The notes below the pieces were generated by a model. The model was not told the DNA's origin, searched no databases, and saw only the letters and a list, made by a program, of their open reading frames with translations. A DNA stretch of 64,000 nucleotides, taken from assembly GCA_904420025.1 (NCBI GenBank), contig CAJFTW010000147.1, positions 1 through 64,000 on the forward strand, read 5' to 3'. Both the position numbers and the translations under genes were made by a program. Source of the stretch: Candidatus Pseudolachnospira avium (GTDB taxonomy: Bacteria > Bacillota > Clostridia > Lachnospirales > Lachnospiraceae). Position 1 is the stretch's first letter; each line of letters starts with the position of its first letter. This document shows positions 1 through 64,000 of this stretch, in pieces.

Positions 1-1
1 C

Positions 2-745
2 CTGTGGGGGATGGACGGAGCCTGCCTTTCCGGCACCTGGCTCCAGGGAGGCGTGTATCCGGAAAGCTCGGCCATGGCGTACCTGGTGCTGAACCGGGCG
101 GCCCTGGATGCCTTCCGGAATGAGCGGCAGATCCCCCTGGAGGCCCCGGAGGCAGTGGATTGGCTGCGCGCGGAGGTGGAGTTTAGCGGCGGAGCGGCGC
201 CCTCCGGGGCGGGAACCGCCGGGGAAAGCGCTTCCCTGTCCGGTGGAATTTATTCGGAGGCGGCCCTGTCCGGCACCCCGGTGCGGGTCTGCGGGGTGTT
301 GGAAGACGGTTTGGAGGAGCCCCGGGCGTATCTGAGCGGGGAGCAGGCCCGGAGCCTGCAGGGGGCCCAGGGAGGGGCGGAAAGCCCCCAGACCCTGTGG
401 CTGCGGCTGACAGACGCGGGAGCCCGTGGACCGGTGGTGCGGGAGCTGGCGGCCCTGGGGATCTCAGCGGAAGGGGAGGACGCCCGGGAGGCGGACTGGG
501 ACGCTCGGGAAGAGCGGCGGAACTTGTACCTGGGGGCCGGGGCAGCCATCCTTCTCTGCGGCTCCCTGGTGTTCGGGTATCAGGAAAGTTTGGAGCGGCA
601 GCGGGAGGCCCCTGCACGTCAGGCCCTGGAAGAGCAGGGGATCCCCCGGTGGAGGCTGCGGACGGTGGCCCGGATCCGGTGGATTCTGCTGGTGGCGGCC
701 GGCGGTGTTCTAGGGGCGGCAGCGGCTTGGCTGGTGTATTTTTGA
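2..745 (+). CDS. Partial membrane protein, C-terminal part (possibly ABC-transporter permease/FtsX-like); 5' end outside window
   Basis: Open frame from window edge to TGA at 745; two hydrophobic segments near the C-terminus (LYLGAGAAILLCGSLVFGY, WILLVAAGGVLGAAAAWLVYF). Confidence 0.4.
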   Translation: MWGMDGACLSGTWLQGGVYPESSAMAYLVLNRAALDAFRNERQIPLEAPEAVDWLRAEVEFSGGAAPSGAGTAGESASLSGGIYSEAALSGTPVRVCGVLEDGLEEPRAYLSGEQARSLQGAQGGAESPQTLWLRLTDAGARGPVVRELAALGISAEGEDAREADWDAREERRNLYLGAGAAILLCGSLVFGYQESLERQREAPARQALEEQGIPRWRLRTVARIRWILLVAAGGVLGAAAAWLVYF

Positions 746-837
746 GAAGCAGAGCGCAGGTATGACCTGGGAAGAGAAGGTTATGTGTTATGTCGGCCTG
801 TTTTCGCGGCACCCTCAATCATGGGAAATATTTCATT

Positions 838-1034
838 TTACGGAGAAATAGGCGGAAATGCCTATTTCTCCGTAGGCACAGCCCATTTCCTACGGAGAAT
901 ATGGCAGGAATGTTTATTTTCTCCGTAGGCACAGCCCATTTCCTACGGAGAATATGGCAGGAATGTTTATTTTCTCCGTAGGCACAACTCATTCCCTACG
1001 GAGAATTTGGAGGAAATGTTTATTTTCTCCGTAG
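838..1034. repeat. 53-bp tandem repeat array (about 3.7 units), each with an inverted repeat CCTACGGAGAA/TTCTCCGTAGG
   Basis: Unit boundaries at 838, 891, 944, 997; first unit has a 15-bp perfect stem 839-853/860-874. Confidence 0.9.
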
Positions 1035-1123
1035 AAGTAGGAAAACAGAGAGGACGAATTGTGACGGCAGCAAGTCGTAGATTGTAATCGTCAGTCTCGT
1101 ATACACCTCCGTGTTTTGAACAT

Positions 1124-2149
1124 TCATTGTTTGTCATATATGGTTTTCGCACCGGCATCGCTAAAAGAAATGCTCACCTCACAGGCGGTATTTCCGGTTC
1201 CCTTTTCCAGCGCTGGGGCGTTCTTTTGCTGTTCCTCCAGCCATTGGGCAATCCGCACGGGTGAAAAATGGAGTGAGCCAAAGATTTCCGGATCCGGCAG
1301 CAGGGAAACCTCCATTCCGGACGGGTGGTCAGAGGCCTGGCATTGGAGCGCATCCTGGGCAATTCCCCGCACATAGCGCTGGCGGTAGGCGTTCCCATTC
1401 CGGTAGACGGTTACATCCATTGTCTGGCAGAGGGAACCGGCCACCTGCAGAGAAGGGCTGTTCAGATCCTCCATTCTCTCGTAATCCAAGGGGGTGACGG
1501 GGGAACCGGCCAGTGTCCGGGAGAAGATCTCCTGATTTTGGGCACTGTGATCCGAAAGGGGAAGCCCCCGCCCGTTGTCCGCCACCTGGATGCGGTTGTC
1601 TGGGAAGAGCCGGAGCCGGATCTCCGTGCAGTGGCCCTCCCGGGCTTCCTCCAGGGATTCCCGCAAAAAGGCAAAAACAATCTGGTGCATGTCTTCCCAC
1701 AAGGTTTGAGGTGTTTTCATTTGGACATCTTCCTTTCTGTTGTTTGCCGTGTGCTCCACGGCATATACCCGCCGGGTGTTTCGGGAACGTTTGGGCTCCC
1801 GGGGGATGGTATAAGAAGGAACGGTATAGGAGGTCAGATACTTTTTTACCGTCTTGGGCGTGGAGCCGAACAGCTTTGTGAAGGCGCGGGTGAAGCCCTC
1901 GTGGGATTCAAAGGCGTACTGCAGGGCAACGTCCAGGACCTTTTCACCGGCCATCAGGTCTTTCATGGCGTGCTGCAGCTTCCGGATACGGATATAGGTG
2001 GTCACGGAAATTCCCATGGCCTCCGAAAACAGCGCACTGAAATGGAATGGGCTGTAGCCGGCCAGGCGGGCCAAATCCGCCAGGCGGATTTTTTCATAAA
2101 TATGCTGGTCGATATACTGTAAAGATGCTTCCAGAATTTCCCGGTTCAT
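1124..2149 (-). CDS. AraC-type HTH N-terminus fused to degenerate GyrB-like GHKL ATPase domain
   Basis: N-term AraC HTH (YIDQHIYEKIRLADLARLAGYSPFHFSALFSEAMGISVTTYIRIRKLQHA); C-term MHQIVF..EEAREGHCTEIRLRLFPDNRIQVADNGRGLP and VTVYRNGNAYRQRYVRG..MEVSLLPDPEIF align by eye to GyrB; possible internal start at 1720 with SD. Confidence 0.8.
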   Translation of the reverse strand: MNREILEASLQYIDQHIYEKIRLADLARLAGYSPFHFSALFSEAMGISVTTYIRIRKLQHAMKDLMAGEKVLDVALQYAFESHEGFTRAFTKLFGSTPKTVKKYLTSYTVPSYTIPREPKRSRNTRRVYAVEHTANNRKEDVQMKTPQTLWEDMHQIVFAFLRESLEEAREGHCTEIRLRLFPDNRIQVADNGRGLPLSDHSAQNQEIFSRTLAGSPVTPLDYERMEDLNSPSLQVAGSLCQTMDVTVYRNGNAYRQRYVRGIAQDALQCQASDHPSGMEVSLLPDPEIFGSLHFSPVRIAQWLEEQQKNAPALEKGTGNTACEVSISFSDAGAKTIYDKQ

Positions 2150-2380
2150 GGCCCTCCTCCGTTTCCGCAGGCAGCGCTGCGGCTCTCGGTTCGCTTCTTA
2201 TGGGTTACAGCTTTTATTATAAGGTAAAAAAGAGGAGAATTCTTGACGGGATATAGGAAGGGAAGAGTTCCCGGCGAAAGAAAAATGGTTTGTAACCGAT
2301 TGAACAAGAGAATGAATGATTTTATAGAACTGCTGGGTTTCAGCCGGTTGAGTGTCCAACGGTTTTTCTGGTAAACAGTT

Positions 2381-2728
2381 TCAATGGTCAAAAAAGACCA
2401 TCCATATTCCCACTGCGGTCAGGAGTGCACCCAGGACCCTTCCGATGATTTTGGACTTTTGGTATCCCATAAGGACGATTGTTTCCGGGGTAGTCAAAGG
2501 GAGGAGGAGGACAACCATGCCCATCAGCGCAATTCCAGCTCCCATCACAAAATCATGATTGGCCAGGACACCGCACAGCATAACCAAAAAGCCAATCAGC
2601 ATCCCTGCGGCAAAATATTTGATTTTAGAGCGGTCTTTGTCAGTTTGCTCTTGGTAATGGAGTTCACATGAATGACAACAGAAGTCACCATGGGCGAGAA
2701 GCTTCTTACCGCAATATCTGCATTCCAT
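2381..2728 (-). CDS. Small zinc-ribbon membrane protein
   Basis: MECRYCGKKLLAHGDFCCHSC plus three hydrophobic segments. Confidence 0.6.
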   Translation of the reverse strand: MECRYCGKKLLAHGDFCCHSCELHYQEQTDKDRSKIKYFAAGMLIGFLVMLCGVLANHDFVMGAGIALMGMVVLLLPLTTPETIVLMGYQKSKIIGRVLGALLTAVGIWMVFFDH

Positions 2729-2839
2729 ATAAATTCATCCCCCTTAAAAAGCAATCCTTGCCGCCTCAATTCCATAAAGAAAAGGGCTGCTGCTTCCTAT
2801 TCGATCTGTGCGGCAGCCCCCGATTTTCCTTATTTGCGC

Positions 2840-3790
2840 TTACAGGTTTTCCTGAATCACCTTCACGCAGTTTTCCTTGGTCAGCCCGTAGGCTTCCTTC
2901 AGGTATTCCAGCGTGCCCACCTGGCCAAACTGGTCGTTGACGCCCAGCCGTTTCAGGCGTACGCCGCAGCCGGCTTCCGCCATGGCCTCTGCCACGGCGC
3001 CGCCCAGGCCGCCAATGACGCTGTGGTTCTCAAAGGTTACCACCAGCTTCTTGCCGGCGGCTTCCCGGCAGACCAGCTCCGCGTCCAGGGGCTTTACGGT
3101 GAACATGTCCACCACCTCCACGGAGATCCCCTGCTGGCCCAGCTCCTCAGCGGCGGCCAGGGCGTCATGGAGCACCTCGCCCATGGAGATCAGCAGCACG
3201 TCCGTGCCCTCCCGGAGAATGTTGCCCTTGCCGATGGTAAAGGTGGAGCCCTCCGCGTAGAGGTTGGGGGTGTTCTTCCGGTTGGCCCGGATATAGTGGA
3301 CGCCCTTTAAGGGGACCAGCTCCCGGATCAGCCAGGCCAGCTGGGCGCCGTCCGCCGGGTCAAAGACCATGGCCTCCGGAATGGTTCGCATGACGGCCAC
3401 ATCCTCAAAGGAGGTGTGGGTGCCGCCGTTGGCGGCTACGCAGACGCCGGGGTCCGAGCCGTAAATGTTCAGGGTGTTTTTGGCGTAGGCGCCGGACAGG
3501 TAAATCTGATCCAGGGAGCGGCGGGCCGCAAAGGGGGCAAAGGTGTGGACAAAGGGCACATAGCCCCGCATGGACATGCCGGCGGCGGCGCACATCATGT
3601 TGGCCTCGGAGATGCCCATGTTCAGGAAGTTGTCCGGATGGGCTTTCTGCACCTTGCCGAATTTGGAGGCTCCGGCCAGGTCCGCGTCCATCACAAAAAT
3701 CTTGGGGTTTTCCTCAATCAGCGCGTTGAGGGTGTCCGCAAACACCGTACGCAGCTCTTGATCTTTTCCGTCGATTGCCAATTTCCACAT
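2840..3790 (-). CDS. Transketolase, C-terminal subunit
   Basis: FVMDADLAGASKFGK...NMGISEANMMCAAAGMSMRGYVPFVHTFAPF. Confidence 0.9.
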   Translation of the reverse strand: MWKLAIDGKDQELRTVFADTLNALIEENPKIFVMDADLAGASKFGKVQKAHPDNFLNMGISEANMMCAAAGMSMRGYVPFVHTFAPFAARRSLDQIYLSGAYAKNTLNIYGSDPGVCVAANGGTHTSFEDVAVMRTIPEAMVFDPADGAQLAWLIRELVPLKGVHYIRANRKNTPNLYAEGSTFTIGKGNILREGTDVLLISMGEVLHDALAAAEELGQQGISVEVVDMFTVKPLDAELVCREAAGKKLVVTFENHSVIGGLGGAVAEAMAEAGCGVRLKRLGVNDQFGQVGTLEYLKEAYGLTKENCVKVIQENL

Positions 3791-3792
3791 GC

Positions 3793-4647
3793 TTACATCC
3801 CTCCGTTCTCTTTGAGCCAGGATTCCAGGCGGGCAATGTCCTTGTCCGTCTCCGCGTCGGCCTCCGCGTTAAACTTGGGCGCATGGTTGTCCACCACAGC
3901 CTCCCAGTACGGGGAACCCTGCCCCTTGGTGGTGTTCAGCACCACGCAGACTGCCTGGTTCTGAACGCCCTTCACTTCGTTGATGGCGTTGTCAATGGCC
4001 TCCTCGTTGGAGCCGTCGCAGCGGACGGTGTAAAAGCCGAAGGCCCGCATTTTTTCCGCAATGTCAAACTGCCGGATAATCTTGTCCGTCCAGCCGTCCA
4101 GCTGCCGCTTGTTCTCATCAATGAAAACAATTACCTCGTTCAGCTTGTGGGAGGCAATAAACTGGAAGGCCTCCCAGCACTGGCCCTCGTTGAGCTCGCC
4201 ATCCCCCACAATCAGGTAGACCTTCTGGGAGGATTTTTCCAGGCGGAAGGTGTAGCCCAGGCCGGCGGCTACCGAGGTGCCCTGGCCCAAGGAGCCGGTG
4301 GTGGCGTCCACGCCGGGGGTTTTGGTCCGGTCCGGGTGGGAGGGCAGGCGGGTGCCTCCCTCGTTGAGGGTAAAGAGCAGTTCCTTGTCAAAATATCCCT
4401 CCTCTGCCAGGGTGGCGTAGAGGGCAGGGCCGGCATGTCCTTTGGACAGGACCAGATAATCCCGCTCCTCCCAATCCGGGTTTTTGGCATCGTGCCGAAG
4501 GTGGCGGGTGTACAGTACAGACAGCAGCTCAATAATGGACATGGCGCCGCCCAGGTGACCGTAGCGCCTCCATTTCAGCATCTTCAGGACATCCAGCCGC
4601 ACCTGGGCGGACCGGATTTTGCATGCCTGCAGTTCCTTTTTTTCCAT
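3793..4647 (-). CDS. Transketolase, N-terminal subunit
   Basis: GHLGGAMSIIELLSVLY...LSKGHAGPALYATLAEEGYF..GSLGQGTSVAAGLGYTFRL..VGDGELNEGQCWEA; GGAGGT SD upstream of 4647. Confidence 0.9.
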   Translation of the reverse strand: MEKKELQACKIRSAQVRLDVLKMLKWRRYGHLGGAMSIIELLSVLYTRHLRHDAKNPDWEERDYLVLSKGHAGPALYATLAEEGYFDKELLFTLNEGGTRLPSHPDRTKTPGVDATTGSLGQGTSVAAGLGYTFRLEKSSQKVYLIVGDGELNEGQCWEAFQFIASHKLNEVIVFIDENKRQLDGWTDKIIRQFDIAEKMRAFGFYTVRCDGSNEEAIDNAINEVKGVQNQAVCVVLNTTKGQGSPYWEAVVDNHAPKFNAEADAETDKDIARLESWLKENGGM

Positions 4648-4919
4648 GGTTGACCTCCAGTTTCTTCTATTGGTGAAAGCGCTGCAGCCAGAGCGCCGCA
4701 GGGCAATCAAAACTGCACTAACTATACTATAGCATGGATTGGCCATCAGGAAAACCCCTTTTTCAGAAGTCACCGGCCGGTGAATAGGAACGCGCGGCAG
4801 CGGCCAATATAAATAGGGAAGAATCTTCCCTTTTGGCGTGGAACATGGTATAATGGCCGCTGAGCGGACATGATACCATGTCCCGCAGAGTGGCGATTAT
4901 ACCGGCGAGGGCATCTCGG

Positions 4920-5876
4920 ATGAATTATGTGATTTTTGATCTGGAATGGAACCAGTGTCCCCAGGGAAAAGAAAAGGAAAACCCCAAGCTCCCCTTTGAG
5001 ATTGTGGAGATTGGCGCTATTAAGCTGAATGAGAATAGGGAAGAGATCGGAAGGTTTCAGGAAGTGATCCGCCCGCTGGTCTATCGTCGCCTGCATCATC
5101 GGACCAAAGAAGTCATTCATTTGGAGCAGGAGGAGCTGGATCAGGCCCGGACCTTCTCCCCGGTGGTACGGGATTTTCTGGCCTGGTGCGGGGAGGACTG
5201 CAAGTTTGTCACCTGGGGCAGCCTGGATCTCAGCGAGCTGCAGCGGAATATGGATTACTATCATATCCGGAATCCACTTCCCAATCCGCTGTTTTTTTAT
5301 GACCTCCAGAAAATGTTCAGCCTGCTCTACGATGACGGCAAAAGCCGGATGTCCCTGGAGCAGGCGGTGGAGTTCCTGGGCATTGAAAAGACCATCCCCT
5401 TCCACCGTGCCTTTGACGATACCTATTACACGGCGGAGGTCATGAAGCGGATGGACCTGGCCCAGGTGGAGCGGTATGAGTCGGTGGATTATCACCGGCT
5501 GCCGGCCAGCCGGAAGGAGGAAATCTATCGGGATTTCGGCACCTACACCAAATTTGTGTCCAAGACCTTTGCCAACAAGGAGGAGGCCATGGCGGACAAG
5601 GTGGTCACGTCCATGCGCTGCAGCCGGTGCGGCCTGCCGGTGTGGCGGCGGATCCGCTGGTTTTCCGCCGGGCCCAACACCTACCTGTCGCTGGTCCAGT
5701 GCCCCCGCCACGGCTATGTGAAGGGGAAAATCCGCATTAAGAAAAGCGGGGACGGGCGGATTTTTGTGGTGAAAACCATGAAGCCGGCAGATGAGGAGGC
5801 CGTGAAGAAGCTCCGGGAGAAAAAAGAACAGATCCGCCAGCGGCGGCGGGAGAGAAGAAAACGAGGAAAGAGATAA
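4920..5876 (+). CDS. DEDDh 3'-5' exonuclease domain protein (KapD/DnaQ-like)
   Basis: MNYVIFDLEWNQCP..PFEIVEIGAIKL..HRAFDDTYYTAEVMKRM. Confidence 0.8.
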   Translation: MNYVIFDLEWNQCPQGKEKENPKLPFEIVEIGAIKLNENREEIGRFQEVIRPLVYRRLHHRTKEVIHLEQEELDQARTFSPVVRDFLAWCGEDCKFVTWGSLDLSELQRNMDYYHIRNPLPNPLFFYDLQKMFSLLYDDGKSRMSLEQAVEFLGIEKTIPFHRAFDDTYYTAEVMKRMDLAQVERYESVDYHRLPASRKEEIYRDFGTYTKFVSKTFANKEEAMADKVVTSMRCSRCGLPVWRRIRWFSAGPNTYLSLVQCPRHGYVKGKIRIKKSGDGRIFVVKTMKPADEEAVKKLREKKEQIRQRRRERRKRGKR

Positions 5877-5889
5877 GGAGAGTGTCAGG

Positions 5890-7251
5890 ATGAAGAAATT
5901 GGGAGTGTGGCTGCTGGTATCCATGATGGCCGTGTCTGCCGTGCGGCCCGCAGAGGCAGCCGTGTGGCCCGAGGAGGCCATGGCGCAGGCGGACACGGTG
6001 CGGACGGAGGAAGAGGCATCGGAGGTCCTTTCCGTGGAGGTCCAGGCCCGTAGTGGGAGTCCGGTCCAAGACTATGTGACGCGTCTGTATCAGGTGGTTT
6101 TGGATCGAACGCCCCGGGCGGATGAGGTGAGCGATTGGGAAAGCCGGCTGGTAAGCGGGGCGAACACCGGCGCGGAGGTGGCGGCCGGCTTTGTGTTCAG
6201 CGATGAGTACCAGCGGAAGAACACCTCGGACGAGGCCTACGTGGACATGCTCTACCGGACCCTGCTGGGCCGGGAGCCAGATGCAGGCGGCAAAGCGGAC
6301 TGGCTGGGCTGGCTTTCGGTAGGCATCAGCCGCAGCGGCGTGTTTGCCGGTTTTGCCAACTCGGCGGAATTCCAGCGGATCTGCGATTCCTACGGTGTGG
6401 AGCGGGGCTCCTTTACCTCCGGGGAGATTGTGGACCGGAACTATGACGTGACCGCCTTTGTCAGCCGGATGTACACGGTGGTACTGAACCGCAGCTGGGA
6501 CCGGGGCGGCCTGTACGACTGGACCGGCCTGCTGCTGAACCATGAGATCAGCGGCCGGGACCTGGCCCGGGGCTTTTTCTTCAGCGCAGAGTTCCAGCGC
6601 AAGAATGTTTCCAATGAGGAGTTTGTGCGGATCTGCTACCGGACCTGCCTGAACCGGGAGCCGGACGAGGAGGGCTGGAACACCTGGATGGGCCAGCTGC
6701 AGAGCGGCGCCAGCCGGGAGTCGGTGCTGGACGGCTTTATAGGCTCCCGGGAGTACACGGCCCTTTGCCAGGAGTACGGTATTGAGCGGGGCAGCATTCC
6801 CTCCGCGGTCAGCTCCCGGCAGCAGCGGGTGGCGGACATTGCGGAGAGCAACAGCGGCACCGTGGCGGCGGTCCATGGCAAGTGCGCGGCCTGGGTCTCC
6901 GGCGTCTATGAGGCGGCGGGGGTGGGCTACCCCGGCGGCAACGCCATCGACTACTGGCATTACTGGAAGGACTCCGGCTCCACGGATCTCTCCAACATCC
7001 CGGTGGGGGCCGCCGTGGTGGGCAGCGGCTCTACCAGCAGCAGCGGCCGGACCTACGGCCATGTGGGCATCTACCTGGGCGGCGGACGCATTGCCCACAA
7101 CGTGGGCGGCAACCACGTGACCATCTCCTCCCTGGAGGAGTTTGCGGATTACTACTGCGAGGGGAACCTTTCCCAGTGCCCCTACAGCGCCTATCGGGGA
7201 ATGCAGGGGATCCTGGGCTGGGTGTGGCCCAACGGGCAGGCGCTGAACTGA
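5890..7251 (+). CDS. Secreted protein with DUF4214-type repeats and C-terminal CHAP-like domain
   Basis: Signal peptide; repeats YVTRLYQVVLDRTPRADEVSDW / YVDMLYRTLLGREPDAGGKADW / FVSRMYTVVLNRSWDRGGLYDW / FVRICYRTCLNREPDEEGWNTW; GKCAAWVSGVYEAAG...GHVGIYLGGGRIAHNVG. Confidence 0.75.
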   Translation: MKKLGVWLLVSMMAVSAVRPAEAAVWPEEAMAQADTVRTEEEASEVLSVEVQARSGSPVQDYVTRLYQVVLDRTPRADEVSDWESRLVSGANTGAEVAAGFVFSDEYQRKNTSDEAYVDMLYRTLLGREPDAGGKADWLGWLSVGISRSGVFAGFANSAEFQRICDSYGVERGSFTSGEIVDRNYDVTAFVSRMYTVVLNRSWDRGGLYDWTGLLLNHEISGRDLARGFFFSAEFQRKNVSNEEFVRICYRTCLNREPDEEGWNTWMGQLQSGASRESVLDGFIGSREYTALCQEYGIERGSIPSAVSSRQQRVADIAESNSGTVAAVHGKCAAWVSGVYEAAGVGYPGGNAIDYWHYWKDSGSTDLSNIPVGAAVVGSGSTSSSGRTYGHVGIYLGGGRIAHNVGGNHVTISSLEEFADYYCEGNLSQCPYSAYRGMQGILGWVWPNGQALN

Positions 7252-7350
7252 CCGGTTTCCGGAGCCATCTGTGCCGGAGGTAAAGCTGGAAATCCGGAGC
7301 AGTGCCAAGGGGGATACCGGAAAACGCTAAAAACCCGGGCCAGATTCCTC

Positions 7351-7379
7351 TTGCCAAATTTCCAAAAGTTTGATACACT
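7351..7379 (+). promoter_or_regulatory. Sigma-70-type promoter TTGCCA-N17-TACACT for riboswitch/mntP
   Basis: -35 at 7351-7356, -10 at 7374-7379. Confidence 0.6.
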
Positions 7380-7389
7380 GAACCCACGT

Positions 7390-7500
7390 AAGGGAGTAGT
7401 CAGCACGGGCGTGCGGCGATGCCAACACACTGGATTGGTTCCTGGCATCACCTTAATTGACGAGACTTATCTGTACAGACAGGTAAGCCTCGTCTTTTTT
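7390..7500 (+). promoter_or_regulatory. yybP-ykoY-type (Mn2+) riboswitch with terminator
   Basis: AAGGGAGTAGT...CCTGGCATCACCTTAATTGACGAGACTTATCTG..CAGGTAAGCCTCGTCTTTTTT, upstream of mntP; near-identical architecture at 43029. Confidence 0.8.
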
Positions 7501-7696
7501 ACTGTGAAAGCCCGGTCTCAAAGCAGAGATGGAACGGGCTGCTCGCAGACCGGGCCGTCTATGCTTTAGAGACGCTAACCTGTATGAGCAAGTAGGCCGA
7601 AGGCCGGATTGCGAATGCAGGAAGGATTGCGGGAGTGCGTAGCACGGAGCAATCCGAGGGCTTTCATGGTTGGTGATGCCCGCGCTAGCGGGCATG
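7500..7696 (-). repeat. Dispersed multi-hairpin intergenic repeat, full-length copy A (reverse orientation)
   Basis: Reverse complement matches 56431-56633 over most of its length. Confidence 0.8.
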
Positions 7697-7753
7697 GGTG
7701 TTTGCGCGATAGACCCGGCAGCTCCCGATCAAAAGCGTTGTGGGAGGTTACAG

Positions 7754-8314
7754 ATGAGAATTTGGGAATTGGCATTGATTGCGGTGGGACTGTCCATGGA
7801 CGCCTTTGCGGTGGCAGTATGTAAGGGCCTCTCCACCCCCAAGGTGGAGGGGAAGCACGCATGTATTGTGGGACTCTATTTTGGAGGCTTTCAGGCGCTG
7901 ATGCCCCTTCTGGGCTACCTGTTGGGCAGCCGCTTCCGGGTGTGGATTGAGAGTGTAGATCACTGGATTGCCTTCATTCTGCTGGCCATGATCGGCCTGA
8001 ATATGATCCGGGAATCCCGGGGAGAAGCGGAGCAGGTGGACGCATCCCTTTCCGTGAAGGCCATGGTGCCTCTGGCGGTGGCCACCAGCATAGACGCCCT
8101 GGCAGTGGGCATCTCCTTTGCGTTCCTGAATGTGAAGATTGTGCCGGCGGTGCTGCTGATTGGCGTGATCACCTTCGTCCTTTCGGCCCTGGGCGTGAAG
8201 CTGGGAAATGTTTTTGGCATGAAGTACAAGTCCAAGGCGGAGCTTTTGGGCGGCGTGGTGCTGATTCTCATGGGACTGAAGATCCTGCTGGAGCACCTGG
8301 GCATTCTGGGCTAG
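7754..8314 (+). CDS. mntP: Manganese efflux pump MntP
   Basis: [34 protein letters not shown]; preceded by Mn-type riboswitch. Confidence 0.92.
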
Positions 8315-8583
8315 GGAAGCGGGTCAAACAGCTTCAGCGGCGGAATTTCCAGCGCCCGGCAGAGGTTAAAGAAGGTCTCCATGGTCAGGCCCCGGACCCG
8401 GGTGCGGGATTCCAGAGAGCTGAGAAAGGAGCGGCTGATGTTTGCCCGGTGGGCCAGCTCCTCCTGGCTGAGCCCGGCCTTCTGCCGGTAATATTTGATG
8501 TGGGCAAACAGATCCAGGTAGGAGTCTACATTTTCAAAATGGATGGTGCCGCTTTTCTTGGAGGACTGAGGGGATTTGGCCAT
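8311..8583 (-). CDS. XRE-family transcriptional regulator
   Basis: [58 protein letters not shown]. Confidence 0.85.
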
Positions 8584-8976
8584 AGCGCGTTTATCTCCTG
8601 TATGATGGGAAAGCTGTATGGATAGGCTACTCCCCTATTGTATTCAAATTTCTAGTTTTCATAAATAAACAGAGCGCACACAAATGTTAACAGAGCGTTA
8701 CATTTGTTGCGTTTAGCTATGCTAGGGCCGGAAACGGCCCCGCTTTTGTCGCAAAATTTGCGTAGGATGATCGGTTTTCGTTGCGCAATCCGGGGCCATT
8801 CCCCCTACGCGGCAGAGTGCGGCCCTCTCTGGCAGGAAAAGAGTAGCGGCCGTGCATAAAGTGTGCTATGGTAGAGAAAGAAAAAAGTGAAGGGGATGGT
8901 TTACAAAAACGAGCGGTTCCTTCCTTCTCTCTTATAGAATTTGCAAATTCCAATCAGATTGAAGGAGGAAAACAGT

Positions 8977-11900
8977 ATGAATTATCAACGTGGAGACAAA
9001 GGGACCGTGATCCGCTGCGCACAGCACGCGCTGCACCTGATGCGGGTCTACCGGATGGACATTGACGATTCCTTCGGCCCGGGCATGGAGCAGGCAATCC
9101 TGGACTACCAGGCAGACCGGGAGCTGGAGGAGACCGGAACCCTGAATGACCAGACCTGGGAGTGCCTGAAGTCGGACGTGCTGCCGATCCAGCGTGCCCT
9201 GAAAAACAAAGGGTATTACAACGGCTCGGTGAACGGGATTGCCCTGACCAGCACCTACGAGGCGTTCCTGGAATTCCAGGAGGATAACGGCCTGGAGGTG
9301 GATGGGTTCTTCGGACCGGCCAGCCGCCAGGCCCTGTACGGAAGCAGCAGCGGCAGCTCCAGCGCCAGCGGGGACAATGCCCTTCCCTACGAAAGAGGGG
9401 ACCGGGGGAGCAATATTCTGGACCTGCAGGCGGGCCTGACCGTCCTGTGCTGCCACCCGGGAGACCTGGACGGCTCCTTTGGCCCCCAGGTGGAGGAAGC
9501 GGTCCGGGTATTTGAAAACAAATATGGCCTGGAGGAAAACGGCGTGTTTTCCAACAGCGATCTGCGGGAGATGCAGACCCAGCTGCGCCCCGTTCAGCAG
9601 GCGCTGGTGGAGGCGGGCTATGAGCTGCGGAATGTCACCGGAGCTCCGGACGAAAGCTTCTACCAGGTCCTGCGGGAGTTCCAGCGGGACCAGGGGCTGG
9701 TGGTGGACGGGCAGGCGGGCCCGGCAACCCGGGCGGCCCTGGGCATTGCCAAGGTTTACGGAAACGACGATTTTCCGCTGAGCCGGGGCAGTAAGGGCTA
9801 CAACGTGCTCTGCCTGCAGTACGCCCTGCGGATGGTGCAGATTGACCCCAACGGGTTTGACGGCTCCTTTGGCGGCGGCTGCGAATCGGCAGTGGAGCGC
9901 TACCAGGAGCGGAAAGGGCTGGAAACGGACGGCGTGGTGGGCACCAACACCTGGGAGGCTCTGCGCAAGGACATCCGGCCCATCCAGGAGGCCCTGATCA
10001 ACAAAGGCTATGACATTGGAGGCTCCGCAGACGGCGTTGCCACCCCGGACACCTACAATGCGGTGCTGGCGTTCCAGGAGGACAACGGCCTGGAGGTGGA
10101 TGGCCTGGTGGGAACCAGCACCAAGGCAGCCCTGGGCATTTCCAGCGATGGAACCGTCAGCAACATTACCTCCGCGGCGCTGCGCCGGGGGTCCAAGGGC
10201 CAGCTGGTCCGCTATCTGCAGAAGGTGTTCAACTATCTGGGCTACAGCCCCTCCATTGACGGCTCTTACGGCCCCGGCATGGAGGAAGAGGTAAAGCAGT
10301 TCCAGACGGATCACAGCCTGGAGGTGGACGGAAAATTTGGCCCGGCCAGCTGGAGCAAGCTGTTTGAGGTGTACAATCCCGGCTCCGGCACCGGCGTCCA
10401 GAAGCTGCTCAGCGTGGCGGAGCATGAGCTCTCCCTGGGCTTTGAGGAGGATACGGACAGCGACAACAATGCGCTGAACATTACACCCTATGGCCAGTGG
10501 TATGCCAGCGGCATGAACGGCCAGGCCTGGTGCGCCATGTTTGTGACCTTCTGTGCCAGAAAGGCCGGCCTGGCGGACACGGTGGTTCCGGTCTACTGCT
10601 ATTGCCCCACCGGCATGGAATGGTACCGCTCCCGGGGACGGTTCTTTACCCGCGGCAGCCATTATGTCCCGAAACCGGGGGATACCATTTTCTTCTACAG
10701 CTCGGATCTGGGACGGGTGGCCCACACCGGCCTGGTGGCGGAGGTGACCGATGATTACGTGTACACCATTGAGGGCAATGCGGCGGACGCGGTGCGCAAA
10801 CGCTACTACAATCGGGACGACACCAGCATTGAGGGCTATGGCTGCAATCAGACCGCGCCCCAGATGGAGGTTCGCCCCAAGGAGGAGGTGGACGAGGAGG
10901 TAAAGGCCATGTTCCGGAGCCTGCTGGGCTTCCACGGCTTCACCTACCTGGGCGGAGCGGCGGATTCTGTGGAAAACCAGGTATATATCTCCAGCGCATC
11001 GGAAAATGTGACGGCCCAGACCGGCCCGGGAACCGGCAGATCGGCCATGGGAACGGACGCCCGGTATTATACGGTGACGGATGGGGAGTATGATGAGATA
11101 ACGGATGGTCCTGTCCTGCAGCGCTATAAGCTGAATATTATGTTCCACTCCGAAGGGGATAAGCTGACGAATCTGGTGCAGGATATTGGCGCATTCCTTG
11201 GAAATGGCACCCTGGGAGTCCGTGCGGAGCGGGAGGGCGATTGGGCCGTTGTGAAGATTCTGTACTCCTTTGCCTATGAGAATACGGAAGGGGACACTGC
11301 CTATAAGTACCTTCTGGTCACCCATAAGATCACCCTTACCTCCTACGAGGAAATCCTGCTGGATATGACGGCGGTGAACGATGTGTGGAGCAATGCCAGC
11401 AGCCAGTTCCAGACCGATCCGTCCACGGAGCTGAATTTTGCCATGAACCGGATGTACAGCGGCCAGGAGTATCGGGACGGCTCCCTGACCTGGAATGAGT
11501 TTATGTACAGCGAGGTGACTATGTTCTACTTTGCCTCGGATGGGATTTACCGGGCGGCAATGATACGGGAAATTCTGGAAAAGCTGTATATTCCAACAAA
11601 TCCAGAGTGGTATCATCCAACGTCTGTTTCTGCAACAGGAATGGTGCGGTACCCGCTCTACCGTGATCCTGTGCTGCGGGTATACCTTTCCTGCGGGCCA
11701 ACGCTTACGTATGACACACATGCCAACGTAGTCGTTCCTTTGGACATTCAGGGGGGATTCATTCTTGATGAAAATATTTGGAAAGAGGCACAGGCCCTGC
11801 TGACAGCCGGAACTGAAAACAGCGCTGTCTCAACGATTGCGATGGGGGCAGAGAATGTGGCGGCTACTATTTATACGGGGAAGATCAGCATTGGGGTTAC

Positions 11901-12237
11901 GCTTGCGCCCCTGACCGGCAGTGTGGACATTGGCTTTGAGATTGCGGAGAAGACCTTTAGCCCCTATCTCAGCGGAAACTATACCATCCAGATTACCATG
12001 GAGTTCAGCTCGGATGCGGGAATACATGAGGATTTGGAGAAGGCACTGGGGCAGTTGTATCCGGCTTATGCACAGAATCCGGATATGCTGGTTGACCCGG
12101 GGAAGATTGTAGCATTGTCCCTGATTACTTTTTTAGTGGGGGCGGCCCTTGCCACTCCAAGTACGTCTCTTTTTGCTCTGGGTGTTATTCTGGCCATTGA
12201 TGTTTTTACAGGTACACCAGAGCAAAATATGCAATAG
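8977..12237 (+). CDS. Large protein with ~7 peptidoglycan-binding repeats, CHAP amidase-like domain and unknown C-terminal region ending in hydrophobic segment
   Basis: Repeats such as RGDKG..LQ..L..DGSFGP..EEAV..FQ..NGLEVDGxxGPxTxxAL; NGQAWCAMFVTFCARKAGLAD..HYVPKPGDTIFFYSSDLGRVAHTGLV (CHAP/NlpC-P60-like); C-term ALSLITFLVGAALATPSTSLFALGVILAIDV; SD GAAGGAGG. Confidence 0.85.
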   Translation: MNYQRGDKGTVIRCAQHALHLMRVYRMDIDDSFGPGMEQAILDYQADRELEETGTLNDQTWECLKSDVLPIQRALKNKGYYNGSVNGIALTSTYEAFLEFQEDNGLEVDGFFGPASRQALYGSSSGSSSASGDNALPYERGDRGSNILDLQAGLTVLCCHPGDLDGSFGPQVEEAVRVFENKYGLEENGVFSNSDLREMQTQLRPVQQALVEAGYELRNVTGAPDESFYQVLREFQRDQGLVVDGQAGPATRAALGIAKVYGNDDFPLSRGSKGYNVLCLQYALRMVQIDPNGFDGSFGGGCESAVERYQERKGLETDGVVGTNTWEALRKDIRPIQEALINKGYDIGGSADGVATPDTYNAVLAFQEDNGLEVDGLVGTSTKAALGISSDGTVSNITSAALRRGSKGQLVRYLQKVFNYLGYSPSIDGSYGPGMEEEVKQFQTDHSLEVDGKFGPASWSKLFEVYNPGSGTGVQKLLSVAEHELSLGFEEDTDSDNNALNITPYGQWYASGMNGQAWCAMFVTFCARKAGLADTVVPVYCYCPTGMEWYRSRGRFFTRGSHYVPKPGDTIFFYSSDLGRVAHTGLVAEVTDDYVYTIEGNAADAVRKRYYNRDDTSIEGYGCNQTAPQMEVRPKEEVDEEVKAMFRSLLGFHGFTYLGGAADSVENQVYISSASENVTAQTGPGTGRSAMGTDARYYTVTDGEYDEITDGPVLQRYKLNIMFHSEGDKLTNLVQDIGAFLGNGTLGVRAEREGDWAVVKILYSFAYENTEGDTAYKYLLVTHKITLTSYEEILLDMTAVNDVWSNASSQFQTDPSTELNFAMNRMYSGQEYRDGSLTWNEFMYSEVTMFYFASDGIYRAAMIREILEKLYIPTNPEWYHPTSVSATGMVRYPLYRDPVLRVYLSCGPTLTYDTHANVVVPLDIQGGFILDENIWKEAQALLTAGTENSAVSTIAMGAENVAATIYTGKISIGVTLAPLTGSVDIGFEIAEKTFSPYLSGNYTIQITMEFSSDAGIHEDLEKALGQLYPAYAQNPDMLVDPGKIVALSLITFLVGAALATPSTSLFALGVILAIDVFTGTPEQNMQ

Positions 12238-12242
12238 CACAA

Positions 12243-12285
12243 TGGCTGAGAGTGGGAATCTAAAGGTTCCCACCCTCAGTTTTAA
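12243..12285 (+). terminator. Intrinsic terminator-like hairpin
   Basis: CTGAGAGTGGGAATCTAAAGGTTCCCACCCTCAGTTTT. Confidence 0.65.
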
Positions 12286-12312
12286 ACTATTAATATTTTT
12301 GGAGTATTTTTA

Positions 12313-13179
12313 ATGCAGAAAGGGTATACGATGCAGTCCTATAAAGCACAACGGTATTTCTTTGTGTATCTATGGTGGGCTTTATATTTGTCTCTATATA
12401 TCATTACAGTGTTTGTACAGAAACTCTCCTTACCATGCGCCCTTTTAAATGTTTTTTTAGGGATTATAGTATATTTCCCATATATTGCTATTGGTAGATC
12501 TTTTAGACGAAAAATTTGTATGCGGGAATTACGATTTTTGGACGAGATTATATATTTAAAAGAAATGAATTATTATAGCAGGGAAGAAAAGTGGAGAAAA
12601 CAGCGTCGTCCGGCTTCCTATATTATACAGGCCCAGTGGTTTGACGGTCGGTTTGAGGAAGCGTATGACACCCGAAAGCAGTTTCCCGAACGGGAACTCA
12701 TAATGGGGAAAGAGGATTTTCTGATACATGGCTGGAACGCCTTCCAAGGAGGAGATATAGGGGAACTGGGCAGGATAATTGGCCGATGCCCAGATTCCGC
12801 AGAGGGACAGGAAGCGGCTTATACACAAATCTTAAAGAGCTGGCAGGCGATTTTGGAACGGAATTGGGATTTTGAATGGAAACCTTGCGGCACCACCGGC
12901 GTTCTGGGGCTTGATATTCACAACGCCTATTGGGCTGGGTTCTGGTACATGGCCAGTGGGAACCGGGAGAAAGCCGTGGAGCAATTTCTCTATGTATGGA
13001 CCAAAGGGGACAAGACCCAGCTGGCGGAGAAGGCCCGGTATGCCCTGGAGGGCTGGGGCGTGGCGCTGCCCGAACAGGAAGCGGTACCCCGGAAGGCTTT
13101 CCGCTGGTGCGTGGTGCGGGAGACGGCAATCTTTGTAGTCACGGTTAGCCTCAGTTTGATTCTGGGAAGCTTTCTGTAA
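12313..13179 (+). CDS. Uncharacterised membrane protein, paralog 1
   Basis: N-terminal TM segments, C-terminal TM; shares GVLGLDIHNAYWAGFWYMASGNREKAVEQFLYVWTKGDKTQLAEKARYALEGWGVALP with next gene. Confidence 0.7.
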   Translation: MQKGYTMQSYKAQRYFFVYLWWALYLSLYIITVFVQKLSLPCALLNVFLGIIVYFPYIAIGRSFRRKICMRELRFLDEIIYLKEMNYYSREEKWRKQRRPASYIIQAQWFDGRFEEAYDTRKQFPERELIMGKEDFLIHGWNAFQGGDIGELGRIIGRCPDSAEGQEAAYTQILKSWQAILERNWDFEWKPCGTTGVLGLDIHNAYWAGFWYMASGNREKAVEQFLYVWTKGDKTQLAEKARYALEGWGVALPEQEAVPRKAFRWCVVRETAIFVVTVSLSLILGSFL

Positions 13180-13204
13180 AAACGCTGGGCTTCGTTCTGC
13201 TTCC

Positions 13205-14050
13205 TTGAAGGAAACCTCAAAAATGTGGAAGGGAGAAAATTCTTTGAACCGTTTAAAATTCATTTGGGCCTGGATTTTTATTCCGATTGTATTGGCAGTT
13301 ATCTACTCTTCCGTTTTTACGAGAGGCAGGTATGTGTATGTGGTTTTATTTTTGGGGTTAGAATTTGCCTCTTTGGTGATTTGGGTCATTGCCTGGAGGC
13401 ATATTGTGCGAGAGATGTGTTTTGCGGAATTGCAATATCCGGCCGTGATTCGGTGGATAACCGGAAAAGCAAACTGGAAATCGAAGCCCGAACAAATTGT
13501 ATCCGTAGCTTCCTTTCAATGGATGAACGGCCAGCTGGAAGATGCTTACCGTACCTATCAGCAGCTTCCGGAACAGGAATTGGGAAAAAACAGAAACAGG
13601 CCAACCGATTTTATTCGCCTGGTAAATGGTTGGAAATGCTTCCAGGACGAAAATATAGAACAATTAGCTTACTGGTGTCCGGCGGGAAGCGCTCCTACCA
13701 TTCTACATGGTTGGCTAGCTCTTTTACGGAAGGATAAAAACTTTTCCCCGGAATACCGAAAACAGTCCGGTGTCTTGGGGGTTGACCTTCACAATAGCTA
13801 TTGGAGCGGGTTCTGGTACATGGCCAACGGGGAACGGGAAAAGGCTATCCCTAAATTCCTCTATGTGTGGGAAAATGGGGATCGAACCCAGTGGGCAGAG
13901 AAAGCCCGGTATGCCCTGGAGGGCTGGAGAGTGGCTCTCCCGGCGCAGAAACCGGCCCCCAGAAAAGCGTATAAGAAAGGGCTGATTTTTTTGACAGTAC
14001 TTACGGTCTGTATCGCAGGGCTTTATCTGCTTCTGGGGAATCTGCTATAA
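13205..14050 (+). CDS. Uncharacterised membrane protein, paralog 2
   Basis: GVLGVDLHNSYWSGFWYMANGEREKAIPKFLYVWENGDRTQWAEKARYALEGWRVALP. Confidence 0.7.
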   Translation: MKETSKMWKGENSLNRLKFIWAWIFIPIVLAVIYSSVFTRGRYVYVVLFLGLEFASLVIWVIAWRHIVREMCFAELQYPAVIRWITGKANWKSKPEQIVSVASFQWMNGQLEDAYRTYQQLPEQELGKNRNRPTDFIRLVNGWKCFQDENIEQLAYWCPAGSAPTILHGWLALLRKDKNFSPEYRKQSGVLGVDLHNSYWSGFWYMANGEREKAIPKFLYVWENGDRTQWAEKARYALEGWRVALPAQKPAPRKAYKKGLIFLTVLTVCIAGLYLLLGNLL

Positions 14051-14092
14051 GCCACCCTGCGCTTCTCCTCAGAATACTGCCGCATGCGGCAG

Positions 14093-14617
14093 CTAAGCAT
14101 GAATATTCTTAAAGAAATCACTCCTAGGCTCCACCGGCAGCCGCAGCGGGTAGCCCAGCCGGATTAACTCCTGGAGCTTGATCAGCATCAGGTTGATCTC
14201 AGAATTCATGGCCTGTGCCATCTGTACCACGTCATAACCATTCCGGGCATACTCCAGGCATTCCTCCGTGTCAATCAGTACGTGGGCGGCAAAAGCGTTG
14301 GCCACGTACTCGGTGGTATTGTGCATCCGAAAAAGCTCAAATTCCTGTAACCCCCTGCCTTTGGCCAGATCCCTGTGGTAAATGTCGTGCCCCATCTCAT
14401 GGCCGGCTACCATCTGGGTCAGGTATTCATCCATCCGGTTGTTGAGGAGCATAATCCGATGCCGCCACCGGAAGGTATACATACCCAATAAGTTTTGGAA
14501 ACGGTCCGTTTCTACTACATGAATGCCGGTCTCCCGGGCCAGAACAAGCGTATTGCGGGTTCCGTATCTCTGTACAAGCTGTTCCGTCTTTTTATAAATT
14601 CCGCAAGAATCGATCAA
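14093..14617 (-). CDS. ImmA/IrrE-family metallopeptidase
   Basis: Zn motif VAGHEMGHDIYHRDLA; NTTEYVANAFAAHVLI. Confidence 0.9.
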   Translation of the reverse strand: MIDSCGIYKKTEQLVQRYGTRNTLVLARETGIHVVETDRFQNLLGMYTFRWRHRIMLLNNRMDEYLTQMVAGHEMGHDIYHRDLAKGRGLQEFELFRMHNTTEYVANAFAAHVLIDTEECLEYARNGYDVVQMAQAMNSEINLMLIKLQELIRLGYPLRLPVEPRSDFFKNIHA

Positions 14618-14676
14618 GTGTCTTCAAACCTCCCTGGAACAAAACATGAAAGCGGATTTTCAGAACCAGAGCAGAA

Positions 14677-15090
14677 CTATTCTGTCGGTTTCCGATATTT
14701 TTTCGGGGTATATTTTTTGTTCTCCTGTTTGGTTTCCCAGTAAATATCCATCATGGCCTGCATGACGCCATCCCGGTCTTCTTCGGACAGTTCGCCGCCG
14801 GCAAAAAGCCCCCCCAGCTCGTCAACCAATTCCATGGCCTGCCGTTTTCCGCGCGGGCCATATTGCTTTTGGGCTTCGGAGATAAAATCATCGTTTTCGT
14901 TATGAAGGTAATCCACATTAATTCCCAGAATTCCGGCCAGAGTGGCGTAGACTTCCCGGTCCTTCGGATAGGTCTTCCCGTTTTCATAGTTGCAGATTGT
15001 GTTTAGCCCCAGCCCGGCTTTTCGGGCCAGTTCCGCCTGGGTCAGCCCCTTTTCTAACCGGTATTTGCGGAGCTTTTCGCCAAATTTCAT
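14677..15090 (-). CDS. ImmR-like XRE-family repressor
   Basis: FGEKLRKYRLEKGLTQAELARKAGLGLNTICNYENGKTYPKDREVYATLAGILGINVDYL; SD GAGGAGGAAATGC before ATG at 15090; adjacent ImmA. Confidence 0.85.
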   Translation of the reverse strand: MKFGEKLRKYRLEKGLTQAELARKAGLGLNTICNYENGKTYPKDREVYATLAGILGINVDYLHNENDDFISEAQKQYGPRGKRQAMELVDELGGLFAGGELSEEDRDGVMQAMMDIYWETKQENKKYTPKKYRKPTE

Positions 15091-15104
15091 GCATTTCCTC
15101 CTCT

Positions 15105-15252
15105 CACAGTTGCCGTGTTTCCCACGGCATCCAGTTACACCCGGAGGGTGTTTCACAATTGCCGTGCTTTTCACGGCATCCAGTTACACCCGGAGGGTGT
15201 TTCACAGTTGCCGTGCTTCCCACGGCATCTAGTTACACCCGAAGGGTGTCCT
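15105..15252 (-). repeat. 49-bp tandem repeat (3 units) in 5' leader of ImmR-like gene
   Basis: Unit (minus strand) GAAACACCCTCCGGGTGTAACTGGATGCCGTGAAAAGCACGGCAATTGT; period 49. Confidence 0.92.
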
Positions 15253-15289
15253 TTGTTTAAAAATAATTGGTAATAACAGGAAAAAATCA

Positions 15290-15318
15290 TTGACACTCAC
15301 AAGTGAATTGTGTATAAT
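15290..15318 (+). promoter_or_regulatory. Promoter TTGACA-N17-TATAAT with inverted repeat CACAA-N5-TTGTG in spacer (candidate ImmR operator)
   Basis: -35 15290-15295, -10 15313-15318, IR 15298-15312. Confidence 0.75.
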
Positions 15319-15384
15319 GAATTCAAAAGTTATTTATAAATTGATTTTAAAATAATTTGTGGAAAAAGTCAAGAGGTTTCTTGC

Positions 15385-15654
15385 TTGAAACGTACTGGAA
15401 AAGCAGACTGCATGCAGAACCGGATAGGAATGGAGGAAGGATTGGTGGAAAAAGCGGAGCGGAAACAGATTGTGCGGTGTCCGTGCTGTAACTGGCGGCT
15501 TCTGGATACCGTAACGCCTGCAACAGGGACCATTGAGATAAAGTGTTCCCGCTGTGGCCAGGTGGTGGAGATTGATTTGTCTTTGTACCGGTATATAAAC
15601 TACCGGGCAGAATGGGCGGATCGGCAAAAGAAACAGGAGAAAAGAAAAGGATAA
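15385..15654 (+). CDS. Com-like small zinc-finger protein (start uncertain)
   Basis: VRCPCCNWRLLDTVTPATGTIEIKCSRCGQVVEIDLS. Confidence 0.65.
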   Translation: MKRTGKADCMQNRIGMEEGLVEKAERKQIVRCPCCNWRLLDTVTPATGTIEIKCSRCGQVVEIDLSLYRYINYRAEWADRQKKQEKRKG

Positions 15655-15721
15655 GACAACAGAATAGCGGGCGTACCGAGCCGTGGAACCGCCAGCCTTG
15701 CAGGCTGTCTGCGTTACCCAA

Positions 15722-15780
15722 TAGCCGGACATCCAGTGGGAAAGGGAAAATCCCGTATACTGGATGCCCGGCTGTTTTGT
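15722..15780 (+). terminator. Strong hairpin/attenuator between Com-like gene and sigma factor
   Basis: AGCCGGaCATCCAGT...ACTGGATGcCCGGCT followed by GTTTTGTT. Confidence 0.55.
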
Positions 15781-15808
15781 TATCGCTTCGGAAAGGGGTA
15801 ACGTGGTT

Positions 15809-16324
15809 ATGAAAAATTTGTATGAGATGGTAAAGTGTGCCCAGGCCGGGGAAGCGGAGGCGATGGAAGCTTTGGTGGAGCGTTTTATGCCCTTGCTCCG
15901 GAAGCATGCCAGAGAGCTGGGCTATGAAGATGCGCTGGAAGATTTGATTTTGTTTCTGATCGAAACCGTGCCGTCTATACCGCTGGAGCGGATCGGGCAA
16001 GAGAATATCGGCGGCCTGGTGCGGTATATCCAGGCTGCGGTGTGGCATCAGCTGCCGAAATTGAGAAGACGCCAAAGAGAGATGATGGGCTACTTGGAGG
16101 ATTTACCGCTAGAGGTGGAAAGCCCCCGCAGCTCTTTGGAAGAGGAAGTGAATTTCCGGCTTTGGCTGCGTCCGCTGACAGAGAAACAGAAACGGATTAT
16201 TCAAATGAGCTATCTGTATCAGCTTTCGGATCAGGAGATTGCGGGAATTTTAGGGATCAGCCGCCAGGCGGTTTATAAGATCCGGCAAAGCGCCATCAAG
16301 AAATTGAGGAAAGAGTGGCAATAG
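15809..16324 (+). CDS. Small sigma-70-family sigma factor (phage/TcdR/UviA-size class)
   Basis: 171 aa; C-term LTEKQKRIIQMSYLYQLSDQEIAGILGISRQAVYKIRQSAIKKLRK (region 4 HTH). Confidence 0.75.
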   Translation: MKNLYEMVKCAQAGEAEAMEALVERFMPLLRKHARELGYEDALEDLILFLIETVPSIPLERIGQENIGGLVRYIQAAVWHQLPKLRRRQREMMGYLEDLPLEVESPRSSLEEEVNFRLWLRPLTEKQKRIIQMSYLYQLSDQEIAGILGISRQAVYKIRQSAIKKLRKEWQ

Positions 16325-16339
16325 AAGGGAGTGCGGGAT

Positions 16340-16795
16340 ATGTTAAGAGAGGCAGAAGCTTTTGCGGTTTCCGCCGTTTGGTCCGGTTTCCAGCGTTGGT
16401 ATCCGCTGGCGCTTGTGTTTGGCATTGCCATGGCCTGCGATTACATTTCGGGCATTCTGGCGGCCAAAAAGGAAGCACTGGAAAACCCGGACAATGCGGA
16501 ACTGGGCCTTAGCAGCAAGAAGGGAATCAAAGGGATTATCAAAAAATTTGGTTATATTTTATTGGTGGGAACCGCGTTTACGGTGGATTTCCTGCTTCAT
16601 TATTACGCGGAGCCCATGGGACTGGAGGAACACTCTACTTTTTTTGGTGTGCTGACCCTGATATGGCTGACAGCCAATGAGCTGTTATCCGTCTTGGAAA
16701 ACCTGGGAAGAATGGGCGTTCCCATCCCCTCCCGGCTGCGGCGGATCATCCGGGATCTGCGGGCCAAGGGAGAGGAGGGGGAGGAGAAGAAATAA
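16340..16795 (+). CDS. Phage-type holin family protein (toxin secretion/lysis holin)
   Basis: PLALVFGIAMACDYISGILAAKKE..LSSKKGIKGIIKKFGYILLVGTAFTVDFLL..LTANELLSVLENLGRMGVPIPSRL. Confidence 0.85.
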   Translation: MLREAEAFAVSAVWSGFQRWYPLALVFGIAMACDYISGILAAKKEALENPDNAELGLSSKKGIKGIIKKFGYILLVGTAFTVDFLLHYYAEPMGLEEHSTFFGVLTLIWLTANELLSVLENLGRMGVPIPSRLRRIIRDLRAKGEEGEEKK

Positions 16796-16808
16796 AGCAA
16801 GGATGCGG

Positions 16809-17468
16809 TTAGACGGTAAAGAGTACATAGAGAACGTACAGGCAAAAAAGAGTAAACACCGTTGTGAAGAACAGAGGATATGTAGGCGGCTTTTTTTCGT
16901 AGGGGAAGGGGCCTGGGGCCCCAGGGTATTCTTTCAGGTCAAAATCATCCAAAATGAAATGCCACCCATCCGGCAGCGGATAGACGTTCACACGGGTGGA
17001 TGCCAGGTCGTTCTGGATGGGACGCAGGTAGGGCTCGCTGGTGATCCGCCTGGGGATGGAAGCGCCAGGCTCCCGGTATTCCACCTGAAGGATATAATGG
17101 TAGGAGTACCATAGCATTCCCCGGCGCGTGCGGGAGGGGATGTCTTTTCGGTGGATTTCCACAATATTGCCGGGCAAAGGCGCGATTTCTTCCATAACCT
17201 TCCGGTGCGCCTGCCTGGCCTTTGCCGCCTTTCGGAACTGCTGGATCGGGAGCTTAAAAAGAAAGAAACAGGGCCATACATAGAGAAGAAGCGCAGGCTG
17301 AAAACCGGAGTCAGCTAGGATACGGACGATGAATGAGCACCATACAGCGCCAAAGAGCAGATTGAAATAAATGCCATTGGCCTCCTCTGAAGCGGGACGG
17401 GGTTTTCTTCTTCGCATACAGGCGTAATATTCCTTTCTCCCCAGATAGGGTACGGCCCCCCTGCTCAA
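16809..17468 (-). CDS. Hypothetical membrane protein
   Basis: N-terminal hydrophobic segments, C-terminal TM (YPLFFTTVFTLFCLYVLYVLFTV). Confidence 0.5.
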   Translation of the reverse strand: MSRGAVPYLGRKEYYACMRRRKPRPASEEANGIYFNLLFGAVWCSFIVRILADSGFQPALLLYVWPCFFLFKLPIQQFRKAAKARQAHRKVMEEIAPLPGNIVEIHRKDIPSRTRRGMLWYSYHYILQVEYREPGASIPRRITSEPYLRPIQNDLASTRVNVYPLPDGWHFILDDFDLKEYPGAPGPFPYEKKPPTYPLFFTTVFTLFCLYVLYVLFTV

Positions 17469-18814
17469 ATGGGCAGGAGGGCGCTGGCAATGTTGAAATA
17501 GATCACCAGGGACACAGCGTCCACAATGGTGGTGATCAGCGGGGAGGCCATGATGGCCGGGTCCATGCGGACTGCCTTGGCGGCCAGCGGCAGAATGCCG
17601 CCGATGGTTTTGGCCATCAGCACCGTAAACAGCATGGTGAAGGCCACGGTCAGGGCGGTGGCGGTCTGGCCGGGGTAGGTGATGATCAGCCGCACAAAGT
17701 TCACAGCGCTGAGCACGGTGCCTACCACCAGGCTGACCCGCAGCTCCTTCCAGAACACCCGGGGCAGATCCCGCACCCGCAGCTCATGGAGGGCCAGGCC
17801 GCGGATCACCAGGGCGCTGGACTGGCTGCCTGCGTTGCCGCCGGTATCCGTGAGCATGGGGATAAAGGTAACCAGCAGCGGGAGGGAGGCGAAAGCAGCC
17901 TCGTAGTGGGCCAGAATACCGCCGGTGAGCATGCCGGAGATCATCAGCACCAGCAGCCAGGGGATCCGGTGCCGGGCCATCTCCCAGACGCTGGTTTTCA
18001 GGTAAGGCTTCTCCGAGGGGGCCATGGCGGCCATCTTCTCAAAATCTTCGGTGGCCTCCTGGTCAATGACGTCCATGGCATCGTCCACGGTGACAATTCC
18101 CACCAGCCGGTTTTCCCCGTCCACCACTGGCAGGGAGAGCAGGTCATAGTGGTTCAGCAGCCGGGCTGCTTCCTCCTGGTCGGTGCCGGTGGTTACGGAG
18201 ATGATCTGGTCCTCCATCACATCCTGCACCAGCTTCTCATCAGCGGAGAGCAGCAGGGTGCGGACGGTGACTACGCCTAAAAGCCGCCGCTGCGGGTCGA
18301 CTACGTAGCAGGTGTAGATGGTCTCCCGGTCCTCGCCGGTGGCGCGGATATGACGGATGGCCTCCGCTACGGTCATGGTGGGGCGCAGGTCTGTAAATTC
18401 CGCGGTCATAATGCTGCCGGCGGAATTTTCCGGATACTGGAGAAACTGGTTGATCAGCCGGCGGTTTTCCGGATCCGCGTTCCGGAGAATCCGCTTTACC
18501 ACGTTGGCCGGCATATCCTCCAGCATATCCACGGCATCGTCCACGTACAGGTCATTGACAATTTCTGCCAGCTCCGCGTCCGAAGCGGCGTGGACAATCC
18601 ACTGCTGGGCCTCCGCGGTCAACTCCGCAAACACATCCGCTGCCGCCTCTTTGGGCAGCATGCGGAAGACCAGGACAGCAGATTCCCGGTCCAGCCCGCT
18701 CAAAAATTCAGCCAGATCCACCTGGTTCAGGTCGGCCAAGGCCTCGCGCAGTTCCTTGTAGGAACGGTTCTGGAGCAGCTCCTGAAGGGCTACCGGATTG
18801 TAGATACGATTCAT
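17465..18814 (-). CDS. mgtE: Magnesium transporter MgtE
   Basis: MgtE N-domain, CBS pair, and TM domain with MLTDTGGNAGSQSSALVIRGLAL. Confidence 0.93.
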   Translation of the reverse strand: MNRIYNPVALQELLQNRSYKELREALADLNQVDLAEFLSGLDRESAVLVFRMLPKEAAADVFAELTAEAQQWIVHAASDAELAEIVNDLYVDDAVDMLEDMPANVVKRILRNADPENRRLINQFLQYPENSAGSIMTAEFTDLRPTMTVAEAIRHIRATGEDRETIYTCYVVDPQRRLLGVVTVRTLLLSADEKLVQDVMEDQIISVTTGTDQEEAARLLNHYDLLSLPVVDGENRLVGIVTVDDAMDVIDQEATEDFEKMAAMAPSEKPYLKTSVWEMARHRIPWLLVLMISGMLTGGILAHYEAAFASLPLLVTFIPMLTDTGGNAGSQSSALVIRGLALHELRVRDLPRVFWKELRVSLVVGTVLSAVNFVRLIITYPGQTATALTVAFTMLFTVLMAKTIGGILPLAAKAVRMDPAIMASPLITTIVDAVSLVIYFNIASALLPI

Positions 18815-18861
18815 GTGTGTTTCCTCCTTCTGAAATGTAGTGGGAGGACGAACACGGAAAC

Positions 18862-18890
18862 ACAAAAAGGCCGCGGAAGCTCCGCGGCCG
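18862..18890 (-). terminator. Intrinsic terminator/attenuator in mgtE leader
   Basis: Minus strand GGCCGCGGAGCTTCCGCGGCC followed by TTTTTGTG, upstream of the mgtE start. Confidence 0.75.
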
Positions 18891-19164
18891 GAAAAGACAG
18901 TATTCAGCGTGCATCAAAAGAAACGCTTATCCGAATCCAAAAAAGACAGGCGGAAAGCATCTGTGCGCGGAAATTGAATACGGCCTTTGTGGCTGCGGTT
19001 TCCTACTTCGTCCAACTGGGTCCAAGACACTTCCCCCTTTCTTTTTGTTATCATTTTGAGAGCATCCAGTAATACCAAAATGGTGATTTCTGGAAGCCCG
19101 CTGTTATTATACCGGAGATTGGGCTTTTTGGCAATCTTTTTGTAAAAAAATTTATCTAAACCTG

Positions 19165-19257
19165 CATGTCCGCTGGCGCGGGCACCACCAATCATGAAAG
19201 CCCTCCGGATTGCTCCGTGCTGCGCACTCCCGCAATCCGGGCTTTCAGAGTAAAAAA
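19165..19257 (+). repeat. Dispersed intergenic repeat, internally deleted copy B
   Basis: CATGTCCGCTGGCGCGGGCACCACC..ATGAAAGCCCTCCGGATTGCTCCGTGCTGCGCACTCCCGCAATCCGGGCTTTCAGAGTAAAA. Confidence 0.8.
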
Positions 19258-19410
19258 GCAGCAAAAAAGAAAATGGAGAAATACACAATATATACTTTTT
19301 ACAAAAAACTTACCCCAATTTTACGAAGGGCCTGTATACTGTGCGCTGTGTATAACAAGCCATTGCCGCAAACTGGGAATGGTATCCTGAGAGAGGAGGA
19401 GTAAAGCAAT

Positions 19411-20133
19411 ATGTTGGGAAAAACGCAGAGGCTTTTCCCTGTGGCACTGGCAGCGGCTGTGATTTTGGGGGCCCCTGCCGTTGTGCGGGCCGAAAGCGCC
19501 AGCGCAGATGGCATGACAGTGGAAGCGAATCTGGAGGAGGGATGTTTTGTTTTGGAGGTCAGTGGCATTCAACATCCGGAAAAGGATCAGCTGTTGACTT
19601 TTACGCTGATGCAGGAAGCGGGGCAAGATACCGCCCAACTGGTATATGCGGATGCGGAGTATGTCAATGGCCGGGAAGAAATTTCTTTGTCCTTCCCTCT
19701 GGAAGTATCCAGCCTGGAAGAATGTGTGCTGACGGTTCAGAATGAGGCAGGAGGCCAGAAAGTGGTTCTGGACTTTTCGCCTGAGGAGACTAAGCCGGAG
19801 GAGAGCAGCCCGGAAGGGACGGAGCCGGAGGAGAGCAGCCCAGGGGAAACAGAACCGGGAGAAACCAAACCGGAGGAGACCAGCCCGGCGGAGTCTGAGG
19901 CAGAAGAGACACAGCCTTCAGAGACACAGCCATCCGGCGGTACAAATCCCTCCGCTCCCACGCAGGACAACGGTGCGGGAACATCATCTGGGGGAATGGA
20001 AAATCCACCGAAAACAGGGGATGATAGCCGAATGGGAATTTATGGGGCGATTTGTCTGGCGGCTGCTGCGGGAGCCGTGTTGATAGGCAAGCACCGGAGA
20101 TCTGTCAGCAGAGAGGAGAAAAGAGATGAGTAA
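19411..20133 (+). CDS. Secreted protein with P/E/T/S-rich repeats and sortase-like anchor (PPKTGD + TM + basic tail)
   Basis: Signal peptide; EETKPEESSPEGTEPEESSPGETEPGETKPEETSP; NPPKTGDDSRMGIYGAICLAAAAGAVLIGKHRR. Confidence 0.7.
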   Translation: MLGKTQRLFPVALAAAVILGAPAVVRAESASADGMTVEANLEEGCFVLEVSGIQHPEKDQLLTFTLMQEAGQDTAQLVYADAEYVNGREEISLSFPLEVSSLEECVLTVQNEAGGQKVVLDFSPEETKPEESSPEGTEPEESSPGETEPGETKPEETSPAESEAEETQPSETQPSGGTNPSAPTQDNGAGTSSGGMENPPKTGDDSRMGIYGAICLAAAAGAVLIGKHRRSVSREEKRDE

Positions 20134-23100
20134 ATGGAAAAAAATGATACGCCGGGCAGGAACGCTTCTATTGGCGTTGGTTCTTATCCTGCTTTCCGCT
20201 TCTCCGGCGGTTCCCGCGGAGGCTGCGGAGCCTGCGGACGGGTATGTTTTTACAGAGATCACGCCGGAACAGCTGGCTTCCGGTGAGCAGTATGTTTTTG
20301 CTATTCCAGGGATAAAAAGCGCAAAGGGGGAGGGGACCTATGCCCTGGCCTCTGGGGACGCTTCCCAGCCGCATCTGCGGGATTATCTTCTTTTTGACGG
20401 GCAGACAGCTACCCTGGATATGATCTGGACGGTGGCATCCTGTGAGGAAGGCTATAGCCTGCAGGCAGCGGACAGCGGCCGTTATCTGAATATCCGGATG
20501 GATGAGGCCGGCAAGCTGTGGCTGGAGATGGCAGATGCTCCACAGGCCCTGGACCTGACGGCGGAAGGAGACCGCATGGTAATCAGCCGGACGATTGGGG
20601 ATACCGCGTATCGCGTCCGCTATACCGGAAACGATGGCAGCGGCTGGCAGGCAGCTGCCCCGGAGGCCACCAGCCAGTTTGTCCTGTACCGGGCGGAGAA
20701 GAATGAAACGTCCCAGGATCCGTCCGGAGAGCCGGTGGAAGAGGCTATTTCCGCAGGTTCCTTCGCGGATATTGTTTCCGGCGGAACGTATATTTTTGCC
20801 ATTGAGGGGATCAACAGTGAACTCAAAGGCTCCGGGACCTTCGCCCTGGCATCCGGAGATGCTGTCCAGAATGACAAACGGGATTATCTCCTTTTTGACG
20901 GGAAAGAAGCCACCCAGGATATGGCCTGGACTGTGGAAGCAGTGGAAGGCGGCTACAGTCTTCGGTCGGCAGCTACCGGTGCGTATCTGAACATCGTCCA
21001 GGAAGAAAATTCTCTGAAACTGTGTATGGGGGAGGCGCAGGCACTTCAGCTGCTGGATAACGGAGATGGAAAAGTCTTGATTACCCGGGAGATTGAGGGG
21101 GAGCCGTATCGCGTCCGCTATACCAATAGCGGCGGAGGCGGCTGGCAGGCGGCAGCATGGGATGCGGTGAATACCAGCCAGTTTGGCGTCTGGATTGTGG
21201 GGGAGGCGTCAGAGCCGGAACCGGAGCTGGCGGTAGAACCGGTTTCCCCTGCGGATCTTCAGATGGGAGAAACCTATGTGTTTGCGATCGATGGGATCAA
21301 CAGCAGTGATCAGGGGAGCGGTACCTTTGCCCTTTCTTCTGAACCCAATGAGAATGTGAGCCCGCAGCTGCGGGAACATGTGCGGTTTGACAAGACCACG
21401 GATACCCTGGAAAAATCCATTGGCTGGGTGCTGGAGGAAAGCGGGGACGGATATGCCCTGCGTTCGGTCCGGGACGGCTTGTATCTGAATATTACGCTGG
21501 ATAACGGGAGCGGCAGCCTGGAACTGGGGGAAAAGCAGACGCTGCAGCTGACGGCAGATGGTAACAACGTGGTAATATCCCGGGAGATTGACGGAATCCA
21601 ATATCGGGTGCGCTTTACCAACGGCAACGGCTGCGGCTGGCAGGCAGCTGAAGCAACGGAAACCAGCCGGTTCCAGATTTACCATGTGACAGGGGAGCTG
21701 CCGGAAAAACCGGAGGGGTCGGACACGGAACTGGCCGTGAAAAAGATTTCCTCCCAGGACATCCAGGCAGGAGAGACGTATGTGTTTGCCATTGACGGGA
21801 TCAACAGTAACGATCAGGGAGCCGGGACCTATGCGGTCTCTTCCCAAAGCAATGGAAATGTGAACCCGCAGCTGCGGGAGCATGTACAGTTTGATAAGAC
21901 CACGGGTACCCTGGAAAAATCCATTGCCTGGGTGGTGGAGGAAAGCGGGGACGGATATGCCCTGCGCTCGGTGCAGGATGATCTGTATCTGAACATTGTA
22001 CTGCGCAATGGCAATGGCAGCCTGGAACTGGGCAACCAACAGACGCTGCAGTTGGCGGCGGACGGAGAAAACCTGGTGATTTCCCGGGAGATCGATGGAG
22101 TCAGCTACCGGGTACGCTTTACCAACCTGTATGGCTGCGGCTGGCAGGTGGGTACGGCGGAATCCTCCAGCCGATTCCAGGTATACCATGTGACCGGAGA
22201 ATGGCCGGCAGAGCCGGAGGTGCCGGATGAGGAGCCGGAACGGGATGAACCGCTGATGACCATTGCCGCGTTTTCCGATTTCCATGTGGACTATGGAATG
22301 CAGAACCAGGATCAGATTATGCGGGAAACCAATCTGGAAATGCTGAAAACTATAAAGGAAAAAGAACATCCGGATGTGGTGCTGGTCGGGGGGGATACCA
22401 TCAGCAACAACGGAGGCCAGCCCTGGGATGAGGCGACCTACCAAAAGGTGGTAAGCCAGCTGACAGCGGCCCTGGGGGATGTCTCGGACACGGTGCTCTA
22501 TGTAAACGGCAACCATGACTATGAAGTGGGGGGGACTGCCTTTAACTCCGGCGCCTTTATTGACACGGAAATGCGGGCAAAGGTAGGAGCGTACGCGGAC
22601 GTCCTGTATGAGTCGGAGGATCGGGAATCCAATCTGCTGGCGTACTATTACAAGATTGACGGTGTCCATTTTGTTGGCCTGAATACGCCTTACAATGGAG
22701 ATAAGACCGTCGGCGGCTATCTCTACACGCCGGAATCGGTAGAATGGGTGGCGGATAGGCTGGCGGAAATCGGAACCGATGAACCGGTGATTTTCCTCAG
22801 CCACTATATGCTGCAGGATTCCCGGGGGATTTCAGAATCGGGCAAGGGGCTGAGCAACGCCAATGGTATGAATGACCGGCTGAAAGAAATTCTCTTACAG
22901 TATCCGAATCTGATTCAGCTCTACGGCCATGACCATGGAGCTCCGTTTATTGAGTCGGATACCTTTGAGCGGATTACCGCCTATCAGAAGGATGGAACGG
23001 TGCTGGAATCCCGGACGGCGCGTCCCAGCGGATTCATCTCCTCCTTTATGGGATCTCTGAGCTATTATAACAACCGTTTTAACGGCGGCTGGCTGTCCGC

Positions 23101-24733
23101 GGAGCAGCCGAAAGTAGTGCAGGCTCTGATGGTCTACGTGTATGAAGATCATGTGGAGCTGGAGATGAAGAATTACGGGGAGGAAGAGGGCGCGCGCCGG
23201 TATCCTTTCTCCTATTCGCTTTCGTTTGTGAAGACGATTTCTTCCAGCGTATACGCCGTGGAAGAGGAGGCTGTGACGGGGATCCCCCATCAGACCACCA
23301 TGGGTGAGTTTGTGGAAAACCTGGATCATCCGGATCAGATTGTGGTAAAAGATTTTGAGGGAAACCAGATTACCGACCCAGGGCGAGTGCTTCGCAGCGG
23401 TATGACGGTGGAGCGCGTCATAGACGGACAGCCTATGGATGAAAAGGAAATCCGGCTGAACCAGGCAGCGGAGGATCCCAACCCGTATCAGATTACGGGG
23501 GTAACGCTGGAGGATGCGGACGGGCAGACCGTACATGCCATGCGGATGGCCAGCCGGATTGCTTCGGTAAATATCCAGAATAATGGGCAGAGCCAAAGCG
23601 GCGTGCTGTTTGCGGGAGTATACGGGGAGGACGGCAGCCTTCTGGGCCGGCAGACTGTGCCGGTAACCGGCACCGGGCGGTATACCCTGTCGCTTTCCCT
23701 GGAGGATTGCCCGGAAAATGCGGTTTACCGCATCTTCGTTATGGATTCTTTGGAGAATGCGGCTCCCATCTCCCGCCTGGTGACCAGTGATGATGAGCAC
23801 TATCTGCTGGATACGCTGAGCGGGGATGCTTCCTCAGAGCTGGTGGCCGGCGTGGATCAGCGGGACAATAAAGTAGTGGTGTTCCGGCAGGATGCGGAGG
23901 ACTGGAACAGCGATGATGCGGTGGTGTGGGAGTGGCAGCCGACAGAGGCAGCCGGCTTCACCGGAATTTCCTATTATACCAACGCTTCCGATGCCAAGCT
24001 CCGGTACAGCGATTTTTACGGCGGATATGTGGCGCTGACCACCTCCTCCGGCGGTTTTGTTGGTGTCATTGACTATGAGACGGGAGAGCGGATTTATTCC
24101 CGGGATGTGTCGCCGGAAAACAATTCCCATGCCATTGAACTGCTGCCGGACGGCAATGTGGCAGTGGCGTCCAGTACGGGCAACACGGTGACAGTTTATG
24201 CCGCCAGCCAGGGGGACGGCAATGGATACTATCGCCAGTATACCCTGCGGGATGCCCACGGACTGCTGTGGGATCCGGATCTGGAAGTGCTCTGGGCGCT
24301 GGGAGGCTCTCAGCTGGAAGCTTTCCGGCTGGCGGGCACACAGGCAGAGCCGGAGCTGGTCCTGCAGGAGGATATGGTTTTTGACCTTCCCACGGAAGGA
24401 GGGCACGACCTTTACCCGGTATACGGCTCACCGGATGAGCTGTGGGTGACGACCGTAAGCGATGTGTACCACTTTCATACGGATACCCAGGAATTTACAA
24501 CGGACTATGCGGAATACGCGGCCTTTGATTCGGCGGAAAACATCAAGGCGGTGGGGAACCAGCCGTTTTCCGGAACCATTGTCAGCATTACGCCCAACGG
24601 TACCATGGCTTCCTGGAACAGCAATACCATTGACCTGTATCATCCCCTGGGATCGGGATATTTTCACGAACAGAAAGTACACAGCTCGGACGCGTATTAT
24701 AAGGCAAGAGTTTGGTATGCCCGCTATCAATAA
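20126..24733 (+). CDS. Secreted 1535-aa protein: four ~150-aa N-terminal repeats, calcineurin-like phosphoesterase, C-terminal beta-propeller-like (DUF6528-like) region
   Basis: Signal peptide; AFSDFHVDYG..VLVGGDTISNNG..YVNGNHDYE..LSHYMLQ..LYGHDHG; LVAGVDQRDNKVVVFRQDAEDW; ATG overlaps preceding stop. Confidence 0.8.
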   Translation: MSKWKKMIRRAGTLLLALVLILLSASPAVPAEAAEPADGYVFTEITPEQLASGEQYVFAIPGIKSAKGEGTYALASGDASQPHLRDYLLFDGQTATLDMIWTVASCEEGYSLQAADSGRYLNIRMDEAGKLWLEMADAPQALDLTAEGDRMVISRTIGDTAYRVRYTGNDGSGWQAAAPEATSQFVLYRAEKNETSQDPSGEPVEEAISAGSFADIVSGGTYIFAIEGINSELKGSGTFALASGDAVQNDKRDYLLFDGKEATQDMAWTVEAVEGGYSLRSAATGAYLNIVQEENSLKLCMGEAQALQLLDNGDGKVLITREIEGEPYRVRYTNSGGGGWQAAAWDAVNTSQFGVWIVGEASEPEPELAVEPVSPADLQMGETYVFAIDGINSSDQGSGTFALSSEPNENVSPQLREHVRFDKTTDTLEKSIGWVLEESGDGYALRSVRDGLYLNITLDNGSGSLELGEKQTLQLTADGNNVVISREIDGIQYRVRFTNGNGCGWQAAEATETSRFQIYHVTGELPEKPEGSDTELAVKKISSQDIQAGETYVFAIDGINSNDQGAGTYAVSSQSNGNVNPQLREHVQFDKTTGTLEKSIAWVVEESGDGYALRSVQDDLYLNIVLRNGNGSLELGNQQTLQLAADGENLVISREIDGVSYRVRFTNLYGCGWQVGTAESSSRFQVYHVTGEWPAEPEVPDEEPERDEPLMTIAAFSDFHVDYGMQNQDQIMRETNLEMLKTIKEKEHPDVVLVGGDTISNNGGQPWDEATYQKVVSQLTAALGDVSDTVLYVNGNHDYEVGGTAFNSGAFIDTEMRAKVGAYADVLYESEDRESNLLAYYYKIDGVHFVGLNTPYNGDKTVGGYLYTPESVEWVADRLAEIGTDEPVIFLSHYMLQDSRGISESGKGLSNANGMNDRLKEILLQYPNLIQLYGHDHGAPFIESDTFERITAYQKDGTVLESRTARPSGFISSFMGSLSYYNNRFNGGWLSAEQPKVVQALMVYVYEDHVELEMKNYGEEEGARRYPFSYSLSFVKTISSSVYAVEEEAVTGIPHQTTMGEFVENLDHPDQIVVKDFEGNQITDPGRVLRSGMTVERVIDGQPMDEKEIRLNQAAEDPNPYQITGVTLEDADGQTVHAMRMASRIASVNIQNNGQSQSGVLFAGVYGEDGSLLGRQTVPVTGTGRYTLSLSLEDCPENAVYRIFVMDSLENAAPISRLVTSDDEHYLLDTLSGDASSELVAGVDQRDNKVVVFRQDAEDWNSDDAVVWEWQPTEAAGFTGISYYTNASDAKLRYSDFYGGYVALTTSSGGFVGVIDYETGERIYSRDVSPENNSHAIELLPDGNVAVASSTGNTVTVYAASQGDGNGYYRQYTLRDAHGLLWDPDLEVLWALGGSQLEAFRLAGTQAEPELVLQEDMVFDLPTEGGHDLYPVYGSPDELWVTTVSDVYHFHTDTQEFTTDYAEYAAFDSAENIKAVGNQPFSGTIVSITPNGTMASWNSNTIDLYHPLGSGYFHEQKVHSSDAYYKARVWYARYQ

Positions 24734-24804
24734 AAGCGTGGGATTGGATGGATTCAAGCAGAGATATTAGGAAGTAGTAAAAAGCGTGTATAAATAAAAG
24801 AAAG

Positions 24805-24867
24805 CCGCTGCCTTTGACAGGCTGCCCATTCTGTGGGCAAATGACCCGAGGCGGCGGTTTTGTTTTT
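24805..24867 (+). terminator. Intrinsic terminator
   Basis: GCCGCTGCCT...GAGGCGGCGGTTTTGTTTTT. Confidence 0.6.
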
Positions 24868-24888
24868 CTATATTTTTGAAAAAAATGC

Positions 24889-24917
24889 TTGACATTTACG
24901 CATATATCAGGCATAAT
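24889..24917 (+). promoter_or_regulatory. Promoter TTGACA-N17-CATAAT upstream of Tad locus
   Basis: -35 24889-24894; -10 24912-24917. Confidence 0.65.
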
Positions 24918-25035
24918 AAAAATACAATACTTCTTTTTTTATTCAATTTATTTTCGTAAAAACGTTTCTATTTTACAGATTTTCTTTTGAGAAAGAATTC
25001 CCGCAGAGCTGTATGGTGGCAGAAAAATTGGCCGG

Positions 25036-25566
25036 ATGAGGCAGAGAGAGGGGGGATGGGATTGCTTGACGGATATTAGATGGGCCGTGCTGGTGACCTG
25101 CGCGGCGTTGGCCGCTCTCTGGGACTGGGAACTGGGGCGGATTCCCAACCGTCTGCTGGCGGTGTGTTTTCTGCTGGGCTTTGTCCTGGAACCGGATCCT
25201 CTCTATTTTCTTCGGGGGGTTCCCCTGATTCTTCTTAGCTTTCCGCTGGCCGGCTTGGGCATGCTGGGCGCCGGAGATGGAAAGCTTCTGGGCGTCATGG
25301 GCTGCTATCTGGGTTTTTTCCCTGCTTTACAGGCTTTGGCGGTTGCCGGGTTGCTGGCGGTGCTGGCATCCCTCTGTATCCGGAGGCGGAGAAGGGCGTT
25401 GTTCCGCCGTCTTTCCGGTCTGTTTCACTATCTTTCCCTGTTGTGGAGGCAAAGGAGTGTGGTCCCTTATGCCCTGCCGGAGGCAGAGGGGCGGATTCCC
25501 CTGGCGGTGCCGCTGTTGGGCGGGCTGCTGGCAGTGTTGTTCTGGAAGGGGGCTTGCGGAGCATGA
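25036..25566 (+). CDS. A24-type prepilin peptidase (TadV/CpaA-like), start uncertain
   Basis: DWELGRIPNRLL..AGLGMLGAGDGKLLGVMG. Confidence 0.8.
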   Translation: MRQREGGWDCLTDIRWAVLVTCAALAALWDWELGRIPNRLLAVCFLLGFVLEPDPLYFLRGVPLILLSFPLAGLGMLGAGDGKLLGVMGCYLGFFPALQALAVAGLLAVLASLCIRRRRRALFRRLSGLFHYLSLLWRQRSVVPYALPEAEGRIPLAVPLLGGLLAVLFWKGACGA

Positions 25567-26576
25567 GAAAAAAACGTCTGGCGCTGCTGGATCCGGACCC
25601 AGCCTACACATCCCGGTTTGCCGGATATGGAAACCAGAGGGATTCCCTGCTGGTGGAGATTTTTCCCTTTACGGAGCGGCAGGAGCTGGACCGCTTCCTG
25701 GAGCGGCAGGCGGTGGACGCGGTGCTGGCGCCGCCGGGGGAGGCGGAATCCTTGGAAAAGCAGGTGGGGCAGGTGCTGGTGCTGGCGGAGCAGAGGCCAG
25801 CACCGGAGGATGCCCGTGCCATTTACCGGTACCAGCCCTGTGGGCAGATTTTGCGGGAGGCGGCGGCGCGGATGGGCCAGGAACCGGTGCCTGCCCCAGT
25901 GGAATCCTCTGCCCGGATCTATGGAGTCTACTCCCCGGTGCACCGGTGCTATAAGACCACCTTTTCCCTGATCCTGGGGCAGCTTCTGGCGGAGCGTGGG
26001 GCAGCGCTGTATTTGAACCTGGAGGAGTATGCCGCCTTTCCGGCCCTGCTGGAGAAGGAATACCGGGAGGACCTCTCGGACCTGTTTTACCGCCGCCGGG
26101 TGGGCCAAGAGGAGCAGCGGCCCCCGGATGGCATGGAATATCTGGGGAAGCTGGCCTATTTGCCCCCGGTGTCCTGCCCGGAGGATATACGGGAGGCGCC
26201 TCCCCGGGAGGTGGCGGCGCTGATCCGGGAGCTGGGGGCCGGCGGCGGGTATGATTTCCTGGTCATCGACTGCGGGGAGGCGCTGGCAGACCCGGTGCCG
26301 GTGCTGGAGCTGTGCCAGCGGGTCTATATGCCGGTGTGTTCGGACCGGGCATCCCAGGCCAAGGCGGAGGCCTTTGAGCAGTATCTGCGGCAGCTGGGGC
26401 GGGAGGCACTGGGCGAGCGGATCTGCCGCCTGTCGCTTCCCTACTATCCCTGGCTGGCGGGAGGCTGCCGGGATTACCGGGGGCTGCGGTGGACAGCTTT
26501 TGGCAAATATGTGCAAAACCTGTTGCGGGAGGAGGAGAATGTGTGGAAATCCAGAGGGAATTGCAGGAAGCCGTGA
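25563..26576 (+). CDS. CpaE/TadZ-like ATPase
   Basis: GVYSPVHRCYKTTFSLILGQLLAERGAALYLNLEEYA..YDFLVIDCGEAL..VYMPVCSDRASQAKAEAFEQYL; Tad locus context. Confidence 0.65.
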   Translation: MRKKRLALLDPDPAYTSRFAGYGNQRDSLLVEIFPFTERQELDRFLERQAVDAVLAPPGEAESLEKQVGQVLVLAEQRPAPEDARAIYRYQPCGQILREAAARMGQEPVPAPVESSARIYGVYSPVHRCYKTTFSLILGQLLAERGAALYLNLEEYAAFPALLEKEYREDLSDLFYRRRVGQEEQRPPDGMEYLGKLAYLPPVSCPEDIREAPPREVAALIRELGAGGGYDFLVIDCGEALADPVPVLELCQRVYMPVCSDRASQAKAEAFEQYLRQLGREALGERICRLSLPYYPWLAGGCRDYRGLRWTAFGKYVQNLLREEENVWKSRGNCRKP

Positions 26577-27724
26577 TGGCGGAGCTGGATCTTTCGGAGG
26601 AGATCAGCGACCAGGAGCTGCTGGCCCGCATTGACCGGGTGCTGCTGCGCCAGGGCCGCCAGCGGTCCCTTTCCGTGGGGCAGCGGGCCGCCTGCCGGAA
26701 GCAGCTGTTTGACTCGTTCCGGCGGCTGGATATTCTCCAGGAGCTGGTGGAGGATGAGTCCATTACGGAGATTATGGTAAACGGGACCCAGGCGGTGTTC
26801 CTGGAAAAGGATGGCCGGCTGCGGTGCTGGGACCGGCGCTTTACCTCGGCGGAAAAGCTGGCGGATGTGATCCAGCAGATTGTGTCCCGGGTGGACCGGG
26901 TGGTCAACACCTCCTCCCCCATTGTGGATGCCCGGCTGCCGGACGGCTCCCGGGTCCATGCGGTGCTGCCGCCGGTGGCGCCGGACGGCCCCATTCTCAC
27001 CATCCGGAAATTTTCCAAGGAGCCTCTGACCATGGAGCAGCTGCTGTCCTGGGGGAGCCTTACGGAGGAGGCGGCGGATTTCCTCCGGCAGCTGGTGGAG
27101 GCTCGGTACAACCTGTTCATCAGCGGCGGTACTGGCTCCGGCAAGACCACATTCCTGGGAGCCTTATCCCGGTTTATCCCCCCCACAGAGCGGGTGATTA
27201 CCATTGAAGATTCGGCGGAGCTGCAGCTGAAAACCATCCCCAACCTGGTGCGCCTGGAGGCCCGGAACGCCAACCTGGAGGGGGAGAATGAGGTGACCAT
27301 CCGGGATCTGATCCGGGCCAGCCTGCGGATGCGGCCGGACCGGATTCTGGTGGGGGAGGTGCGGGGCAAGGAGGCCCTGGATATGCTCCAGGCCATGAAC
27401 ACCGGCCATGACGGTTCCCTCTCCACCGGCCACGGGAACAGCCCACGGGATATGCTGGCCCGGCTGGAGACCATGGTCCTCATGGGCGGGGAACTGCCGG
27501 CCGCCGCGGTGCGGGGGCAGATCGCCTCGGCCCTGGACGTGATGGTGCACCTGGGCCGGATGCGGGACGGAAGCCGGAAGGTGGTGGAGATTGTGGAGGT
27601 GCTGGGGGATGAAGAAGGGAAAATTCAGTGCAGTCCGCTGTTTGCCCTGGATCACCGGGAGGGCAGGCTGGAGCGGGTTGGGCGGCTCCAAAACCGGGGA
27701 AAGCTGGAAGCCGCCGGATTATAG
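26543..27724 (+). CDS. TadA/CpaF-type secretion ATPase
   Basis: ITEIMVNGTQAVFLEKDGRL..SGGTGSGKTTFLGALSRFIP..RVITIEDSAELQL..ILVGEVRGKEALDMLQAMNTGHDGSLSTGH. Confidence 0.93.
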   Translation: MEIQRELQEAVMAELDLSEEISDQELLARIDRVLLRQGRQRSLSVGQRAACRKQLFDSFRRLDILQELVEDESITEIMVNGTQAVFLEKDGRLRCWDRRFTSAEKLADVIQQIVSRVDRVVNTSSPIVDARLPDGSRVHAVLPPVAPDGPILTIRKFSKEPLTMEQLLSWGSLTEEAADFLRQLVEARYNLFISGGTGSGKTTFLGALSRFIPPTERVITIEDSAELQLKTIPNLVRLEARNANLEGENEVTIRDLIRASLRMRPDRILVGEVRGKEALDMLQAMNTGHDGSLSTGHGNSPRDMLARLETMVLMGGELPAAAVRGQIASALDVMVHLGRMRDGSRKVVEIVEVLGDEEGKIQCSPLFALDHREGRLERVGRLQNRGKLEAAGL

Positions 27725-28463
27725 GACCTACTGCCTCTCTGCGGGGGAGGTACTTCTCTTTGGGCTTCGTGGAGTGGCATTGGCCGCCGGCATTGCCTGG
27801 CTGTTTTACCGGTCCGCCTGGGCGCTGCTCCCTCTTTCCCCGCTGGTGGCCCTGTCCCTGATGGCAGGGCGGAACCAGCGCCGGGAGGAGCGGAGGCGGC
27901 AGCTGGCGGTACAGTTCCGGGAAGGGCTTACGGCCCTCTGCGCCGCCCTCTCTGCCGGGTATTCGGTGGAAAACGCCACGGCGGAGGCGGCCCGGGAGCT
28001 GCGCTCCATGTACGGGGAGGAGGGGCTGATGGTCCGGGAGATGGAGCTGCTGGGCCGGAAGATCCGCATGAACTGCCCGGTGGAAAAGGCCTTTGGGGAG
28101 CTGGCGGAGCGCAGCGGGCTGGAGGACATCCGGCAGCTGGCGGACGTGTTTGCCATTGCCAAGAGAAGCGGAGGGGACCTGGTGAAAATCCTGGGAAAAA
28201 CCGCAGGCACCCTCCGCACCCGCTCCCAGCTGCGGGAGGAAATTTTGACGCTGATGGCGGGCAAGCGGCTGGAGCAGCGGATTATGAGCGTCATGCCGGC
28301 GGCGGTGCTGCTGTATGTCAACCTGGGGAATCCCGGTTTTACCGATCCCTTGTACCAGGGGATCGGCGGGCGGTGTATCATGAGCGTTTGCCTGGTAGTG
28401 TACGGCCTGGCGGTGCGCTGGGGCAGCCGGATTGTAAACGGGGCCTTGCAGGAGGGGATCTGA
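27591..28463 (+). CDS. TadB-like type II secretion F protein (true start downstream, near 27.7 kb)
   Basis: QFREGLTALCAALSAGYSVENATAEAARELRSMYGEEG..LADVFAIAKRSGGDLVKIL. Confidence 0.8.
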   Translation: MWRCWGMKKGKFSAVRCLPWITGRAGWSGLGGSKTGESWKPPDYRTYCLSAGEVLLFGLRGVALAAGIAWLFYRSAWALLPLSPLVALSLMAGRNQRREERRRQLAVQFREGLTALCAALSAGYSVENATAEAARELRSMYGEEGLMVREMELLGRKIRMNCPVEKAFGELAERSGLEDIRQLADVFAIAKRSGGDLVKILGKTAGTLRTRSQLREEILTLMAGKRLEQRIMSVMPAAVLLYVNLGNPGFTDPLYQGIGGRCIMSVCLVVYGLAVRWGSRIVNGALQEGI

Positions 28464-28468
28464 GCGGA

Positions 28469-29815
28469 ATGGGAAGGAAAGCGGAGCAGTGGCTGGCGGA
28501 TGTGTACTATGGAATACGGCGGCGCCTGGGCAAGGAGGCGGTGCCGGAGGCCCGGAAGGCCCGGCTGCGGGCGGTGTATCCGGGGGAGCTTCCGGAGAAG
28601 AAGGCCCGGGAGCTGGATGGCAGACGGCTGCTGCAGGCGGTGCTGTGCCTGGGTGTCTTTGGCCTGCTGACGGCAGCGGCCCTGCTGGCCTCCGGGGACA
28701 ACCGGGTCACAGAACTGGCCCGGCCGGAGGAAGGGGCGGTGCGGACCTACCGGCTGGAGGCGGAGGGGGAGTGGGGCGTCCTGGAGCTGGAGGTGCCGGT
28801 GGAGGGGCGCCGGACCACACCGGAGGAGCGGGAGCAGTTGTTTGCCCAGGCAGAGGAGGAAGCCCGGCGGCAGGTGCTGGGGGAAAATACTTCTCTGGAT
28901 GCCGTGTGGGCACCGCTGGACTTTCAGGCCACGTCCTCCGTGCCGGGGATGATGGTCTGGTGGACACCCCAGGATCTGCAGCTGATCGGAGGGGATGGCA
29001 CCCTGCAGGCGGAGGAGATTCCGGCGGAGGGGATCCCTACGGTGCTGGTCCTGTCCCTGTACTGGGAGAGCGGCTCCGGGGAGGCGGAGCAGCGGCAGCG
29101 GGAGGTGCCGGTGCGCCTGGTGCCGGGGGAGCAGACCGGCGCGGAGGCGCTGGCAGCCCGGGCGGAGCAGCAGATCCGGGAGGCGGACCAGGAGGCGCGG
29201 GAGGAGGACACGTTTTCCCTGCCGGAGCAGGTGGACGGGAAGCCGGTGGTCTTCCGGATCGCCGGGGAAAGCCCGGTTTCCTGGGAGCTGCTGGCACTGG
29301 GGGTGCTGGCGGCGGCCTTCCTGTTCTTCCGGGAGGAGCAGCAGCTGAAGGAAGGGTTTCAGCGGCGGAACCGGCAGCTTCTCCTGGATTACGGGAGGCT
29401 GGTGGAAAACCTGTCCGTCCTCATGGGAGCGGGGCTGCCGGTGCGCCGGGCCTGGGAGCGGATTCTCCGGGACAACCGGAAGAAGGAAGGGAGGAGCTTG
29501 TATGAGGAGATGGCCCTGACGCTGCACGCCATGGAACAGGGCGTTCCAGAGGAGCAGGCCTACGGGGATTTTGGAAGGCGGTGCGGGCTCCCCCCGTATC
29601 TCCGGTTGGGGAGCCTCCTGGAGACCAATGGCCGCTCCGGCACCAAGGGGCTGGCGGCTCTCCTGGAGAGGGAGGCAGCGGATGCGTTTCAGGAGCGTCT
29701 GCAGATGGCCCGGCGCCAGGGGGAAGAGGTTTCCTCCCGGCTTTTATTCCCCATGATTGTGCTGTTTGGCCTGGTGCTGGCCTTGCTGATGATACCGGCA
29801 GTTCTGACCTTTTAA
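28469..29815 (+). CDS. TadC-like type II secretion F protein
   Basis: DYGRLVENLSVLMGAGLPVRRAWERILRDN..RLGSLLETNGRSGTKGLAALLEREAADAF. Confidence 0.75.
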   Translation: MGRKAEQWLADVYYGIRRRLGKEAVPEARKARLRAVYPGELPEKKARELDGRRLLQAVLCLGVFGLLTAAALLASGDNRVTELARPEEGAVRTYRLEAEGEWGVLELEVPVEGRRTTPEEREQLFAQAEEEARRQVLGENTSLDAVWAPLDFQATSSVPGMMVWWTPQDLQLIGGDGTLQAEEIPAEGIPTVLVLSLYWESGSGEAEQRQREVPVRLVPGEQTGAEALAARAEQQIREADQEAREEDTFSLPEQVDGKPVVFRIAGESPVSWELLALGVLAAAFLFFREEQQLKEGFQRRNRQLLLDYGRLVENLSVLMGAGLPVRRAWERILRDNRKKEGRSLYEEMALTLHAMEQGVPEEQAYGDFGRRCGLPPYLRLGSLLETNGRSGTKGLAALLEREAADAFQERLQMARRQGEEVSSRLLFPMIVLFGLVLALLMIPAVLTF

Positions 29816-29855
29816 CCCCGCCGGGCCGGCGGGGGAGCACAGAGGGGGTGAATCC

Positions 29856-30032
29856 ATGGAGTACACCTGGAAACAGTTTTGGCAGGAAGAAGAGGGCGTC
29901 GGCGTTGTGGAAATTTTGTTGGTCCTTGTGGTCCTGATCGCTCTTGTCCTGATCTTTAAGACCCAGCTGACAGCGCTGGTCAGCAACATCTTTACCAGCA
30001 TTTCACGGAAATCCCAGTCTATTTACCAGTAA
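29856..30032 (+). CDS. Flp1-type IVb pilin (58 aa; absent from ORF track)
   Basis: MEYTWKQFWQEEEGVGVVEILLVLVVLIALVLIFKTQLTALVSNIFTSISRKSQSIYQ. Confidence 0.85.
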   Translation: MEYTWKQFWQEEEGVGVVEILLVLVVLIALVLIFKTQLTALVSNIFTSISRKSQSIYQ

Positions 30033-30118
30033 ACCCGGATGGCGGGGGCGGCCGGCGGCAGCCGGCGTCCCCTGCCGTACGCCCCGCAGGGGGAGAGACA
30101 ACGCAGGAGGGGGGTACC

Positions 30119-31795
30119 ATGCGGAAGAGAAAGGCCATACAGAAGAGAAGGGCTGTACAGGAAAGAAGCGCTATGCGGTGGGACGGGCAAATTACAGTGT
30201 TTCTGTGTCTGATTCTGACGGTAATCTTTTCCCTGCTGGGGGCGTGCCTGGAATCCGCCCGGGGGGCAGGGCTGCGCTTCCGCATGCAGCTGGCGGCCAA
30301 CTCGGCCCTGCAGTCGGTGTTTGCGGAATTTGACCGGGCCCTCTGGGAGCAGTACCGGCTCCTGTTCTGCCCTGCCGGGGACCGGAGTGGAGCCCTCCTG
30401 GGGGAGCGGGTCCAGGCGTACGCCGGCCTCCAGGGGACGGAGGGGGGCCTGTGGGGCAGCGACTGGATGCGCCCGGAACCGGTCTCAGCCCAGGTCTCCG
30501 GGCTGGTGTTTGCCACCGACCAGTCCGGCGTGGTCTTTGAAAAGGCGGTGCTGGATTATATGGAAACCGGGGCAGTGGAGATTGTCTGGGAAAAGCTGCA
30601 GGAAACCCTGGAGGGGGACGGCAGCGAAGCCGCAGATCCCCTCCAGGAGGCCCGGGACAGCGCGGAAAAGGGGGAGTTTGACTTTCGGGAGGTGGAGGAG
30701 CAGTACCAGGAATGGGAGGGGCAGGCGGCGGAAGTCCTGGAGGAGAGCCAGGAGACGGGAGCGGATGGGGGGACTCCGGGGGAGGCTGCGGAGTCCCCTG
30801 CCGGGGAGGGCAGCCCGGCAGAGCCCTCCGGGGAGCAGGGGGATGCCGGAACATCCGGCGCCGGGGAAACGGCCCGGGAGAGCATCTTACCGGAGGGGAA
30901 CCTCATCGAAGGGGTGAAGGCCCTGTTCTCCCACGGTGTGCTGGCCCTGGTGCTGGAAAACCCCGGTGAGCTTTCCCAGGAAGCCCTGGGAGACGGCTTC
31001 CTTCCCTCCCGGATGTCCGGGGAGGAGAGGAGCAGGAGCGACCCGGCCAGCCCCCTCTCGGAGGAGGATGGCGTCCAAGGCATGGTGGATACCCTGCTGT
31101 TCCAGGAATACCTGCTGCGGTTCCTGGACTGCTATACCTCGGAAAACCCGGGGGAGGGCCTTCGGTACCAGCTGGAATATGTGGTGGCGGGAAAGGAAAA
31201 TGACCGGGAGAACCTGACCTCGGTGGTGCACCGGCTGCTGTGGGTCCGGGAAGCCATGAACCTGGCCTATCTGGCCACCGATTCCTCCAGCCGCTCCCTG
31301 GCCAGCTCGGCGGCGGCAGCCCTGGTGGGCTGGACCGGCCTGCCGTTTCTGGTGGCAGGGCTCAGCGCACTCATCCTGGCGGCCTGGAGCTACGGGGAGT
31401 CCCTGGTGGACGTCCGCTCCCTTCTGGCCGGGGAGTGTGTTCCGCTGCTGAAGGACGCGGAGAGCTGGCGGCTGAGCCTGAACGGCCTGGTCAGCCTGTC
31501 CGCCTCGGTGCGGACCGAGGAGCAGAAGGAGGAGGGGCTTTCCTACGAGGATTATCTGCGCCTGCTGCTTTTGACGGTGGGGCAGGAGGAGAAAAGCTAC
31601 CGGGCCATGGATGTGATCCAGCGGCAGATGGAGCAGACGGAGCCGGGCTTCCGTCTGGACCAGTGTGTATTTTCCTGCGAGGCCACCGTGCAGGGGGAGA
31701 GCGGCCTGCTGTTTACACCGCTGCTGTTTCTGCCCCGTACCCAATGGGGGAGCAGCGGATACGCGCTGGAAGCCCGGACACGGTATCAATATTAA
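30119..31795 (+). CDS. Tad-locus DUF5702-like membrane protein
   Basis: WDGQITVFLCLILTVIFSLLGACLESARGAGLRFRMQLAANSALQSVFAEFDRALWEQYRLLF. Confidence 0.7.
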   Translation: MRKRKAIQKRRAVQERSAMRWDGQITVFLCLILTVIFSLLGACLESARGAGLRFRMQLAANSALQSVFAEFDRALWEQYRLLFCPAGDRSGALLGERVQAYAGLQGTEGGLWGSDWMRPEPVSAQVSGLVFATDQSGVVFEKAVLDYMETGAVEIVWEKLQETLEGDGSEAADPLQEARDSAEKGEFDFREVEEQYQEWEGQAAEVLEESQETGADGGTPGEAAESPAGEGSPAEPSGEQGDAGTSGAGETARESILPEGNLIEGVKALFSHGVLALVLENPGELSQEALGDGFLPSRMSGEERSRSDPASPLSEEDGVQGMVDTLLFQEYLLRFLDCYTSENPGEGLRYQLEYVVAGKENDRENLTSVVHRLLWVREAMNLAYLATDSSSRSLASSAAAALVGWTGLPFLVAGLSALILAAWSYGESLVDVRSLLAGECVPLLKDAESWRLSLNGLVSLSASVRTEEQKEEGLSYEDYLRLLLLTVGQEEKSYRAMDVIQRQMEQTEPGFRLDQCVFSCEATVQGESGLLFTPLLFLPRTQWGSSGYALEARTRYQY

Positions 31796-31813
31796 GAAAG
31801 GAGGTGCCGCCAG

Positions 31814-32773
31814 ATGTCCTTCCTGCGGATAAATAGGAATACCACTGAGCTGTTTGGAAAGGAGCAAAGACAATCTCTCACATTATATTCCCCAAGACCC
31901 TTGACAAGAAAAATTCTCCCACAGGCCGCAGGGAGGATTTCTGACGGCATCGCCCTTCCCGCCAGCCTGACGGTGGAGGCGGCCCTGGCCCTGACGCTGT
32001 TCCTGCTGGCGGTGTCCTGCTTTTGGGGGCTGTTTCCGGCCATGCAGCTGAGCCTGGAGCTGCAGGCGGCGCTGGAGCAGACGACAGAGGAGATGGCGGC
32101 AGCCGCCTACGGGGTGGGTAAACTTTCCGGAACAGGGGAGAGCGGGGAGGATGCGGGAGAGCTGCTGCAGCTGGCCGCCGGAGGCGTTTCCCTGGCCTAC
32201 GCCCACCAGCGGGTGATTCAGCTGGTGGGGGCGGAGCGGCTGGCAGAATCCTGTGTGGTGGGAGGCAGCGGCGGCCTTTCCTTCCTGGGCTCCACCGTGC
32301 TGGAGGAGGACCGGGTGGACCTGCGGGTTTCCTACCGGGTACAGCTGCCTTTCCCCCTGGGAGGCGTGGGTTCCCTGCCGGTGAGCCAGCGCAGCTGCCG
32401 CCGGGCCTGGACCGGCAGGCTTTCGGCGGAGGAAGGCTCTGGGGAGGCGGAGGCCGGCGCGCAGCTGGTCTATGTGGCAGAGTATGGGGAAGTGTACCAC
32501 ACCACGCTGGACTGCACGTACCTGCGGCTTTCGGTGACAGAGGTCTCCCGCGGCGGCGTGGAATCCCGCCGGAACCAGTGGGGGGAACGGTATACCGCCT
32601 GCCAGCGGTGCGCCAAGTATGCGGAGGATACACCGGTGGTCTGGATTACCGGGCAGGGGCGGCGGTACCACGCCGACCGGGACTGCGGCGGCCTGGCACG
32701 GAATGTGGATACGGTGATGGTGGGGGAGACGGCGCTCCCTCCCTGCAGCCGGTGCGGAGGAGGCGGCGGATGA
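31814..32773 (+). CDS. TadE/G-like pseudopilin with two His/Cys putative metal-binding modules
   Basis: PASLTVEAALALTLFLLAVSCFWGLF; YHTTLDCTYL..YTACQRC and YHADRDCGGL..LPPCSRC. Confidence 0.65.
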   Translation: MSFLRINRNTTELFGKEQRQSLTLYSPRPLTRKILPQAAGRISDGIALPASLTVEAALALTLFLLAVSCFWGLFPAMQLSLELQAALEQTTEEMAAAAYGVGKLSGTGESGEDAGELLQLAAGGVSLAYAHQRVIQLVGAERLAESCVVGGSGGLSFLGSTVLEEDRVDLRVSYRVQLPFPLGGVGSLPVSQRSCRRAWTGRLSAEEGSGEAEAGAQLVYVAEYGEVYHTTLDCTYLRLSVTEVSRGGVESRRNQWGERYTACQRCAKYAEDTPVVWITGQGRRYHADRDCGGLARNVDTVMVGETALPPCSRCGGGGG

Positions 32774-33195
32774 AGGAGGGATTGGTATGGATTCTATTGG
32801 GAATTTTTGCCTGGCAGGATCTGCGGGAGCGGCAGCTGCCGCTGGTTTGGCTGGGGGCGGCCCTGGCGGCGGGGGTGGGATACCGGCTGGCCGGGGGCTG
32901 GGAGCAGGTGCTGGCCCTGCCGGGCTGCCTCCTGCCGGGGGCCGGTGTGCTGGGGCTCAGCCGGATCACCCGGGGAGCCATTGGCAGCGGGGACGGCGGG
33001 GTACTGTTGGCGGCCGGCTGCTTTCTGGGCGGCTGGGAAGCCTTTCAGCTTTTCTGGGGCGGGCTGGTGCTGGCCTCCCTGGGGGCCGCCGTATGTTTTC
33101 TTCAGGGGAACGCCAGGGGGAAACGGCTTCCCTTTGTCCCGTTCCTCTGGGCTGCCTGGTCCCTGGGCATGCTGGCCCGGCTGGCAGGGCTCTGA
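32770..33195 (+). CDS. Second A24-type prepilin peptidase-like protein
   Basis: FAWQDLRERQLPLVWL..GLSRITRGAIGSGDGGVLLAAG; ATGA overlap with preceding gene. Confidence 0.75.
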   Translation: MKEGLVWILLGIFAWQDLRERQLPLVWLGAALAAGVGYRLAGGWEQVLALPGCLLPGAGVLGLSRITRGAIGSGDGGVLLAAGCFLGGWEAFQLFWGGLVLASLGAAVCFLQGNARGKRLPFVPFLWAAWSLGMLARLAGL

Positions 33196-33578
33196 AGTGC
33201 CCGGGAAGCTTTACGGTGGAGGCGGCTTTGGTTATGCCGCTGGTGCTGGGAGCGGTGTTTTTTGTGATTCTGTATACCTTCTGGCTCCACGACCGGGTGA
33301 CGGCAGAGGCACTGGTGCGGGAGGAGGTGGAGCAGGTCCGGACCCTGCCCGGGGAGGAGGCGGAGCAGCGGTTGGCCGAAGGGGCGCGGCAGCAGCTGCT
33401 GTGGGTCCCGGTGCAGGCAGCCTCCCTCCGGCAGGAGGGGGAGACGGTGCAGGGAAGCCTCCAAAGCCGGGAGGCAGCGGTGGGCTTTGGCTTCCGTGCC
33501 GCGTTCCAGGTGGAGGCCAGCCGGAAAAACCTGGATCCCCCGGCCCTGCTGCGCCTGTGCTGCCTGCTGCTGGAGTAG
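33190..33578 (+). CDS. TadE-like pseudopilin (start uncertain)
   Basis: CPGSFTVEAALVMPLVLGAVFFVILYTFWLHDRVTAEALVREE. Confidence 0.65.
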
Positions 33579-33622
33579 GGATGCCCTGAAAAACATGGCA
33601 GAATGAAGGAAAGGAGGAGCCC

Positions 33623-34957
33623 ATGGAAGTCCGTTACCGCAGGGAGTTGAGCGAGACATTTTTGATTCTGGAGGGGGACGGGCAGCCGGACGTCTATACC
33701 GCCCGGATCTTAAAGGAAAACCGGCTGGACGGGGTGGCGGTCAGCCAGATCCACTGGGCGGAAGGGCGGCCGGAATACTGGTTTGCGGTTTCCGGATGCC
33801 AGACCCTCCGGCGCCTGTGGGAGAGCCGCCAGCTGCAGGCCGGGGAGGTGCGGGAGCTGCTGCTGGGCCTGCACCGGGGGCTGGAGCAGCTGGAGGATTA
33901 CCTTCTGGATCTGGACCGGGTGCTGCTGGAGCCGGACCTCCTCTTTGTGCCGGAGGAGGGGACCGGCCAGGTGCGGCTGTGCTGCCATCCCGGCTGGACC
34001 GGCAATTTCTTTGACGGGGTGCGCTCCCTGGTCCAGTATTTCCTGAACAAAATGGACCACGGGGATAGCGCCAGCGTGGAGATGACCTACCGGCTGTTCC
34101 AGGTGGTGGGAAAAGAGTTTTTCTGCTTTGATGATCTGCTGGAGGCACTGGACCTGCCGGAGGGGCAGGAGGAGAAGGCGCCGGAGGAAGGGGAGCCTTG
34201 GGAGCCGGGGGAGGATTTTGCGCCGGAGGGGCTGGCGGAGGAGGGGGAGGAAGGCCATTTTTTCCCGGATCAGTCCAGCCGGAAGGCCCGCAGGCTTGCG
34301 AGGAAAGATGGGAAGCTCCGCAGATTTGAGCAGAACCACGCGGAACGGAAACATGCAGGCAGGAAACTTGCGGGAAAAGCATCGGTGCCCTGGGCTGGGT
34401 TCCTGGCGATTCCGGCGGTGGCGGCAGTGTTCCTGCTTCTCCGGTATCTGAACCTGTGGCAGCCGCCGGACCAGCTGGCGGCGGTGGGGCTGCTTCTCCT
34501 TTCCGTTGCGTTGGCCGGCCTGGCAGGGATCTGGCTGCGCCGCCGTCCGCTGCGCGGCAGGAAAGCCGGCACAAAGGAGCCGGAAAAAGAGATCCCGGCG
34601 GAGCTGTGGGAGGGAAAGGACCGGGTGACGGATTTCCTGCCGGGAGCGTTTTCGGAGACCGCCGGAGAGCGGTGCCTGGTCAGCCAGAACTCCCTCCGCC
34701 ATGATACCATCCGCATCCGGCAGCTGCCGTTTATCCTGGGCAAAATGGAGGATGTCTGTGACTACCCACTGCGGTATCCGGTGATCAGCCGGATTCACGC
34801 CCGGCTGGAGCAGCAGGATGGGCAGATCTACCTGGTGGACTGCAATTCCACCAACGGCACCTATCTCAACGGGGTACGCCTGGAGCCCAACCGCCGTTAC
34901 CCGGTGCAGGCGGGGGATGAGATCATGCTGGCGGATCTGAAGTATCTGTTCCAGTGA
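33623..34957 (+). CDS. DUF6382-like protein with TM region and C-terminal FHA domain
   Basis: FILGKMEDVCDYPLRYPVISRIHARLEQQDGQIYLVDCNSTNGTYLNGVRL. Confidence 0.85.
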   Translation: MEVRYRRELSETFLILEGDGQPDVYTARILKENRLDGVAVSQIHWAEGRPEYWFAVSGCQTLRRLWESRQLQAGEVRELLLGLHRGLEQLEDYLLDLDRVLLEPDLLFVPEEGTGQVRLCCHPGWTGNFFDGVRSLVQYFLNKMDHGDSASVEMTYRLFQVVGKEFFCFDDLLEALDLPEGQEEKAPEEGEPWEPGEDFAPEGLAEEGEEGHFFPDQSSRKARRLARKDGKLRRFEQNHAERKHAGRKLAGKASVPWAGFLAIPAVAAVFLLLRYLNLWQPPDQLAAVGLLLLSVALAGLAGIWLRRRPLRGRKAGTKEPEKEIPAELWEGKDRVTDFLPGAFSETAGERCLVSQNSLRHDTIRIRQLPFILGKMEDVCDYPLRYPVISRIHARLEQQDGQIYLVDCNSTNGTYLNGVRLEPNRRYPVQAGDEIMLADLKYLFQ

Positions 34958-35042
34958 GGTATCTCCGGCCGGAATCCCCGTATCTCCGGCCGGCATTCCG
35001 CATTTCCCGGCTGGCATATCACATCTCCCGGCCGGTGTTTTC

Positions 35043-35071
35043 TTGACAATCCACACCGGGAATGCTACGAT
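35043..35071 (+). promoter_or_regulatory. Promoter TTGACA-N17-TACGAT upstream of rhomboid
   Basis: -35 35043-35048; -10 35066-35071. Confidence 0.6.
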
Positions 35072-35134
35072 AACCGGAGACCCTTGTAGACGGGATGTCC
35101 GGCCGCACCGCCGGCCGGGGAAAGGAAGGCAAGC

Positions 35135-35755
35135 TTGGGTATCCGCTACTATTGGAGAAATTATCCGGTGATCACCATTCTGCTGGTGGCTTTGAATGCG
35201 ATCTTTTTTGTGGGGCCGGACCTGCTGGAGATCCCTTCGGACCTGACAACTGTGCTGTACGGCGGCGGATTGACGCTGGCGGACGTGGAGAACGGGGAGG
35301 TATACCGGTTCCTGACTTCGGCCTTTCTGCACTTTGACATCAATCACCTGATGGGAAACATGCTGATGCTGGTGATTATGGGATACCGTCTGGAGCGGAT
35401 CCTGGGGCATATCCCCTATCTGATCCTCTATCTGGCCAGCGGCGTGGGAGCCAATGTGGTCACCTTCGTCTCCTATTACATGGGAGGCGATTACCGGGTG
35501 ATCGCCGCCGGTGCCTCCGGCGCCATCTTTGGTGTCTGCGGCGGCATGTACGCGGTGGCGCTGATCGGCCGCCAGGCAGAGGGGATCACCGCCGGCCAGA
35601 TGATGGCGGTGATCCTGATCACGCTGCTGTCCGGCTATATGTCCCTGGAAGTGAACAACATGGCCCATCTTTCCGGACTGATTTTCGGCTTCCTTCTGGG
35701 GCTGGCGTTCTATCTGGTAAAACGGATGAGAAGGCCCCGGAATCCCTGGGTGTAA
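35135..35755 (+). CDS. Rhomboid-family intramembrane serine protease
   Basis: FLHFDINHLMGNMLML..AAGASGAIFGVCGGMYAVAL..NNMAHLSGLIFGFLLG. Confidence 0.93.
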   Translation: MGIRYYWRNYPVITILLVALNAIFFVGPDLLEIPSDLTTVLYGGGLTLADVENGEVYRFLTSAFLHFDINHLMGNMLMLVIMGYRLERILGHIPYLILYLASGVGANVVTFVSYYMGGDYRVIAAGASGAIFGVCGGMYAVALIGRQAEGITAGQMMAVILITLLSGYMSLEVNNMAHLSGLIFGFLLGLAFYLVKRMRRPRNPWV

Positions 35756-35855
35756 AGGGCGTGTAAAAAGTCGGAAAAAGAAGTGCAAAATCGGGAAGTT
35801 CGGGTTGCGGAACCCCCGGTTTTGCGGTATGATAGGTGCGAAACATGGAAGCTAT

Positions 35856-36002
35856 GAAACACCCTCCGGGTGTAACGGGATGCCGTGAGAAGCACGGCAA
35901 CTATGAAACACCCTCCGGGTGTAACGGGATGCCGTGAGAAGCACGGCAACTATGAAACACCCTCCGGGTGTAACAGGATGCCGTGAGAGACACGGCAACT
36001 AT
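35856..36002 (+). repeat. 49-bp tandem repeat (3 units) in 5' leader of transaldolase gene
   Basis: Starts at 35856, 35905, 35954; hairpins ACACCC-tcc-GGGTGT and TGCCGTG-N5-CACGGCA. Confidence 0.93.
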
Positions 36003-36018
36003 GAAAGGAGAACCAACG

Positions 36019-36672
36019 ATGGAACTGTTTATTGATACCGCTAATATTGAGGAAATCCGGAAAGCCAACGATATGGGTGTGATCAGCGGCGTCACCACCA
36101 ACCCGTCTCTGATTGCCAAGGAAGGCCGGGATTTCAAGCAGGTCATCCAGGAGATTGCCGGTATTGTGGACGGCCCCATCAGCGGAGAGGTGAAGGCCAC
36201 CACGGTGGATGCCCAGGGTATGATCGAGGAGGGCCGGGAGATTGCGGCCATTCATCCCAATATGGTAGTCAAGATCCCTATGACGGTGGAGGGCCTGAAG
36301 GCCTGCAAGGCACTGACCAAGGAAGGGATCAAGACCAATGTGACCCTGGTATTTACCGCCAACCAGGCGCTGCTGGCGGCCAGGGCCGGTGCTACGTATG
36401 TATCCCCGTTTTTGGGGCGGCTGGACGACATTTCCATGCCGGGGATTGACCTGATCCGCACCATTGCGGAGATGTTTGCGGTGCAGGGCATCACCACCAA
36501 GATTATTGCCGCCAGCATCCGGAATCCCATTCATGTGACGGACAGCGCACTTGCCGGAGCGGACATCGCAACGGTTCCTTATAAAGTGATTGAGCAGATG
36601 ACCAAGCATCCGCTGACGGACCAGGGCATTGCCAAGTTCCAGGCGGATTACAAGGCTGTATTCGGCGAGTGA
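36019..36672 (+). CDS. Transaldolase / fructose-6-phosphate aldolase family
   Basis: [69 protein letters not shown]. Confidence 0.95.
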
Positions 36673-36702
36673 GGAAAAGACACAAAGAAGGGGTAAGCGA
36701 AA

Positions 36703-37233
36703 ATGAAAAAGATTTGGATGTTGGCACTGGCACTCCTGGCCTGCGGCATGATGGCCATGGGCTGCTCCTCCAATGAGGAGACCACCGCGGAGGAGACCAC
36801 GGCGGAGGAAACCACCGAGGCGACCACGGAGGAGGAGACCACGGAGGAGGAAACCACCGAAGCGCCCACCACGGAAGAGGCTACGGAGGCGGAGACTACC
36901 GAGGCGGCTGCGAGTAGCGCTGCTGCCGGCGAGGCCTCTGCGTATCTGGCCTGGGGCGCAGAAGAGTGGAAGGCGGCTTCCGATGAGGAAAAGCTGGCCG
37001 CTGCGGAAGAGGTTCTGGTACAGGTTGGAAACGCCATGATGGAAGGCTTTGGAGAGATGATGGAACTGGCTCAGACCGATCCGGATGCTAAGGCAGAGCT
37101 GGATGCTCAGATCGCCGATATGGTTACGCAGATTGACAGCTTCTTCGCCACGGATATGGGCCTGACCCTGCAGGATCTGGTGGACGCTTCCATTTCTATG
37201 GTAGGCACGGAGGATACCACGGCTGCAGAATAA
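36703..37233 (+). CDS. Lipoprotein with low-complexity E/T-rich linker
   Basis: MKKIWMLALALLACGMMAMGCSSNEETTAEETTAEETTEATTEEETTEEETTEAPTT. Confidence 0.65.
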   Translation: MKKIWMLALALLACGMMAMGCSSNEETTAEETTAEETTEATTEEETTEEETTEAPTTEEATEAETTEAAASSAAAGEASAYLAWGAEEWKAASDEEKLAAAEEVLVQVGNAMMEGFGEMMELAQTDPDAKAELDAQIADMVTQIDSFFATDMGLTLQDLVDASISMVGTEDTTAAE

Positions 37234-37265
37234 CAAAAAAGCGAAAAAGGGACCGTTTTCAAAAA

Positions 37266-37304
37266 GGGGACCGGAAGCCAAGGAGCTTCCGGTCCCTGTT
37301 TTTG
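37266..37304. terminator. Intrinsic terminator between convergent genes
   Basis: GGGACCGGAAGCCAAGGAGCTTCCGGTCCCTGTTTTTG. Confidence 0.75.
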
Positions 37305-37377
37305 CGGTGCGCATCGCGTAATCGGATAGAGGGAGGAACTTTCCCTATCCGATCGATAAGCCCGGCAAGCGCACGTT

Positions 37378-39201
37378 CTACTGCTCCGCCATCCAGTCCT
37401 CCATGTAAGTCTCAATCACGTCAAAGGGCGCCGGGCCCAGATCCAGCAGGAACCGGTGGAACTCCTTCAGCTCAAAGGAATCCCCCAGGGTTTCTTCCGC
37501 TGTGTCCCGCAGCTCCTCAAATTCCAGCCAGCCGATGACATAGGGCAGGTAGGCCCCGGGCTCCGCCACCACATAGTCAAAGAGGGTCTGGGCGGTGGCC
37601 TCATCCCCCAGGCCGTAGGTGGCCAGGAACTCCTGCAGCTGCTCCAGGGTGTACCCTTCGTAGTTGACGTACAGGTCTGCCAGGGCGGAGAGCTCCAGGG
37701 AGAGGGCGCTGTTCAGCTGCTGCAGTGCCACGGCGGATTCGCTGGCGTTTTCATTGTAGCCGTAAGCCAGCTGCTCCACGTAGGTGGCCCACCCTTCCGT
37801 GTAGCCCACAAAGTTCAGAACGTGCCGCAGAGGGCAGGGGTTGGTGCGGTTAAAATACACGGTCTGATACAGATGCCCCGGATAGCCCTCATGGGCCAGG
37901 GTGGTGTAGAGGCCGCCGGTGCTGCTGCTCCGATTGATATAGATTTTGTTGTCCGTGTCGGCGTCAATGGGCGGCGTCAGGTAGAACGCGGGGCTCATGC
38001 TCTCCTCCAGGGACTCGTGGACATAGTTGATGGTATAGCTGGTGTCATCCAGCTCCGGGAAATCCGTGAGGATTTTCTGCTGCAGGTCCTCCAGCATCGC
38101 CTCCGGCTCGGTGAAACCAAAGTCAAAGCTCTCAAAGCTTTCAATCCAGTCCTCATCGGACTGGGCCACCATGGCCAGCGCAAAAATGTCCGAGGACATC
38201 TGGTCGGACAGCTTCTGGATCATCTCCTCCGGCGTCCAGGAGGAGCCGGTGTTGGAGGCGGCCAGGTAGGCATAGTATGCTTTCCCTTCGGGGAAAGCGG
38301 CCAGCCCCCGGTCGTTGGTGCCGGTGCCCTTGAGGCCGGTGAGGCCGTCGGCCAGCAGCCGGTAGGCGGGGATGACGCTGTTCTGCACCGCCTCGGCGTT
38401 CCGGGTCTTGTAATCCTCCCGCTGTTCCTGGGTTAGCCCCTCCAAGGCATCTACCTTGTCGTCAAAGACCGAGAGCAGATAGTTGTTTTCCGGGTCTGCA
38501 ATAAAGCTTTCGCAGGAGGCGATGACCGCGTCGGCGGTGGTGTCCGAGAAGAACAGGCCCGCCTCGGATTTCCGCTGTTCAAACTCCAGGAGGGAGGAGA
38601 AGTAGTCCGGCAGGCATTCCAGCAGCTGCAGATAAACCTCCACATCCTCGGCAGAGTAGAAGGTGTATTCCGCCAGCAGCACCGGCAGCTGGGCCTGGAT
38701 GCCGGTGGTGGGGCCCAGGGCTTCCTGGTAGAGCTCAAAGTCCGTACCTTGCAGCTCTGTGGTCAGGTATTCCATCAGAATGTCGTAGGTCAGCTGCTGG
38801 CTTTCCGTCAGATCCTCGTAGGAAAAAGCCGAGAGCTCCGCCCGAACCGTCTGCAGCTCTTCGCAGGCGTCCTGGAAGGAGGAGGCGCTGAAGGTTCCGA
38901 AGGTGATGGGCGTCTCGGTGATGCCATAGGCCTCCGGGTCCGTCAGGGTGTAGTGGAGAGAGATGGTGTCAGAGGACACGGTGTCCCGGAACAGCTCCTC
39001 GGTGAACTGGTCAAAGGCCTGCTGGGTCTGCTCCTCCGGGAAGGTGGCCTCCGAAGCCGTGGTCTCCAGGGCAGTGCCGCTTTCTGCCGGGGCGGAGGAA
39101 GCCTCCGTTCCGGAGCCGGCGCCGTTGCAGCCTCCCAGGAGCAGGAGCAAGGCCATCAGGCAGGCGGTCAGGGAAAGAAAATGTTTTTTTGTATGCTTCA
39201 T
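37378..39201 (-). CDS. DUF885-family lipoprotein (HEGYPGH motif)
   Basis: Lipobox LLGGC; LAHEGYPGHLYQTVYF..YTEGWATYVEQL. Confidence 0.88.
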   Translation of the reverse strand: MKHTKKHFLSLTACLMALLLLLGGCNGAGSGTEASSAPAESGTALETTASEATFPEEQTQQAFDQFTEELFRDTVSSDTISLHYTLTDPEAYGITETPITFGTFSASSFQDACEELQTVRAELSAFSYEDLTESQQLTYDILMEYLTTELQGTDFELYQEALGPTTGIQAQLPVLLAEYTFYSAEDVEVYLQLLECLPDYFSSLLEFEQRKSEAGLFFSDTTADAVIASCESFIADPENNYLLSVFDDKVDALEGLTQEQREDYKTRNAEAVQNSVIPAYRLLADGLTGLKGTGTNDRGLAAFPEGKAYYAYLAASNTGSSWTPEEMIQKLSDQMSSDIFALAMVAQSDEDWIESFESFDFGFTEPEAMLEDLQQKILTDFPELDDTSYTINYVHESLEESMSPAFYLTPPIDADTDNKIYINRSSSTGGLYTTLAHEGYPGHLYQTVYFNRTNPCPLRHVLNFVGYTEGWATYVEQLAYGYNENASESAVALQQLNSALSLELSALADLYVNYEGYTLEQLQEFLATYGLGDEATAQTLFDYVVAEPGAYLPYVIGWLEFEELRDTAEETLGDSFELKEFHRFLLDLGPAPFDVIETYMEDWMAEQ

Positions 39202-39249
39202 AGATCGTCCTTGTGCCTTTTCTTCTATTCTATACAGCCTGTTTCCCAT

Positions 39250-40131
39250 TTAGTCGTGCGCTTTTTTCAGCTGTGCCAGCTTGCGGATGAACGCCGGCGT
39301 GGTGCCGCAGCAGCCGCCGATGATCCGGGCCCCGGCCTGGACCAGCACGCCTATATGGCGGGCAAAGTCATCGGGGGACATGGGATAGACGGCCTCTCCC
39401 TGGGGGGAGATCACCGGCATGCCGGCGTTGGGCTTGGCGATAATGGGAACCTTGGCCACGGAGCACATGGTGGACACCACGGCCTCCAGCTGGTCCGGGC
39501 CCACGGAGCAGTTGACGCCCACGGCGGCGGCCCCCATTTCCTGGAGGGTCTCCACCATCTCCAGGGCGCTGCCGCCGTAGAGGGCGGAGCCATCCGCCTC
39601 CAGCGTCAGGGTACACATCACCGGCAGGTCGCAGACGTCCGCGGCGGCGTCCAGAATGGCCATGGCCTCGTCCACGCTCAGCAGCGTCTCCGCCACCAGC
39701 AGATCCACACCGGCCTCCGCCAGCAGCTGTACCTGCTCCCGGTAAATATCCAGCAGCTTCTCATAGGTCATAGGGCCGGCCGGCTCCAGCATCTGGCCGG
39801 TGGTGGTAATATCCCCGGCCACCAGGGCCCGGCCCTCCACCGCGTCCTGGGAGATGCGCACCAGCCGGGGGATCATATCCTGGATCTGGTCCGCCAGGCC
39901 AAAGCCCTCCAGGCTGAAGCGGTTGACGCTGAAGGTGGGGGCATAGACCACCTGGCTTCCGGCTTCCACGTAAGCCCGCTGCAGCTGGAAGAGTACGTCC
40001 GGGTGCTCCAGGACCCACTGCTCGGTGCAGATGCCCCGGGGCATGCCGGCCCGCATCAGGTTGGAGCCGGTGGCCCCGTCCAGCAGGAGCAGGTCCGATT
40101 CGGTCAGGCGGGCAAATTCTTGCTTGGTCAT
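39250..40131 (-). CDS. Homocysteine S-methyltransferase family protein
   Basis: LLLDGATGSNLMRAGMP..YAPTFSVNRF..GVNCSVGP..KPNAGMP..GARIIGGCCGTTPAFI. Confidence 0.9.
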   Translation of the reverse strand: MTKQEFARLTESDLLLLDGATGSNLMRAGMPRGICTEQWVLEHPDVLFQLQRAYVEAGSQVVYAPTFSVNRFSLEGFGLADQIQDMIPRLVRISQDAVEGRALVAGDITTTGQMLEPAGPMTYEKLLDIYREQVQLLAEAGVDLLVAETLLSVDEAMAILDAAADVCDLPVMCTLTLEADGSALYGGSALEMVETLQEMGAAAVGVNCSVGPDQLEAVVSTMCSVAKVPIIAKPNAGMPVISPQGEAVYPMSPDDFARHIGVLVQAGARIIGGCCGTTPAFIRKLAQLKKAHD

Positions 40132-40255
40132 GAGATTCTCCTTTGCAGTTGTTTTCTTTCATGCAGCCGATCAGCTCCATTATAGCATGGCCCGCCTGAA
40201 AAATATACCCTCAGATGGCTCCTTTCTATAGCCTTACAGATTCCTTCCGGTACCC

Positions 40256-42889
40256 TCAGACAGCTCCTCTGTGATGGCCGCGCTTGCGCACCAGGCCCAC
40301 GGCCTTGGCAATCTCCAGGATCACCAGCGGCGCCAGGATCAGCCCCAGACCCGCCAGATACAGGGGCAGGGGGAGCCGGATCAGGCCGAAGAGGGTGGAT
40401 AGGGGGGTAAACAGCACCACCAGCACCAGGGCGGTGGAGGCCAGGGCTGCCCGGTTCAGCTGCCGGTTGGTGAAGAAGCCAATCCGGAACAGGGAATGCT
40501 CGGAACGCATGTTGAAGGCCTGCACCACCTGGGAGAGGGCCAGCACCAGGAAGGCCAGGGTCTGCCCGCCCTCCAGCTGCCCGGTAAACCGGCGGCCCAG
40601 ATAGAAGGCAGCCAGCGTCAGAATGCCGAACAGAAAGCCCTGGAGAATAATCTGTACGCCAAAGCCGTGGGCAAACAGCCCTTCATCCCGGGGCTTGGGG
40701 CGCTGCTCCATAATGTCCTTCTCCACCGGCTCCATGCCCAGGGCAATGGCCGGCAGGCTGTCCGTGGCCAGGTTGATCAGCAGCAGCTGCATGGACAGCA
40801 GCGGAGACTGATGCCACAGGAGCATGGCAATGAACACGGAGAGCACCTCGCCGATGTTGGTCCCCAGCAGGAAGCCCACCACCTTCTTGATGTTGGCGTA
40901 AATGCCCCGGCCCTCCCGCACCGCGTCCACAATGGTGGCAAAGTTGTCGTCCGTCAGGGTCATATCCGCGGCGCCCTTGGCCACGTCCGTGCCGGTGATG
41001 CCCATGGCGCAGCCGATATCCGCCGCCTTCAGGGCGGGCGCGTCGTTGACGCCGTCCCCGGTCATGGATACAATCTGGCCCCGGCGCTGCCAGGCCTTGA
41101 CAATACGGATTTTGTTCTCCGGGGAGACCCGGGCATAGACGGAGATGTGCTCCACCGCCGCGTCCAGCTGCTCCTCGGTCATGGCGTCCAGCTCCGGCCC
41201 GGTGATGGCCTGATCCCCTTCCTGGAAGATGCCCAGCTCCCGGGCAATGGCGGAGGCGGTTATCACGTGGTCCCCGGTGATCATCACCGGCTTAATGCCG
41301 GCCTGGCGGCAGACGGCCACAGCCGCCTTGGCCTCCGGGCGGGGCGGGTCGATCATCCCCACCAGGCCCAGGAAGGTGAGCCCGCCTTCCAGCTCCTCCG
41401 GCGTGGGATTTTCCGGAATCTGGCCGATCTCTTTGTAGGCCACGGCCAGCACCCGCAGAGCATCCCGGCTCATGGCCTCCTGCATGTGGGAGGCGGTCTC
41501 CAGGTCGCCGGAGACACAGAGAGGGGCCATGCCGTCAAAGGCGCCCTTGACGATCACCACATTTTTCCCGTTGATCCGGTTGATTGTGCTCATCCGCTTG
41601 CGGTCCGAGTCAAAGGGGATCTCCGCCAAACGGGGGAAATCCCGGTTCAGCTCCTCCCGGGGCATGCCGTTTTTGTGGGCCGCCAGCACAATGGCCGTTT
41701 CCGTGGGATCGCCTATGTGCTGCTCCTCCCCGTTTTGGAACACTATGTTGCCGTCGCAGCACAGGGCGCCGTACTGCAGAAGCTTCCGGATGGCAGGGCT
41801 GTTTTCCGTGCCGATCTCCTCCGGGGAATCGGTGCCGGAGCTCCAGGCCTGTACCAGGGTCATGCGGTTCTGGGTCAGGGTGCCGGTTTTATCCGAACAG
41901 ATGACGGAGGCGCTGCCCAGGGTTTCCACGGCGGGGAGGCGGCGGATAATGGCGTTTTTCTTGGCCATCCGCTGGACGCCAATGGAGAGGACGATGGTCA
42001 CAATGGCCGGCAGCCCCTCCGGGATGGCGGATACCGCCAGGGAGACGGCGGTCATAAAAATCTCCAGGGCCGGAATGCCGTTGGCCATGCCCACCACAAA
42101 GATGACCGCGCAGGCGGCCAGGGCCAGTACGCCCAGGTATTTGCCCAGCTGGGCCAGCTTTTTCTGCAGGGGGGTCTGGGAGTCCTCCGCCTGGTTCAGC
42201 AGGTCGGCAATCTTGCCCATCTCCGTGTCCATGCCGGTGGCCGTGACCACCGCCTCCGCCGTGCCGTTGGTAATGCTGCAGCCGGAGAATACCATATTGC
42301 TGCGGTCCCCCAGCGGCGCGTTTTCCTCGGAGAGAATAGTGGCATCTTTTTCTGCCGGGACTGACTCGCCGGTGAGGGCGGATTCCTCGCTTTTCAGGCT
42401 GGCACTCTTTAGCAGCCGGGCATCCGCCGGGACAAAGTCCCCGGCCTCCAGCCGGATGATGTCCCCGGGCACCAGCTCCGCCGCGTCAATGATTTTTTCC
42501 GCCCCGTCCCGCAGGACACGGGCGTGGGGGGCAGACAGGCTTTTCAGTGCGTCCAGGGCCTTCTCTGCCTTGCTCTCCTGGATGACGCCCATGACGGCGT
42601 TGAGGATGACAATCAGCAGGATCAGCACCGGCTCAAAAAATTCTTTGGGCTCCCCTTCCACACAGGCCACCACAAAGGAAATAATGGCGGCGATAATCAG
42701 GATGATGATCATCACATCCCGGAATTGCTCCGCAAAGCGCTGGAGAGTCGTTTTCTTTTTGCCTTCCCGCAGACGGTTCTCCCCGTATTGGGAGCGGAGC
42801 TCCGGGATCTGGCTTTCCGGCAGGCCCCGGGCAGGGTCCGTGCGGAGCTCCTGCAGGACTTGCGAAGTGGTTTGGCTGTGAGCGTTCAT
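40256..42889 (-). CDS. Cation-translocating P-type ATPase (Ca2+/Mn2+ type)
   Basis: ALTGESVPAEKDA, ICSDKTGTLTQNRM, MTGDGVNDAPALKAADIGCAMG. Confidence 0.93.
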   Translation of the reverse strand: MNAHSQTTSQVLQELRTDPARGLPESQIPELRSQYGENRLREGKKKTTLQRFAEQFRDVMIIILIIAAIISFVVACVEGEPKEFFEPVLILLIVILNAVMGVIQESKAEKALDALKSLSAPHARVLRDGAEKIIDAAELVPGDIIRLEAGDFVPADARLLKSASLKSEESALTGESVPAEKDATILSEENAPLGDRSNMVFSGCSITNGTAEAVVTATGMDTEMGKIADLLNQAEDSQTPLQKKLAQLGKYLGVLALAACAVIFVVGMANGIPALEIFMTAVSLAVSAIPEGLPAIVTIVLSIGVQRMAKKNAIIRRLPAVETLGSASVICSDKTGTLTQNRMTLVQAWSSGTDSPEEIGTENSPAIRKLLQYGALCCDGNIVFQNGEEQHIGDPTETAIVLAAHKNGMPREELNRDFPRLAEIPFDSDRKRMSTINRINGKNVVIVKGAFDGMAPLCVSGDLETASHMQEAMSRDALRVLAVAYKEIGQIPENPTPEELEGGLTFLGLVGMIDPPRPEAKAAVAVCRQAGIKPVMITGDHVITASAIARELGIFQEGDQAITGPELDAMTEEQLDAAVEHISVYARVSPENKIRIVKAWQRRGQIVSMTGDGVNDAPALKAADIGCAMGITGTDVAKGAADMTLTDDNFATIVDAVREGRGIYANIKKVVGFLLGTNIGEVLSVFIAMLLWHQSPLLSMQLLLINLATDSLPAIALGMEPVEKDIMEQRPKPRDEGLFAHGFGVQIILQGFLFGILTLAAFYLGRRFTGQLEGGQTLAFLVLALSQVVQAFNMRSEHSLFRIGFFTNRQLNRAALASTALVLVVLFTPLSTLFGLIRLPLPLYLAGLGLILAPLVILEIAKAVGLVRKRGHHRGAV

Positions 42890-42910
42890 AGGCTACCTCC
42901 TCCATGGGAT

Positions 42911-42944
42911 TTCATAGTTCGTGGTGCCCGCGTCAGCGGGCATG
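42911..42944 (-). repeat. Dispersed intergenic repeat, head fragment D
   Basis: Minus strand CATGCCCGCTGACGCGGGCACCACGAACTATGAAA. Confidence 0.65.
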
Positions 42945-42991
42945 GTGTTTCGATGGAAAATACGCCGGGAAGAAAAAATTTATCCGGCAGC

Positions 42992-43020
42992 TTGCAAAAA
43001 AATCGCAATTCTGTTACACT
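42992..43020 (+). promoter_or_regulatory. Promoter TTGCAA-N17-TACACT upstream of second riboswitch
   Basis: -35 42992-42997; -10 43015-43020. Confidence 0.55.
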
Positions 43021-43028
43021 GTTTACCA

Positions 43029-43142
43029 ATAAGGGAGTAGTCGGCACCCCCGGGTGCGGCGGTATCAACAATAACGGCCTGGTTCCTGGTATCACCTTAA
43101 TCGACGAGACTTATCTGCCGCGGCAGGTAATGCTCGTTTTTT
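43029..43142 (+). promoter_or_regulatory. Second yybP-ykoY-type (Mn2+) riboswitch with terminator
   Basis: TAAGGGAGTAGTCGGCACC...CCTGGTATCACCTTAATCGACGAGACTTATCTGCCGCGGCAGGTAATGCTCGTTTTTT. Confidence 0.75.
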
Positions 43143-43180
43143 ATTCCTCCGCTGGCAGAAGTACAATGCCGAAAGGGGAA

Positions 43181-43780
43181 ATGATGATGGCGGACTCCAA
43201 TCTTACCAAACGGGCGCTGGCGGCAGCTCTCCGGAAACAAATGGAAACGGTTCCCTTTGAGAAGGTGAGCGTCGGGCAAATCTGTGAAGCCTGCGAGATG
43301 AACCGCAAGAGCTTCTACTATCACTTTAAAGACAAGTACGATCTGGTCAACTGGATCTTTGACACGGAGTTTATCTCCCTGGTCAAGGAGGCCCGGGAAG
43401 CCTCGGATGAGGAGGCCCGCTGGGTGTTTGTGGAACGTGCCTGTGTCTGTTTTTACCAAAACCGAAAATTCTACCGCAGTGTCATCCGGGGAAAGGGACA
43501 GAATTCCTTTTCGGATCACCTGCGGGAGTTTATCCTGCCGTTGCTGCAAAACCGGCTGGCCGGGCGGATGGGCCCGGAGGCAGCGGATGATTTTGCGGTC
43601 AACTTTTTTGCGGACGCCATTTTGTGCGCCCTGGAGCGATGGCTTCTGGACAAAAACAGTATGCCTCCGGAAGAGTTTGTGGCCCGGCTGAAGCGCCTGC
43701 GGCCGCCGGCGCTCTCCCAAAACAGCTTTGGAAAATGTCCGGAAGATGAAGCTGAAACAGAGAAGCGGCTCCCGGCCTGA
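43181..43780 (+). CDS. TetR-family transcriptional regulator
   Basis: NLTKRALAAALRKQMETVPFEKVSVGQICEACEMNRKSFYYHFKDKYDLVNWIFD. Confidence 0.88.
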   Translation: MMMADSNLTKRALAAALRKQMETVPFEKVSVGQICEACEMNRKSFYYHFKDKYDLVNWIFDTEFISLVKEAREASDEEARWVFVERACVCFYQNRKFYRSVIRGKGQNSFSDHLREFILPLLQNRLAGRMGPEAADDFAVNFFADAILCALERWLLDKNSMPPEEFVARLKRLRPPALSQNSFGKCPEDEAETEKRLPA

Positions 43781-44720
43781 CCGGGTCCCCGCGGATGCAC
43801 AGGCGGCCATGGGTGTCAAAGAGGGCAGTGCAAGCATCGTCCGAGATCATGGCGTCCACCAGCTGGTTGTCCTGTGACAGCTCCCAGGGGATGGTCCGGA
43901 ATTCCTGGCTGGCGCGGAAGCCGACCGCTGCCTGGTGCACCGCTTGCCGGAGCGCCGGGGAGCAGGTGGGGCCGGCGGCCAGGACCGTGAAAAACGGTGC
44001 GTGCCGCTGGGCCCTGCGGAACAGGCTGCCGCTGCGGATGTCCTCCCAACTTTCCGGGTGATAGGGGGCGTACAGGGAGTACAGCAGGCCCGCATCCCGC
44101 AGGCCGGCGTATACGCTGGCGGCCGCTTCCTCCAGCCGGACCACCGGCATTACGTTGGGAAGCCGGATCAGCCGCTCCCGCAGGGGGCCGGTGATTTCCC
44201 CGGGGTTGCAGAACAGGAAAAAGGCGCTGTCCGGATGCCGGGCTGCCAGCTCCAGGAAGGCTTGCGGCTGGAGGTCGGCGGCCAGAATCCAGCAATGGAT
44301 CCCCAGCCCCTCCCCCTCCCGGATGGCGGTGTGATAGGAGAGCCGGTGACGGGCAAAGGTTTCCGGCTCCAGCCGGAAGGTGACAATCCAGGGGATCCGG
44401 CAGTGCAGCCGGTCTTCGTTTTCCCGTATATGGCGGGCGCCGGCGGTGCAGCCGTTGTAGCCCAGGTTCATGCCAAAGGAGAGCAGCCGGCTGTCCTCCA
44501 CGTGGGCGAGGGTATCCCGCACCAGGCCATAGTAGGCGCTGTCCTCTTTCTCCAGCAGGGTCCGGGTGGCCCGGAACAGGCTTTGCTGGAAACGCCCTTC
44601 GGAAAATTGCAGGGCCATATCCATCAGGTTCCGGATCCCCCGCTCCGGGTCTTTCCGCATCTCCCGCAGATAGCGTCGGGCCACCGCCTCCACCAGCAGG
44701 CGGGATGTGCTCTCTCGCAT
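43599..44720 (-). CDS. Hypothetical protein; 3' end overlaps TetR gene antisense
   Basis: SD GGAGGTGAATCC before ATG at 44720; continuous ORF. Confidence 0.55.
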   Translation of the reverse strand: MRESTSRLLVEAVARRYLREMRKDPERGIRNLMDMALQFSEGRFQQSLFRATRTLLEKEDSAYYGLVRDTLAHVEDSRLLSFGMNLGYNGCTAGARHIRENEDRLHCRIPWIVTFRLEPETFARHRLSYHTAIREGEGLGIHCWILAADLQPQAFLELAARHPDSAFFLFCNPGEITGPLRERLIRLPNVMPVVRLEEAAASVYAGLRDAGLLYSLYAPYHPESWEDIRSGSLFRRAQRHAPFFTVLAAGPTCSPALRQAVHQAAVGFRASQEFRTIPWELSQDNQLVDAMISDDACTALFDTHGRLCIRGDPVRPGAASLFQLHLPDIFQSCFGRAPAAAGASAGPQTLPEAYCFCPEAIAPGRTKWRPQKS

Positions 44721-44942
44721 GGATTCACCTCCTCCCAAATGGTTGGTTCTTATGGGGAAGTATAACCAGAATGGCTGTGTTCTACAAGGGACAGAGTGGG
44801 CTGCCTGTCGGAAAAGGTAACAGACAGGCAAAAGTGTTACAAAACCCCAGGGACGCCGGTGCGGAATCCGGGGAATGCGTTGCTTTTTTCCCCTGCGTGT
44901 GCTAAGATAGTCCCATCTTAGAAAAACAGGAGGTTCTTTTCA

Positions 44943-45098
44943 ATGAAATATGTATGCGATGTGTGCGGCTGGGAGTATGATGAGGAGCAGGGCTCCCCAG
45001 AGAACGGCATTGCCCCCGGCACCAAGTGGGAGGATGTTCCGGAAGATTTTGTCTGCCCTCTGTGCGGTGTAGGCAAAGAGCAGTTTTCCCAGGAATAA
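44943..45098 (+). CDS. Rubredoxin (51 aa; absent from ORF track)
   Basis: [51 protein letters not shown]. Confidence 0.95.
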
Positions 45099-45218
45099 AA
45101 CGCAAAACGTCCATGCCGCGCAGTGTGCGGCGCGGAACAGCGGGGGAGCATTTCCGGGGCCGGGCAGCCGGCGGCGGAAGCTCCTCCCTTTCTGTTTGGG
45201 AAGGCAGGAGGGCAGGCG

Positions 45219-45515
45219 ATGGAGGAAGAGCGGATTTATGAGATCCTTTCGGTGGTGGAGGAGATTCCGGAGGGGGCTGTGGCTACTTATGGGCAGATTG
45301 CCCGGCTCATCGGCCGGGAACGGAATGCCCGGCTGGTGGGGCGGGTGCTCAGCATGGCTTCCTATTATGGAAGCTACCCCTGCCACCGGGTGGTCAACCA
45401 TGCGGGCCGCCTGGTGCCCGGGTGGGCGGAGCAGGCGGAACTGCTGCGCCGGGAAGGTGTCCCCATGAAGGATCCGTCCCATGTGGACCTGAAGCGGTGC
45501 CGGTGGGAGTGCTGA
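45219..45515 (+). CDS. Short MGMT-family (DNA-binding domain only) alkyltransferase-like protein
   Basis: IPEGAVATYGQIARLIGRERNARLVGRVLS..YPCHRVVNHAGRLV. Confidence 0.88.
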   Translation: MEEERIYEILSVVEEIPEGAVATYGQIARLIGRERNARLVGRVLSMASYYGSYPCHRVVNHAGRLVPGWAEQAELLRREGVPMKDPSHVDLKRCRWEC

Positions 45516-45546
45516 AGAGGAAGGTGTTTTGGGAGAGGAGGAGCGT

Positions 45547-46266
45547 ATGAAGTGTCCCAGATGCGGCAAGGAGCTGCCCAGGGAGGCAAAATTCTGCAGC
45601 GGGTGCGGCATGCCCCTGGAGGGGGAGCTGGCTAAGGCTGCGGCGGGGGAATCCGGGGCACATGTCCCGGGGAAAAAGTTGGGGATCCTGATTGTTGGCG
45701 GGATGGTGGCCCTGCTGGTGCTTTTGCTGGTGCTGCTGGTGTTTCTGCTGACGGCGGATACGGAGACCACGCCGGTGGACCGGTATTTTGAGAGCCTGGA
45801 GTCCGGGGATGGGGAAGGGCTGCTGGCAGCCTTCCCGGATGCGGTCTGGCAGGAACAGTATCAGACGACGGACCGGCAGGAGGCGGAGGCGGCGGTGCAG
45901 GCAGCCCTGGACCGGCTGCTGGATGGCACGTCTCCGGACATTTCCTATCAGGTGGAGGAGCGGGATGCCTGGAGCCAGCGGGAGATCCGCAGGGGCAACG
46001 AGAAGCTGGCGGATTCCCTGGGCGAAGGGGATTCCCTGGAGATTCAGGAGGCCTATGACCTGGAGCTGGAGGTGACCTTCCGCCTGGAGGATGGGGAGGG
46101 GGTGGACCCCGGCGATTTCCTGGGCTTTCTGGACGGCAACACCGGCGGCTATCTGGGAAGCTATGGGGAAACCCAGCTGGTGGCAGTGACGGTTGTGCAG
46201 GCGGATGGGGAATGGTATATTCTGGGCGGGGATATTGTGCCTCCGGCCCAGGATTTTGAGCGGTAG
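45547..46266 (+). CDS. Zinc-ribbon, single-TM protein
   Basis: MKCPRCGKELPREAKFCSGCGMPL; hydrophobic stretch LGILIVGGMVALLVLLLVLLVFLL. Confidence 0.7.
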   Translation: MKCPRCGKELPREAKFCSGCGMPLEGELAKAAAGESGAHVPGKKLGILIVGGMVALLVLLLVLLVFLLTADTETTPVDRYFESLESGDGEGLLAAFPDAVWQEQYQTTDRQEAEAAVQAALDRLLDGTSPDISYQVEERDAWSQREIRRGNEKLADSLGEGDSLEIQEAYDLELEVTFRLEDGEGVDPGDFLGFLDGNTGGYLGSYGETQLVAVTVVQADGEWYILGGDIVPPAQDFER

Positions 46267-46268
46267 GC

Positions 46269-46297
46269 TTGACAGCCCCCGGGAATCATAGTAAGAT
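46269..46297 (+). promoter_or_regulatory. Promoter TTGACA-N17-TAAGAT upstream of T-box/metG
   Basis: -35 46269-46274; -10 46292-46297. Confidence 0.6.
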
Positions 46298-46344
46298 GAA
46301 GAAGATGGAAAATCCGGCCCAGGCCGGAACATAAAGCAAAGGCT

Positions 46345-46615
46345 GTGAAGAGAAGAGTACGCCCCAGGGCAGGCGGCAGAGATCCCCGGCAGCTGAAAAG
46401 GGGAGCCAGGCACTGCGGCGGAAGATGGTCTTGGAGCTGCGCACCGACTGCCGGGGACTGGCACAGGCTGCGACGGGAGCGCCCGTGAGCGCGCCGGGGT
46501 ATCGGAAGATCCTGTACTCCCAGAGGCTTTCCCTGTGAGGGGAGGGCAAAATCCAGGTGGTAACACGAAGCCAAGGCTCTCGTCCCGGAAAAACGGAGGA
46601 CGGGGGCCTTTTTGT
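46345..46615 (+). promoter_or_regulatory. T-box leader of metG
   Basis: T-box-like AATCCAGGTGGTAACACG then CTCTCGTCCCGGAAAAACGGAGGACGGGGGCCTTTTTG terminator directly upstream of metG. Confidence 0.88.
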
Positions 46616-46670
46616 TTCGGCGGGGAATCCAGCCCGGCAGGGTTCGGATCCTTAGAAGGAAGGAGACAAT

Positions 46671-48632
46671 ATGTGTAAAGAATGCAAAAAACCTTACTAC
46701 ATTACAACGGCTATAGCCTATACCTCTGGCAAGCCCCACATTGGCAACTGCTATGAGATTGTGCTGGCGGACAGCATTGCCCGGTACAAGAGGGCCCAGG
46801 GCCGGGATGTGTTTTTCCAGACCGGTACCGATGAGCATGGCCAGAAGATTGAGCAGAAAGCCCAGGAGGCGGGCATGACGCCCAAGGAGTTTGTGGACCA
46901 GGTGGCGGGCACCGTCAAGGGCCTGTGGGATCTGCTGAACACCTCCTATGACAAATTCATCCGCACCACAGACCCGGACCATGAGGCCCAGGTGCAGAAA
47001 ATTTTCAAAAAGCTCTATGACCAGGGAGACATTTACAAGGGCTACTACGAGGGGCTGTACTGCACCCCCTGCGAGTCCTTCTTCACCGAGTCCCAGCTGG
47101 TGGACGGCAAGTGCCCGGACTGCGGGCGGCCGGTGCAGCCGGCCAAGGAGGAGGCCTACTTCTTCCGGATGAGCAAGTACGCGGACCGGCTCATTGAGCA
47201 TATCAACACCCATCCGGATTTCATTCAGCCGGTATCCCGGAAGAATGAGATGATGAACAACTTCCTGCTGCCGGGGCTCCAGGACCTGTGTGTGTCCCGC
47301 ACCTCCTTCAAGTGGGGCATTCCGGTGGACTTTGACCCGAAGCATGTGGTGTATGTGTGGCTGGACGCCCTGACCAACTACATCACCGGCATCGGCTATG
47401 ACGCCGACGGAAATTCCAGCGACCAGTACAAGAAATACTGGCCCGCGGATCTGCATCTGATCGGCAAGGATATTATCCGCTTCCACACCATCTACTGGCC
47501 CATCTTTCTGATGGCCCTGGGGGAGCCGCTGCCGAAGCAGATCTTTGGTCACCCGTGGCTGCTGCAGGGGGATGGCAAGATGAGCAAGTCCAAGGGCAAC
47601 GTACTCTACGCGGACACCCTGGTGGATTTCTTTGGCGTGGACGCGGTGCGGTATTTTGTGCTCCACGAGATGCCCTTTGAGAATGACGGCGTTATTTCCT
47701 GGGAGCTGATGGTGGAGCGGGTGAACTCGGACCTGGCCAACACCCTGGGCAACCTGGTGAACCGGACCATTGCCATGAGCAACAAGTATTTTGGCGGCGT
47801 GGTGACGGATACTGGGGTAAGCGAGCCGGTGGACGAGGACCTGAAGCGCACGGTGCTGGAGACCGTGTCCAAGGTGGATGAGAAGATGGAAAAGCTCCGG
47901 GTGGCCGATGCCCTGACGGAGATTTTCAACCTGTTCAAGCGCTGCAACAAGTATATTGATGAGACTATGCCCTGGGCCCTGGCCAAGGATGAGGCTAAGA
48001 AGGACCGGCTGTCCACGGTGCTCTACAACCTGGTGGAGGGCATCTGCATCGGCGCGTCCCTGCTGGAGTCCTTCCTGCCGGAGACCGCGGAGAAGATTGT
48101 GGCCCAGCTTTCCACCCAGATTCGTCCGCTGGAGCAGCTGGACGTGTTTGGGCGGTATCCTTCTGGCAATCAGGTCACAGAAAAGCCGGAGATCCTCTTT
48201 GCCCGGTTGGATTTGGAGAAGGTTATGGAGCGGGTGAACCAGCTGTTCCCAGCCCATGAGGAGGAAAAGAAGGAAGAGGAGCCGGTGGTGGATCTTCCCG
48301 CCAAGCCGGAGATTGACATTGAGGAGTTTGGCAAGCTCCAGTTCCAGGTGGGTGAGATCATCGCCTGCGAGGCGGTGAAAAAATCCAAGAAGCTGCTGTG
48401 CTCCCAGGTGAAGGTGGGCAGCCAGGTGCGCCAGATTGTCTCCGGCATCAAGGGCCATTACAGCCCGGAGGAGATGGTGGGCAAGAAGGTGATGGTGGTC
48501 ACCAACCTGAAGCCGGCCAAGCTGGCGGGGGTCCTCTCTGAGGGCATGATCCTCTGTGCCGAGGATGCGGAGGGAAATCTGTCCCTGATGGTGCCGGAGA
48601 AGGAGATGCCCGCTGGAGCGGAGATCCGCTGA
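46671..48632 (+). CDS. metG: Methionyl-tRNA synthetase
   Basis: YITTAIAYTSGKPHIGN..TGTDEHGQKI..GKMSKSKGN; C-terminal tRNA-binding domain FGKLQFQVGEIIACEAVKKSKKLL. Confidence 0.95.
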   Translation: MCKECKKPYYITTAIAYTSGKPHIGNCYEIVLADSIARYKRAQGRDVFFQTGTDEHGQKIEQKAQEAGMTPKEFVDQVAGTVKGLWDLLNTSYDKFIRTTDPDHEAQVQKIFKKLYDQGDIYKGYYEGLYCTPCESFFTESQLVDGKCPDCGRPVQPAKEEAYFFRMSKYADRLIEHINTHPDFIQPVSRKNEMMNNFLLPGLQDLCVSRTSFKWGIPVDFDPKHVVYVWLDALTNYITGIGYDADGNSSDQYKKYWPADLHLIGKDIIRFHTIYWPIFLMALGEPLPKQIFGHPWLLQGDGKMSKSKGNVLYADTLVDFFGVDAVRYFVLHEMPFENDGVISWELMVERVNSDLANTLGNLVNRTIAMSNKYFGGVVTDTGVSEPVDEDLKRTVLETVSKVDEKMEKLRVADALTEIFNLFKRCNKYIDETMPWALAKDEAKKDRLSTVLYNLVEGICIGASLLESFLPETAEKIVAQLSTQIRPLEQLDVFGRYPSGNQVTEKPEILFARLDLEKVMERVNQLFPAHEEEKKEEEPVVDLPAKPEIDIEEFGKLQFQVGEIIACEAVKKSKKLLCSQVKVGSQVRQIVSGIKGHYSPEEMVGKKVMVVTNLKPAKLAGVLSEGMILCAEDAEGNLSLMVPEKEMPAGAEIR

Positions 48633-48656
48633 CGGTGCGGGAAGATTGAGGTGGCT

Positions 48657-49481
48657 ATGATTTTTGATACCCATGCCCATTACGATGATGAGGCTTTTGC
48701 CCAGGACCGGGAGGCGGTGATTGCCTCCCTGGCCGGCTGCGGCGTCCGGCGGGTGGTGAATGTGGGGGCCAACCGGCAGAGCACCGAGGCGTCCTTGGCT
48801 CTGGCGGACCGGTATCCCTTTTTCCGGGCGGCGGTGGGGGTGCATCCCTCGGATACAGGGGAGTTTGAAAACGGCCAGGCGGATCTGGACTGGCTGCGCC
48901 GGTGCGCCGCCCATCCCCGGGCGGTGGCGGTGGGGGAGATCGGCCTGGACTACCACTGGGACACCCCGGAGCGGCCCATTCAGAAAAAGTGGTTTGAGGC
49001 CCAGCTGGCGGTGGCCCGGGAGAAGGAACTGCCGGTGATCATCCACAGCCGGGAGGCGGCCCAGGACACCCTGGAGATCATCAAAGCCGCCGGCGGCGCA
49101 GATTTTTCCATGGTGATCCACTGCTTCTCCTACCATGTGGAGATGGCCCGGGAGTACCTGAATCTGGGGTACTACTTGGGAATCGGCGGGGTGGTGACCT
49201 TCACCAACGGCCAGAAGTTAAAGGAAGTGGTTCAGTATATGCCATTGGACCGGATTCTCCTGGAGACCGACTGTCCGTACTTGGCGCCCATGCCTCACCG
49301 GAAGCACCATGCGCGGAACTGGTCCGGCTTCCTGCCCCTGGTGGCGGAGGAGATTGCCCGGCTCAAGGGTATCACCCCAAAAGAGGTGGAGCAGGTGACC
49401 TGGCAGAATGCCTGCCGGTTTTACCGGCTGCCGGAGACGCTCGAAGGACTGGAAGGGGGAACCCATGGAGAGACTCATTGA
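48657..49481 (+). CDS. tatD: TatD-family hydrolase/DNase
   Basis: MIFDTHAHYDDEAF..VGVHPSDT..GEIGLDYHWDTPERPIQKKWFEAQL..LETDCPYLAPMPHRKHHA. Confidence 0.92.
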   Translation: MIFDTHAHYDDEAFAQDREAVIASLAGCGVRRVVNVGANRQSTEASLALADRYPFFRAAVGVHPSDTGEFENGQADLDWLRRCAAHPRAVAVGEIGLDYHWDTPERPIQKKWFEAQLAVAREKELPVIIHSREAAQDTLEIIKAAGGADFSMVIHCFSYHVEMAREYLNLGYYLGIGGVVTFTNGQKLKEVVQYMPLDRILLETDCPYLAPMPHRKHHARNWSGFLPLVAEEIARLKGITPKEVEQVTWQNACRFYRLPETLEGLEGGTHGETH

Positions 49482-50397
49482 CCCCAAGGCCACCATTGCC
49501 GTAATCCAGAAGCATCAGTTCCAGTTTCAGAAGCGGTTTGGCCAGAATTTCCTGGTGGATGCCCATGTGCTGGAGAAGATTATTCAGGCGGCAGGGGTGA
49601 CCAAGGAAGACTTTGTGTTGGAGATTGGCCCCGGCATTGGCACCATGACCCAGGCCCTGGCGGATGCGGCCCGGCAGGTGGCGGCGGTGGAGATTGACAA
49701 AAACCTGATTCCCATTCTTCGGGAAACCCTGGCGGGCTGGGACAATGTGGAGATTCTGGAGGGGGACATCTTAAAGATGGATGTGAAGGCCCTGGCGGAC
49801 CGGTACAACGGGGGGCAGCCCATCAAGGTGGTGGCCAACCTGCCCTACTACATTACCACCCCTATCCTCATGGGGCTTTTTGAGAGCGGTGTGCCTCTGG
49901 ACCGTGTGACGGTGATGGTGCAGAAAGAGGTGGCGGACCGGATGAAGGCAGGACCTGGCACCAAGGACTACGGCGCCCTCTCTCTGGCAGTGCAGTATTA
50001 TGCGGAACCGTACCTGGCGGCCAATGTGCCTCCCAACTGCTTTATGCCCCGGCCCTCCGTGGGGTCTGCGGTGATCTGCCTGACGGCCCACCGGGAAAAG
50101 CCGGTGCAGGTGGCGGATGAGGGGCTTTTGTTCCGGGTGATCCGGGCCTCCTTTGGCCAACGGCGGAAGACCTTGGCCAACAGCCTCCACAATGCCCCGG
50201 ACCTGCCCTATACCAAGGAGCAGGTGCAGCAGGAGCTGGAGCGCCTGGGGCTGCCGGCGGGAATCCGGGGAGAGGCCCTGACCCTGCAGCAGTTTGCCCA
50301 GCTGGCCAATGGGCTGTATGGCCTGGCCGGAGGTGGGCCGGGGCCGTCCGCTGGGACCGGGGAGGAGCCGGCAGACGGCAGGAAGGAGCGGAGATGA
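49465..50397 (+). CDS. rsmA: 16S rRNA dimethyladenosine transferase RsmA/KsgA
   Basis: KRFGQNFLVDAHVLEKI..VLEIGPGIGTMTQALA..VVANLPYYITTPILMGLFE. Confidence 0.95.
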   Translation: MERLIDPKATIAVIQKHQFQFQKRFGQNFLVDAHVLEKIIQAAGVTKEDFVLEIGPGIGTMTQALADAARQVAAVEIDKNLIPILRETLAGWDNVEILEGDILKMDVKALADRYNGGQPIKVVANLPYYITTPILMGLFESGVPLDRVTVMVQKEVADRMKAGPGTKDYGALSLAVQYYAEPYLAANVPPNCFMPRPSVGSAVICLTAHREKPVQVADEGLLFRVIRASFGQRRKTLANSLHNAPDLPYTKEQVQQELERLGLPAGIRGEALTLQQFAQLANGLYGLAGGGPGPSAGTGEEPADGRKERR

Positions 50398-51335
50398 GGA
50401 AACGTGCTTTGCGGAAATGGCGGCTGCTGCCTTGGCCGGCAGCCCTGGCCCTGACGCTGGCTCTGGCCGGCTGCCGGGGGGAAGTGACGGCGGAGAGCCT
50501 CTACGAGGAGGCGGCCCAGACCTGGCGGAAGGCGGATCGGGTGGCCATGGATCTGACCCTGGAAACCTCCATCAGCCAGAACGGGGGAAGCGTGCAGAAC
50601 AACCTGGAGGGGACGCTGTACCATCTGGGCAAGACCGGGGAGAATCCCACCCTGTACCTGGACGGGAATATGAACCTGGACCTGGGAAGCGGAAGCCCCA
50701 TGTCGGTGCCCTTGAGCTATGTTTACTGGGAGGGCTGCCTGTATGCGGATCTGGCGGGGGTCCGGTACCGGCAGAACATGACGCCGGAGCAGATGGAGGC
50801 CCAGGCTTACCAGGGGCTGGGGCTGTTTGACCGTCTGGACGCGGAGGATTTCCGGAACCTGACCCTGCAGGACGGGACGGACAGCCGCACCCTCTCCTTC
50901 GGCATTGGCGCGGAGAACGTGCGGACGGTGGCGGAGAGCCTGGCCCAGATCCGGTCCTATCAGGAAGCCTACGGGGAGGGGCTGACCATGAACTTTGCGG
51001 ACGCGGAGGGGACCTTTGTGCTGAGTGAGGAAGGGGTTCCCCAGAGCATGTCCGTGCAGATTTCGGCGGACCTTTCGGCGGAGGGCTTTGCCGCCTCCCT
51101 CAGCTTTCAGATTACGGAGACGTACCGTGGGTTCAACGAAGCGGTGGAGGTGACCCTGCCGGATCTTTCCGGCTATGAGGACCTGGGGGATGGCGGGACC
51201 CAGGAAACGGAGGGTGAGGCCTCCCCTTCGGAGTCCGGATCACCGGAGGGAGAATCCTCCCCGGCGGAATCCGAAACAGCGGACGGAGAAAGCACTCCGG
51301 CCGGGGGTGAATCCCAGACCGGCGAAGGCGCATGA
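50394..51335 (+). CDS. Putative lipoprotein
   Basis: Lipobox LALAGC; S/E/P-rich C-terminus. Confidence 0.6.
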   Translation: MRKRALRKWRLLPWPAALALTLALAGCRGEVTAESLYEEAAQTWRKADRVAMDLTLETSISQNGGSVQNNLEGTLYHLGKTGENPTLYLDGNMNLDLGSGSPMSVPLSYVYWEGCLYADLAGVRYRQNMTPEQMEAQAYQGLGLFDRLDAEDFRNLTLQDGTDSRTLSFGIGAENVRTVAESLAQIRSYQEAYGEGLTMNFADAEGTFVLSEEGVPQSMSVQISADLSAEGFAASLSFQITETYRGFNEAVEVTLPDLSGYEDLGDGGTQETEGEASPSESGSPEGESSPAESETADGESTPAGGESQTGEGA

Positions 51336-51389
51336 AAACAGCTTGCCCCTCATACAATGCTTATAACAGTGTTGTATGGGGGGCTTTTT

Positions 51390-52511
51390 ATGATGGAGTA
51401 TCGGAGAGTTATATCGTATCTGTATGAATATCGGGGAGAGGCACAGGGGCACAACGCCGGTTTTGTCCGTCTGGAGGTCCGGAACGGCCAGTGCCGGATC
51501 CGGATCTTTCTGAAGGGCGGCAGCGGAGGGCAAAAAGTGGGACGGGCTGCCCTCTTCCGCTGCGGCAGTGAGCCGGGGAGGGTGCCGCTGGGCACCATGC
51601 CGGTGCGGGCAACCGGGGCGGAGGGGGTCTTTTTGACCCAGTCCCAGAATGTAGCCGGCAGCGGACTGCCCCTGGGGGAATTCTGCGGTGTGGGCGTGTT
51701 TCCGGATGGGAGCGGCCAGGCTTACTGCAGCTTCTGGGATGACCGGCGTCCTTGGGAGACGCCGGCGCAAAAGGAAGAGCAGCCGGAGCCTGTCCCGGAG
51801 AGGGCACCGGAGAGGCAGCCGGAGGGGCCGGCCGCCGTGCCGGGGGAACAGCCGGAGCCAAACCCGGAGGATATGCCGGAGGGGAGCACGGAGCCTGCCC
51901 CGGAGAGGGTGCCGGGGGAACAGCCGGAGCCGAGCCCGGAGGAGATGCCAGGACCGGGCCCGGAGGAGTCCCCGGAACTGCTTCCTGCGGAGGTGCCGGA
52001 GGAAATCCCGGAACCGGGCCTGGAGGAGGTGCCGGGGCAGGGACCGGAAGAATGCCTGGAGGTGGTGCCGGAACGGAGTCCGGTGGAAGTGCCGGAGGAA
52101 ATGCCCGCACCGCAGGAGGAGGCGGCTGCGGACATGGCAGCCCAGTCCCTGGAGCTTCTGGGCGCCTGGACGCCGGAGACCAGTGTAACCTGGAATCAGC
52201 TGTGGAATACATACCCCAAGTATCAGCCCTTCGGGCTGGAGGATCCCTGGGAGGTTCTGCGGATTTCCATTCAGGATATTGGGCGCCTGCCCCGGGAATA
52301 CTGGCATCTGGGCAGCAATGAATTCCTGATCAGCGGCTACTGTACCTACCGGCACCTGCTGCTGATCCGGGACGGGCAGGAAGAATTGTACTACGTGGGG
52401 GTACCGGGGGACAGTATGGCTCAGGACCGGTATATGGCGGAACGGTTTGGATTCCGTCAGTACCGGCCGGCGGAGCAGATTGGATATTGGCTTTTCCGCA
52501 TAAAGCTGTGA
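51390..52511 (+). CDS. DUF6128-like protein with long Pro/Glu-rich linker
   Basis: MMEYRRVISYLYEYRGEAQGHNAGFVRLEVRNGQCRI; C-term FGLEDPWEVLRISIQDIGRLPREYWHLGSNEFLISGYCTYRHLLL. Confidence 0.6.
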   Translation: MMEYRRVISYLYEYRGEAQGHNAGFVRLEVRNGQCRIRIFLKGGSGGQKVGRAALFRCGSEPGRVPLGTMPVRATGAEGVFLTQSQNVAGSGLPLGEFCGVGVFPDGSGQAYCSFWDDRRPWETPAQKEEQPEPVPERAPERQPEGPAAVPGEQPEPNPEDMPEGSTEPAPERVPGEQPEPSPEEMPGPGPEESPELLPAEVPEEIPEPGLEEVPGQGPEECLEVVPERSPVEVPEEMPAPQEEAAADMAAQSLELLGAWTPETSVTWNQLWNTYPKYQPFGLEDPWEVLRISIQDIGRLPREYWHLGSNEFLISGYCTYRHLLLIRDGQEELYYVGVPGDSMAQDRYMAERFGFRQYRPAEQIGYWLFRIKL

Positions 52512-52537
52512 GAAACGGGAGATACTGGATAGCGGTG

Positions 52538-53125
52538 ATGATTGTGAAGGAAACACAGAATCAAGTATGCTACTATGAGCCGGGACCTTCCTTTTCGCCC
52601 CGCTCCTTCGCCGCCCATCTGGGCAGCCTGATCGAGGATGTCAAACAAACGGAGGACAAAGGGGGCGTACTGTTCCTGTGCATCGGCAGCGACCGGTCCA
52701 CCGGTGATAGCTTGGGGCCGATTATCGGCTATAAGCTGGAGCGGCAGCTGGCCTCGGATTGCCGGGTCGTGGGAACCCTCTCCCGTCCAGTCCACGCGGT
52801 GAATCTGGAGGAGACGGTGGAGGAGATCCAGAGACGCTATCCGGAGCATGTGATTGTGGCTATAGACGCTTCCATTGGCCGGCCGGAGCAGGTGGGCACC
52901 ATCTCCCTGGGACGGGGAGGAATCCGCCCGGGGTTGGGGGTGCGGAAGCGGCTGGCCCGGGTAGGGGATATTTTTATCACCGGCGTGGTTGGCAACGGCC
53001 GCTGCCGGGAGCCCATGATGCTCCAGAGCATCCGTCTGGGCGCGGTGATGGAGCTGGCGGACGCGATATGCTCCGGCATAAAATCTGTCGAAAGTTTTTG
53101 GGAATTCCGGGACAGGAATTGCTAA
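52538..53125 (+). CDS. yyaC: Spore protease-like protein YyaC
   Basis: VLFLCIGSDRSTGDSLGPIIGYKL..VIVAIDASIGRPEQVGTISLGRGGIRPGLGVRKRLARVGDIFITGVV. Confidence 0.9.
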   Translation: MIVKETQNQVCYYEPGPSFSPRSFAAHLGSLIEDVKQTEDKGGVLFLCIGSDRSTGDSLGPIIGYKLERQLASDCRVVGTLSRPVHAVNLEETVEEIQRRYPEHVIVAIDASIGRPEQVGTISLGRGGIRPGLGVRKRLARVGDIFITGVVGNGRCREPMMLQSIRLGAVMELADAICSGIKSVESFWEFRDRNC

Positions 53126-53220
53126 ATTTTTCATCCGGCCTGTGCTACGATACCTCAGAGGATTCTGCGGGCCTTCTCCGGCCCGCAGCTTTTCCGGAAT
53201 TTGAATGATGGGGTGATGGT

Positions 53221-54753
53221 ATGGCGGAGAAAGGAATGCTTTTACCAAAGAATATGCGGCAGATGGGGGAGAAAGAGGACCGGATCAAAATCTATATGGA
53301 GGACTATGTCCTCAGCTATTTTCAGAAGCTGCAGCTCTCATCGGAATCCTGGCGGGTGGGTGTCCTTCTGGGTATGCACCAGGAACGGGAGGGGGTTCCC
53401 TGCCTGTTTATCTCCGGCGCCCTGGAGACCCGCGCCGCGGATTTTGCCAATGGCCGCCTGCGGTTTACCGACAGCACCTGGAAGGACATTTTCCGGAGGC
53501 GGGAGGAGTTTTTTCCGGGCACCGGTGTCTGCGGCTGGTTTGTCTATGAAAAGTCCGGTGGTATGGTGGACAAGCTCTCGCTGAAAAAAACGTACGAGGA
53601 GGCCTTTGCCCAGGGGGATAAGGTGCTGCTGCTCCATGATGACGATGACCAGGAAGCCTTTTATATGCTCTGGAAAGGCGGTCTGGACCGGATGAGAGGG
53701 TATTACATATATTACGAGCGCAATGAGCCCATGCAGGCATATATGGAAGCGGAGCGAAAGCTGGAGCCGCCACGGGAGGAAGGCCGGGAGGCAGTGGTGC
53801 AGCAGTTCCGGGCCCGCATGGAGGAGATGCGCCGCGGCAGCGGGGCAGACCGGCGGGATAAGCGCCGTCCGTGGATTGTCCGGGAAAGTCCCAAACAGGC
53901 CGGCGCCCGGATCCTCACCGGCCTGTTTCCAGCCCGGAAGGAGGAGGGGGAAGAGATGGCAGGGGTGGGCCGGAAACAAGGCGGAATGGAGGAAAAACGT
54001 GCACCGGAAAGGATCACCGCGCCGAAACGGACCACTGCGCCGGAAAATGGTACTGCGCCGGAGAGGGAAAAGGCAGCCTCCGAGGGCACCCGGGGATTCC
54101 TGTCGGAGAGCGGCTGGAAGCAGGTCCGCCTGGCAGCGGCCTGCGTGGCAGTGCTGTTGGTGGGGGTGACGTTTTTCAATTACCGGGAAAAGCTGCTGGG
54201 GCTGGAAAGCGCGGTCAGTGACCTGCTTTCCCTGGAAAACAGCACGGCGGCGGCAGGCGCTACGGTGGAGGAAACCGGGGAGAGCCTGGTGGCCGGTTCA
54301 GTGGCGGCTTCTTCCGGGGAGCTTGTTGGCACGGAAGCAGCCCCGGATGGGGAGGCGACATTGGAGGTGACCCTTCCCCCGGAGGGCAGCGCAGCGGCGG
54401 AAGCTTCCGGCGCCGCTGCGGAGAATGTGGCTTCCACCGAGGCGGCGCCCACCGAAACAGCAGCGCCGGAGACCATGGCCACCACCGAGGCCGCCGCGCC
54501 TACGGAGACGGCAGCTTCGGCGGAGACAGCGGCGCCGGAGGAGACCCGGCCGCCGGAGGAGACTGTGGCGGCTGTGGATCCCCAGTCCGTTCCGGTGGAT
54601 TCCCGTTATCTGGTGACCAGCGGGGAAACCTTAAGCCAGATCTGCTGGCGGCTTTACGGCACGCTGGAGCCCATGGAGCGGTTCTGTGAGCTCAACGGCA
54701 TTACCGACCCCAACCGGATCCTCACCGGCCAGTGGCTGGTGCTGCCGGAGTAA
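53221..54753 (+). CDS. Membrane protein: N-terminal JAB/MPN-like domain, TM, Ala/Glu/Thr-rich linker, C-terminal LysM
   Basis: WRVGVLLGMHQEREGVPCLFISGALETR; TM VRLAAACVAVLLVGVTFF; YLVTSGETLSQICWRLYGTLEPMERFCELNGITDPNRILTGQWLVLP. Confidence 0.65.
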   Translation: MAEKGMLLPKNMRQMGEKEDRIKIYMEDYVLSYFQKLQLSSESWRVGVLLGMHQEREGVPCLFISGALETRAADFANGRLRFTDSTWKDIFRRREEFFPGTGVCGWFVYEKSGGMVDKLSLKKTYEEAFAQGDKVLLLHDDDDQEAFYMLWKGGLDRMRGYYIYYERNEPMQAYMEAERKLEPPREEGREAVVQQFRARMEEMRRGSGADRRDKRRPWIVRESPKQAGARILTGLFPARKEEGEEMAGVGRKQGGMEEKRAPERITAPKRTTAPENGTAPEREKAASEGTRGFLSESGWKQVRLAAACVAVLLVGVTFFNYREKLLGLESAVSDLLSLENSTAAAGATVEETGESLVAGSVAASSGELVGTEAAPDGEATLEVTLPPEGSAAAEASGAAAENVASTEAAPTETAAPETMATTEAAAPTETAASAETAAPEETRPPEETVAAVDPQSVPVDSRYLVTSGETLSQICWRLYGTLEPMERFCELNGITDPNRILTGQWLVLPE

Positions 54754-54797
54754 CGCATAGGAAGAAGCGATTCCGAAATGGGGATATAAAAAGAAAA

Positions 54798-54838
54798 AGC
54801 TCTGTGCCAAGGGTCCGTGGCGTAGAGCTTTTTTCGTG
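54798..54838 (+). terminator. Intrinsic terminator
   Basis: AAAAGCTCTGTGCC...GGCGTAGAGCTTTTTTCG. Confidence 0.65.
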
Positions 54839-54844
54839 AGAGCA

Positions 54845-55035
54845 TTATAGGTCCTTATGAAGGTTTTGCAGATTATTTCCACGTAAGTCATCAATGAGTA
54901 GCTGAATATGTGTCATTTGTTTCTGCGTCAAGCCAGTGGCGTCCAACGTATTTCGTTCTACCCTTCCAGCCAAAAAATCCGTAGTTACGCCAAAATAATC
55001 TGCCAAATTTAAAAGTAATTCCCAATATGGGGGAA
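54845..55035 (-). pseudogene. Truncated XRE-family HTH remnant (C-terminal part)
   Basis: Minus-strand frame GIPPYWELLLNLADYFGVTTDFLAGRVERNTLDATGLTQKQMTHIQLLIDDLRGNNLQNLHKDL*. Confidence 0.7.
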
Positions 55036-55040
55036 TCCCC

Positions 55041-55304
55041 TTGGGGGTGGTGGGAATGTATTTGGCCGGACGAATCCATCACATTTCTTTAACGCCGTAT
55101 ATCCGTGTGTTTCTTCCACTTTTACCGCTGGTTCATGGGTTTGGCAGGATAGGATGTTTTTTGGCTGGATGCTGTTATGGGATTCCCTATGGAGGGCCTT
55201 TCGCTGTAACCTACCAGACATCAGAGTTCGCACCCCAAGCGATTTCTCTTTTTCCAGTTCAATTATTTGGAAGCGTTAGCGGAATTGTTAAAAGATTATT
55301 TTAA
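55041..55304 (+). pseudogene. Truncated prolipoprotein diacylglyceryl transferase (lgt) fragment
   Basis: PLVHGFGRIGCFLAGCCYGIPYGG; no N-terminal half. Confidence 0.75.
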
Positions 55305-55504
55305 TGTTGTTTGGGCGGGAAAGAACTATTCAATTGCGGGGATGATTTACGATTCAGGCTTCTAAATAGTTCCGGTACACTTCTGTCCAACATGTTACAC
55401 TTGCCGAAACAGCATTGCTGAAACCCCACAGGAAAAATTACGGAAAACCGACATCCCTTTCTTTGGCATGGAACTTGCTCAGATATACGTTGAAAGTAAA
55501 CTTT

Positions 55505-55532
55505 CATGTCCGCTGACGCGGACACCATGAAC
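55505..55532 (+). repeat. Dispersed intergenic repeat, head fragment E
   Basis: CATGTCCGCTGACGCGGACACCATGAAC. Confidence 0.55.
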
Positions 55533-55550
55533 AAGGAGGAAGAACCGCGT

Positions 55551-56405
55551 ATGTCAATGATCAAGCTGAAAGATGTGGAGCTGTACTATGAGGAGTACGG
55601 CAGCGGAGACCGCTACATTATCCAAGCACAGCAGTTTGTCAGCAGCTATCTGAGCTATGTGAAGGATCTGTGTGAGAAGCAGGGCTTTCACGGCTATATT
55701 ATCCGCATCCGGGGGTATGCCCCGTCTACCCTGATCACAGAAGATCTGGGAGATACCTGGTACGATGTGTGGGCGCAGGATGTGTGCGATTTTGCCGATG
55801 CCATGGGCATTGACAAATTCTTTTACACCGGCCATTCCCACGGGGCCGGTATTGGCTGGCATATCTGCAAGAACCATCCGGAGCGCCTGCGGGGCTTCTT
55901 TGCCAGCGGCTGCGGCCCCCACAAAAAGGATGGCCAGGAGACGGGGCATAGCCGTATGCAGACCATAGAGGCGGCCAGCAGCCCGGAGACCTGGCTCCCC
56001 TTTGCGGAGAAAAAGGCAGCCAACGGTACCAAGTCTCTGCTGGCCCTTCTGGATGACCCGGAGGAGGGGGAAGCCGCCAGGAAGGAGATCGAGCAGACCA
56101 GGGAATTCTGGGTCAATATGCCGGCCATCTCCGCTACCATGAACCCCAAAAAGCCTTTCCCCAAGTGCAAAACCGAGGAGGAGCTGATTGCGGAGCTGGA
56201 AAAGATCCACGTGCCGCTTTTGATGCTGGGTGGAACCGCAGACAACGTCAGCCCGCCGGATGTCATGGTTCGCTCCCTGTGCGCGGTAAAGGGCTCCCGG
56301 CTGGTGCTTTTTGAGGGCGTAGACCACCAGGATCTCACCAAGAAATGCCGTAAGGAGTATGTGGAAGAGATTATGGCGTTCTGCAGGACTAAGCATTTGA
56401 TTTAG
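55551..56405 (+). CDS. Alpha/beta hydrolase
   Basis: FFYTGHSHGAGIGWHICKNHPERLRGFFAS; VPLLMLGGTADNVSPPDVM; FEGVDHQDL. Confidence 0.85.
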   Translation: MSMIKLKDVELYYEEYGSGDRYIIQAQQFVSSYLSYVKDLCEKQGFHGYIIRIRGYAPSTLITEDLGDTWYDVWAQDVCDFADAMGIDKFFYTGHSHGAGIGWHICKNHPERLRGFFASGCGPHKKDGQETGHSRMQTIEAASSPETWLPFAEKKAANGTKSLLALLDDPEEGEAARKEIEQTREFWVNMPAISATMNPKKPFPKCKTEEELIAELEKIHVPLLMLGGTADNVSPPDVMVRSLCAVKGSRLVLFEGVDHQDLTKKCRKEYVEEIMAFCRTKHLI

Positions 56406-56430
56406 CAATCAAGGAATGGCAGTAAACCTA

Positions 56431-56633
56431 CATGCCCGCTGGCGCGGGCACCACCGGCCATGAAAGCCCTTCGGCTTGCTCCGTGCTTGCGCACTCCCGC
56501 AATCCTACCTGCATTCGTAATCCGGCCTATCGGCTTGCTTGCCCATACAGGTTAGCGTCGCTAAAGCATAAGCGGGCTAGCCTGCAAGCAGTCTGCCCGC
56601 TATGCTTTGCGACCGGGCTTTCAGAGTAAAAAG
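56431..56633 (+). repeat. Dispersed multi-hairpin intergenic repeat, full-length copy C
   Basis: Matches reverse complement of 7500-7696; paired arms GTCGC-tAAAGCAT...ATGCTTT-GCGAC and GAAAGCCC...GGGCTTTC. Confidence 0.82.
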
Positions 56634-56664
56634 TCCCCCGGAAAACACTTCCGGGGGATCAAGC
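56633..56664. terminator. Terminator hairpin between convergent genes
   Basis: TCCCCCGGAAAACACTTCCGGGGGATC. Confidence 0.6.
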
Positions 56665-56686
56665 TTTCCGGGGATAGATGGCTTTT

Positions 56687-58564
56687 TCATTTGCGCTCAG
56701 GCGGTTCAATCTTTTCCTTTTCCATCATCCGGTAGAGGGTAGTCCGGCTGATCCCCAGAAGTTCTGCCGTTTTCTTTTTATTGTAGCCAGTGATGGACAG
56801 CGCTTCTTTTAAACTGAGGGGCTGTGGCATATCGGTTTCTTTGTGCTTGTAAAGGGGTGCATTTTCAAGCATATTCTGTCTCAGAATGTCTGCGCCGACA
56901 CAGTCTGTCTCATTGATCACACCGATCCGGTAAATCATATTTTGCAGCTCCCGTACATTGCCGGGCCATTGATACCGGAGGATTTCTTCTTTCGCTTCCG
57001 GGGAAAAAAAGAAATTTTTCCCCTGCCGAAGGGAGGCTTGCTTTAGGAACTCTTCCGCCAGCAGGAGGGCGTCATTTTCCCGCTGGCAAAGCGGTGGTAT
57101 CCGCAGGTTAAGGACATTCAGGCGAAAATACAGATCCTCCCGGAATTTTCCCTGTGGAACCAGCTCGACCAGGTTTTTATTTGTGGCGGCAATGACCCGA
57201 ATGTCAATGGGGATTGGATTTTCGTCTCCCAAACGGCGAATTTGGCTTTCCTGCAAAACCCGGAGCAGTTTGCCCTGCAGCGAGTAAGGGATTTCTCCAA
57301 TTTCATCCAGAAAAATGGTCCCTTTATGAGCGGCTTCAAACAACCCTTTTTTCCCATCTTTGGAAGCACCGGTGAAAGCGCCCTTTACATAACCGAATAA
57401 TTCGCTTTCCAGAATATTCTCCGGAATAGAGGCACAGTTTACGGCCACAAAAGGGCCGGAGCTTCTGGGGCCGGCACTGTGGATCCCCTGGGCATAAAGC
57501 TCCTTCCCGGTACCGGTATCTCCCAGAATCAGGACATTTTCCTGGGAGTTTGCATATTTCAAAGCAAGCTTCAATGTATCGGTAATACAACGGCTGCTGC
57601 CCTGAATATCGGAGAGGGTATAGGTAGTCACATTTTCCCGTTGTGCAAGGCGCCGCCGGACAGCCAATTCCGATGCGGCAACCGCATCGGTATCCTGGAA
57701 GGTAACTAAGACATAATTCAGCAGTCCATTGCGAAATACAGGTTCTGCGTGATAAAGGAAAAAGCGGCCATTGATCTGTGCAATCTGGTTTTTGTAGGGA
57801 ACCTGATTCTCAATGCAGTCCATAATTTTGGTAAATTGGGGGCACACCTCCGATACCGTGTTGGGGGAGATGGACATGGCATGGATCCCCAGATAATCGG
57901 CGGCCACTTTGTTGAGGACAACCAAGGTCCCGTCTGGCTGAACGGTCATAATGGCATAAATAGAGGAACGGGTTCTGCTTCGATCCTCAGCCCGGTCTGT
58001 GCTTAAGAAAGAGCGGGCTGTCTCAATGGCCTGGAGGATCGCTTCCCGGCGCGGACTCAACACAAGGGTCTTCAAACCGTATTTTTCTGCAATGCCCGCT
58101 TGGTAGCAGCCGCCGATAAAAACGTCTACATCCGTGAGCGCCTGAATTGTCTCCGGCATCTGCGAAATGGGCGGGTTGGCTTTCCATATCAGATGAATGT
58201 TCAGAAGGGGATGGATCCGGTTCAGAAGCTTCATGGTTTTGGTAAATCCCATGACGGCAATTCGGTTTCCTATATGGGAAGCCTGGACAAGAGCTTGAAA
58301 GATGTCCTCTTCCTCTATACTCAGAGCAATAACGGGACAGGTAACTGCCCGGCGTACAAATTTGCCAGTGATCCCGAAGGAAATGAAAATTTTTGTGCCC
58401 CGTCGTTCCAATTTGCGGGCATCCTCCTCTAAGGTTTCCTGCGTGGTATAAACAAGGCCGCAATCCCGGTCTTTATCTTGAATGACGGTTTGGGCCAATT
58501 CATAGATCGGCTTATCCCAGGTAATCAACACAATTTCTTTTGCAATTTCCGTTATGTCTTTCAT
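56687..58564 (-). CDS. Sigma54-dependent PrpR-N/PAS/AAA+/Fis regulator
   Basis: GDTGTGKELYAQGIHSAGPRSSGPFVAVNCASIPENILESELFGYVKGAFTGA; C-term HTH KKKTAELLGISRTTLYRMM. Confidence 0.9.
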   Translation of the reverse strand: MKDITEIAKEIVLITWDKPIYELAQTVIQDKDRDCGLVYTTQETLEEDARKLERRGTKIFISFGITGKFVRRAVTCPVIALSIEEEDIFQALVQASHIGNRIAVMGFTKTMKLLNRIHPLLNIHLIWKANPPISQMPETIQALTDVDVFIGGCYQAGIAEKYGLKTLVLSPRREAILQAIETARSFLSTDRAEDRSRTRSSIYAIMTVQPDGTLVVLNKVAADYLGIHAMSISPNTVSEVCPQFTKIMDCIENQVPYKNQIAQINGRFFLYHAEPVFRNGLLNYVLVTFQDTDAVAASELAVRRRLAQRENVTTYTLSDIQGSSRCITDTLKLALKYANSQENVLILGDTGTGKELYAQGIHSAGPRSSGPFVAVNCASIPENILESELFGYVKGAFTGASKDGKKGLFEAAHKGTIFLDEIGEIPYSLQGKLLRVLQESQIRRLGDENPIPIDIRVIAATNKNLVELVPQGKFREDLYFRLNVLNLRIPPLCQRENDALLLAEEFLKQASLRQGKNFFFSPEAKEEILRYQWPGNVRELQNMIYRIGVINETDCVGADILRQNMLENAPLYKHKETDMPQPLSLKEALSITGYNKKKTAELLGISRTTLYRMMEKEKIEPPERK

Positions 58565-58578
58565 AAGCTCTTTCCTGT

Positions 58579-58683
58579 TTAATTTTTTCCCTGAAACAGG
58601 AGGACGTTTACAATATCCGCAAACACGTCCTCATAATCCTCCAGCAGTTTTTCGGCCATATCCTTGCTTGCAAATTGCGCCAT
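58579..58683 (-). pseudogene. N-terminal remnant of Rpn-family (PD-(D/E)XK) recombination-promoting nuclease/transposase
   Basis: MAQFASKDMAEKLLEDYEDVFADIVNVLLFQGKN* (35 codons incl. stop; absent from ORF track). Confidence 0.55.
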
Positions 58684-58690
58684 TTGTTTC

Positions 58691-59398
58691 TTACAGATAA
58701 ATTTCCTCCAAATCGTCCAGGCGCAGCAGCACCGGCGAAGCGCCGGAGACCAGCCCCACGTCTATGTCAATCCAGGTATCGGTGCGCAGGATTTTGCCGG
58801 CGTATTCACTGCCGTAGTACCGGGTGGGCGTGTGCCCGAAGATTGTGAGAAAATCGGGAAAGTACACGTCGGTCAGCCGGGGCCGGGTCCAGAGCCATTC
58901 CTCCGGGGTGTACTGGGAGAGCTTCTTATCCGGCCGGAAGTCCCCCAGGCCGGCATGGCAGAGCAGAAAATCCCGCCCGCCTGCCTCCGTGGTCTCATAC
59001 AGCGGGGCGCTCTGCAGATATTCCAGGATGCCGGCGGCAGCGGAAGGATCGCTTTGGAGCAGCTTCTGCATGGCTTCCAGGGTAGCCTCCCCGCCGTTTC
59101 GCAGGTAAAGCTGCAGGGCGTTCCATTTCTCCGGGCTCAGCCGGGCAATGCTGTGCTCCGTGATTTCCTCAAACACAAAGTCGCAGGCCAGCAGCATGGC
59201 CTCGTGGTTGCCCAGGATCAGCTGGGCGTTGTCCTGCACCAGGAGCCAGCGGAGAATCTCCACGCCGCCGTCATTCCGGCGGTCCACCACATCGCCCAGA
59301 ATATACAGCCAGTCGGCGGTGCTGAAACCGGCTTTCTTCAGCAAGGCCTGCAGTTCCTTCAGAGGCAGTCCGTGCAGATCGGATGTCACATAAATCAT
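58691..59398 (-). CDS. Metallophosphoesterase (Ser/Thr phosphatase-like)
   Basis: MIYVTSDLHGLPLKELQ..LYILGDVVDRRNDGGVEIL..LILGNHEAMLL..CHAGLGDFRP..IFGHTPTRYY. Confidence 0.9.
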   Translation of the reverse strand: MIYVTSDLHGLPLKELQALLKKAGFSTADWLYILGDVVDRRNDGGVEILRWLLVQDNAQLILGNHEAMLLACDFVFEEITEHSIARLSPEKWNALQLYLRNGGEATLEAMQKLLQSDPSAAAGILEYLQSAPLYETTEAGGRDFLLCHAGLGDFRPDKKLSQYTPEEWLWTRPRLTDVYFPDFLTIFGHTPTRYYGSEYAGKILRTDTWIDIDVGLVSGASPVLLRLDDLEEIYL

Positions 59399-59679
59399 AG
59401 GCTCCCTCTCCTTTGTCCATTGTTTTCGTCTGTGCATAGGCGCGGAATCTTCCTGCAAAATTGCACATTTCCCGGGGGCTGCAGGAAACGGCCCATTTAT
59501 TTGCCTTTTCTACAGTATACCATGGAAGGGAGAGGGAGACAATTGTGTGTGCTTTCCCATCGTTCACAAAAACTTTATCCACTTCCCCCCAGAGTATGCT
59601 ATAATACTACCATGGCTTTCGCCCGGAGCAGCGGCGAAGGGAATGTGTTCACTTTTATGGCAGGCAGGAATCTATATAA

Positions 59680-60912
59680 ATGAGTAAAAATCAGGATGTT
59701 TCCCGGGAAATCAAAAAAAGAGAGCTGCGCAGCCGAGTGGTTGCGGAACCGCCGGAGCCCTCCGAACAGGAGTTGGAGGCGATGCAGACGGAGGTTCGGC
59801 GCTATCGCCTGCGGCGGCTTTGCATTGGAGCGGCAGTGCTGGGCTGTGCCCTGCTCGTGTTCCTGCTGTGGAATTTTTTCACCAGCCGGATCCATTATGA
59901 GACTGCCGAGGTGGTGTGGGAGAAGGAGGCTGCGGGGGAGAGTACTTCCCAGTATGTGGATTTTGGGAGCGGCGTGCTCCAGTATGGCACGGACGGTATA
60001 TCCTACCTGGACAGCTCCGGAGAAACCGTCTGGAATTATGGCTATTCCATGCGGAACCCTTCGGTGACAGTCAACGGGGACTACGGGGCAGTGGCGGATC
60101 TGCGGTCCCAGACCGCCTATATTTTCTCCCTGGAAGGGGTGCAGGGAACAGTGCAGACCAACCTTTCCATTCTGAACTTTACGGTGTCCGCCCACGGCGT
60201 GCTGGCTCTGGTGCTGGACGATACGGACGCCAACTCCATTGAATTTTACGACCGGACTGGAATTAAACTGGATATCAGCGTGCGGACTGCTTTGGCTGGA
60301 GAGGGATACCCGCTGGATCTCTCCCTGTCCCCCACTGGTACCGGCCTGGCCGTGTCCATTGTCTACATGGACCAGGGAAGCCTCCAGAGCCGGGTGGCCT
60401 TCTACAATTTTGACGTGGGCAAGAATGAGGCGGATCGGGTGGTGGGCTATTTCCGCTACGGGGAAAGCCTGTTCCCGGAGGTCCGCTACCTGACGGATGA
60501 GCTGGTCTGTGCCTTTGGGGACAGCCAGGCCGTCCTCTACTCCCTGGCAGACCCGGCCCAGCCGGAGCAGATCGCGGAGATTGCCTGCACCGGGGAGGTG
60601 CGGAGCGTCATGACCACGGAGGATGCCATTGGCATTGTGGAGGCGGAGGGGGGCAGCTACCGGGTGCATCTGTACAACACCTCCGGGGAGGAGATCATGA
60701 GCGCGGAGATCCCTTTCCCCTATTCCTACGGGGAGTTCTCCGGCGATTACCTGGTGTTCTACAATGACACAGAATGCCTGGTGCTGGACTGGAGCGGGCA
60801 GGAAAAATTCCACGGCAGCCTGGAAGGCACCACCCGGAAAATCTATTTCCTGAGCCGCAGCCGTTTCCTGCAGTTCAGCAACCAGGGGCAAAAGGAGATC
60901 CGATTAAAATGA
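59680..60912 (+). CDS. DUF5711-like membrane protein
   Basis: Single TM (LCIGAAVLGCALLVFLLWNFFT) with WD/PQQ-like repeat ectodomain; operon with HK/RR. Confidence 0.65.
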   Translation: MSKNQDVSREIKKRELRSRVVAEPPEPSEQELEAMQTEVRRYRLRRLCIGAAVLGCALLVFLLWNFFTSRIHYETAEVVWEKEAAGESTSQYVDFGSGVLQYGTDGISYLDSSGETVWNYGYSMRNPSVTVNGDYGAVADLRSQTAYIFSLEGVQGTVQTNLSILNFTVSAHGVLALVLDDTDANSIEFYDRTGIKLDISVRTALAGEGYPLDLSLSPTGTGLAVSIVYMDQGSLQSRVAFYNFDVGKNEADRVVGYFRYGESLFPEVRYLTDELVCAFGDSQAVLYSLADPAQPEQIAEIACTGEVRSVMTTEDAIGIVEAEGGSYRVHLYNTSGEEIMSAEIPFPYSYGEFSGDYLVFYNDTECLVLDWSGQEKFHGSLEGTTRKIYFLSRSRFLQFSNQGQKEIRLK

Positions 60913-62399
60913 AATTAAAGACAAAACTGGCTGTTTCCTTCCTGGGGATTGTGCTGGCCCCGATTCTCCTGGTTTGGATTTCAGTGACCGTCATGGAGCA
61001 TTTTCAGATTCGGGCCCTCCGGGAGATTTATGGGATTGAGGATGCGGACAGCTTCTACTCCTCCGATTCCCTCCAGCTTTTTAATGCGCTGACCCAATCC
61101 ATGCGGGAAGAGGTAGAGCGGGTGATGGGGGAGGACACGGCGACTCTGGAGGATCCCGCTTATCTGGAAAACCTGAATCAAAGGCTGCTTTCCAAAAACT
61201 CCTACCTCATTGTGCGGAAGCAGGAGATGATTTTGTTTGCAGGCAGCGCGGCGGGGGAAGCGATTTATAACCGGCTGCCGCGATATGGCTGCGGTGTCAG
61301 CGCTTCAGACCAGGAATGCCTGTACCTGGGAGGAGAAAACCAAAATCTGGTGAGCCAGCAGGATTTCCTGTTCCCGGATGGCAGCGAGGGGAGCCTGTTT
61401 ATTGTGACGAATGTGGAGCTGGCCCTTCCCCAGCTGAGCAGCTTGGTTACGGATATGGTGTACCTGATTGTAATTGTGCTGATCCTCACGGCGCTGCTGC
61501 TGACTATCTGGCTGTACGGGTCCATCCTGCGGCCGCTGGGCACACTGAAGAAAGCCACCCGAGAGATCAAAAATGGAAATCTGGATTTTTCCATTGATGT
61601 CAGCGGCAAGGATGAGATCAGTGAGCTGTGCATGGACTTTGAGGAGATGCGGCTGCGGCTGAAGGAAAACTCGGAGGAGAAGATGCAGTATGACAGCGAC
61701 AACAAGGTGCTGATCAGCAACATCTCCCACGACCTGAAAACGCCCATCACCGCCATCAAGGGCTACGTGGAAGGGATTTTGGACGGGGTGGCCTCTTCTC
61801 CGGAGAAGCTGGATAAATATGTGAGAACCATCTATAATAAGGCTAACGATATGGACAAGCTCATTGACGAGCTGACCCTGTACTCTAAGATTGACACCAA
61901 CCGGATTCCCTACAATTTCACCAAGATCAAGGTCAACGACTATTTCAGCGACTGTGCTGAGGAGTTGGGGGTGGAGCTGGAGGCCCGGGGCATTGAGCTG
62001 ACCTATTACAACTACCTCACTGAGGATGTGACGGTGATCGGGGATACGGAGCAGCTGAAGCGGGTGATCAACAACATTATCAGTAACTCGGTGAAGTATA
62101 TGGATAAGAAGAAGGGAATCATCAATCTCCGGATCCGGGATGCGGGGGACTTTGTCCAGATTGAGATTGAGGACAATGGCCGGGGTATCTCGGTGAAGGA
62201 TCTGCCCTATATCTTTGACCGGTTTTACCGGGCAGACGCTTCCCGGAATTCGTCCACCGGCGGCAGCGGTATTGGCCTGTCCATCGTCAAAAAGATCATA
62301 GAGGACCACGGCGGCCGGATTTGGGCCACCAGCAAGGAAAACACCGGGACAATCATGCATTTTGTCCTGAGAAAATACCAGGAGGTACCTGTACAATGA
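60909..62399 (+). CDS. HAMP sensor histidine kinase
   Basis: NISHDLKTPITAIKGYVEGIL..IEDNGRGISVKDLPYIFDRFYRADASRNSSTGGSGIGLSIVKKIIEDHGG. Confidence 0.95.
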   Translation: MKLKTKLAVSFLGIVLAPILLVWISVTVMEHFQIRALREIYGIEDADSFYSSDSLQLFNALTQSMREEVERVMGEDTATLEDPAYLENLNQRLLSKNSYLIVRKQEMILFAGSAAGEAIYNRLPRYGCGVSASDQECLYLGGENQNLVSQQDFLFPDGSEGSLFIVTNVELALPQLSSLVTDMVYLIVIVLILTALLLTIWLYGSILRPLGTLKKATREIKNGNLDFSIDVSGKDEISELCMDFEEMRLRLKENSEEKMQYDSDNKVLISNISHDLKTPITAIKGYVEGILDGVASSPEKLDKYVRTIYNKANDMDKLIDELTLYSKIDTNRIPYNFTKIKVNDYFSDCAEELGVELEARGIELTYYNYLTEDVTVIGDTEQLKRVINNIISNSVKYMDKKKGIINLRIRDAGDFVQIEIEDNGRGISVKDLPYIFDRFYRADASRNSSTGGSGIGLSIVKKIIEDHGGRIWATSKENTGTIMHFVLRKYQEVPVQ

Positions 62400-63085
62400 G
62401 TAAAATTCTGATTGTAGAAGACGAAGAGAGCATTGCCGAGCTGGAGAAGGATTACCTGGAGCTCTCGGGTTTTGAGGTAGAGATTGAGAACAACGGGACC
62501 ACCGGGCTGACCCGGGCGCTGAAGGAGGACTTTGACCTGTTCATCCTGGATCTGATGCTGCCGGGAATGGATGGCTTTGAGATCTGCAAGAAAATCCGCC
62601 AGGAAAAGAACACCCCCATTCTCATGGTCTCTGCCAAGAAGGATGACATTGACAAGATCCGGGGCCTGGGCCTGGGGGCAGATGACTACATCACTAAGCC
62701 ATTTAGCCCCAGCGAACTGGTGGCCCGGGTAAAAGCCCATCTTTCGCGATATGACCGGCTTATTGGCAGCAATGTCCACAAAAACGAGGTCATTGAGATC
62801 CGAGGCTTAAAAATTGACAAAACCGCCCGGCGGGTCTGGGTCAACGGGGAGGAAAAGCAGTTTACCACCAAGGAGTTTGATCTGCTCACCTTTTTGGCGG
62901 AAAATCCAAACCGGGTATTTACCAAGGAGGAGCTGTTCCGGAACATTTGGGATATGGAGTCTATTGGAGATATTGCAACGGTGACGGTGCATATCAAGAA
63001 GATCCGGGAAAAAATCGAGTACGATACCTCTAAGCCCCAATATATTGAAACAATCTGGGGGGTGGGATACCGTTTTAAAATGTAA
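62396..63085 (+). CDS. OmpR/PhoB-family response regulator
   Basis: MSKILIVEDEESIAELEKDYLEL..LFILDLMLPGMDGFEIC..GADDYITKPFSPSELVARVKAHL; winged-helix C-term. Confidence 0.95.
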   Translation: MSKILIVEDEESIAELEKDYLELSGFEVEIENNGTTGLTRALKEDFDLFILDLMLPGMDGFEICKKIRQEKNTPILMVSAKKDDIDKIRGLGLGADDYITKPFSPSELVARVKAHLSRYDRLIGSNVHKNEVIEIRGLKIDKTARRVWVNGEEKQFTTKEFDLLTFLAENPNRVFTKEELFRNIWDMESIGDIATVTVHIKKIREKIEYDTSKPQYIETIWGVGYRFKM

Positions 63086-63206
63086 AAATATTAATGATGT
63101 TATACGGGAGAGACAAGGGGAGGCGCCCATTTTTGGCGGTCCCCAGGGTTGAATTCTAGCCGCTTCTATGCTATGATTAGCGGCAGGTTTATAAAGGAGA
63201 AGATGA

Positions 63207-64000
63207 ATGGCAAAGGAAAAGAAGTTGGTTGAGGCAATCACTCCCATGGGGGAGGATTTCGCCCAATGGTACACCGATGTGGTGAAGAAAGCGGAACTGG
63301 TAGAGTATTCCAGCGTTCGGGGCTGCATGATTCTGCGGCCGAACGGATATGCGATCTGGGAAAACATCACACACAAGCTGGATGCCCGGTTTAAGGCAGT
63401 GGGAGTGGAAAATGTGTCCCTGCCTCTGCTGATCCCGGAAAGCCTGCTGCAGAAAGAGAAGGATCATGTGGAAGGCTTTGCCCCGGAGGTGGCGTGGGTA
63501 ACCTATGGCGGCAATGAAAAACTGCCGGAACGGCTCTGCATCCGCCCCACCTCGGAAACGCTGTTCTGTGATCTCTATAAGAATATTGTGCAGTCCCACC
63601 GGGATCTGCCTAAATTGTACAATCAGTGGTGTTCCGTGGTGCGGTGGGAGAAGACTACCCGTCCCTTCCTGCGCACAACGGAGTTCCTGTGGCAGGAAGG
63701 CCATACGGCCCATGCCACAGCGGAGGACGCGGAAGATTTTACGATAAAAATCTTGAATATCTATGCGGATTTCTGTGAACAGGTGCTGGCTATCCCGGTG
63801 CTGCGGGGACAAAAAACCGACAAAGAGAAATTTGCGGGTGCTGAGTCTACTTATACCATTGAGTCTATGATGCACGACGGCAAGGCGCTGCAGTCCGGCA
63901 CCAGCCATTATTTTGGGGACGGATTTGCCCGGGCCTTTGGCATTCAGTATTCCGATAAGGACAACCAGCTTCAGTACGTGCACCAGACCTCCTGGGGCAT
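63207..64000 (+). CDS. proS: Prolyl-tRNA synthetase, partial (runs off window; absent from ORF track)
   Basis: [61 protein letters not shown]. Confidence 0.93.

Follow-up and report, generated by a model that had tools for sequence, protein, structure and literature searches.

Clostridiales-1 RNA (RF01699) was introduced by Weinberg et al. 2010 (PMC2864571), with Clostridiales and the human gut as listed hosts. The table of that paper gives it a 'y' for structured RNA and an 'n' in each of the two regulatory columns. Ever since 2010 it has figured as a candidate structured RNA to which no function is assigned, and it is filed as an sRNA gene, whereas the copies in this analysis form a dispersed and partly demonstrably mobile repeat. 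No paper treating RF01699 as mobile was found in a literature search limited to journals accessible without subscription.

The bcr1 group of Bacillus cereus repeats likewise comprises short non-coding chromosomal sequences with tens of copies that are thought to be mobile; a TTTAT motif is connected with their mobility, and they are described as confined to the B. cereus group (PMC6542083). A T-rich motif is common to both, as TTTAT target in bcr and as TTTAC/GGTTT ends in the subfamily of our window. However, bcr repeats differ in sequence and hosts, while RF01699 spans many genera and its GATACC subfamily generates duplications of 7-8 bp. MITEs need only their ends for mobility. The GATACC subfamily resembles them in its length of about 180-210 bp, the absence of a gene, terminal inverted repeats, target duplications and within-genome amplification. 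In contrast to MITEs, the interior fold of RF01699 is conserved across genera, the subfamily of the window lacks duplications and no cognate autonomous element was found for the RF01699 repeat. REP elements with their RAYTs (PMC3733652) are small intergenic palindromes of high copy number as well, but the hairpin that we call head is flanked by GGTGRTG ... TGNAGGTTT, with neither a GTAG (or GGAG) tag nor a Y1 transposase found in the genome.

Results

The window repeat belongs to RF01699

The window is the whole stretch of 64,000 nt that was analysed. An earlier note, made from the letters alone, had described a dispersed repeat family with copies at 56431-56633 and 7500-7696, a short copy near 19165-19257 and two head fragments, all of which were found (Table 1). 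The strands need to be exchanged: in the Rfam sense, the 56 kb copy reads on minus and the 7.5 kb copy on plus. Both full copies match the whole Rfam model (positions 1-166) well above the curated cutoff of 48 bits, and membership of the window repeat in RF01699 is certain. Such a match to a known family is an outcome which the earlier note had counted against its proposal. The short 19 kb copy remains below the cutoff (35.3 bits, match 19198-19333) because its internal hairpins are missing.

Table 1. Copies and parts of the repeat in the window. The ends of the element at 56424..56630 are the points where conservation drops and are not duplicated.
Feature	Position	Strand	Remarks
Full element, GAAAGCC subfamily	56424..56630	-	TTTACTCT, RF01699 fold, head hairpin and 3' end TGTAGGTTT
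RF01699 core of 56 kb copy	56462..56622	-	100.3 bits (Rfam match 56622-56462)
Head hairpin of 56 kb copy	56433..56450	-	forms the 3' hairpin of the element; not covered by the Rfam model
Intrinsic terminator	56628..56658	-	GC-rich hairpin and T run, directly upstream of 56 kb element
Full element, GAAAGCC subfamily	7498..7703	+	between leader terminator and MntP-like manganese efflux pump gene
RF01699 core of 7.5 kb copy	7506..7665	+	117 bits
Head hairpin of 7.5 kb copy	7677..7694	+	
Intrinsic terminator	7459..7500	+	hairpin and T run, directly upstream of 7.5 kb element
Short copy	19158..19254	-	outer ends, last core hairpin and head hairpin retained; internal hairpins missing
Solo head hairpin	42925..42942	+	fragment of element 3' end, located shortly ahead of the start of a cation ATPase gene (40256-42889, minus)
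Solo head hairpin	55507..55524	-	just upstream of the start (55542) of a plus-strand alpha/beta hydrolase gene

A genome-wide search, which had been suggested beforehand, yielded 30 matches above the cutoff, or 59 when E<=1 is applied, in the genome of the window (G000; 164 contigs totalling 3.07 Mb, 77% complete). The true copy number is probably higher than 30, because several copies sit at contig ends. RF01699 occurs at E<=1e-6 in 60 of 120 species sampled from the bacterial family, with at most 21 candidates scored and at most 21 matches shown per genome. Some species hold 20-60 copies and none were detected in half of the sample. Bit scores and lengths of the copies are near-uniform inside each of the genomes G040, G113 and G004, as expected for separate amplifications. 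The 20-base element end has no exact match in viral contigs. Plasmids gave no match, and the window copy matched no phage. The phage search with a GATACC copy matched nine gut fragments.

The layout of the window subfamily, referred to as GAAAGCC, was derived from an alignment of ten copies from the own genome and five from two other genera. It consists of TTTACTNT-GAAAGCC, a long hairpin, two more hairpins, GGCTTTC, ATGG..., the head hairpin TGCCCGCGYCAGCGGGCA and TGNAGGTTT. The Rfam model leaves out TTTACTNT at the 5' side as well as the head hairpin at the 3' side. The pair GAAAGCCC/GGGCTTTC, previously taken for a terminal inverted repeat, is the closing stem of the fold. Conserved sequence extends from TTTACTNT upstream to GGTTT past the head hairpin and fades beyond the T run on the 5' side and beyond GGTTT on the 3' side; that pair is therefore internal and the true ends lie further out.

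The head hairpin is part of the 3' end of the element. Its pattern matches six times in the window (0.37 expected from shuffles) and 48 times in the genome, compared to no match for the reversed control pattern. Many of the head hairpins among the loci read have no full element attached. Since most of these retain part of GGGCTTTCATGG, they look like 5'-truncated element copies. As a separate observation, six solo head hairpins precede a candidate start codon by 26-39 bases, in antisense direction and near the ribosome binding site, by a permissive rule that 20-24% of random positions pass per direction (loci: 42925-42942, 55507-55524, L041, L044, L045, L049, L054, L056).

Surroundings of the window copies

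The terminator upstream of the 56 kb element lies at the end of a minus-strand sigma-54 activator gene (56687-58564). In the empty-site comparison, the gene order around this copy differs in G001 and G002. The stretch 5308-9808 is 98.2% identical over 4.5 kb to a contig of another species of the genus (G002:C60, L199), most other aligned stretches reaching 70-89%. This could reflect recent transfer or a misbinned contig. Because of this difference in identity, we did not count the locus as an independent orthologous site for the 7.5 kb copy.

Two similar plus-strand leaders (7391-7500 and 43029-43146) share the order GGGAGTAGTC...GGTTCCTGG...CACCTTAAT.GACGAGACTTATC, behind which lie a hairpin and a T run. 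The former precedes the MntP-like pump gene, the latter an ORF resembling a TetR-type regulator by eye. Both recall the yybP-ykoY manganese riboswitch in appearance; neither matches RF00080 in Rfam, the closest family being SSRC10 below its cutoff. A T-box leader match on the plus strand (46336-46590) reaches 60.1 bits, below the cutoff of 93.

The fold is under selection

Two paired changes had been reported between the copies, and both are correct. The head carries GCCCGC/GCGGGC or GTCCGC/GCGGAC, while GTCGC/GCGAC versus GTCTC/GAGAC is located in the long hairpin. In the alignment of 15 copies, both partners have changed in 11 of 61 pairs and pairing holds in 96.0% of cells (92.9% in shuffles), neither value being reached in 500 shuffles. 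A second alignment of 32 sequences comprises about 31 genomes at a mean column identity of 48%. Here compensatory changes are found in 21/26 core pairs, the share of paired cells is 96.5%, and a covariation score of 0.529 compares with 0.179 in shuffles (0/500 reach it). Relatedness alone can let sequences exceed such shuffles even if they lack structure. When the partners were slid by 1-3 columns, which keeps relatedness, pairing dropped to 29-43% and the covariation score to 0.117 at most. The RF01699 fold is under selection, as the earlier note had proposed.

Wobble pairs make up only 1.2% of cells in the 32-sequence alignment, a low share that would agree with selection acting on DNA palindromes or on RNA alike. 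In single-sequence folds they account for 2.5% on the sense strand and 1.2% on the antisense strand (49 vs 24). This excess on the Rfam strand would fit an RNA.

GATACC copies are probably mobile in other genera

The near-uniform copies in G040, G113 and G004 have sharp ends, with GATACCAGGGTCAAAAGG at the 5' side and inverted GATGTNGGGGTCAAAAGG at the 3' side (GATAGAAGCGTCAAAAGG in G113). This GATACC element spans GATACCAGGGTCAAAAGG to CCTTTTGACCCCNACATC in several genera of the bacterial family, and its terminal inverted repeats (GATNCCAGGGTCAAAAGG / GATGTNGGGGTCAAAAGG) are imperfect. An exact target duplication of 7-8 bp flanks 27 of 35 GATACC-type copies from several genomes, whereas 5000 permutations of the 3' flanks yielded 1.57 such copies on average and never more than 7. 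Duplicated targets are rich in A/T and roughly read ATNNNAT. The genome of the window itself contains a GATACC-type copy with an exact 7-bp duplication (L001), and a second duplication (L002) was read from the flanks. Moreover, two intergenic sites with syntenic flanking genes carry elements in G029 and none in its congener G152, a comparison between different species with diverged intergenic DNA that is not base-exact. Mobility of the GATACC subfamily in other genera is well supported.

Short GATACC copies without core retain ends and duplication and may have been shortened by deletion once inserted. The element copies also include tandem arrays and internally deleted forms. One locus in G040 (L103) exhibits a head-to-tail GATACC array with a unit of 146 bp in at least three copies. 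Some copies (e.g. L127, L122, L102) start directly behind promoter-like sequence, which in L127 consists of TTGACA, 17 bases and TATAAT. A promoter-box score of at least 9 was obtained for 13/35 GATACC copies and for 4/35 when DNA 100 bases upstream was scored. This preference is only suggestive. Judged from such motifs, host promoters may transcribe GATACC elements.

GAAAGCC copies often lie behind terminators

The GAAAGCC subfamily of the window shares the core with GATACC and differs in the ends (TTTACTNT-GAAAGCC ... head hairpin-GGTTT). Its copies have TTT flanks at both ends. With regard to terminal inverted repeats, TGAAAGCCCGGTCGC and TGCATGCCCGCTGGC are only weakly similar by eye. No offset gives a signal for a target duplication in 14 copies from the own genome. 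Because the duplication test failed, we do not file GAAAGCC as a MITE.

A strong terminator (threshold 12) is located directly upstream in 12/31 GAAAGCC flanks, two of which (L101, L103) are probable false pattern matches. The same holds for only 2/35 GATACC-type copies and for 47/1688 (2.8%) control TTT|AC sites, which include coding DNA and inflate the contrast, such that the effect size is approximate. It is conceivable, though we would not favour it, that GAAAGCC moves by another route than GATACC, at terminator T runs. An RNA intermediate, a single-strand mechanism of the IS200/IS605 type or bcr-like recombination of the TTTAT type are examples of such a route and, taken jointly, are equally tentative. 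Group IIC introns do insert at terminators (PMC4424553). The terminators, the TTT flanks without duplication and the many 3'-only fragments would agree with such a route. On the other hand, no reverse transcriptase, intron or Y1 gene is tied to the elements, and Rfam gives no group II intron match within the window. In addition, insertion preference and selective retention in a safe place behind terminators lead to the same expected picture and cannot be told apart.

Search for a partner enzyme

The earlier note had suggested a RAYT-like transposase as partner. No Y1 tyrosine transposase (PF01797) matched in G000, the only genome searched for it and 77% complete. The alternatives named in that note, a REP/MITE or a structured-RNA family, hold in part: mobility is well supported in other genera, but the RAYT-type enzyme was not found in G000. 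Three further families were searched in overlapping sets of 8-10 genomes each. IS256 matched in 5 of 10 genomes, ISL3 in 3 of 10 at E<=0.001 and DDE_Tnp_1 in 7 of 8, and the fetched loci of all three are devoid of the ends of the element. At the loci examined, GATACC ends with a non-element continuation turned out to be element copies and fragments only.

Discussion

We consider the repeat to represent short non-coding, non-autonomous mobile elements carrying the RF01699 fold, with a probability of about 0.78. The GATACC element would insert at A/T-rich sites (ATNNNAT) and thereby duplicate 7-8 bp, and a transposase supplied in trans would act on its ends. GAAAGCC copies would likewise be dispersed by insertion, and the fold would serve the element. 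Against this reading stands that no autonomous partner was found, neither a Y1 in G000 nor one at the IS256, ISL3 and DDE_Tnp_1 loci, that the window subfamily has no target duplication and that transposition was not observed. Moreover, strong interior covariation across genera is unexpected if only the ends are needed, and could mean that the RF01699 RNA has a function of its own.

The RF01699 core might also be a structured module that was mobilised by at least two different sets of ends and insertion modes, its fold being needed for spread as RNA or as single-stranded DNA. We regard this as somewhat doubtful, and equally the pair of modes it would comprise: one at A/T-rich sites with 7-8 bp duplication, the other at terminator T runs without duplication.

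That RF01699 is primarily a functional RNA, either a cis-regulator or an sRNA, which was multiplied by ordinary duplication and retained its fold for a host function, is improbable. Very strong covariation across genera and conserved unpaired positions are what such an RNA would exhibit. Wobble pairs slightly favour the sense strand, and some copies reside in leaders, e.g. ahead of the mntP-like gene. However, precise 7-8 bp duplications are found at unrelated sites and the element is absent at orthologous sites in a congener. Likewise, 20-60 copies in some species next to none detected in half of those sampled speak against it, as does the lack of a common neighbouring gene among the copies examined in a non-systematic comparison. 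A REP/RAYT system of tyrosine-transposase palindromes, with the long copies as REP composites, is very unlikely in spite of 48 head hairpins, many of them solo, and a short palindrome with conserved asymmetric flank, since G000 has no Y1 transposase, the GTAG tag is lacking and the solo heads usually retain part of the GGGCTTTCATGG junction and thus look like element fragments.

Returning to the mobile, non-autonomous element, the new aspect of this analysis is that young RF01699 copies in other genera are MITE-like. The orphan "small RNA" RF01699 probably represents a family of mobile elements whose fold is unusually well preserved. Provided that the copies are mobile, calling each of them an sRNA gene is misleading and copy counts are no longer evidence for regulation. 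The question would rather be why a transposable repeat retains its covarying fold in dozens of genera. A direct route to test this in culturable gut bacteria is offered by young copies that have clean target duplications.
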